32,766 bases of DNA, taken from assembly GCA_009781085.1 (NCBI GenBank), contig WQYV01000019.1, positions 1 through 32,766 on the forward strand. Direction: 5' to 3'. Of this stretch, positions 1 to 32,766 are shown piece after piece. The position numbers and the translations under genes are program-made. The notes beneath the pieces were generated by a model, which did not search any database, was not told where the DNA came from, and saw only the letters and a program-made list of their open reading frames with translations. The first letter of the stretch is position 1. Each line of letters opens with the position of its first letter. The stretch comes from Betaproteobacteria bacterium (GTDB lineage Bacteria; Pseudomonadota; Gammaproteobacteria; Burkholderiales; Rhodocyclaceae).

Positions 1-102
1 ATCATCATTAGGCGACCCGAGTTCGAGAAGTCGCTCATATTCTTGAGGAAGCGACCAGTCAATTTGTACGTTCCAGTAGTCTTCATGAGAAAGTGGTTCC
101 AT
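1..102 (-). CDS. Partial CDS, unrecognised protein (N-terminal 34 residues)
   Basis: An open frame starts with ATG at 102 and runs off the window edge without a stop. It encodes an acidic N-terminus starting MEPLSHEDYWNVQIDW, rich in Glu, Asp and Trp. An AGGTG ribosome site lies about five bases upstream of the ATG. I do not recognise the family, and 34 residues are too few to assign one. It lies downstream of copZ on the same strand, across about 75 AT-rich bases with no clear terminator, so it may be read with the copper genes or have its own promoter. The start site and open frame are seen directly; that it is a real gene is inferred. Confidence 0.5.
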   Translation of the reverse strand, partial: MEPLSHEDYWNVQIDWSLPQEYERLLELGSPNDD

Positions 103-176
103 CGGGCACCTATGATCCCTAACTAAAATTAGACGGCGTTCATTTTACTTCGCCCCATCGAAAACAGAAGCCTCAG

Positions 177-392
177 CTATAGATCAAGCGGCGCGTCAAA
201 CCCCGCATCTTCCACCGCCTGACGCATTACTGCTTCGTCGATAGCGGCGGGGTCATACTGCACCACGGCACATGCTTGTTCCAGCGAGACTTTCGCCCCG
301 GTCACGCCCGGCAAGGCTTCGAGCGCCTTGGTCACGTTGCGGACGCAACCGTTGCAGCTCATGCCTTCAATTTTGATGGTGACTTCACTCAT
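177..392 (-). CDS. copZ: Copper chaperone CopZ-like, heavy-metal-associated (HMA) domain
   Basis: This 71-residue protein is a single HMA (ferredoxin-like) fold. The metal-binding loop GMSCNGC (residues 10-16) supplies the two cysteines that bind Cu(I). Such proteins carry copper in the cytoplasm to the N-terminal domain of P-type ATPases. Its ATG overlaps the copA stop codon in an ATGA arrangement, so the two are translationally coupled and should be made together. It is the last gene of the hemN-SafE-copA-copZ run. The length is normal for CopZ. Copper specificity, rather than another soft metal, is inferred from the adjacent Cu-type ATPase. Confidence 0.9.
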   Translation of the reverse strand: MSEVTIKIEGMSCNGCVRNVTKALEALPGVTGAKVSLEQACAVVQYDPAAIDEAVMRQAVEDAGFDAPLDL

Positions 393-2635
393 GTTTTCTC
401 CTTCCGGTAAGGTTTCCAGCGTTTCAGCAACAGGGAATTGCTGAGGACGGAAACGGAACTCAGCGCCATTGCCGCGCCCGCGACGACGGGGTTCAGCAGG
501 CCGAAGGCGGCCAGCGGGATGCCGAGCACGTTGTAGATAAAGGCAAAGAAGAGGTTCTGGCGGATTTTCGACAGTGTGGCCTGCGAGAGGTGCACAGCAT
601 CGGCCACGCCGTGCAGGCTGCTACGCACGAGCGTAATGTCGGCAGCCTCGACCGCAACATCCGCGCCCACGCCGATGGCAAAGGACACATCCGCGCAAGC
701 CAGCGCCGGGGCATCGTTGATGCCGTCCCCGGCCATGCCGACACAGCCGTTGTGGGTTGGCATTTCCTTCTTCAGTTCGGCAATCACGTCAGCCTTGCCC
801 GCAGGCAGCACGCCCGCACGCCAGTCGGCAATACCTAGCTCCAAGGCAATGGCTGCGGCGGTGGAAGGGTTGTCGCCTGTCAACATGTTGACCCGCACGC
901 CCGCCTGCCGGAGCCTTTCCAGCGCGGCGGGGGTGTCTTCCCGCAAACGGTCGGCCACGGCAATCAGCCCCGCATAGGTGCCATCGATGGCCAATGCGGC
1001 CAACGTCTTGCCCTGCGCGGCCAGGGCGGCAACTTCCTCTTGGGGAACCTCGATACCGTTCGAGGCGAGAAAATCCGGCGTGCCGGCAAGCACCACCCTG
1101 CCCCCGACACGGCCTTCGATGCCCTGCCCTTCCACGGCGCGCACGTCACTCACGGCCCCGAACGCCTCCCCGCCCTCTTTCTCCCTTGCCGCACGGACGA
1201 TGGCCCGCGCGATCGGATGGGAACTGGCGTGTTCAATCGCCGCCGCCCATTGCAGCAAGGCATCCGATGTCCACGGCGGCGCGGCGGCAACGTCCGTAAC
1301 CGCAGGCTCGCCCTGCGTCAATGTGCCGGTCTTGTCCAAGGCCAGTACTTTCATGCGTCCAGCCGATTCCAGGGCTTCGGCGTTCCTGATGAGCAGGCCG
1401 GCGCGTGCACCCAGCCCGACGCCCACCATGACCGCCGTCGGGGTCGCCAGGCCGAGGGCGCATGGGCAAGCAATGACCAGCACCGCCACGGCATTGATGA
1501 GCGCGGACTGGAAATCGCCGGACAGCCACCAAGCCGCAAAGGTCGTCAGGGCAATGACCACAACCACGGGCACGAACACAGCGGCGATGCGGTCTGCCAA
1601 CCGTTGCACCGGCGCTTTGGAACCCTGCGCCTGCCCAACCAGACGGACGATCCCGGCAAAGAGCGTATCGGCGCCGACGCCCGTGGCGCGACAGCGCAGC
1701 ATGGCCTGCCCGTTGATCGTGGCGGCAAAGACCTTATCGCCCGGCTGCTTGTCGATGGGCAGGCTCTCGCCGGTCAATAGGGTTTCGTCGAGCGCGGAAC
1801 GGCCTTCGAGGACGACCCCATCGACCGGGACAGCATCCCCCGGACGCAGCATGAAAGCCATCCCCGGTTGCAGCGCTTCCACGTCGATTTCGACGAGTCG
1901 CCCGTCCTGTTCGACCCACGCCCGCCGGGGCTGGAGCCTTAACAAGGTATCGAGGGCTTCGGAAGTCCGGGCTTTCGCACGCGCTTCAAGCAGTTTGCCA
2001 AGCAGCACGAGGGTGATGACCATCGCCGAGGCTTCAAAGTAGACGTGCAGGCCGTGCCAGCCCACCAGCGTGACCACCGTGCTGTACAGCCAGGCCATCG
2101 AGGTGCCAAGAGCCACCAGCACATCCATATTGGCCCCGCCGCCGCGCAACGCATTCCACGCACCGCGATAAAACCGCGCCCCAGCCCAGAACTGCACGGG
2201 CGTGGCCAACAGGCATTGCAACCAGCGGGGGATGAACTCATGCTCGCCCCCCCATCCCGGCCACAGGCCGAACATCGCAGGCATCTGGATTGCCAGCGGC
2301 AACGTCATCGCGGCGGCAAACCAGAAGAGTTTGAGGCTTGCTTGCCACTCGATGTGCTTGCGTGCCCGTTCCTGCTCGCGGTCGAGCGACTGTGCAACGC
2401 TTGCGCCAAAGCCTGCCTTCCCTACCGCCGCGCAGGCCGTTTCCAGCGTCAGCGCACCCGGCGCGAAGCGCAGGACGGCACGCTCGGAAGCGAGGTTGAC
2501 GGCGGCTTCGACCCCCGGCAGGCGATTGAGCACTTTTTCGAGGCGCGTCGAGCAGGCGGCACAGGTCATGCCGGTCACGGCAAGTTCGAGCGTTTCCCGG
2601 ACGGAGTGTTCCTGTGGCATGGAGGTCACGTGCAC
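389..2635 (-). CDS. copA: Copper-exporting P1B-type ATPase CopA
   Basis: A 748-residue Cu(I) P-type ATPase that pumps copper out of the cytoplasm across the inner membrane at the cost of ATP. In order it has one N-terminal HMA domain (GMTCAAC, residues 22-28), the TGES actuator motif (288-291), the CPC metal site in a membrane helix (390-392), the phosphorylated DKTGT (434-438), a Ser-His-Pro nucleotide-domain motif (about 471-473) and the hinge GDGIND (about 636-641). The YN and MxxSS-type residues in the last helices fit the Cu(I) P1B-1 class. The longest frame begins with GTG at 2635 and overlaps the upstream gene by 10 bases; an in-frame ATG at 2620 would avoid overlap, and neither start has a convincing ribosome site. 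It is a second Cu-ATPase besides CcoI, probably for detoxification rather than oxidase assembly. Confidence 0.95.
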   Translation of the reverse strand: MHVTSMPQEHSVRETLELAVTGMTCAACSTRLEKVLNRLPGVEAAVNLASERAVLRFAPGALTLETACAAVGKAGFGASVAQSLDREQERARKHIEWQASLKLFWFAAAMTLPLAIQMPAMFGLWPGWGGEHEFIPRWLQCLLATPVQFWAGARFYRGAWNALRGGGANMDVLVALGTSMAWLYSTVVTLVGWHGLHVYFEASAMVITLVLLGKLLEARAKARTSEALDTLLRLQPRRAWVEQDGRLVEIDVEALQPGMAFMLRPGDAVPVDGVVLEGRSALDETLLTGESLPIDKQPGDKVFAATINGQAMLRCRATGVGADTLFAGIVRLVGQAQGSKAPVQRLADRIAAVFVPVVVVIALTTFAAWWLSGDFQSALINAVAVLVIACPCALGLATPTAVMVGVGLGARAGLLIRNAEALESAGRMKVLALDKTGTLTQGEPAVTDVAAAPPWTSDALLQWAAAIEHASSHPIARAIVRAAREKEGGEAFGAVSDVRAVEGQGIEGRVGGRVVLAGTPDFLASNGIEVPQEEVAALAAQGKTLAALAIDGTYAGLIAVADRLREDTPAALERLRQAGVRVNMLTGDNPSTAAAIALELGIADWRAGVLPAGKADVIAELKKEMPTHNGCVGMAGDGINDAPALACADVSFAIGVGADVAVEAADITLVRSSLHGVADAVHLSQATLSKIRQNLFFAFIYNVLGIPLAAFGLLNPVVAGAAMALSSVSVLSNSLLLKRWKPYRKEKT

Positions 2636-3354
2636 AGCAGCCCGTTCCGTAGCGTGTCACCCAAAACAGGTGCACGAACGATCAACCCGTACACGCCAAA
2701 ACCCAGCACAAGCGACCCGGCAGCCAGACGTACCCAGCGATTGCGGATGAATTCGCGGAAACGTCCGAGCACCAACCCAGCCAGCAGCAGATTGGGCAAG
2801 GTACCGAGCCCAAAGGCCAGCATCAAACCGGCACCACCCCAGGCAGAACCAATCATGATCGTCTGAACCAGCATGGCATACACCATCCCGCAGGGCAAAA
2901 AACCCCACAACATGCCGAGCGCCAAAGCTCGGGACACTGAGCGCACCGGCAGGAAACGGCTTGCAATGGGCTGGATGAAACGCCACAGCACTTGCCCACC
3001 GCGCTCCAGCGGCGCAAGAAAGCGGGTAAAACCAGCCAGATACAGCCCCATCGCAACCAGCATCAGGTTGGCAAATACATAAAGCACAACGTGCACCGGC
3101 AGCACACCATCGTAGAGCATGAACTGGGAACCCAGCGCACCCAGCAGGCAGCCTACGGCGGTATAAGAAAAAATGCGGCCAAGGCTGTAGGCCAGATGCA
3201 GGTGCCACTGTCCGAACCGCCAACGCGCAGCACGGACAAGCGGTTGCTCCACCTGCATGGAAAGTGCGCCGACGATGCCGCCGCACATCGAAACGCAATG
3301 CACGCCACTAACCAGACCGAACAGGAAAGCAGCAAGATAACCGGCTTCAGGCAT
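2626..3354 (-). CDS. SafE/TauE- or DsbD_2-like membrane protein linked to copper and cbb3 genes
   Basis: A 242-residue polytopic membrane protein with about six hydrophobic helices. The first helix carries HCVSMCGG (Cys20 and Cys24), and a later helix carries the LPCG motif. These are features of the family annotated as sulfite exporter TauE/SafE or cytochrome c biogenesis transmembrane region (DsbD_2), members of which are often found beside cbb3 oxidase and copper ATPase genes. The paired cysteines next to Met and His suggest metal or thiol chemistry, so a role in copper handling or oxidase maturation is more plausible than sulfite export; this is inference. It starts 15 bases after hemN and its stop overlaps the possible GTG start of copA, so it belongs to the same transcript. 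Confidence 0.8.
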   Translation of the reverse strand: MPEAGYLAAFLFGLVSGVHCVSMCGGIVGALSMQVEQPLVRAARWRFGQWHLHLAYSLGRIFSYTAVGCLLGALGSQFMLYDGVLPVHVVLYVFANLMLVAMGLYLAGFTRFLAPLERGGQVLWRFIQPIASRFLPVRSVSRALALGMLWGFLPCGMVYAMLVQTIMIGSAWGGAGLMLAFGLGTLPNLLLAGLVLGRFREFIRNRWVRLAAGSLVLGFGVYGLIVRAPVLGDTLRNGLLCT

Positions 3355-3369
3355 GGGAATAAGCCAGAA

Positions 3370-4761
3370 TCAGATCACGCGGGAGTATCGTTTGCGTTCG
3401 CGGTCTGCGCGAAGGTAGCGGTCGAACACCATCGCAACCCCGCGCACCAGCAGGCGTCCCGCTGGCAGCACATTGATCCACCCGTCCTCCACCTTGACCA
3501 GCCCGGCAGTTTCCATCTCCCTGAGATCGGCCAGTTCTTCCGCGAAATATTCCTTGAAATCAATGTGGTGTGCGGTCTGAACCGACTCGATGGAAAGCGA
3601 GAAATGGCACATCAGCGCCTGGATGATCGAGCGCCGCAACAGGTCGTCGTCAGTCAGTTCGATGCCGCGCAGCACGGGCAATTCATTGCGGTCGAGCGCC
3701 GCGTAATACGTTTCGAGCGTCTTGTGGTTCTGCGCATACACGGGGCCGACCTTGGCAATCGAAGACACCCCGAAAGCCAGCATGTCGCACTCGGCATGGG
3801 TCGAGTAACCCCGAAAATTACGGTGTAGCCGCCCCTGGCGCTGCGCCACGGCCAGTTCATCGTCCGGCTTGGCGAAGTGGTCCATACCGATGTAGACGTA
3901 ACCGGCTTCCGTCAGGCGGCGAATCGCCAGTTGCAGGATTTGCAGCTTGACGTCCGCCGTTGGCAGTTCGCTCTCCTCGATGCGCCTCTGCGGCATGAAG
4001 AGCCCTGGCAAATGCGCGTAGCTGTAGAGCGAAATCCGGTCAGGCGACAGTTCGAGTACCTTCCCGAGGGTACGGTCGAAGCTCGTGACGTTCTGTTTGG
4101 GCAGGCCGTAGATCAAGTCCATGCTGATCGAGCCGAAACCCGTCGCCCGCGCGGCGTCCATCACCTGCTTGGTTTCATCGTAACTTTGCACGCGGTTGGT
4201 GGCGACCTGCACATCTTCGGCAAAGTCCTGCACCCCGACGCTCATGCGGTTGATCCCCAGTTTGGCAAGCAGGTCGACGGTCTCGAAATCGACCTTGCGC
4301 GGATCGACCTCGATCGAATATTCGCCATTGGACACGAGTTCAAAATACTTGTGCACCGAGACCATCAACTGACGCAATTCCTCGTGGGAAAGAAAGGTCG
4401 GCGTCCCGCCCCCCAGGTGAAGCTGCGACACCTGGCGTGTCCCACCCAGCGAGGCGGTCTGGAGCGCCATCTCACGGTCCAGATAATCCAGGTACTTCGC
4501 GGACAGGCTGTGATCCTTGGTAATGATCTTGTTACAGGCGCAGTAATAACAGATCGTGTTACAGAAAGGGATGTGGAAGTATAATGAGAGAGGTTTACCT
4601 GCCCCGCCAACCTCCCGTTTACCAAGCCAGGTAGACAATGCATGCGCATTGAACGCCTCGACGAAACGATCCGCCGTAGGGTACGACGTGTAGCGAGGCC
4701 CGTTGATGTCGAACCGGCGGATCAGTTCGGGGTCGAAAACAAGCTCGTGTTGACTAGTCAT
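3370..4761 (-). CDS. hemN: Oxygen-independent coproporphyrinogen III oxidase HemN
   Basis: A 463-residue radical-SAM enzyme that decarboxylates coproporphyrinogen III to protoporphyrinogen IX without oxygen, a late step of heme synthesis in the cytoplasm. The 4Fe-4S motif is in PFCNTICYYCAC (Cys67, Cys71, Cys74, with the extra Cys76 typical of true HemN). The N-terminal GPRYTSYPTA and the LHLGGGTPTF segment are also hallmarks, and the length matches HemN. It is first in the hemN-SafE-copA-copZ run, with a perfect FNR box 56 bases before its start, so induction at low oxygen is expected. The ATG at 4761 fits the family N-terminus, although no good ribosome site is visible. Confidence 0.96.
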   Translation of the reverse strand: MTSQHELVFDPELIRRFDINGPRYTSYPTADRFVEAFNAHALSTWLGKREVGGAGKPLSLYFHIPFCNTICYYCACNKIITKDHSLSAKYLDYLDREMALQTASLGGTRQVSQLHLGGGTPTFLSHEELRQLMVSVHKYFELVSNGEYSIEVDPRKVDFETVDLLAKLGINRMSVGVQDFAEDVQVATNRVQSYDETKQVMDAARATGFGSISMDLIYGLPKQNVTSFDRTLGKVLELSPDRISLYSYAHLPGLFMPQRRIEESELPTADVKLQILQLAIRRLTEAGYVYIGMDHFAKPDDELAVAQRQGRLHRNFRGYSTHAECDMLAFGVSSIAKVGPVYAQNHKTLETYYAALDRNELPVLRGIELTDDDLLRRSIIQALMCHFSLSIESVQTAHHIDFKEYFAEELADLREMETAGLVKVEDGWINVLPAGRLLVRGVAMVFDRYLRADRERKRYSRVI

Positions 4762-4816
4762 GTATGTGATGCCCGGAGGGTTTTTTTAACGATGGCAGAA
4801 AGTTATTATCGCAATT

Positions 4817-4830
4817 TTGATATAAATCAA
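4817..4830. promoter_or_regulatory. FNR box between divergent hemN and fnr
   Basis: The sequence is TTGAT-ATAA-ATCAA, a perfect match to the FNR/ANR consensus TTGATNNNNATCAA. On the plus strand TTGATA (4817-4822) could serve as a -35 element with TATAAC (4839-4844) sixteen bases downstream, so FNR binding would cover the fnr promoter and repress it, as in E. coli fnr. On the minus strand the box lies just upstream of AT-rich -10 candidates around 4803-4810 that lead to hemN. One box may therefore act on both genes. Confidence 0.8.
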
Positions 4831-4876
4831 TCACTCTTATAACGAAACGGTCTCCAACAGGCGAGTTTACTATCAA

Positions 4877-5617
4877 ATGAAGGCAACAGCGCCCATCACG
4901 CTTACAGGATTGAAAAAAGCCTGTTCCCAATGCAACCTCTTCGAACTATGCCTTCCCTTCGGAATAAACGATTCGGACATCCTCCGGCTCGACGAACTGG
5001 TTGCCACACAACGCAGGATCAAACGTCAGCAGCCGCTCTACCGCACCGGCGACACATTCGAAGCCATCTACGCTATCCGTACCGGCTCGTTCAAGTCGGA
5101 CGTCCTGCTTGAGGACGGGCGCGAGCAAGTTACGGGATTTCAGATGACCGGCGAGATCCTCGGCCTCGACGGTATCGGAACCGGAGTGCATACCTGTAAC
5201 GCCATTGCCCTCGAAGATAGCGAGGTCTGCGTCATCTCCTACACGAAACTCGAAGAACTCGCCCGCGTCATCGAGGGGCTCCAGCATCAGTTCCACAAGG
5301 TCATGAGCCGCGAAATCGTGCGCGACCATGGCGTGATGATGCTGCTTGGCTCGATGCGCGCCGAAGAACGGCTAGCGGCTTTCCTGCTCAACATGTCGCA
5401 ACGTTTCACTGCACGCGGCTTCTCGCCGACAGAGTTCAACCTGCGCATGACCCGCGAGGAAATCGGTTCCTATCTGGGACTCAAGCTGGAAACTGTTTCA
5501 CGCGCCTTTTCCCATTTTCAGGAAGAAGGGTTGATTTCCGTGCAACAAAAACACATCTGCATACTAAACAGCAACGGGCTCAGAAAACTGATCCAGCATC
5601 AGGCCAGCGTACGCTGA
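4877..5617 (+). CDS. fnr: FNR-type oxygen-sensing transcription regulator (FNR/ANR)
   Basis: A 246-residue CRP/FNR-family regulator. The N-terminus holds the oxygen-labile 4Fe-4S cluster ligands in CSQCNLFELC (Cys16, Cys19, Cys25), and a fourth cysteine lies at 107 (HTCNA). A cyclic-nucleotide-like beta-barrel follows, then a C-terminal helix-turn-helix at about residues 190-213, whose ETVSRAF recognition helix has the Glu and Ser-Arg residues that read TTGAT half-sites. Perfect or near-perfect FNR boxes lie in its own promoter region and upstream of ccoN, so local regulation is well supported. The start is the ATG at 4877, with only a weak ribosome site. The gene ends at a strong bidirectional terminator. 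Confidence 0.96.
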   Translation: MKATAPITLTGLKKACSQCNLFELCLPFGINDSDILRLDELVATQRRIKRQQPLYRTGDTFEAIYAIRTGSFKSDVLLEDGREQVTGFQMTGEILGLDGIGTGVHTCNAIALEDSEVCVISYTKLEELARVIEGLQHQFHKVMSREIVRDHGVMMLLGSMRAEERLAAFLLNMSQRFTARGFSPTEFNLRMTREEIGSYLGLKLETVSRAFSHFQEEGLISVQQKHICILNSNGLRKLIQHQASVR

Positions 5618-5624
5618 TACCGAG

Positions 5625-5665
5625 AAAAAACACCCGGCTGATCCATCACCGGCCAGGTGTTTTTT
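5625..5665. terminator. Bidirectional Rho-independent terminator between fnr and phaC
   Basis: An inverted repeat pairs AAAAAACACC (5625-5634) with GGTGTTTTTT (5656-5665), with a further GGC/GCC pairing inside the stem. Poly-A and poly-T flanks give a U tract in either direction. It lies 7 bases after the fnr stop and 35 bases before the phaC stop, which is right for a shared terminator of convergent genes. Confidence 0.85.
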
Positions 5666-5699
5666 CATTTCAACCAGACCCCAGCCTGGCATCGCTTTC

Positions 5700-7499
5700 T
5701 CATGGTTCGAGTACGTATGTACCCGGTGCAGGCGCAAGCTGCGGAAACTGTTTGTTGTCCACGGGCCTCGCGTCCACCAGTTCTCCGGCACGCGGTTTCA
5801 GCCAACCCATCCAGTCCGGCCACCAACTCCCTTCAATGAAATTTGCCTGCGCCTTCCAGCGTTCGGCAGTTTCGGAGCGATCCTGCACGTCATTGACCCA
5901 GAAATGACGTTTGGGCGGTGTCACCACCGGGTTGATGATGGCGAGGATGTGCCCGGAACTCGACAGGACGAAGCGTTTCGGGCCAACGGCGAAATTGTTG
6001 ATGCGGTAGGTCTGCGCCCAGGGTGCGATATGGTCATCAACGGCAGAAACCGCATATAGGGGCTGGACGATACGTCCCAAATCAATCGGTTCCCCGGCTA
6101 CCTTCAACGCATCAGCGTGAATCAAGCGGTTATGCAGGTACAGTTCGCGCAGATACCACGAATGCATTTTATACGGCATCCGTGTGGTATCCATGTTCCA
6201 GTACAACACATCGAATGGCGCGGGCTTCTCACCATACAGCCAACCATGCACGACATACGTCCAGATCAGGCTGTTGGAACGCAACAACCGGAAAGCCGAA
6301 GCCATCTGCCCGCCTTCGAGATAGCCTTTTCTGGCCATGCTGTCGGTCATGTAACGGATGCTGGCTTCGTCGATGAAAACCTCGATGTCGCCCGGTTTCC
6401 GGAAATCGACTAAAGTCGTAAAGAGCGTCCAGTCCGCCACCGGAACCACGTCCTTTCTATAGTGCTTGTTAACCCAGGCCATGTAGATCGAAAGCGCGGT
6501 TCCCCCGATGCAATACCCTGCCGCATGAACCTTGTCCGCACCGGTAAACTTGCGCGCCACATCGACAATGGCTTGTATCCCCTCGGTCAGATAATCATCG
6601 AAGGAACAATCGTACATCGATGCGTCAGGGTTCTTCCAGCTTGTGATGAACACGTCCAATCCCTGATCGAGCAGATAACGAACCATGCTCTTCTTCTGCA
6701 CGAGGTCAAGAATGTAGAACTTGTTGATCCACGGCGTAATGATCACCATCGGCTCTGCATGAACCTTGGCCTGGGTCGGCGCGTAATGGATGACTTCGAG
6801 CAGGCGGTTACGAAAAATCACCGCCCCCGGCGTCGTCGCAAGGTTTTCCCCTACGCGAAAATCGCTGGGATCCGTCATGCGCACCATGCCCGCACGCAAA
6901 TCGGCAAGAAAATTTTGGAATCCCTTGTAGAGGCTCCCACCACGGGTATCCACCATCTTGTGGATAGCAGTGGGGTTCGTGAAGAGGAAGTTGGTGGGTG
7001 CCACCGCATTGAGCCATTTGCGCCACCAGAACGCGGCGCGGCGGCGCTCCTTCCCGCTCAGTCCCGGTGTGTCATACAACATGTCCTGCATATTATGGGT
7101 AAAGGCCAGATACCATTCCTTGACCAAATCCCATGAAGCGGATTCCGTCCACACAGGGTCGGTAAACCGGAGGTCGTCCGGATTCGGGCTAATGGGGTCG
7201 ACGCTGGCAAGCCCAAACATCCGGTGCAACGTGTGAATCTGCAAGTTCCATAAATCGGTAGAAAGGCTGGCGCAACGCTGCATAAGCTCCTGCGGGTGAG
7301 TCAACCAAGCCAACTGTGCATGCACGATGGGCGCACTCATGCCCAATGGGTCGATGCTCCCTTCAACCCCGTCATGCAATGCATGCATATTTTTTTCAAT
7401 CACCTTCTTAGGATCGAAATCATACGCCCCTGGATGCTGCTGGCGCGCACTTCCGCCCCGCGTCGGACGTTCCGTTTTGGTTACGCTTTCTCTCGTCAT
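5700..7499 (-). CDS. phaC: Class I poly(3-hydroxyalkanoate) synthase PhaC
   Basis: A 599-residue PHA polymerase that joins (R)-3-hydroxyacyl-CoA units into storage polyester on granules. The lipase-like box GYCIGG places the nucleophile at Cys330; the conserved Asp is in VDDHIAPW (about 488-489) and the His is in SSGHILAI (His517). The N-terminal PhaC domain, with ASWDLVKEWY and WWRKWLNAVAPTNF, is present. Length fits class I enzymes, which act without PhaE or PhaR. The frame extends 22 codons further upstream to 7565, but the ATG at 7499 has a GGGGAG ribosome site at proper distance and gives the usual N-terminus. No phaA, phaB or phasin gene is adjacent, so substrate supply is encoded elsewhere. 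Confidence 0.95.
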   Translation of the reverse strand: MTRESVTKTERPTRGGSARQQHPGAYDFDPKKVIEKNMHALHDGVEGSIDPLGMSAPIVHAQLAWLTHPQELMQRCASLSTDLWNLQIHTLHRMFGLASVDPISPNPDDLRFTDPVWTESASWDLVKEWYLAFTHNMQDMLYDTPGLSGKERRRAAFWWRKWLNAVAPTNFLFTNPTAIHKMVDTRGGSLYKGFQNFLADLRAGMVRMTDPSDFRVGENLATTPGAVIFRNRLLEVIHYAPTQAKVHAEPMVIITPWINKFYILDLVQKKSMVRYLLDQGLDVFITSWKNPDASMYDCSFDDYLTEGIQAIVDVARKFTGADKVHAAGYCIGGTALSIYMAWVNKHYRKDVVPVADWTLFTTLVDFRKPGDIEVFIDEASIRYMTDSMARKGYLEGGQMASAFRLLRSNSLIWTYVVHGWLYGEKPAPFDVLYWNMDTTRMPYKMHSWYLRELYLHNRLIHADALKVAGEPIDLGRIVQPLYAVSAVDDHIAPWAQTYRINNFAVGPKRFVLSSSGHILAIINPVVTPPKRHFWVNDVQDRSETAERWKAQANFIEGSWWPDWMGWLKPRAGELVDARPVDNKQFPQLAPAPGTYVLEP

Positions 7500-7698
7500 G
7501 ACTATCTCCCCTTTTCGATATCCCCGTGCCCAATTCCAACGGATGGTATGCATCCTTACGTGCACATGGCATCAGATTATGATAAAGCCACCTGCCTGGA
7601 GGGAAAGCCCCCAACCGACAACCTGCCCGTGACCTATTTCCTCGGGGCATGCAAATAGCCGGACATCGATTCAGCTACTGAAACGGAGTAACTCTCAC

Positions 7699-7704
7699 TA
7701 TAAT
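7699..7704 (+). promoter_or_regulatory. Possible -10 element of the uspA promoter
   Basis: A perfect TATAAT lies 33 bases before the uspA start. The -35 region is poor (ACTGAA or CTGAAA at 15-16 base spacing), so activator or alternative control is possible. No FNR box is visible here. Confidence 0.4.
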
Positions 7705-7736
7705 CAGGTGATACAAACAAAGGAGGGAGGCGCACA

Positions 7737-8180
7737 ATGTTTAAACATGTTCTCGTACCGACAGACGGGTCACCGCTCTCCGGCACAGCCGTGACCCGTT
7801 CTATTGCCTTCGCCAGGGAAATCGACGCGCGATTGACTTTCTTCTACTCGCAGCCTGATTTTCCGATGCCCATCTACGGCGAAGGCGCTTTGATCGACCC
7901 GACGACCCCAGAGCAATTTGCCCAGGCTGCAGAACAGGAGGCTCAGCGCATTCTGGATCGCGCCAAAGCGGAGGCCGAAGCCGCAGGCGTTTCCGCCGAC
8001 ACGGATTCGCAAGTCAACGAAACCCCCTATGAGGCTATCATCGCTGCCGCAGGCCGTCATGACTGTGACCTGATTTTCATGGCTTCACACGGTCGTCGCG
8101 GCATTGCCGGATTGCTTTTGGGCAGCGAAACGCAACGGGTGCTGACCCACAGCAAAATACCGGTGCTCGTTTACCGCTGA
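7737..8180 (+). CDS. Universal stress protein UspA family
   Basis: A 147-residue single-domain Usp protein. The N-terminal strand MFKHVLVPTDGS carries the nucleotide-binding Asp10. The C-terminal ASHG-(9 residues)-GS segment (Gly119 and Gly129-Ser130) is the ATP-binding loop, though the first Gly of the usual Gly-x2-Gly is Ala here. Such proteins bind ATP and help cells survive starvation, oxygen or redox stress; the exact role of this one cannot be read from sequence. An AGGAGGGAGG ribosome site makes the ATG at 7737 certain. In many proteobacteria Usp genes near fnr and cbb3 genes respond to low oxygen, but I see no FNR box here. The 3' end abuts the intron relic, and no terminator is visible. 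Confidence 0.9.
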   Translation: MFKHVLVPTDGSPLSGTAVTRSIAFAREIDARLTFFYSQPDFPMPIYGEGALIDPTTPEQFAQAAEQEAQRILDRAKAEAEAAGVSADTDSQVNETPYEAIIAAAGRHDCDLIFMASHGRRGIAGLLLGSETQRVLTHSKIPVLVYR

Positions 8181-8191
8181 ATTTACTTTCC

Positions 8192-8389
8192 TCACAAACC
8201 GGCATAGGGGGCAATCCATAGGGACTGCGCTGTCACACCACCCGGCATGCGGATCCGCTGGTACGTCCCCCGCAGCAGTTGTATGCGTGCCGTCTGGTCA
8301 ATGTCCAGTGCCGGTTCCCAGTTGGGGCGCACTCGTTTGAATGCCCGCCGCAGGTTCTCTCGCGTCGGTGCCGATCTGTGCCTCTGGTT
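8192..8389 (-). pseudogene. Remnant of a group II intron reverse transcriptase (N-terminal fragment with internal deletion)
   Basis: A 65-codon open frame without a proper start encodes TRENLRRAFKRVRPN, which resembles the opening TRENMLAAYKRVKAN-type segment of group II intron maturase/reverse transcriptases. A few residues later comes RIQLLRGTYQRIRMPGG, which resembles the 'LL-G-Y-P-VRRV-IPKPGG' stretch normally some 30 residues further on. The GxxGxDG segment that should lie between them is missing, so the frame has an internal deletion, and it stops long before the catalytic YADD region. It is part of the intron relic that continues upstream to 8740. The similarity is from memory of the family, not from an alignment. 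Confidence 0.5.
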
Positions 8390-8740
8390 TTACGCTGCAA
8401 GCCGCAGGCTCCGCCACGTACGGCCTCTGCTGACTTCTCGCTCCAACTCGACGCCGTTACCCTTTCAGGATCAAGGCAATATCCCTTCAGTAAGAACACA
8501 CTCTTTCATCGCACAACCGCCGCATCTATGCCACCTCGCCTTGGCCACAAGAGCTTTGCGGCACCTTGCCAGCTCGCCCTGTCCGGCAACGCCTTTTATG
8601 CGATTCTTGTTCATCGGCTCGCGATTTACACCACCACTTCCTTCCCACACTCGGTCGCCCTCATTAGTCGCGCTTCGCTCGCTGTGACCAGCTTACGGGA
8701 GAACCTGCTCCTCCAGGAGTGCGCCTATGCTTGGGTGCAC
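8192..8740 (-). mobile_element. Decayed 5' fragment of a bacterial group II intron
   Basis: Read on the minus strand from 8740, the segment starts GTGCACC and soon has GGCGCAC (8725-8719), which would pair with a 5' arm of GTGCGCC. The ancestral 5' end was therefore probably GTGCG, the group II consensus GUGYG. About 350 bases of GC-rich, open-frame-poor sequence follow, fitting domain I, and then a broken reverse transcriptase frame (8389-8192). Domains V and VI and most of the protein are absent, so it cannot splice or move by itself. The 5' end lies five bases after a terminator hairpin (8746-8780), the insertion geometry known for class C group II introns. The forward-strand open frames here are shadows of this structure. 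Confidence 0.6.
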
Positions 8741-8745
8741 CATAC

Positions 8746-8780
8746 AAACAAATGACCCGGGAAAACCGGGTCATTTGTTT
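8746..8780 (-). terminator. Strong hairpin terminator after the ccoG-ccoH-DUF3149 run
   Basis: A perfect 15-bp stem (8746-8760 with 8766-8780) encloses a five-base loop. On the minus strand the stem ends in TTTGTTT, a modest U tract. It lies 25 bases after the stop of the 54-residue microprotein gene, so it closes the minus-strand cco accessory transcript. It also forms the probable target site of the group II intron. Confidence 0.75.
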
Positions 8781-8804
8781 CGTGAAAGTCCCGGTGATCC
8801 TAAA

Positions 8805-8969
8805 TCAAGCCCTGGCATTCCGTTCACGCTGCTGTTTGGACGCGTTGCGCTCATCCTCCGCTATACGGCTCGAAAAATACCGCATAAAGAAAACCGCCAT
8901 AACAATAACGAAAACAATGGTAAAGAGACTAAGCAACCCAATCGGGGTCGTAAGCAATTCCAGCAGCAT
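8805..8969 (-). CDS. DUF3149-like small membrane protein
   Basis: A 54-residue protein with a single membrane helix. It starts MLLELLTTPIGLLSLFTIVF, continues through hydrophobic residues to about 28, and ends in a charged, highly polar tail (residues 35-54). An AAGGAGG ribosome site precedes the ATG at 8969 by nine bases. It lies 23 bases after ccoH on the same strand and before a terminator, so it is the last gene of the cco accessory run. Size, topology and position match the DUF3149 family seen next to cco genes in betaproteobacteria (from memory). A role as a small partner or assembly aid of the oxidase is a guess from position only. Confidence 0.75.
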   Translation of the reverse strand: MLLELLTTPIGLLSLFTIVFVIVMAVFFMRYFSSRIAEDERNASKQQRERNARA

Positions 8970-8992
8970 GGTAAGGTACCTCCTTCAAAAAT

Positions 8993-9562
8993 CTATGAAT
9001 CGGACGGCCTGATAGATTTGGCCTGATTGATACTACCCGATGGAAACGGCTCGATTGATACCTCCAATACCTCCGTTTCCTTCGGAATGTTGGCGTTCCC
9101 GACCATGCGCCACGTCCGGGACTCGTCCTCCAATTGAAATCGCCAGTTGCTTGGGTGCAAGGGTTCGAACGACCCTGAATACACGCCACCATCTCCCTTT
9201 TGCAGCAATACATGCTGATCGAACCTCTCTTGGGTGGAATGGATAATGGCCAAATGTAGTGTCGTGGGTAAATCCTTTTCCTGCGTGGCGGACAATTTGA
9301 CGCTTACCGACTTCTCACGCAGTGTTGCATGTGCCGACAACCCCAAATCCTTCGCATGTTTCTGCTTGTCGATGAGCATTGTGACTGCCATGTTTTCCTT
9401 TGAGTACTCATCGGTTACGGGGCTATCAACATTGAAATGTTTGGCAATAAAAAACAGGCTGAAGCTAACCACCACGGCAACTGCGGGCAAACCAAACAGG
9501 AACCACGGCCAGCCTTGTTTATACCAAGGTCCATTGTCGAGCATTTTAGAATCCGGTGTCAT
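8993..9562 (-). CDS. ccoH: Cbb3 oxidase assembly protein CcoH (FixH family)
   Basis: A 189-residue inner-membrane protein with a short cytoplasmic N-terminus (PWYKQGWPWFLFGLP) leading into one membrane helix at about residues 18-40, followed by a periplasmic beta-rich domain. This is the layout of FixH/CcoH, a single-span protein needed for stable assembly of the cbb3 oxidase and known to contact the CcoN-CcoO core. The GxWYxQxWPW opening is the clearest family mark. It starts 13 bases after ccoG, as usual in ccoGH pairs. Confidence 0.88.
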   Translation of the reverse strand: MTPDSKMLDNGPWYKQGWPWFLFGLPAVAVVVSFSLFFIAKHFNVDSPVTDEYSKENMAVTMLIDKQKHAKDLGLSAHATLREKSVSVKLSATQEKDLPTTLHLAIIHSTQERFDQHVLLQKGDGGVYSGSFEPLHPSNWRFQLEDESRTWRMVGNANIPKETEVLEVSIEPFPSGSINQAKSIRPSDS

Positions 9563-9575
9563 ATTTTCTCGCTCT

Positions 9576-11027
9576 CTATTTGGGATACAGGAAAACCGCT
9601 TTTTCGCGCCGCTTCACATTCGGGTCATCCGTGGAGACAATTTCGAAGTAAATTCGGTTCGACCCTGGTTGTCCAGCCCCGTCGGGAGCCTGCACCACCA
9701 TAATGACATCCAGGCTTCCTGTTGGTTCGACTAAAAACTGCTGTTTATCGCTGCTGATACGTATCCCTTCCAAACCATCCACCTTGACATCAAAAGTCCG
9801 TTCGGCTTCGGTCATGTTCATGAGTTTCAGCACGTAGTCATTTTCGACTTTCCCGCCGCTGACCACCCGCCCAGTTGGGGTCCGGTCACGGGCGACATCG
9901 ACCCGTAGCGGTATCCTTGTGACCAGCCCCCATACGAAAGCCGCAATGATTCCGAGCAATATCGTCCCATAAATCAGGGTACGCGGCCGCATGACATGGT
10001 GAACGATTTCCGATGACCCCCAGCCCTGCTTGAGGGCATTCTCGGTCGTAAAACGCACCAACCCACGCGGCAAGTTGATCTTATCCATGACTTGGTCACA
10101 GGCATCGACACAAGCCGCGCAACCAATACATTCGTACTGCAAACCCTTGCGGATGTCGACGCCAGTCGGGCACACTTGGACACAAATCCCACAATCAATG
10201 CAGTCGCCCTTGCCTGCCAGATCCTTCCCCTTGCGCAGCAAACCACGCGGTTCTCCGCGTGCCTCGTCGTAAGTCACCACCAGCGTATCCTGGTCGAACA
10301 TGACCGACTGGAAACGGGCATATGGGCACATGTACTTGCACACCTGCTCGCGCATAAACCCCGCGAACACGAAAGTAAAAGTGCCGTAGAAGAACATCCA
10401 GAACGTTTCCCAAGGGCCGAACCCGAAAGTTGGAACCGACGCCAGTAATTCTTTCACAGGCGAAAAATAGGCAACGAACGTGAAACCTATCCACAGCGCA
10501 AACGCAGCCCAAACCATGTATTTGGCCGATTTGAGTGCAAGCTTGCGCCCGCTTATCGGCGCCTTGTCAAGCTTCGCGCGTGCGGAATGGCCACCTTCGA
10601 TTTTCTCCTCAATCCACAGGAATATTTCCGTATAAACGGTTTGCGGGCAGGCATAGCCACACCACAAACGCCCTGCAATCGCAGTAAAAAAGAATAATGA
10701 ATACGCCGAAACGATCAGCAATACAGATAGGAAAAGAACATCCTGCGGCCAGAATACCCAGCCGAAAATATAAAACTTACGTTCAACCAGATGCAGCAGC
10801 ACGGCTTGGCGGCCATTCCAGGTTAACCAGGGTAGCCCGAAAAAAACAACCTGCGTCAGCCACACCAGTATCCAGCGCCACCTGGTAAACGAACCATGGG
10901 TGGAGCGTACATAGATTTTTTTGTGAGACGCATACAAACTGCCCCCCACCCCTGTCTCTTCTTCCTTGGAAGAAGGGGGAACCGAAGCGTCCGGAACTGT
11001 GTTCTCTGGGAGACCAGTATCACTCAT
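9576..11027 (-). CDS. ccoG: Cbb3 oxidase accessory protein CcoG (FixG/RdxA), polyferredoxin
   Basis: A 483-residue membrane iron-sulfur protein. It has several N-terminal helices with CGYACPQT (Cys123, Cys127), further cysteines in CKYMCPYARF (about 230-234), and two 4Fe-4S ferredoxin motifs, CIDCGICVQVCP (276-287) and CIGCAACVDACD (300-311). A C-terminal Ig-like periplasmic domain follows. CcoG is reported to act as a cupric reductase that supplies Cu(I) for cbb3 oxidase assembly. The longest frame begins at a TTG at 11033, but the ATG at 11027 gives the usual start and sits behind a GAAAGAG ribosome site. A strong terminator separates it from ccoP, so it may need its own promoter or read-through. 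Confidence 0.95.
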   Translation of the reverse strand: MSDTGLPENTVPDASVPPSSKEEETGVGGSLYASHKKIYVRSTHGSFTRWRWILVWLTQVVFFGLPWLTWNGRQAVLLHLVERKFYIFGWVFWPQDVLFLSVLLIVSAYSLFFFTAIAGRLWCGYACPQTVYTEIFLWIEEKIEGGHSARAKLDKAPISGRKLALKSAKYMVWAAFALWIGFTFVAYFSPVKELLASVPTFGFGPWETFWMFFYGTFTFVFAGFMREQVCKYMCPYARFQSVMFDQDTLVVTYDEARGEPRGLLRKGKDLAGKGDCIDCGICVQVCPTGVDIRKGLQYECIGCAACVDACDQVMDKINLPRGLVRFTTENALKQGWGSSEIVHHVMRPRTLIYGTILLGIIAAFVWGLVTRIPLRVDVARDRTPTGRVVSGGKVENDYVLKLMNMTEAERTFDVKVDGLEGIRISSDKQQFLVEPTGSLDVIMVVQAPDGAGQPGSNRIYFEIVSTDDPNVKRREKAVFLYPK

Positions 11028-11073
11028 AAGCAAACTCTTTCAAGCTAATCTGGATAACTTGGCAACACACACA

Positions 11074-11115
11074 AAAAGCACCCCATGAGCATGTCTCTTC
11101 CCATAGGGCGCTTTT
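11074..11115 (-). terminator. Rho-independent terminator after ccoP
   Basis: AAAAGCACCCCATG (11074-11087) pairs with CATAGGGCGCTTTT (11102-11115) over 14 positions with two G-T wobbles, around a 14-base loop. On the minus strand it ends in TTTTT, eight bases after the ccoP stop. It should end most ccoNOQP transcripts before ccoG. Confidence 0.8.
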
Positions 11116-11123
11116 GTTGTTGC

Positions 11124-12056
11124 TTACTTCTTGCTCAGGCTATACACATACGCAGCCAGGAGGTTCAGCTTGGCATCGTCAAGGAAATGCTTCCAGGTTG
11201 GCATGGCGTTGTTACGGCCATGTGTAATTCCGTCGACGATGGTTTCCAACTTGCTGTCATACAACCAGATGTCGTCGGTCAGATTGGGAGCTCCCAATCC
11301 GGCGAAAGCAGCCCCCTTCGCGAGAGCGCCTTTCCCATCCTTCCCATGACATAGCGCACACTTGCCTTCTTCCTCAAAAAGGGGCTTGCCGCGCTCCGCA
11401 CGAGCAGCATCCGCAGTTTTGCCAGAAAGAGTCAGCACGTAGTTAGCCACATCCACGATCTGCTCTGGCGTGAGGTCGAGGTCACTACCCTTGGTCATCA
11501 CCCCAGGACGACCCTCAGCAATGGTAGTCTTGATGGTTTCCGGGTCGCCGCCATACAGCCAGTCATTGTCGGTCAGATTCGGGTATCCCTTGGAACCTTT
11601 GCCTGACGAACCATGGCACTGCGTACAATAGGTCAGGAACAGGCGTTGCCCCGTCGCCATTGCGTTCTTGTCTGTCGCCAAGGTAGCCAAGTTTTGATTT
11701 CCGGCATACTTTTCGAGGCTAAAGGTTTCTTTGCCTTTCCGTACTTCTTCGGCATATTCCCTGCGCAATCCGGAATCCCTCTCCGGAGTATCACTGTTCC
11801 TGCTGCCGAATCCCGGGTAAATCACGAGATAAACGATTGAGAAAAGGACGGTCACCACGAACAGAATCAACCACCAGCGCGGTAGCGGGTTGTTGTATTC
11901 CCTGAGGGTTTCATCCCACACATGCCCTTTCATCTGAGGGGCGCCCGATCCTTGCGATGTCATGTTCGCAACCATCAGGATGAGACAGAGTACCAGGCCA
12001 AACGCAACCAAGCCCGCTACGTACAAGTCCCAAAAACCGCTGATAAAGTCAGCCAT
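11124..12056 (-). CDS. ccoP: Cbb3-type cytochrome c oxidase subunit III CcoP (diheme c)
   Basis: A 310-residue subunit that passes electrons from soluble cytochrome c to CcoO and the CcoN active site. Two membrane helices (about 11-31 and 61-81) precede two periplasmic cytochrome c domains with heme motifs CTQCH (144-148) and CALCH (233-237). Axial methionines are plausibly those in the PGVMTKG and NNAMPTW segments. The two-helix N-terminus and two hemes are typical of proteobacterial CcoP. The start ATG follows a purine-rich AAGGAAGGAATGA ribosome site, three bases after the ccoQ stop. It is the last gene of ccoNOQP. Confidence 0.96.
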   Translation of the reverse strand: MADFISGFWDLYVAGLVAFGLVLCLILMVANMTSQGSGAPQMKGHVWDETLREYNNPLPRWWLILFVVTVLFSIVYLVIYPGFGSRNSDTPERDSGLRREYAEEVRKGKETFSLEKYAGNQNLATLATDKNAMATGQRLFLTYCTQCHGSSGKGSKGYPNLTDNDWLYGGDPETIKTTIAEGRPGVMTKGSDLDLTPEQIVDVANYVLTLSGKTADAARAERGKPLFEEEGKCALCHGKDGKGALAKGAAFAGLGAPNLTDDIWLYDSKLETIVDGITHGRNNAMPTWKHFLDDAKLNLLAAYVYSLSKK

Positions 12057-12059
12057 TTG

Positions 12060-12272
12060 TCATTCCTTCCTTTCAACCGGACTTACCGGTAGGTCATCAT
12101 CAGTCAGAGGCAACTGCGCCGCTTCGTCAAACCTTGCCTTGGCACGCTTGCTGAATACCGCCCAGGAACAGAGGTACAAAAAACACAGCAGGCACACTAT
12201 TATGACGATGGTTCTTACATCTTCCTTCGTCATATTCTTGACAAAATCGACAAGAGTTTCCAAAAAACCCAT
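12060..12272 (-). CDS. ccoQ: Cbb3-type oxidase subunit IV CcoQ (FixQ)
   Basis: A 70-residue single-helix protein, with hydrophobic residues about 20-42 (TIVIIVCLLCFLYLCSWAVF) and a charged cytoplasmic tail that includes LPLTDDDLP. CcoQ is a small non-redox subunit that stabilises the CcoP-CcoNO contact. It lies between ccoO and ccoP with close spacing and has a GGAGG ribosome site. It is somewhat longer than the shortest CcoQ proteins but normal for betaproteobacteria. Confidence 0.92.
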   Translation of the reverse strand: MGFLETLVDFVKNMTKEDVRTIVIIVCLLCFLYLCSWAVFSKRAKARFDEAAQLPLTDDDLPVSPVERKE

Positions 12273-12290
12273 CGCGGCACAGCCTCCACT

Positions 12291-12968
12291 TTATTGAGCG
12301 ATAAGACGCGCCGTACCCAACCCCTGGAGATAGGCGATCAAGGCATCGAGCTCCGTCTTGCCTTTTAGGGCATCTGGCGCTTTTTCAATGTCGCCTGGGG
12401 AGTAAGGCGTAATAACGTTACCCTGACTGTCCTTGGGTCTTATGACCAAGTTCATTGCCTCCATTTGGGTTTTGATATCGGGCATGTTGATGATCGCCTT
12501 GTCGAATGGCCGGTCGAGCCACGTAAATGCTGGCATATTCGACTCTGCCACGACGCTGCGCGGGTCGAGCAGATGCTGACGATGCCAGTTATCCGAGTAA
12601 CGCCCACCAACACGCGCCAAATCCGGCCCGGTACGCTTAGAACCCCATTGGAACGGATGGTCGTAAATGAACTCACCCGCAACGGAGAAAGCACCATAGC
12701 GTTGTGTTTCGGCCCGGAACGGACGGATCATCTGCGAGTGGCAGTTGTAGCAGCATTCCCGAATGTAGATGTAGCGGCCAGCCAAGCGGAGCGGATCGTA
12801 GGGTTTCACGTCGAGGGCTGCGCCCTTGTCGTCGATCGCCGTTGTCGTCGACTTTTGGAAGAACTGCGGCACGATTTCCACGATCCCCCCCACACTTATA
12901 GTCAGCAGTGAGAGGACGATCAGCAGAAATACGCTGCGCTCGATCGCATCATGTTTTGATTCAGCCAT
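12291..12968 (-). CDS. ccoO: Cbb3-type oxidase subunit II CcoO (monoheme cytochrome c)
   Basis: A 225-residue membrane-anchored cytochrome c. One N-terminal helix (about 13-33) is followed by a periplasmic domain with the heme-binding CYNCHSQMIRPFRAETQRYG segment (CYNCH at 73-77). The axial Met is probably in SNMPAF. The conserved GGRYSDNWHRQHLLDPR and YLQGLGT stretches confirm CcoO. It accepts electrons from CcoP and delivers them to the heme b of CcoN. A strong GGAGG ribosome site precedes the ATG at 12968, 14 bases after ccoN. Confidence 0.97.
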   Translation of the reverse strand: MAESKHDAIERSVFLLIVLSLLTISVGGIVEIVPQFFQKSTTTAIDDKGAALDVKPYDPLRLAGRYIYIRECCYNCHSQMIRPFRAETQRYGAFSVAGEFIYDHPFQWGSKRTGPDLARVGGRYSDNWHRQHLLDPRSVVAESNMPAFTWLDRPFDKAIINMPDIKTQMEAMNLVIRPKDSQGNVITPYSPGDIEKAPDALKGKTELDALIAYLQGLGTARLIAQ

Positions 12969-12982
12969 GTTTTTTCCTCCGC

Positions 12983-14407
12983 TTAAGCGTGAGCGGCGAC
13001 CGGAGCCACCACTGGTGCGTCATAGGCTTTCTCACCGACGATAGTCTTGAGCATGTTGTAGAACATGACCAGCATGCCAGTGAGGAAGAGTGTACCGCCT
13101 ATGAGGCGAATAACGTAGAACGGGTACTTCGCTTTGACGGCGTCGATGAATGCATAGGCCAACGTGCCATCCGGATTGGTCTGACGCCACATCAAGCCTT
13201 CCATTACGCCCGAAATCCACATCGAAGCGACGTAGAGCACGATACCGATGGTCGCAATCCAGAAGTGGGTATTAATGAGCTTGGTGCTGTACATCTCGGT
13301 CTTGCCATAGAGGCGCGGCAACAGGAAATATATTGCGCCGATCGAGATCATCGCCACCCAGCCCAGCGCGCCGGAGTGCACGTGGCCAATCGTCCAGTCA
13401 GTGTAGTGCGAAAGGGCATTCACGCTCTTCACCGACATCATCGGGCCTTCAAACGTTGACATGCCGTAGAACGACAGCGAGGTGACAAGGAATTTCAGGA
13501 TCGGGTCGGTGCGCAGCTTATGCCAGGCACCTGACAGGGTCATGATGCCATTGATCATGCCACCCCAGGACGGAGCCAACAGAATCAGTGAAAATAGCAT
13601 ACCGACGGATTGCGCCCAGTCAGGCAGCGCGGTGTAATGCAGGTGGTGCGGACCCGCCCACATATAGGTGAAGATCAGCGCCCAGAAGTGTACGACCGAC
13701 AGACGATACGAATAAACCGGGCGGTCGGCCTGCTTCGGCACGAAGTAGTACATCATGCCCAGGAAGCCTGCCGTCAGGAAGAAACCCACCGCGTTATGCC
13801 CGTACCACCATTGCACCATCGCATCCTGCACGCCGGCGTAAACCGAGTAGGACTTGAAGAGGGAAACCGGGATTTCGGCGCTATTGGTGATGTGCAGGAT
13901 AGCCACAGCGATGATGAAAGCCGCGTAGAACCAGTTCGACACGTAGATGTGGGACACCTTGCGGATTGCGAGCGTTCCGAAAAACACGATCGCGTAAGAC
14001 ACCCAGACCACGGCAATCAGGATATCGATCGGCCATTCGAGCTCAGCGTATTCCTTACCGGTCGTTAAACCAAGAGGAAGGGAGACGGCAGCCAGAAGAA
14101 TGATTAGTTGCCAGCCCCAGAAAACGAAAGTTGCCAATCCTGGAGCAAACAGCGGCGTATGACAGGTTCGCTGTACAGAATAAAGCGATGTCGCGAACAG
14201 GGCGCAACCACCAAATGCGAAAATGACTGCGTTGGTATGTAGCGGACGTAACCTACCGTATTGCAAGATTTCGTGCAGGTTCAGTTGGGGCCATATGAGC
14301 TGTGCCGCGACGATAACGCCGACAAGCATGCCCACGATACCCCATACCACCGTCATGATGGCAAACTGGCGCACGACTTTGTAGTTATAAGTCGTTTGCG
14401 ATTGCAT
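12983..14407 (-). CDS. ccoN: Cbb3-type cytochrome c oxidase subunit I CcoN
   Basis: A 474-residue catalytic subunit of the high-affinity terminal oxidase, which reduces oxygen to water and pumps protons across the inner membrane. About twelve helices are present. Metal ligands visible are His57 in RPLHTNAV, His204 in [11 protein letters not shown], His254-His255 in AGPHHLHYT, and His342/His344 in GHVHSGALG; Tyr248 in FTYMW is the likely active-site tyrosine of the cbb3 class. The frame extends 13 codons upstream to 14446, but the ATG at 14407 has an AAGAGGTGA ribosome site and gives the family N-terminus. An FNR-dependent promoter lies about 75-120 bases upstream. Confidence 0.97.
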
Positions 14408-14456
14408 GTGAGTCACCTCTTGGTTAAAAAACTTTTTTGATACCATTAACAGAACC

Positions 14457-14479
14457 GAGAACAGTGAGACGCTGTTCTC
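14457..14479 (-). other. Hairpin at the 5' end of the ccoN leader
   Basis: GAGAACAG (14457-14464) and CTGTTCTC (14472-14479) form an 8-bp stem with a 7-base loop. If transcription starts near 14481, as the FNR promoter geometry predicts, the hairpin sits at the extreme 5' end of the ccoNOQP mRNA, a position known to protect messages from RppH/RNase E decay. Confidence 0.55.
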
Positions 14480-14488
14480 GTCGGCTGA

Positions 14489-14494
14489 AGAATA
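14489..14494 (-). promoter_or_regulatory. -10 element of the FNR-dependent ccoN promoter
   Basis: TATTCT on the minus strand lies 21 bases after the FNR box (14516-14529). That is the spacing for a class II FNR promoter centred near -41.5, with a start site near 14481, about 74 bases before the ccoN ATG. Confidence 0.6.
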
Positions 14495-14515
14495 CCTTCA
14501 GGCCGAATCTACAAT

Positions 14516-14529
14516 TTGATACAGATCAA
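14516..14529 (-). promoter_or_regulatory. FNR box upstream of ccoN
   Basis: The site TTGAT-ACAG-ATCAA (plus-strand reading) matches the FNR consensus perfectly. It is centred about 115 bases before the ccoN start. A TATAAT (14530-14535, minus) just upstream of the box lacks a good -35 and may be chance. Activation of ccoNOQP under oxygen limitation is the expected outcome. Confidence 0.85.
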
Positions 14530-14749
14530 ATTATAGAGGGGTGTATTTTATTGCATTTCGCCGCAGACATGAACAGCTATCGCGTTTTGACCCGTATCAC
14601 GGACTGCGGGCCAAAGCGGAACAGGCAGCGTGGTAACCCGGAGAACCCTGTAGCCGCGCAGCGTGCCCCTGACAGGAGGCTTGGGCAATACAACATCCGA
14701 ACTGAGCGGAAATTGGGAAAATGTTGGGGAAAAGACAAAATTTCAGGCG

Positions 14750-14853
14750 AAAAAAAGGGTGCGTATACCATACACGCACCCCCAACCCCAACAGAGAGAC
14801 AAAACCTCAGAGCCAACTGGGCACTCAAAAACCCCCAGTTGCCTCTTGGAAAC
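14750..14853 (-). ncRNA. Candidate FNR-activated small RNA in the ccoS-ccoN gap
   Basis: The predicted start (14853) is set by the FNR-like box and -10 upstream; the end is set by a Rho-independent terminator. The roughly 104-nt RNA has three parts: a 13-position stem (14834-14846 with 14809-14821, one mismatch) with a 12-base loop; a single-stranded stretch of about 27 bases containing UUUUGUCUCUCUGUU; and the terminator hairpin with seven Us, suited to Hfq binding. The CUCUCU run could pair with purine-rich ribosome sites. No open frame with a start and ribosome site is seen inside. It is analogous in logic to FnrS of enterobacteria and AniS of Neisseria, but I see no sequence relation. It could alternatively be the 3' UTR of the ccoI-ccoS transcript. 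Confidence 0.5.
14757..14781 (-). terminator. Rho-independent terminator in the ccoS-ccoN gap
   Basis: GGGTGCGT (14757-14764) pairs with ACGCACCC (14774-14781) around a nine-base loop. On the minus strand it is followed directly by seven Ts (14756-14750). It ends the candidate small RNA and also any read-through from ccoI-ccoS, which insulates the ccoN promoter. Confidence 0.85.
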
Positions 14854-14860
14854 AATTGAC

Positions 14861-14866
14861 AGTATG
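14861..14866 (-). promoter_or_regulatory. -10 element of the candidate small RNA promoter
   Basis: CATACT (four of six consensus bases) lies 21 bases after the FNR-like box at 14888-14901, exactly the same spacing as at ccoN. It predicts a start near 14853. Confidence 0.45.
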
Positions 14867-14887
14867 CCCCGTTTCAGTCCTGTTCAT

Positions 14888-14901
14888 TTGATACAAGTCA
14901 A
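14888..14901 (-). promoter_or_regulatory. FNR-like box between ccoS and ccoN
   Basis: The site TTGAT-ACAA-GTCAA (plus-strand reading) matches nine of the ten fixed FNR positions. It lies 52 bases after the ccoS stop and about 480 bases before ccoN, with a terminator in between, so it is badly placed for ccoN and well placed for the short transcript ending at 14750. Confidence 0.65.
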
Positions 14902-14952
14902 AGCAAACGCTTGTTGTTCGTGCTTTCCCGGCAGCTCAAAACATCTGCCCCA

Positions 14953-15159
14953 TCATGGTTTCTGAAGTCGGCCTTCTTCCGCCGTCCCGGTGTCATCTTT
15001 CCTGCGAACCGGTTCATCCCGGTCGTCGAACAGGATACGGTACGCTGGTCCTTCAAGATCGTCGTATTGCCCAGATCGCAACGCCCACCAGAACATCGCA
15101 CCGATAATGAACACTATCAGTACCGAAATCGGAATCAACAGGTAAAGACTTTCTTCCAT
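14953..15159 (-). CDS. ccoS: Cbb3 oxidase maturation protein CcoS
   Basis: A 68-residue protein with one N-terminal membrane helix (MEESLYLLIPISVLIVFIIG) followed by the family motif WWALRSGQYDDLEGPAYRIL and a short polar tail. CcoS is required for insertion of heme and copper cofactors into the cbb3 oxidase. It starts 7 bases after ccoI, the usual order in ccoIS pairs. The FWxxxxGQFDDLE-type motif makes the assignment firm despite the small size. Confidence 0.95.
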   Translation of the reverse strand: MEESLYLLIPISVLIVFIIGAMFWWALRSGQYDDLEGPAYRILFDDRDEPVRRKDDTGTAEEGRLQKP

Positions 15160-15166
15160 TTTTGCC

Positions 15167-17638
15167 TTACTCCCTCACTCCTTGCCGCCGTTGCAGCCGC
15201 AGTGCGTTAAGAACCACCAACAGCGAACTGCCTGCCATGCCGACGCCCGCTATCAGGGGCGTTACCCGCCCCATCATCGCTAATGGTACGACGGAAAGGT
15301 TGTATACGGCCGCCCAACACAGGTTTTGCCGGATGACCCACAAGGTTTTCCGGGCCCAACTGGCTCCCTCACCGAGACTGGCGAAATCTTCGCCGAGCAA
15401 CACGATGTCTGCCTGGTTGCGGGCGAGGTCGGTCCCGCTGCCCATCGCCACCGAAACATGTGCCTGCGCTAACACCGGTGCATCATTTACGCCATCACCG
15501 ATCATCGCTACTACCTTGGCCGGGTTTTCTTGTAGGTGCGCGATGAATGTTTGCTTGTCCTGTGGCGTCATTGCGCCATATACATCGGCAATTTCCAGCT
15601 CGCGGCCAACTGCCGCCACTGTCGTCAGCGCGTCGCCCGAGAGGATTGTCACCGGGATTTTCGCCGCCGCAAGTTGCCGGATCATGTCCGCAGCAGCCGG
15701 ACGCAGGGCGTCGGCAAAGCGAAAAAGCCCCAACCAGCCGTGTTCACTGGCAAGCGCGATGACCGTTCCCGCTTTTGCTTCCATTTTGGCAGTTTCATCC
15801 GGTACGGATAGACCCGCACGTGCGGCAACGAAATCCGGGCGCCCAATCCATACCGCCCCGCCGTCGTAATGTCCAGTCATCCCATGCCCCGTCACTGCGG
15901 TAACATCGCTGACCACAACCGATGGCTTTCCGGCTGCCGCATCGCGCAAGGCGGCCGCTACGGGATGCTCGGAGCCTTGCTCCAGCGCACTGGCAAGTGC
16001 ATGTAACGTCCCAGTATCCATCGCACCGAGGGGCAACGTTTCTTCCAGCCGCATCCGCCCCGTTGTCAGCGTGCCGGTTTTGTCGAACACGTAATGATTG
16101 ACCCGCGCCAGGGTTTCAATAGCATGCCCACGCGTGACCAGCACTCCCATGCGCGCCAGCGCGTCGGTCGCCACCGTAAGCGCAGCAGGTGTCGCCAGCG
16201 ACAAGGCGCAGGGGCACGCCACCACCAGCACGGATACGAACACCCAAAAGGCCCGCAACGGGTCGATGAAATACCAACCGATTCCTGTCGCCACCGCCAG
16301 CGTCAGCAAAACGATGACGAAAACCGTTGCCCAGCGGTCGGAAAGCGCTGCCAGTTTTGGTTTCTCGGCCGATGCCCGTTCCATCAGGCGGCGAACCGCC
16401 GCTAACCGGGTACTGTCCCCTACCTGCTCGACCCGCATCACGAGCGGGCTGGAAATATTGATGCTACCGCCGGTGAGCGCAGAACCTGCCTTCTTGGGCA
16501 CGGGGCGGCTCTCGCCGGTCAACAGGGCTTCGTTGGTTTCGCTGACACCGTCGACTACGGTTCCGTCAGCCGGGATCACCCCGCCTGGGCGCACCCGCAC
16601 GCAATCCCCCGGCACGAGTTGCGAAACAGGTATCTGCTCGCTTTCGGGAAGGGGCCAGTGCGGTAACCGTTCCGAGAACGCGGGCAGAACTTTGCCCAAT
16701 TCCTCGATCCCACGCACCGCCCGCGCCCTGGCAAGCATTTCGAGATAACGTCCGCCCAACAGGAAAAAAACGAACATCGTCACTGAATCGAAATAGACTT
16801 CTGACCCGCTGGAGAGCGTCGCCCACATGCTTGCCAGGAAAGCACTGCCGACGCCGAGCGCAACCGGCACATCCATCCCCAGGCGGCGCAACCGGAAGTC
16901 GCGCACTGCATGTTTAAAAAACGGCGCGGCAGAATACAGCACCACCGGCAAGGTCAGGATCAGGCTTGCCCAACGGAACCACAATTGCTCGCGGAGCGTC
17001 ATATCCCCGTCACCCGCGATATAGCCTGGAACCGCATACATCATGACTTGCATCATGCCGAACCCGGCGACGAACACCCGCCACAACATCGTGCGCCGCT
17101 CGCGGTCGGCAACATCTTCGGCACGCGCAGCATCATATGGATAAGCGCGGTAGCCGATGGACTGGATTGCCCCAAGGATGTCGGAGAGTTTTATCCGGCG
17201 ATCGTCCCAACGCACGCGGACGCGCCGGGTGGCGTAATTGACTTGCACCGCCGAAACCCCTGGTTGGAGGGCAACGTGCCGCTCGTTGAGCCACATGCAA
17301 GCTGCGCAGGTAATGCCTTCAAGGATCAGCGAAGTCTCGCGTTCATGTTCGCCGACTGGGCGCACGAAACTTTGCTGAAACTCAGGATGGTCGAAGTGCC
17401 CCAATTCGCGCAGTTCCTCCGGTATCGCCTCGGGGCGCTTTTCAGGCATGGCATCGCGGCGGCGGTAATAGTCGGACAACCCGTTATCAACAATCAGCCG
17501 CGCTGCCGCCTCACACCCGGCACAGCACATGCTCCGATCTTTGCCATCCACGGACACGTAGTAGCGCACCTGCGGCGGTACAGGCAGGCCGCAGTGATAA
17601 CAGGCTGAATCGGCGGAAGAAATGGTGTCTGAGCTCAT
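15167..17638 (-). CDS. ccoI: Cu-transporting P1B-type ATPase CcoI (FixI), cbb3 assembly
   Basis: An 823-residue copper ATPase that delivers copper for the CcoN binuclear centre. The N-terminal part has CYHCG (13-17) and CCAGC (38-42), a feature of FixI-type ATPases, then an HMA domain with GITCAAC (108-114). The ATPase core shows TGES (374-377), CPC (475-477), DKTGT (519-523), EHPVA and GDGVND. The terminal helices YNLSVVPLA and MAGSSLLV fit the slow-turnover CopA2/FixI branch. The start is uncertain: ATG at 17638, ATG at 17653 and TTG at 17662 are in frame and none has a good ribosome site. It is upstream of ccoS and downstream of lptG on the same strand. Confidence 0.95.
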   Translation of the reverse strand: MSSDTISSADSACYHCGLPVPPQVRYYVSVDGKDRSMCCAGCEAAARLIVDNGLSDYYRRRDAMPEKRPEAIPEELRELGHFDHPEFQQSFVRPVGEHERETSLILEGITCAACMWLNERHVALQPGVSAVQVNYATRRVRVRWDDRRIKLSDILGAIQSIGYRAYPYDAARAEDVADRERRTMLWRVFVAGFGMMQVMMYAVPGYIAGDGDMTLREQLWFRWASLILTLPVVLYSAAPFFKHAVRDFRLRRLGMDVPVALGVGSAFLASMWATLSSGSEVYFDSVTMFVFFLLGGRYLEMLARARAVRGIEELGKVLPAFSERLPHWPLPESEQIPVSQLVPGDCVRVRPGGVIPADGTVVDGVSETNEALLTGESRPVPKKAGSALTGGSINISSPLVMRVEQVGDSTRLAAVRRLMERASAEKPKLAALSDRWATVFVIVLLTLAVATGIGWYFIDPLRAFWVFVSVLVVACPCALSLATPAALTVATDALARMGVLVTRGHAIETLARVNHYVFDKTGTLTTGRMRLEETLPLGAMDTGTLHALASALEQGSEHPVAAALRDAAAGKPSVVVSDVTAVTGHGMTGHYDGGAVWIGRPDFVAARAGLSVPDETAKMEAKAGTVIALASEHGWLGLFRFADALRPAAADMIRQLAAAKIPVTILSGDALTTVAAVGRELEIADVYGAMTPQDKQTFIAHLQENPAKVVAMIGDGVNDAPVLAQAHVSVAMGSGTDLARNQADIVLLGEDFASLGEGASWARKTLWVIRQNLCWAAVYNLSVVPLAMMGRVTPLIAGVGMAGSSLLVVLNALRLQRRQGVRE

Positions 17639-17704
17639 TGGAAGGACGCACATGGGCGACAAGGAAACTTGTAACTCTAAACTAAACCTTTGGGACGGGC
17701 ATAC

Positions 17705-17754
17705 CTACTTGTTGATAGTAGGCAGGCTGCGCCTGGGCACGCGTAGGCACCCTA
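17705..17754 (-). repeat. Cluster of short palindromes at the lptG 3' end
   Basis: On the plus strand there are CCTAC...GTAGG (about 17705-17723), CAGGC-TGC-GCCTG next to it, and GTAGGCACCCTAC overlapping the lptG stop. The five-base unit CCTAC or its complement thus occurs four times in 50 bases. The stems are short and there is no T run, so this is not a standard terminator; it may slow or partly end lptG transcription before ccoI. Confidence 0.4.
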
Positions 17755-18843
17755 CCGCCGTTCCGCCATGTACAGCATCACCACAGCCGCAGCTAGGAAC
17801 AGCAGGCTCGGCGTGATTGCGGCAATCGAAGGTGGCCATGAATTAATCATCCCAAGGCTGGAAAACATCCCGTTAAGCAGGTAGAACGTTACACCGAGCA
17901 TCACGCCGAGAAACACCTTTACGCTAACCCCGCCGCTGCGTTCGTGAACCAGCGCGAACGGCAGGGCCAGGATCATCATTACCAACGAGGCGAAAGGCGC
18001 GGTAAGCTTCTTCCATAAGGCGATTTCATAACGGTTCGCATCTTGCCGGTTTTCAAGCAGATGATGAATGTAGGCCAGAAGAGCTGTCACCGACATCCGC
18101 TCTGGCTGCACCATCAGTACACTGAGCACTTCGGGCGTCAACGCCGACTCCCAGATCACTTCGTCTGGTGAGGCCGACGCGGTATGGTCGTCGGAAAAAT
18201 CAGTACGCATCACACCAGTCAAACGCCAATGTCCCTTGCCCTCCTCGCCAGCCGGTACATAGACGCCGTGCATTGCCTCGGTAATGGACTGCACCGTACC
18301 GGCCTCATCGAAGGTAAATACCCGTACATGCTCCATGGTGCGATCCGGCTGCATGGTGCGCACATTGACCATACGCATGCCATCCTTGACCCACAGCCCT
18401 GAACGTAATTGCTGCGAAATAGCTGAATTAGTCGCGGTCAGCTTCCACTGCTGCGCCGCGCTTTCGGCGGGCGGTGCGATGTATTCGCCGAAAACATAGG
18501 TAAGCGCCACCGGCACGATACCGACCATGCAGAGCATTCCCAGCATCTTCCTTGTTGACAGGCCGGAAGCGCGCATAACCGTGATTTCGGAATGACGGGC
18601 CAGGGTGGTCAGTGCATAGAGCGAGCCGATCAATACTGCCACGGGCAACAATTCATACATCCTAGTCGGCAGGAGCATCGCTACATATGCCACCGCATGA
18701 TAGGTTTGATAGCCGTTTTTGCCTATGCTGGCGAGTTCGTTGACGAAATCGAAAAAAGCAAACAACCCAAGGAAGGCCAGCAACACGACCAAAGTTGCGC
18801 CATAGATTTCCCGTGCGATGTAGCCAAGCAGGATGCGGTTCAT
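17752..18843 (-). CDS. lptG: LPS export ABC transporter permease LptG
   Basis: A 363-residue inner-membrane permease of the LptBFG complex, which extracts lipopolysaccharide from the inner membrane and feeds it to LptC-LptA. It has three N-terminal helices, a periplasmic beta-jellyroll (about residues 120-260) and three C-terminal helices (LVMMILALPFALV and following). The ARHSEITVMRASGLS coupling-helix segment is typical. The frame is open far upstream to 19062, inside lptF, but the ATG at 18843 gives the family start MNRILLGYIARE and overlaps the lptF stop by four bases (ATGA), so the two are translationally coupled. Confidence 0.95.
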   Translation of the reverse strand: MNRILLGYIAREIYGATLVVLLAFLGLFAFFDFVNELASIGKNGYQTYHAVAYVAMLLPTRMYELLPVAVLIGSLYALTTLARHSEITVMRASGLSTRKMLGMLCMVGIVPVALTYVFGEYIAPPAESAAQQWKLTATNSAISQQLRSGLWVKDGMRMVNVRTMQPDRTMEHVRVFTFDEAGTVQSITEAMHGVYVPAGEEGKGHWRLTGVMRTDFSDDHTASASPDEVIWESALTPEVLSVLMVQPERMSVTALLAYIHHLLENRQDANRYEIALWKKLTAPFASLVMMILALPFALVHERSGGVSVKVFLGVMLGVTFYLLNGMFSSLGMINSWPPSIAAITPSLLFLAAAVVMLYMAERR

Positions 18844-20012
18844 TGCGCCTGCCCCTGTTGCTGCTCCCCCCCAGAAAGCAGCCCACCTTCCCCGGCCACC
18901 ACCTCCCCAGAGCCCTCCAGTGGCAGGGCAACGGGTGCGCGGCGCCGCCAGAACGGCATCACTACGAGGCGGCGATAGAAAAGCAGCACTAACAATACTG
19001 ATGCTACCAAGTGAGGTAACAACAGCCCGGACGCAAACGACAGCTTCCCCTGCGACACCCAAGTTTGGCAGATGAGGATAGCGTTGTTGTAGATCAAATA
19101 AATTAGGAGCGCCAACAACAGGTTATTGGCACGTCCGGCACGCGGGTTGACAAAGGAAAGCGGAACAGCCAGGAGCGTTAGGATCAATGCCTCCAACGGC
19201 GTATTGATCCGGTAGCTCAATTCGCCAAGGCTGAACCCATCCGCATCCTGGAGCAACATGGCTGTCGGTTTCGTGCGAACCCGCGCAGGCTGCGCAGCCT
19301 GCGGGTTCGATTCGATCCGCAACTGGTAGCGGTCAAAAATCATGACCCGGTATTCCGGCGTACCAGGGATACCGTCATAACGCCGACCCTGTTCGAGAAT
19401 CACATAGCGGCTGCCCTCTTCATCGGCCTGAACCGACCCCTTCGAGGCCACGACCACAGTCAGCTTGCCGTCCTTCTCTTCGCTCACAAAAACATTGCGC
19501 ACCTTGCCGTCTTCGCCCGCCTCGGTTTCGACGAAAAAAACCCGCTGCGCACCGGACGATTCACGGAACACCCCCGGTGCGACACGTTGCGTATCGTCTC
19601 GGTTTTCCAGTTTCCCGCGATAATCGGAACTCTTCTGGTTCGCCCAGGGGCCAAGGAACAGCGTCATCCCGGCAATCACCAGCGTCAGCGGCAAGGCGAA
19701 CCGCAACACGGGTCTAATCCAGGCCGTAAGCGGCAACCCGGAAGCGAACCACACCACCATCTCAGAATCCCGGTAGCTGCGCGACAACGCCAGAAGCACA
19801 CCAAGAAACACGGTCAGGGTGAGCACGACAGGCAAATCCGACAAGGCTCCGAAGCCGATCAGCGCCAGCACGGCATCGACCGGGACTCGCCCCCCCGCAG
19901 CCTGTCCGAGCAGGCGAATGAGCACCACGGTAATCAACACTGCAAACAGCGCAATGAATACTGCCCCCGCCACATGAGTAAATTCCCGTTGAAGGGCGCG
20001 GCGGAAGATCAT
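18840..20012 (-). CDS. lptF: LPS export ABC transporter permease LptF
   Basis: A 390-residue partner of LptG in the LPS extractor. The start MIFRRALQREFTHVAG at 20012 is the family N-terminus; the frame extends 14 codons upstream without support. It shows three N-terminal helices, the SRSYRDSEMVVWFASGLP coupling segment, a periplasmic domain (about 130-270) and three C-terminal helices. A Pro/Gly/Gln-rich tail (residues about 365-390, ending in a Gln-rich run) is longer than usual and probably disordered. It is divergent from pepA, an arrangement also found in E. coli and many other proteobacteria. Confidence 0.95.
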   Translation of the reverse strand: MIFRRALQREFTHVAGAVFIALFAVLITVVLIRLLGQAAGGRVPVDAVLALIGFGALSDLPVVLTLTVFLGVLLALSRSYRDSEMVVWFASGLPLTAWIRPVLRFALPLTLVIAGMTLFLGPWANQKSSDYRGKLENRDDTQRVAPGVFRESSGAQRVFFVETEAGEDGKVRNVFVSEEKDGKLTVVVASKGSVQADEEGSRYVILEQGRRYDGIPGTPEYRVMIFDRYQLRIESNPQAAQPARVRTKPTAMLLQDADGFSLGELSYRINTPLEALILTLLAVPLSFVNPRAGRANNLLLALLIYLIYNNAILICQTWVSQGKLSFASGLLLPHLVASVLLVLLFYRRLVVMPFWRRRAPVALPLEGSGEVVAGEGGLLSGGEQQQGQAQ

Positions 20013-20048
20013 TGTTCGATAACCAGATGAAAGTTCAAGGGAAATAAA

Positions 20049-20064
20049 CGTCAAGTCTTTGACG
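20049..20064. promoter_or_regulatory. Palindrome between lptF and pepA
   Basis: CGTCAA-GTCT-TTGACG is a perfect inverted repeat with six-base arms. The right arm TTGACG (20059-20064) can be the pepA -35 and the left arm, read on the other strand, could be an lptF -35. It may be an operator or simply two abutting -35 elements. Confidence 0.4.
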
Positions 20065-20088
20065 GACTTCGTCGAAACGAGACATAAT
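20059..20088 (+). promoter_or_regulatory. Probable pepA promoter
   Basis: TTGACG (20059-20064) and CATAAT (20083-20088) are separated by 18 bases, each matching five of six sigma-70 consensus bases. The predicted start would be about 75 bases before the GTG start of pepA. Confidence 0.5.
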
Positions 20089-20171
20089 TACCTGCTATCG
20101 GTCAGCGCGGGCGCATTACCATGGAGGGTCGTGGGAAAGCGTTTTTTCGCATTCTCGTTGGAGCAAAGCCT

Positions 20172-21728
20172 GTGAAATTTACCATAAAGACAACCTCCCC
20201 TGAAAAATCGGAAACGGGCATTCTGGTTATCTGCGTTTTTACGGATACCCCTTTGCCACCGGGAGCTCAAGCTGTGAATAAAGCTAGCCATGGCAAACTT
20301 TCTGGCTTCCTCTCTTCCGGCGACCTCGATGGAAAAGCGGGGGCAACCCTGCTCCTATATGGGCTCGCGGGCGTTGCCGCCGAGCGGGTTTTACTGGTGA
20401 GCCTTGGCAAATCCGACTCATTTGGCGACAAAGCCTGGCGCGATGCCCTCGCCGCTGTAGGCAAAGCGCTTGCCGACACCCCAGCCGAGGATGGCGCGCT
20501 CATGTTCGAAGAAATCGCCCTGCCACCAGGGCGCGACCTCACCTGGGCACTGCGGCAAGCCAGCCGTATCGTCGCAGACTGCGCTTACAAGTTCGATGCC
20601 CCGCGCATCAAAAACGGAAGCACAAAGCGCGGTGCGCACAAAATCGCGTTTCTCCTTTCTTCCGAGCCCAACCAGCCGCAAAAAGAAGCCATTTCCCACG
20701 GTCAGGCTATCGCCGAAGGCATGGCACTAGTAAAAACCTTGGCCAACCTTGGAGCCAATGTCTGCACCCCCGCCAAACTGGCCGAAACCGCGCTTGCCCT
20801 GGGCAAACAGTTCAAGTTTGACGTCAATGTCCTCGAACGCGGTGACATGGAAAAACTCGGTATGGGTGCGCTGCTTTCGGTGGCGCGCGGCTCGCACCAG
20901 GAACCAAAGTTTATCGTCATGCACTATCGCGGCGGCAGTCCCGGAAAAAACGGAAAAGCACACAAAAACAAGAATAGCGGTTCGCATCCTATCGTGCTGG
21001 TTGGCAAAGGCATCACCTTCGACTCCGGTGGTATCTCGCTCAAACCCGGCGCAGAAATGGACGAGATGAAATTCGACATGTGTGGCGCGGCCAGCGTCAT
21101 TGGCGCCTTCAAGACCATTGCCCTTATGGAGTTGCCGGTCGACGTGGTTGGCCTTGTCCCAGCTACCGAAAATATGCCCAGCGGCAACGCCTCCCGCCCC
21201 GGCGACGTTGTGCACTCGATGTCCGGTCAGTCCATCGAAATTCTCAACACCGACGCCGAAGGCCGCTTGATCCTCTGCGATGCCCTCACCTATGCCGAAC
21301 GCTTTAGCCCCGATTGCGTCATCGACATTGCCACCTTGACCGGAGCCTGCGTCGTCGCACTGGGCAGAATCCCTAGCGGCCTGCTTTCCACCGATGATGC
21401 GCTCGCCATTGAACTGACGCAGAGCGGGCTCGATTCGGGCGACCGCGTCTGGCGGTTGCCGTTATGGGAGGAATACCTGGAACAGATCAGGAGCAACTTC
21501 GCCGACATGGCCAACGTCGGTGGCCGTTTCGGCGGTGCGATCACCGGCGCGGTTTTCTTATCGCGTTTTGCAGGAGGCTACAAATGGGCACACCTGGACA
21601 TCGCCGGTACGGCCTGGCTGTCCGGCGAAGCCAAAGGCGCTACAGGCCGCCCGCTGCCCCTGCTTAGCGAATTCCTGATAGGCCGCGCCAAAGCGCGTAA
21701 CACTGAACCATCCGGCTCACCGTCATGA
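20172..21728 (+). CDS. pepA: Leucyl aminopeptidase PepA (M17 family)
   Basis: A 518-residue cytosolic aminopeptidase with two active-site metals that removes N-terminal leucine and other residues; in some bacteria it also binds DNA. The M17 signature NTDAEGRL (359-366) is intact. Metal and catalytic residues are Lys279 in VGKGITFDSGG, Asp284, Asp302, Asp361 and Glu363. The frame begins at an ATG at 20121, but GTG at 20172 has a GGAGC ribosome site and yields the short family N-terminus beginning MKFTIK. It is first of a pepA-holC-proline-rich run; pepA followed by holC is conserved in proteobacteria. Confidence 0.95.
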   Translation: MKFTIKTTSPEKSETGILVICVFTDTPLPPGAQAVNKASHGKLSGFLSSGDLDGKAGATLLLYGLAGVAAERVLLVSLGKSDSFGDKAWRDALAAVGKALADTPAEDGALMFEEIALPPGRDLTWALRQASRIVADCAYKFDAPRIKNGSTKRGAHKIAFLLSSEPNQPQKEAISHGQAIAEGMALVKTLANLGANVCTPAKLAETALALGKQFKFDVNVLERGDMEKLGMGALLSVARGSHQEPKFIVMHYRGGSPGKNGKAHKNKNSGSHPIVLVGKGITFDSGGISLKPGAEMDEMKFDMCGAASVIGAFKTIALMELPVDVVGLVPATENMPSGNASRPGDVVHSMSGQSIEILNTDAEGRLILCDALTYAERFSPDCVIDIATLTGACVVALGRIPSGLLSTDDALAIELTQSGLDSGDRVWRLPLWEEYLEQIRSNFADMANVGGRFGGAITGAVFLSRFAGGYKWAHLDIAGTAWLSGEAKGATGRPLPLLSEFLIGRAKARNTEPSGSPS

Positions 21729-22159
21729 CAAGCGTCCATTTCTACCACAATGCCGCCGACCCGGTCGAATTGGCCTGCGAACTGGCTGGCAATGCCCATC
21801 GTGGCAGGCGTAAGGCCGTCATCATCAGCCCAGACGCGACCCTGGCACAGCGGCTCGGCCGCCAGCTATGGACAGCCGATCCTGGCAGCTTTATCCCGCA
21901 CGTCATGAATGGTTCGCCACTGGCGGCAGAAACACCGATCGTTATCGGCATTGCTGGTGAAAAAGAATGGCCGCACACCGACCTGCTTTTCAACCTCGCT
22001 GCCGAACTGCCCGCCGCATGCGAGCGCTTCCGCATGCTGATTGAAATCGTTGGCCGCAGCGAGGCCGAACGCATACCCGCACGCGCACGTTGGATATGCT
22101 ACAAACAACAGCAATTCCCGCTCAAGGCGTTCGATGCCGAACGCAGGACAGCATTATGA
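21725..22159 (+). CDS. holC: DNA polymerase III chi subunit HolC
   Basis: A 144-residue protein of the clamp-loader complex that links DNA polymerase III to single-strand-binding protein. The N-terminal TSVHFYHNAADPVELACELAGNAHRGRRKAVI layout and the later FIPH...TPIVIG and RFRMLIEIVG segments match HolC. Its ATG overlaps the pepA stop (ATGA), as is usual. The following gene overlaps its stop in the same way, so the three are probably translationally coupled. Confidence 0.93.
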   Translation: MTSVHFYHNAADPVELACELAGNAHRGRRKAVIISPDATLAQRLGRQLWTADPGSFIPHVMNGSPLAAETPIVIGIAGEKEWPHTDLLFNLAAELPAACERFRMLIEIVGRSEAERIPARARWICYKQQQFPLKAFDAERRTAL

Positions 22160-23334
22160 CCCCCCCTACCCGCATAGCCCCCCCCCTTGGTTCCGCCGAA
22201 TTGGATGTTGCCAGCACCCTGATAAACGAAGCCAATGCCCTGTTGCGCCAGCACGGGGAAGACCCCAGCAATGACGGCACAGGAGATGACCTGCCCGTTC
22301 TCACTGAAGTCATTTTCGACCTTGGCGAATCCGCTGCACAGCCATCCCCGACAACGCCACAACCGGCCTTCCGTCCCAAGCCTGCCGCACCTACGGCCGC
22401 CACGGAACCCGCACAAACTGTTAAGCCGCAAATTAACACACCCTCGCTGCGCCAGCCTGTGCCGCGACCCCAACCCGCTGCGTCCCCACCGGCTACACAG
22501 CCGCCCAAATCACAAGCTGCCGCAACGCCACAACGCCCAGCCGTACCGCGCCCCCAAACCGCCACTCCGCCCACGCCTGCGTCCACCGCACCTAGTATGC
22601 AGCCACCTAGGCCTCAAGCTGGCATGCCCCCACCACGCCCCCAAACTGCCGCGCCTGCACCAGCCACGCAGCCTCCCAAATTACAAGCCGACACCCCCCC
22701 CTCACCGCGTCCGGCTACATCACGCACCCAACCCGCCGCGCCTGCAGCTACCAGGCCGTCCCCTGCTGTGCCGCCTCCCAAAACGCAACCCGCAGTGACG
22801 GTACAACGCCCGGCCACACCATTGACTCAGCCTGCAACTCCATCAACCGCCACGCCCAAACCTTTACCGCAATCGGCAGCAAACCCACCCCCAGCGCGGC
22901 CACAGACACGACCCCAACTTGAAGCCACGTGGTTCGACCCCTCCGCTCCTCTCAGCATGCCTCCGGGTGAACCGCCAGCCAAGCCCAAAACGGTAACGGC
23001 GGTAGCGCCCCTTCCTCCCGCAGCGCCCGCCCCGCCTGCAACAGAACAGCCCCCTTTGTCTTCTCCTCAGGCCTCCCTGGCTCCGGATGCCCCAGTTGTG
23101 CAAGTGCGGGCTGTCACTGAAGAGCTAAAGCAACTCGACACCCTCATCGTCGGAGAAGTCGAAGCCTGGCTACGCGAAGAACTCCCTGCGCTGGTCGTGC
23201 GCGAAATTTCCAGGCTCAACGAGCGCTTACGTGGCGAAGCCATCGCGCACTTGCGCGCAACGCTGTTGCCACGCATCTCGGATCACATCTCTGGGCAAAT
23301 CGAAAGGATCAGGCATCCGGAACAGGGTTCGTAG
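22156..23334 (+). CDS. HolC-linked proline-rich protein of unknown function
   Basis: A 392-residue protein with three parts. Residues 1-60 hold a short predicted helix and LPVLTEV (46-52), which resembles the opening motif of proline-rich proteins found after holC in betaproteobacteria (DUF2486, from memory). Residues about 60-305 are low complexity, mainly Pro, Ala, Gln, Thr, Arg and Lys, with loose repeats of PRPQTA-PP type, and are surely disordered. The last 80 residues are amphipathic and charged (VEAWLREELPALVVREISRLNERL) and look like a coiled coil or oligomerisation domain. The start overlaps the holC stop (ATGA). I cannot assign a function; coupling to holC hints at replication or chromosome biology. 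Confidence 0.8.
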   Translation: MTPPTRIAPPLGSAELDVASTLINEANALLRQHGEDPSNDGTGDDLPVLTEVIFDLGESAAQPSPTTPQPAFRPKPAAPTAATEPAQTVKPQINTPSLRQPVPRPQPAASPPATQPPKSQAAATPQRPAVPRPQTATPPTPASTAPSMQPPRPQAGMPPPRPQTAAPAPATQPPKLQADTPPSPRPATSRTQPAAPAATRPSPAVPPPKTQPAVTVQRPATPLTQPATPSTATPKPLPQSAANPPPARPQTRPQLEATWFDPSAPLSMPPGEPPAKPKTVTAVAPLPPAAPAPPATEQPPLSSPQASLAPDAPVVQVRAVTEELKQLDTLIVGEVEAWLREELPALVVREISRLNERLRGEAIAHLRATLLPRISDHISGQIERIRHPEQGS

Positions 23335-23347
23335 CAAACGCGTCCTT

Positions 23348-24196
23348 TCACCCACCGCCCACAAACCGCATCGACAAATCGAGCGCCTTCACATCTTTGG
23401 TCAGGCTGCCGATGGAAATGCGGTCGACGCCCGTGGCGGCAATGGCGCGCACGCTCTCTAAATTGACTCCACCCGAAGCTTCAAGCACAGCTCGCCCGGC
23501 AGTGATCCGTACCGCCTCGCTCATCTCATCCAGGCTCATGTTGTCGAGCAGGATCATAGTAGCCCCTGCTTTGAGCGCCACCTGCAACTCACCGATATTC
23601 TCGACTTCAACCTCGATGAAAACCTCTGGCGGTGCGATGGCTCGCGCCGCCTTGATTGCTTCAACGATCCCGCCAGCGACGATGATGTGGTTTTCTTTTA
23701 TCAGGATGCCGTCGTAGAGACCCGTACGGTGGTTAAGCCCACCTCCGGCCGTGACTGCGTATTTCTGCGCCAACCGCAGGCCCGGCAAGGTTTTGCGCGT
23801 GTCGACGATCCGGGCCTTCGTGCCTGCGACTGCATCCACGTAACGGCGGGTGACGGTGGCGACAGCCGAGAGCAATTGCAGGAAATTGAGCGCAGTACGT
23901 TCAACAGTGAGTAAAGCCCGCGCCGGGGCGGATACGTCGCATAACACTTGGCCGGGTGTGACAGGGTCGCCGTCCCGTATATGCCAGTTCACTGCCGCTG
24001 CCTTTGATACCGCGGCAAAAGTAGCGTCAAACCAACCCGTCCCACACGCAACAGCGGCTTCGCGAGTAATGACTGTGGCACGAGCCTGCGCATTGGAAGG
24101 AACAAGAAGGGCGGTCAGGTCGCCGCTGCCGACATCCTCGGCAAGCGCGGCAGCGACATTGCGCCCGATCTCAATCTGGAGGCAGTCATCGGACAT
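23348..24196 (-). CDS. nadC: Nicotinate-nucleotide pyrophosphorylase (carboxylating) NadC
   Basis: A 282-residue quinolinate phosphoribosyltransferase of de novo NAD synthesis, which turns quinolinate and PRPP into nicotinate mononucleotide and CO2. Signature stretches are EDVGSGDLT near the N-terminus, [18 protein letters not shown] and [20 protein letters not shown] in the middle, and the C-terminal EASGGVNLE and [11 protein letters not shown] that bind phosphate. A GAGGTG ribosome site precedes the ATG at 24196. It lies 57 bases after the PilZ gene on the same strand and converges on the proline-rich gene with only 13 bases between stops. nadA and nadB are not here. Confidence 0.96.
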
Positions 24197-24253
24197 GGAA
24201 GCACCTCAAAACGACGCGCAGCGCAGGGAGAAGGGCAACTGCCCTATTGCTGC

Positions 24254-25642
24254 TCACGTTACCTGATAGATACGCAGGTCAAAACTCTTACCTCTTAGCG
24301 CATTATCCAACGGTCGCAGTTTGTGGACAGTCGCGTTCTTCCCAATGGCAAAGATAGGGTCGTCATTCTCCAATGTGCCCACGGGCGCAACCAGGCGGAT
24401 CGCCTCACCACGTTGTATTGGATCGCAAGTACACAATTTGCGTGGGTGACGGCCATCGTCTATACGCGTAAGTTCAGGGTTGGCTGACAAGGTGACGATA
24501 CCAATTTCGATCTGAGACTTCGACGTGCGCAGGCGGCGCACGACCCCAAGATGCCACTTGATCCCCTCTTCGGGGCAAAAAGCAACTAAATCTCCCACCA
24601 CAGGCACGCTCACCTTGATGTTGCGTGGGGTAATCGCCCCCACGCCACCAACACTCAGGTCGGTGATGTGCCAGGTTCCCATCCCCATGGAAACGGCTTC
24701 CGTCGCATCATCGCCCAAAAGATCCATAGTCTGTTCATAGCCGCGCACCATGCACAGGCGAGCGTTGAGGGGATAGCGCCGATGGCGCCGCATCGGCGGA
24801 TTGAATGACCATTGCCGGCGCAGATGCATGATGGCAGCGTGCAATTCCTTTGCATCCACATGTTCAAGCCCATTGAGAGCCTTGCCGCGAATGAGGTCAC
24901 CATGGATATCGGACAGCCTGCTCGCCGCTTCCGTGGTTACGAACCGCCAGCCCAAGAAGGACTGCGACCCCGCCAGGCGCACCGGAACCCCGCGTTGCGC
25001 TAAATCGACCCCATAAAGCGCGCCTTCTGTATGCTCGCGCACCATGGATAAATCTGGCAGTAACCGCGCAATCAAGCGGGCAATGGCAAACCCTGCTTTC
25101 AGGGTCTGTTGATCCAGCGCCGCAGCGTGATAGGCAATTGCCCGTAGGTACTCACGTGCCATCGTTTCGCCCACCCCCCGCACCTTCTGGGTTCCTTCGC
25201 CATAGTTAGAGGCAAATAAATCCCCCAGCCACGCCCACAACCTAATATCGGAAGCGTGACGGTTGACGAGATCCCACCTAATCGCCTCGGCTCCGGCTCT
25301 AGCCAGCACGGAAGCAGGGATACAACCTGGCTCGGCTCGGTCGGCAGCACGCAGGGCTTCAAGGAAATCGCGCATGGACTGGCTCACCGCCACGGTCCAG
25401 CGGAACCGATCCGGGCCTGTTTCCTGATCCGGACAGAGAGTCTCAAGGGAATCAAGAAATTTCTCCAAGGCGCGCGTTGCGCTGTCAGCCAGGGAAAGCA
25501 TAGGATCCCTGGTTTGCATGGCCGCTATATACGTTTTCGCTGTGGAAATGGCTGCGGCTGCACGGTCGATGCCTTTATCATGTTCCCTGACGAAAGAACC
25601 CGTACCTCGGTCAGGGGAAGTATCTATATTCTGTTCCGCCAT
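24254..25642 (-). CDS. PilZ-domain protein with long helical N-terminal region
   Basis: A 462-residue protein. Residues 1-280 are mostly helical with no recognised enzyme motif. The C-terminal part carries a PilZ-type c-di-GMP site: RRHRRY (about 285-290) as the arginine motif and DLSVGGVG (328-335) as the D/N-x-S-x-x-G motif, about 38 residues apart. A beta-rich tail with VGDLVAF and [17 protein letters not shown] follows. Binding of c-di-GMP is likely; output is unknown, with motility, adhesion or exopolysaccharide as usual options. The frame extends upstream to 25867, but that part lies over thyA; the ATG at 25642 has GGAGC six bases upstream and avoids overlap. It is divergent from thyA. 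Confidence 0.8.
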
Positions 25643-25704
25643 TTCTTGCTCCGCACGATAGAATCTGTTGTTTCCTACCAAATCAGGCTTGGCCAGAAAC
25701 CGCT

Positions 25705-26499
25705 GTGAAACAATACTTAGACCTGATGCGCCATGTCCTGGAACAAGGCGACGAAAAAACCGACCGCACCGGAACCGGCACACTCTCCGTCTTTGGCTGG
25801 CAAATGCGCTTCCCGCTAGGGGACGGATTTCCGTTGCTGACAACAAAAAAACTACACACCCGGTCAATCATCCATGAGTTACTGTGGTTTCTGCAAGGCG
25901 ATACCAACATTCATTATCTCAAGGATAACGGAGTGTCGATATGGGACGAATGGGCAGATGAATCCGGAGAGTTAGGCCCTGTCTATGGCAAGCAGTGGCG
26001 GCGTTGGGAAAGCGCCGACGGGCGCATCATCGACCAGATCAGCGCACTCGTCGATAACCTGAAAAACCATCCAAACTCCCGTCGCCATCTCGTCACGGCC
26101 TGGAACCCGGGTGAGATCGACCGCATGGTGCTGCCGCCCTGCCATGCGTTGTTTCAGTTCTACGTAGCAAACGGGAAGTTGTCGTGCCAGCTCTACCAGC
26201 GCAGCGCCGATATCTTCCTCGGCGTGCCGTTCAACATTGCCTCCTACGCGCTGCTCACGCTGATGCTGGCGCAGGTATGCGGCTACCAGCCGGGCGAATT
26301 CATCTGGACGGGCGGCGATTGCCACCTGTATCTCAACCATCTCGATCAGGCTCGCGAACAGCTCTCGCGCACATTGCGGGCGCTTCCCGTCATGCAAATC
26401 AATCCGGCGGTCGATGATATTTTCGCCTTTCGCTTTGAAGATTTTTCCCTGACCGGCTACGACCCACATCCCCACATCAAGGCATCGGTTGCCGTATGA
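25705..26499 (+). CDS. thyA: Thymidylate synthase ThyA
   Basis: A 264-residue enzyme, the same length as E. coli ThyA, that methylates dUMP to dTMP using methylene-tetrahydrofolate. The catalytic Cys146 is in [12 protein letters not shown]. Other marks are [22 protein letters not shown] and [20 protein letters not shown]. It starts with GTG, with only a weak ribosome site, and the frame matches the family from the first residue. folA overlaps its stop (ATGA), pairing the enzyme that makes dihydrofolate with the one that recycles it. Confidence 0.97.
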
Positions 26500-27008
26500 A
26501 TGCCCCGCCCCGCCCCGAAATCGTGACCATCGCCGCAGTGGCCCGCAACGGCATCATTGGCCGCGACAACGCCCTGCCCTGGCGGCTGAAGGCCGATCTG
26601 ACCCACTTTCGCGCGGCAACAATGGGGCATCCGGTACTGATGGGCCGCAAGACTTGGGAATCGCTTGCAAAGCCCCTGCACGGTCGCCGCAACCTCGTGC
26701 TTACGCGGCAATCCGGTTATCAAGCGCAAGGGGCTGAGGTTTTTGCCTCGGTGGAAGAAGCCCTGACCACCCTCAAGGACGCCGCACGCGTGTTCGTGAT
26801 CGGCGGAGCCGAAATTTACCGCATTCTGTTGCAAAAAACAGACATCCTGCTCCTGTCCGAAGTTGCCGCTGATGTGGCGGGTGATGCACATTTCCCGGAT
26901 TTTGACCGCACACGCTTCCGGGAAGTCTCCCGTACCACTCACGCTGCCGATGCAAACAATGAGTATACGGTCGATTTTGTGGAATACCGGCGCGTCCCGA
27001 GCTCCTGA
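26496..27008 (+). CDS. folA: Dihydrofolate reductase FolA
   Basis: A 170-residue enzyme that reduces dihydrofolate with [23 protein letters not shown] (residues 18-35) contains the Met20-type loop and the catalytic acid Asp34; MGRKTWESL (49-57), the RRNLVLTR strand (64-71) and VIGGAEIY follow. Length is typical of chromosomal DHFR. It overlaps thyA by four bases and ends 24 bases from the convergent hemY, with no terminator visible between them. Confidence 0.96.
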
Positions 27009-27032
27009 ACATGTGGTTAGGCGCAGCTTACG

Positions 27033-28229
27033 TTACCAGGCAGCGACCATCTCCGCAGCCGCGCGGTAATGTTTCTGCTCGTCCTCGTCTCTTTCAAGAC
27101 GTTTGAATAGGTTGGCCAAGGCCAAGTGGGTTTCGACTTCCGGCTGCCATCTTAGTGAAAGCTCGAAATACTCCACGGCCTTGCCCCACAACTGCAATTC
27201 CGCGCACAGGCGTCCAAGCGAGAAGAGCAACCCAGGGTCTTCCCTGTGATCAGGTAACCAATTTTCGCCCTTACTCAGGCACGCACCGATATCGCCGCAA
27301 AGGCCATAGAGGCGGGCAAGCGCAGTGTCCCATTCAGCATCGAGCAGGCGTTCGACGGTACGGCGCACAACGTACCCCTTGCCCATGCGTGCGAAAAGCG
27401 GCACGGCTTCCAACATCAGCCGGCGGTCTTCACGTTCCTCGGCAGGAATGGCTTTCCACATTTCGGACAGCACATCGTTTTTGCTGTTATCATCGCCGTC
27501 GCCGTCAGCGCATGCACGCAGTCGCTCGATATGGACGCGGCACAGCAATGGCCGCGCCTGTTCTTCGGTCAGCGCCTTGTGCTTGCGTAGCAAACGGATC
27601 AGGCGAAGGGACTCATCCCATCGCCACAAGGCCATAGAGACCCGCAGCAACAAACGCATGGCGGCAATATTGCGGCGGCCATCTGGCTGCAAGATGTCAA
27701 GTTTCTTAGCGGCTTCCTCGTAATCACGCGAAATGACGGCCAACTCGGCCTCGGTCATCAACCGCGCTGCCTGAACCTTTTCTTCCTCGCCGCCCAATCG
27801 CCCGATCCACTCGCGATAGCGATCCTCGTCACATAACGCATGCGCAGCCCGCGCCGCCAAAAGGATCGCCGCTTCTGGAGAATCGCTAGTTTCATAAGCC
27901 TTTTCTGCAAATTTCAACGCCTTAGCGTAGCGCCCTTCATGGAGGGTCACAACAGCTTCGCGCAGGGAGCGGTCAGCCTGTAGGCGCCGACGGCGTTCGC
28001 GCCACTGCCCGACGGCCTCGGGTAGCGACAGGGCATTACGCATCAAACGGATGAGCAGATAAACCGCAATGAAAGCTGCCAACAACGCCACCACGAAGAG
28101 CTTGGCCGGCATTTGCACGAGCCACGACTTCGGAACCACGAACTGCACGTAGCCCCAATTCTGGCTGGCGAGCATGGATAGCCCTACTGCCAGGGCAAAA
28201 ATAATGATGATCCAAATCAGGACACGCAT
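27033..28229 (-). CDS. hemY: HemY-like membrane TPR protein
   Basis: A 398-residue inner-membrane protein. Two N-terminal helices (about 1-20 and 42-60) are followed by a long helical region with TPR-like repeats (for example REAVVTLHEGRYAKALKFAEKAY and the C-terminal LGRLCAELQLWGKAVEYFEL). This is the HemY family of the proteobacterial hemCDXY run, thought to organise late heme synthesis; it is not the protoporphyrinogen oxidase of the same name in Bacillus. The frame extends 23 codons upstream into hemX, but the ATG at 28229 follows a GAGG ribosome site and begins with the membrane helix. Confidence 0.9.
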   Translation of the reverse strand: MRVLIWIIIIFALAVGLSMLASQNWGYVQFVVPKSWLVQMPAKLFVVALLAAFIAVYLLIRLMRNALSLPEAVGQWRERRRRLQADRSLREAVVTLHEGRYAKALKFAEKAYETSDSPEAAILLAARAAHALCDEDRYREWIGRLGGEEEKVQAARLMTEAELAVISRDYEEAAKKLDILQPDGRRNIAAMRLLLRVSMALWRWDESLRLIRLLRKHKALTEEQARPLLCRVHIERLRACADGDGDDNSKNDVLSEMWKAIPAEEREDRRLMLEAVPLFARMGKGYVVRRTVERLLDAEWDTALARLYGLCGDIGACLSKGENWLPDHREDPGLLFSLGRLCAELQLWGKAVEYFELSLRWQPEVETHLALANLFKRLERDEDEQKHYRAAAEMVAAW

Positions 28230-28239
28230 CTGCCAGACC

Positions 28240-29580
28240 TCAAGGTTGCGCCGACGAGGCCGGAGTTTCTGGAACTTCTGGGGTTTCTGCGGCTGCATGA
28301 CCAGATACCGGCGGTTGCGGCGAATGCACCGGGGGAGGTTCCCCGCCGCGTGTCTGGAAGCGTCGCACGGCGGCAGCGCTTTCGATCAATTCATAACGTA
28401 TGACCCCCACCGGCACGGTTTTGAGCGCGTCCAATTCTTTAACCACTCCATCCACTTCCTCATTGCGCGTATCGAAAAAGCGTTCGACCCAGTCACGCGC
28501 CCGTTCGAGATCGGCGACATAGGTATTCCCATCGCGTGCGAGCATGGCAAGGCGTGCGGTAAGCAGCCGTATCTTCACATTTTCGCGCAAGAAAGTGCTT
28601 TGCTCCGGTACAAGCAACACGGGTTCCGTTGTTGTATCAAGCCGCTCAAATTTCACCAGGGAACGCAAATCCGCCCAAATATCCCCTGCCAACCCGAGGA
28701 TGAAATGGCCAACCCCTTTACCTCCTTCCTTTTCCCCGGATTTGGCTGATGGCTTTTCAGCGGAAACTTCGCCAGAATTGACCAGCGGAAGCTTGTCGAT
28801 CTTTCCAAGCACCTGTTCGAGGCGCAACGCCATACTTGGCATATCGAGCGTACCATGCCGGCTCAACTTCTCGATATCCGTCTTGAGCGCCTGCCGTAAG
28901 GCCATGAACTGGCCATGGTCATTCTGTTCCAGACGAGTTTGCGCTGCTCGGAGCGCAATCAACGCCGTTTCGATATTGCCCGCGTACTGCAACTGTTGTT
29001 CGGCAACCGCGACCGCCTGTTGAACCTCTGCAACAACGCGATCTTCTTGCGAACGGGAGAATTGTTCGTAAAGCGTTTCCAGTGCCTTGGCATGCCCTTC
29101 GCTCTTGTTGACCTGGCTTTCAAGGGCGCCAACTTTGCTCCGGATGGAGTTCAGGCTCTCGTGCTCCTGTTGTGCAAGCACACGCGACTCGACAACGGAA
29201 TTATCGTTTTCTTGAAGGCGTTTCGCAACTTCTTCGCGCAAACCCACGTTCTGGGTACGCCACCCGTATGCTTGCCACAAGGTAAACCCGGCAACACCGA
29301 GCGAAACCAGCGCAAAGAGCAATGCCCAGCCCGCCGCTCCGCGCCCACCCGAGCGCCTCACCCGAACGGAAGAAACCACTGGCAGCGCGTCGGACAGCGC
29401 AGACGCAGAAAACGTGGGTTCATCTACCGGGGGTGCGGAAACCTTAGGTTCATCTGCCGGAGGCACGGAATTTGTGGGCTCACCCGCCGGGAGCGCGGAA
29501 GACTGCTCAGAGGCAGCCTGTTCTGGCGTGGTGCCGGATTCGGGCAAGCTGTCGTCGTTTGAAGATGTATGCGAGTTCAT
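28240..29580 (-). CDS. hemX: HemX-like membrane protein (uroporphyrinogen-III methyltransferase-like name only)
   Basis: A 446-residue protein with a disordered, Pro/Glu/Ser-rich N-terminus (1-70), one membrane helix (about 84-102) and a long periplasmic coiled-coil region (about 105-290), then a globular C-terminal domain. The family is often annotated as uroporphyrinogen-III C-methyltransferase, but it lacks the SAM-binding motifs of that enzyme; a scaffold role in heme synthesis is more likely. Residues 32-61 hold three copies of a ten-residue unit of the PADEPKVSAP type, encoded by three imperfect 30-bp repeats. It lies between hemD and hemY, 11 bases from each. Confidence 0.88.
   Translation of the reverse strand: MNSHTSSNDDSLPESGTTPEQAASEQSSALPAGEPTNSVPPADEPKVSAPPVDEPTFSASALSDALPVVSSVRVRRSGGRGAAGWALLFALVSLGVAGFTLWQAYGWRTQNVGLREEVAKRLQENDNSVVESRVLAQQEHESLNSIRSKVGALESQVNKSEGHAKALETLYEQFSRSQEDRVVAEVQQAVAVAEQQLQYAGNIETALIALRAAQTRLEQNDHGQFMALRQALKTDIEKLSRHGTLDMPSMALRLEQVLGKIDKLPLVNSGEVSAEKPSAKSGEKEGGKGVGHFILGLAGDIWADLRSLVKFERLDTTTEPVLLVPEQSTFLRENVKIRLLTARLAMLARDGNTYVADLERARDWVERFFDTRNEEVDGVVKELDALKTVPVGVIRYELIESAAAVRRFQTRGGEPPPVHSPQPPVSGHAAAETPEVPETPASSAQP
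29398..29487 (-). repeat. Three tandem imperfect 30-bp repeats within hemX
   Basis: The repeats encode GEPTNSVP, PADEPKVSAP and PVDEPTFSAS-like units in the disordered N-terminus of HemX. They keep the frame, so copy number could vary without harm to the protein. Confidence 0.6.
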
Positions 29581-29591
29581 GGCGAGAGAGT

Positions 29592-30368
29592 TTAACCAAA
29601 GAATGCAATGAGCGCGCGCAACAATGCGTCATCCCCAGTGCCGGATATAATAGTTTGTTTCAGGCCATGCAAGTAACAACGTGTGGCAATACGCGGGTGC
29701 GACACAAAAACCGGCACGCGTGACAGGCGAGCCAGCCCCTCGCTGCCGATGATCCGAACCAGATGGTCGGCCCCTTCGCTGCTGGTAACCGAAAGGGCAT
29801 CGAGCCGTCCACATGCGGCCAGTTCCAATAGCGGCGCGGGGTCGGCTACCGGACAGCGCCTGTGGTAGCAGGACAGGTACTCGACGCGTGCGCCTCGTGC
29901 CATGAGGGTCGCACCGAGCAGTTCGCGGCCCGTGCCGCCCCGCACGACCAGCACCACACGGCCACGCACAGCCTCGGGCGCGAACGCTGGCAGCGCCAGG
30001 ACCGCCTCGCTGTCAAACCCCTCCGCCGGGGCAACCACTTCGGAAAAACCGTGCGCTTCGAGCACACGGGCGCTGCCCTGCCCCACTGCCGCCACGCGCA
30101 ACCCCGGCGGCCATGGCCGGATTTGCCGCAGTCCGCCCAAGCCATGCTCAACCGCGTTGGGGCTGACGAAAAATGCGATCTCGAACGTATCGAGCCGCGC
30201 CGCAACGGGCGCGAACACAGCGGGGTCAGTGACGGGGACGATTTCCAGCAGCGGGAAACGGAACGCCTCGCCGCCTGCTTCCTCGATGGCACGGCACAGG
30301 GCTTCAGCCTGAGCCGTTGGGCGGGTAATGGCAACCGTCCGTCCGGCGAGCGCGCCACCCATCGTCAT
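29592..30368 (-). CDS. hemD: Uroporphyrinogen-III synthase HemD
   Basis: A 258-residue enzyme that closes hydroxymethylbilane with inversion of ring D to give uroporphyrinogen III. Family marks are GRTVAITRPTAQAEAL near the N-terminus, FVSPNAVEHGL, the GRVVLVVRGGTGRELLG segment and VTSSEGADHLV. HemD is weakly conserved, so these and its place after hemC support the call. The frame is open far upstream through hemC, but the ATG at 30368 has an AAAGGA ribosome site and starts 7 bases after the hemC stop; a second ATG at 30362 is possible. Confidence 0.92.
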   Translation of the reverse strand: MTMGGALAGRTVAITRPTAQAEALCRAIEEAGGEAFRFPLLEIVPVTDPAVFAPVAARLDTFEIAFFVSPNAVEHGLGGLRQIRPWPPGLRVAAVGQGSARVLEAHGFSEVVAPAEGFDSEAVLALPAFAPEAVRGRVVLVVRGGTGRELLGATLMARGARVEYLSCYHRRCPVADPAPLLELAACGRLDALSVTSSEGADHLVRIIGSEGLARLSRVPVFVSHPRIATRCYLHGLKQTIISGTGDDALLRALIAFFG

Positions 30369-30375
30369 GCGTCCT

Positions 30376-31308
30376 TTAGCCCAATTCGGCCAGAATGTCC
30401 CCGGCCCCCTGGGCAAGCAGGTCATTGGCCAGTTCCCGGCCAAGCGATTCGGCCTCCGATGCTGCGCCCTCGCGCTCCCCACGCACGATGCGGCTGCCAT
30501 CGGGCAGGGCGACGAACCCACGCAGCACCACACGACCCGCCCGCATCTCGCCATACGCACCAAGCGGCGTTTCGCAACTGCCCGCCAACGTGCGGGAAAA
30601 CGCACGCTCGGCGGTGACACAGGCGGTAGTATCGGCATCGGCCAGTGCTTGCAGATAAGCGATGACGTCCGTGCGCACCGACAGGCATTCGATGCCGAGG
30701 GCCCCCTGCCCGGCTGACGGCAGCGACACCTCCGCAGGCAACACAGCGCGGATGCGCGACTCCAGCCCCAGGCGGCGCAACCCGGCGGCGGCGAGGATGA
30801 TCGCATCGAACTGCCCTTCGTCGAGCTTGCGCAGCCGCGTATCGAGATTGCCCCGCAGGCTGGTGACGGCGAGGAACGGATATTGCGCGTGAATCTGCGA
30901 CTCGCGCCGCAACGACGAAGTCCCGACCACCGCCCCCGGCGGCATGTCGTCGAGCGAGGCATAGCGCGAAGACACGAACGCATCGAGCGGCACTTCACGC
31001 GCCGTAATACAGGCCAGCGCGAATTCTTCTTCCATGACCATCGGCACATCCTTCATCGAATGCACGGCGATGTCCGCACGCCCTTCGAGTAGCGCCGCTT
31101 CCAGTTCCTTGATGAACAACCCCTTGCCACCCACTTTCGCCAGCGGCCGGTCAAGAATCTGGTCGCCGCGCGTCGTCATGCCCAGCAGTTCGACCCGGCA
31201 CTCCGGATAAACCGCTTCAAGCCGCGCCTTGACATGTTCGGCCTGCCACAACGCCAACCGGCTCTCACGGGTAGCAATCACGATACGTTCGGGGGAAGAA
31301 AAACTCAT
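30376..31308 (-). CDS. hemC: Porphobilinogen deaminase (hydroxymethylbilane synthase) HemC
   Basis: A 310-residue enzyme that joins four porphobilinogens into hydroxymethylbilane. The dipyrromethane cofactor is attached at Cys245 in [14 protein letters not shown]; catalytic Asp87 is in [18 protein letters not shown] near the N-terminus and SLRRESQI complete the picture. It is the first gene of the minus-strand hemC-hemD-hemX-hemY run, so this transcript feeds the same pathway as hemN 26 kb away in the window. Confidence 0.97.
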
Positions 31309-31346
31309 ACGGTGAGACTCTTGTGATGGTGATGAAAGTGGTGGGG

Positions 31347-31375
31347 ATTTTAGGGCATGTTGGGGCGTTTTTCGA
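31347..31375 (-). promoter_or_regulatory. Possible hemC promoter
   Basis: On the minus strand TCGAAA (31375-31370) and TAAAAT (31352-31347) are 17 bases apart, about 39 bases before the hemC start. The -10 is good and the -35 fair. Confidence 0.4.
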
Positions 31376-31467
31376 TGCGAACCCGGTTTTTGCAGGTTGG
31401 AGTTTGCTTACGCAACACCCCAGTTTATGCACGCAATAAATCTTCATAAATTCTTTACTCATTTTTC

Positions 31468-31496
31468 TTTACATATTTTTTCTTACATTCTAGTAT
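31468..31496 (+). promoter_or_regulatory. Promoter of the two-gene orphan cassette
   Basis: TTTACA (31468-31473) and TAGTAT (31491-31496) are 17 bases apart in an AT-rich tract, about 45 bases before the ATG at 31542. The -35 matches five of six bases and the -10 four of six. Confidence 0.5.
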
Positions 31497-31541
31497 TCGT
31501 ACCATGTAACTAATTCAGCATGACACAGACAGGAGGGTGTG

Positions 31542-32213
31542 ATGGAAACCACGAAGATCACAGTGAAAGTTTTCGAGAGGATGTTGGTGGGTTTCGACCG
31601 CCAAATCGATTCGCTCTTCATCAAAAGGGATGGTTTTCTGAACTCAGTGATCAGCAAGGAGATCCGTAATCTTGAGGCCGACCTTGCCGGAAGACGAAAC
31701 TCTGCGGTTGCTAAGCGCCATATCGCTGCAAAATTGAAGATGATGGGGACACGGACGGTCAACATTGTTGTTGACAAGACAACCGCAGATGCTCTTAACA
31801 AGGTCGTCAAGGAATTCAATCTAGTTCGCGATGCCCTCGTAAATCGGCTCATTCTGATGCTTCGTTCCCCGCGAATCTTCCTCCGCTGGATGGATCTCCC
31901 AGAGGTCATCAATGGGTCACAGTTCGAGTCCATGATCGAGCAGATGCCGACTAGCCCCATGGAGGCGCTTAAGTCTATCCATGACGATCCACTCTACTAC
32001 CTGAGGGCAGGCTGCGAGGAGCGTCATGAAACGGGGCTTTATCTCATTGATCTGCCGGATGATTTTTTGGGATTTTCGTGCATCCTTGACGATTCGAGGA
32101 TACCGGGAACAGAGGCACACGAAAAGCGTGTCAGAGAAGCAGATGAACTGTTGGCTAGTTTACTCAGCTTCGAGGAAAACGCCTTCAGCGGTACAGCCGA
32201 AGACAAGGGGTAA
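31542..32213 (+). CDS. Unrecognised protein with two possible ribbon-helix-helix segments
   Basis: A 223-residue protein I do not recognise. Residues about 5-48 (KITVKVF, then helices, with KRDGFLNSVISKEI) and about 72-107 (TVNIVVDK, then TADALNKVVKEFNLVRDALVNRLIL) both look like a beta strand followed by two helices with the 'R-D-x-L-x-N' turn seen in ribbon-helix-helix DNA-binding proteins. If so, one chain carries a tandem pair and could bind DNA as a pseudo-dimer. The C-terminal half is acidic. A strong AGGAGG precedes the ATG; a GTG one codon earlier is in frame. It lies on lower-GC DNA than its neighbours, three bases before a small gene, which suggests an acquired two-gene unit. Confidence 0.65.
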   Translation: METTKITVKVFERMLVGFDRQIDSLFIKRDGFLNSVISKEIRNLEADLAGRRNSAVAKRHIAAKLKMMGTRTVNIVVDKTTADALNKVVKEFNLVRDALVNRLILMLRSPRIFLRWMDLPEVINGSQFESMIEQMPTSPMEALKSIHDDPLYYLRAGCEERHETGLYLIDLPDDFLGFSCILDDSRIPGTEAHEKRVREADELLASLLSFEENAFSGTAEDKG

Positions 32214-32216
32214 GCC

Positions 32217-32456
32217 ATGGGACGCGCACTGCATACATCCGATGGACGCCGCGCAAAAAGAATCTGGATACTTTTGGGCGGGCAGATGATTCCAGTCAGG
32301 CGCACGGGCGAAATGCGCTACTCGCATCCGGCTTTTTGCGCTACGGTGAGAGCCAACGACAGGCGTAATGACGTTCCGGCTGTCCTACTGAACCGGATAA
32401 ATCAACTCCTAAAGACGAAGGCTGCCAACGATCCGATCTGGGAGGTCGTTCGCTAA
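32217..32456 (+). CDS. Small basic protein of unknown function, second gene of the cassette
   Basis: A 79-residue basic protein (many Arg and Lys) with segments RRAKRIWILLGGQMIPVRR and VPAVLLNRINQLLKTK. It starts three bases after the stop of the preceding gene, behind an AGGGGTAAG ribosome site, so the two are co-transcribed and probably act together. I do not recognise the family. The layout of a possible DNA-binding protein plus a small basic partner recalls toxin-antitoxin or plasmid/phage accessory pairs, but no toxin motif is visible. Confidence 0.55.
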   Translation: MGRALHTSDGRRAKRIWILLGGQMIPVRRTGEMRYSHPAFCATVRANDRRNDVPAVLLNRINQLLKTKAANDPIWEVVR

Positions 32457-32503
32457 ACGGAATTTAATCGGATTTGTCTGGCTCACCGGGAAACTAAAAC
32501 ATC

Positions 32504-32518
32504 CGGCGCTTTGCGCCG
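32504..32518. repeat. GC-rich palindrome after the orphan cassette
   Basis: CGGCGC-TTT-GCGCCG forms a six-base-pair stem with a three-base loop. No T run follows in either direction within a few bases, so it is a hairpin rather than a proven terminator. Confidence 0.5.
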
Positions 32519-32540
32519 CATGACTGAATCCCCGGAAAAC

Positions 32541-32554
32541 GCCCCTTGCGGGGC
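32541..32554. repeat. Second GC-rich palindrome
   Basis: GCCCC-TTGC-GGGGC forms a five-base-pair stem. It is one of three short palindromes in the 120 bases between the cassette and mnmE. Confidence 0.45.
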
Positions 32555-32595
32555 TATTCCAGGCTACACATACAGAAAAGCAACCCGGCCATCCC

Positions 32596-32621
32596 TCGCC
32601 CGCTTGCGGGAGGAGGGGAGT
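32596..32621. repeat. Third GC-rich palindrome
   Basis: CCCGC-TT-GCGGG with flanking CCTC/GAGG pairing gives a longer interrupted stem. A run of six Ts (about 32628-32633, plus strand) comes too late for a classic terminator but could help end cassette transcription. Confidence 0.45.
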
Positions 32622-32642
32622 ATGCCTTTTTTACAACTACAC

Positions 32643-32766
32643 CTATTTCCCAATACAAAACCGACTAAAAATCTCGCCCAGAAGGTCGTCCGGGGTAAAT
32701 TCGCCGGTGATTTGCGAAAGGGCGTCTTGCGCGAGGCGCAGATTTTCGGCGAAGAGTTCGAGGGCG
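32643..32766 (-). CDS. mnmE: tRNA uridine-5-carboxymethylaminomethyl GTPase MnmE (C-terminal part)
   Basis: The last 40 codons of a gene that continues past the window edge. The protein end, ...[11 protein letters not shown], is the diagnostic C-terminus of MnmE (TrmE), with the conserved Cys of the CIGK motif that binds near the modification site. [29 protein letters not shown] before it fits the helical domain. MnmE with MnmG modifies the wobble uridine of several tRNAs. Confidence 0.93.

Follow-up and report, generated by a model that had tools for sequence, protein, structure and literature searches.

The analysed stretch of 32,766 nucleotides of contig WQYV01000019.1 (the window) carries ccoS (15001..15159, TIGR00847) and ccoN (12983..14446, TIGR00780; by our reading its start is perhaps at 14407) on the minus strand, both of them genes of a respiratory enzyme for low oxygen. 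The gap between them holds, on the same strand, a predicted small RNA gene of about 105 nt (14854-14750), whose predicted start and terminator were placed from the sequence alone. It is preceded by an FNR box, TTGACTTGTATCAA (14901-14888), which has nine of the ten fixed bases and is centred near -41.5, the class II position, and by a -10 element, CATACT (14866-14861), 21 nt past the box. The transcript would contain a 5' hairpin (14846-14809 in the centroid fold), the sequence of which is variable among relatives, a near-invariant CU/G-rich pairing stretch, GUCUCUCUGUUGGGGUUGG (14800-14782, from an alignment of 25 loci), and an intrinsic terminator hairpin (14783-14755) with a run of seven Ts (14756-14750), all on the minus strand. 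The near-invariant core sequence, GUCUCUCUGUUGGGGUUGGGG, precedes the terminator and the T-run, and about 17 near-invariant bases lie outside the terminator stem in the same alignment. In the centroid fold of the window RNA, the pairing stretch can fold weakly on itself. The fold of the small RNA has a z-score of -4.6, which was equalled by none of 200 shuffles. A preliminary description of this DNA had placed here an FNR-like box with nine of ten fixed bases, a CATACT -10 at 21 bases with a start near 14853, a stem-loop, a CU-rich stretch and a terminator with seven Ts. All of these elements were found in their places, with the predicted start near 14854, and the box-to-10 spacing said to be the same at ccoN is so: TATTCT sits 21 bases after the ccoN box (14529-14516).

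The box of ccoN (14516..14529, minus strand) matches all ten fixed bases, is separate from that of the small RNA and lies downstream of the small RNA's terminator. Boxes of the form TTGAYNNNNRTCAA occur three times in the window, where shuffles give an expectation of 0.09: one at the small RNA, one at ccoN and one between hemN and fnr. The latter two genes are divergent (hemN on the minus and fnr on the plus strand, 3370-5617), and the perfect box between them (4817-4830) suggests that FNR may control hemN, fnr or both. The fnr gene (4877..5617, plus strand, NF008365), the translation of which contains the CX2CX5C cluster cysteines, would supply the presumed activator of the small RNA. A generic sigma-70 scan of 14000-16000 found no promoter, which is expected where FNR drives the promoter and the -35 box is poor. 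Elsewhere on the minus strand of the window, the Group II intron RNA D1-D4-3 is present at 8495-8664 (93.4 bits).

The host family is large and mostly environmental, and is important in denitrification, phosphorus removal and aromatic degradation. A blastn search found the 3' core in 25 of 60 relatives (L001-L025), with an FNR box upstream of it in all 25 loci. Five further blastn loci (L026-L030) were rejected on reading as chance matches, among them L027 (G002), which has about 27 nt in common with the core but carries neither an FNR box nor a terminator. The covariance search in relatives for which the preliminary description had called was run with a model built on the 49-position 3' core only (cut-off E 0.01). 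With it, 235 of the 297 genomes sampled from the host family match, in 57 of 68 genera, and at least five of the 235 matches are weak (E 6e-6 to 0.005). The window RNA scores 70.5 bits, a value that is high by construction, as the window was among the sequences used to build the model. Of the 399 genomes in a sample of the whole order, 43 match the model. Fifteen of these matches are strong (E <1e-12), 13 being from the host family and two (G210 and G230) from two other families. The other 28 are weak (E 5.6e-7 or worse), and the 15 of them that were read (L046-L060) were set aside as ordinary-looking terminators beside other genes. Finally, a core pattern scan of named genomes gave at least 119 stretches, 80 of which were examined. 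The carriers include Azoarcus, Thauera, Dechloromonas, Azonexus, Zoogloea, Aromatoleum, Denitromonas, Accumulibacter and Uliginosibacterium, and some of the named carriers are classified only to order, class or phylum level. Within the family, the small RNA is present in 231 of the 278 genomes with ccoN (47 are without it at E 0.01) and in four of the 19 in which ccoN was not matched; these four are fragmented assemblies.

The 80 loci from named genomes (80 of at least 119 matches) were found by the core sequence alone, with a search pattern that contains no promoter element. An FNR box (TTGA-N6-TCAA, at least eight of ten bases; 0.039 expected per window as background) precedes the core by 53-129 nt in 77 of them. 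The exceptions are L137 and L161, which have no box, and L154, where the locus is cut off. The T-run is kept in all 80. Among 134 distinct transcripts, all of which had been chosen for having a box, 130 have their best -10 element 21-22 nt downstream of it, and CATACT is the commonest hexamer (63 of the 134). We take this spacing to be the class II activator position of FNR. Both in the window and in its relatives, an FNR box at the class II position stands before the -10 element, as it should in an FNR-activated small RNA, and the sequence predicts a free-standing transcript with an intrinsic terminator, another property of such RNAs. The case for FNR as the probable regulator of the small RNA is strong. 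In Accumulibacter, a named genome of which carries the core, FNR-like motifs have been reported upstream of the cbb3 operon (excerpt of PMC6446978).

The median predicted length of the RNA in relatives is 96 nt. Its 5' part differs in length and sequence between genera, and the conserved part extends into the terminator. The region between the predicted start and the core folds better than its own shuffles in the transcripts of relatives (mean z -1.74), whereas control stretches fold less well (mean z -0.46 downstream and -0.37 upstream). In one group of 24 related transcripts, which is not the window's own group, changes on both sides of the 5' stem are found at all seven of its pairs, and none of 500 shuffles attains the observed covariation on every measure. 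The preliminary description had named relatives that lose box, stem and terminator as evidence against its reading; what the relatives show is a box in 77 of 80, a T-run in 80 of 80 and a stem that covaries in one group. The sequence evidence that the small RNA gene is real is very strong, and its comparative part is decisive.

Guided by FnrS, we tested two genes as targets, sdhC and the sodB-type superoxide dismutase. The sdhC leaders showed no excess complementarity (mean z -0.05 for the 26 of 30 leaders scored). The sodB set comprised 138 leaders. Of the 142 family genomes with a match, 106, largely the better-scoring ones, contributed 108 leaders, and the other 30 came from outside the family, from the best-scoring sod loci of the order search. 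The 89 sodB leaders of 87 RNA-carrying family genomes gave a mean of -23.6 kcal/mol, with z of -2.23 against shuffled seeds and -2.29 against shuffled leaders, and the 116 control leaders taken from cco loci gave +0.11 and -0.03, respectively. The difference has a p of 6e-26 with identical shuffles (2e-26 in an earlier scoring), although these and the following p-values overstate independence because the leaders come from related genomes. The 30 sod leaders from outside the family had z of -0.57 and -0.73 (p 1e-9 vs RNA carriers), and the 19 leaders of family genomes scored as being without the RNA, which include one genome with a weak match (E 0.003), had z of -1.32 and -1.37 (p 0.005 vs RNA carriers). 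Compared with the controls, both sets are still complementary (p 8e-4 outside the family and 1.6e-5 for the family leaders without the RNA). Hence, part of the sodB signal may be due to leader composition. The G+C content of the outside-family leaders is 0.40 vs 0.50, and the 11 of them at 0.46 or above average a z of -0.97.

The motif CCAAC or AACCC is found at -50 to -11 in 56 of the 89 leaders of RNA carriers, in 5 of the 19 without the RNA, in 5 of the 30 outside the family and in 3 of the 116 controls. Leaders from cco loci could themselves be under selection to avoid pairing, and a further control set was therefore drawn from the neighbourhood of sdh and sod genes (61 leaders); the comparison gave a p of 6e-19, and the motif is present in one of the 61. 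In 0.91 of the 89 leaders, position -9 falls within the predicted duplex, as do positions -20 to -26 in 0.48-0.65 of them. The pairing is best in G438 (21 nt, -44.7) and moderate in the window genome's own sodB leader (-23.6, z -1.8). The window's genus is uneven (own genome z -1.8, G018 -2.8, G008 -0.4), and 13 of the 89 leaders have a z above -1. The new finding here is the complementarity between the invariant stretch and the region of sodB-type mRNAs where the ribosome binds. Taken as a set, the 89 leaders exceed the controls in complementarity, and sodB, a target of FnrS, is a putative target here. The earlier suggestion that the RNA shuts off aerobic genes gains support from this complementarity, and there is a good case that the small RNA would repress sodB. 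As a separate observation, a palindrome of the type CCGACTAGAATNGTCGG, which to us resembles an Rrf2/IscR-type site, precedes sodB in several genomes (e.g., L422 and L448).

Searches of same-genus genomes for a 9-10-mer complement together with an ATG gave no convincing recurrent gene. The ribosome-binding site of an 88-90 aa frame (L219 and L228; G005 and G010) includes a long sequence complementary to the RNA. This frame was rejected as a target, the small RNA being undetected in G005 (blastn only) and in G010, and other repeated matches to the complement were rejected for lying inside coding frames. The pattern CCCAAC..GGAGA..ATG occurs at 97 places in ten genomes, and the 95 that were read gave 89 frames of at least 40 aa. 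In this uncontrolled set (L450-L544), the pattern stands before frames read as sucB, aceF, norB, cytochrome c', ahpC, tpx, sodC and OsmC-like, which are further candidates as targets, and several gene families recur in two genomes. We make no claim about these families because they are pattern matches without a matched control.

Such sites bear on the alternative that the FNR-driven small RNA is real and has its main job on other mRNAs or in sequestering an RNA-binding protein, the pairing with sodB being incidental or minor. The invariant stretch appears longer than one target would need, and the CCCAAC..GGAGA..ATG sites do precede many other genes, even if those of norB and tpx score weakly (z -0.2 to -1.1). 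However, among the targets broadly tested with controls, sodB is the only one that gave a signal and it stands out, whereas the other matches are uncontrolled. We regard a main job elsewhere as unlikely, while giving it some weight.

In most loci read, the small RNA lies between ccoS and ccoN, upstream of ccoN and on the same strand. Such an arrangement would also suit a 5' leader of ccoN that consists of an FNR promoter and an attenuator, i.e. a premature terminator. However, ccoN has an FNR box of its own between the terminator and the gene in 114 of 118 distinct loci, with 0.05-0.13 expected per region. (The 118 were scored out of 130 distinct loci taken, nine of which have no usable ccoN start and three of which have ccoN far away.) Furthermore, the gene with its box and terminator persists where ccoN is elsewhere. 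Eleven genomes of the genus g191 have the RNA gene separated from ccoN, on different contigs in ten and at a distance of 1.3 Mb in one. In the three g191 loci that were read (L232-L234), the small RNA follows ccoI-ccoS and precedes ndk-rlmN (both named by reading). In L113, L162 and G021, ccoN is kilobases away from it. As the RNA persists without ccoN next to it, a ccoN leader is a highly improbable explanation and was rejected, and the separateness from ccoN asserted in the preliminary description is upheld.

A mere strong terminator between the ccoIS transcript and ccoN, with the upstream FNR box belonging elsewhere, would fit the position between ccoS and ccoN as well as the L137 locus, where the core follows an ompW-like gene (by reading) without an FNR box. 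But a bare terminator needs no near-invariant run of about 17 bases beyond its stem, no fixed box-to-10 spacing and no covarying 5' hairpin, and we consider this explanation very improbable. At L137 itself (near position 1250), the core forms the terminator right after the ompW-like frame and before ccoN, and no ccoS was found there; it is possible that this locus represents a 3'-UTR form of the core. Small RNAs sometimes carry short reading frames, but a dual-function RNA that encodes a small protein is scarcely credible here, as the 5' part varies between genera and the conserved part enters the terminator.

Overall, we consider it probable that the locus encodes an RNA activated by FNR and similar to FnrS in kind, though without a match to it, and that this RNA represses sodB in the absence of oxygen. 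Once oxygen is lost, the class II FNR promoter would transcribe a free-standing small RNA of about 105 nt, in which the 5' hairpin and the terminator flank the conserved and mostly single-stranded GUCUCUCUGUUGGGGUUGGGG. This sequence would pair with the Shine-Dalgarno region (GGAGA) and the upstream CCCAAC/AACCCC of the mRNA of the Fe/Mn superoxide dismutase (sodB type). The pairing would block translation, and anaerobic cells would stop making an enzyme that is useful only in air. Hfq or ProQ may assist the small RNA, which has a seven-T tail. With somewhat less assurance, we favour the view that the Rhodocyclales independently evolved an equivalent of FnrS, matching neither FnrS nor AniS, in which a single near-invariant anti-ribosome-binding stretch represses sodB and probably further aerobic and oxidative-stress genes, and which travelled with ccoS, a gene of cbb3 assembly, and outlived the separation of ccoNOP. 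To our knowledge, FNR-controlled RNAs are known in few lineages. The present one makes it straightforward to ask if the recruitment of small RNAs against superoxide dismutase upon loss of oxygen has happened repeatedly in bacteria.

Known Rfam families were rejected as the identity of this RNA, as none reaches its gathering score for the window RNA or for its counterparts in the scanned relatives. Elsewhere, the gathering level was reached by the window's intron, by a tRNA in L132 and by a cobalamin riboswitch in L096 (5718-5925). Rfam includes an FnrS model, which does not appear within 14700-14960 even at a cut-off of E 10. The enterobacterial FnrS resembles the RNA in its link to FNR and in having sodB as a target, both of which are predictions for the present RNA. 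It differs in lineage and in gene neighbourhood, its locus being, as we take it, unlike ccoS-ccoN. An excerpt of PMC10993149, citing Durand and Storz 2010 and Boysen et al. 2010, describes FnrS as an FNR-regulated small RNA with sodB among its targets.

The nearest known families are SorY by score and AniS by layout, and both fall well short. AniS, or gonococcal FnrS (Neisseria, RF02274), has a similar 5' stem, CU-rich strand and terminator with U8, and excerpts of PMC11912907 and PMC4176332 report its FNR control and link to oxygen limitation. Its model scores 17.9 bits on L123 vs a gathering score of 50 and has no match in the window region up to E 10. The targets of AniS were called elusive (excerpt of PMC5362039). 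The RNA described here is spread over 57 of 68 sampled genera. SorY (Rhodobacter, RF02651) is the best-scoring small RNA model and shares CUGUUGG and the layout with the L123 RNA, but it scores 13.5 bits on the window and at most 31.8 (L123) on the relatives scanned, vs a gathering score of 111, and is a singlet-oxygen RNA by its Rfam description. S17/bdhR1 is likewise a betaproteobacterial small RNA with a conserved C/U-rich leader-pairing region. The comparison with S17 is by description only: in Bordetella S17, conservation is seen over 27 nt at a C/U-rich loop, and this region pairs with leaders (excerpt of PMC11722255). S17 differs in that it adjoins coq7. The core of the window RNA is nearly absent outside the host family in the order sample, and the bdhR1 model (RF02278) has no match in the window region or the relatives scanned. 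The NmsR sibling RNAs of Neisseria, also compared by description only, have a similar UC-rich anti-Shine-Dalgarno stretch. They differ in being two RNAs that act on TCA-cycle genes, with no FNR control stated in the excerpt of PMC5362039. Among the open-licence literature matches listed, we found no report of an FNR-dependent small RNA in the Rhodocyclales. The suggestion of an FNR-activated RNA at this locus, analogous to FnrS or AniS, is supported by the conserved box, spacing and terminator. The RNA represents a new family of FNR-associated small RNAs, most likely FnrS-like in action and, by the tests made, non-homologous to FnrS.
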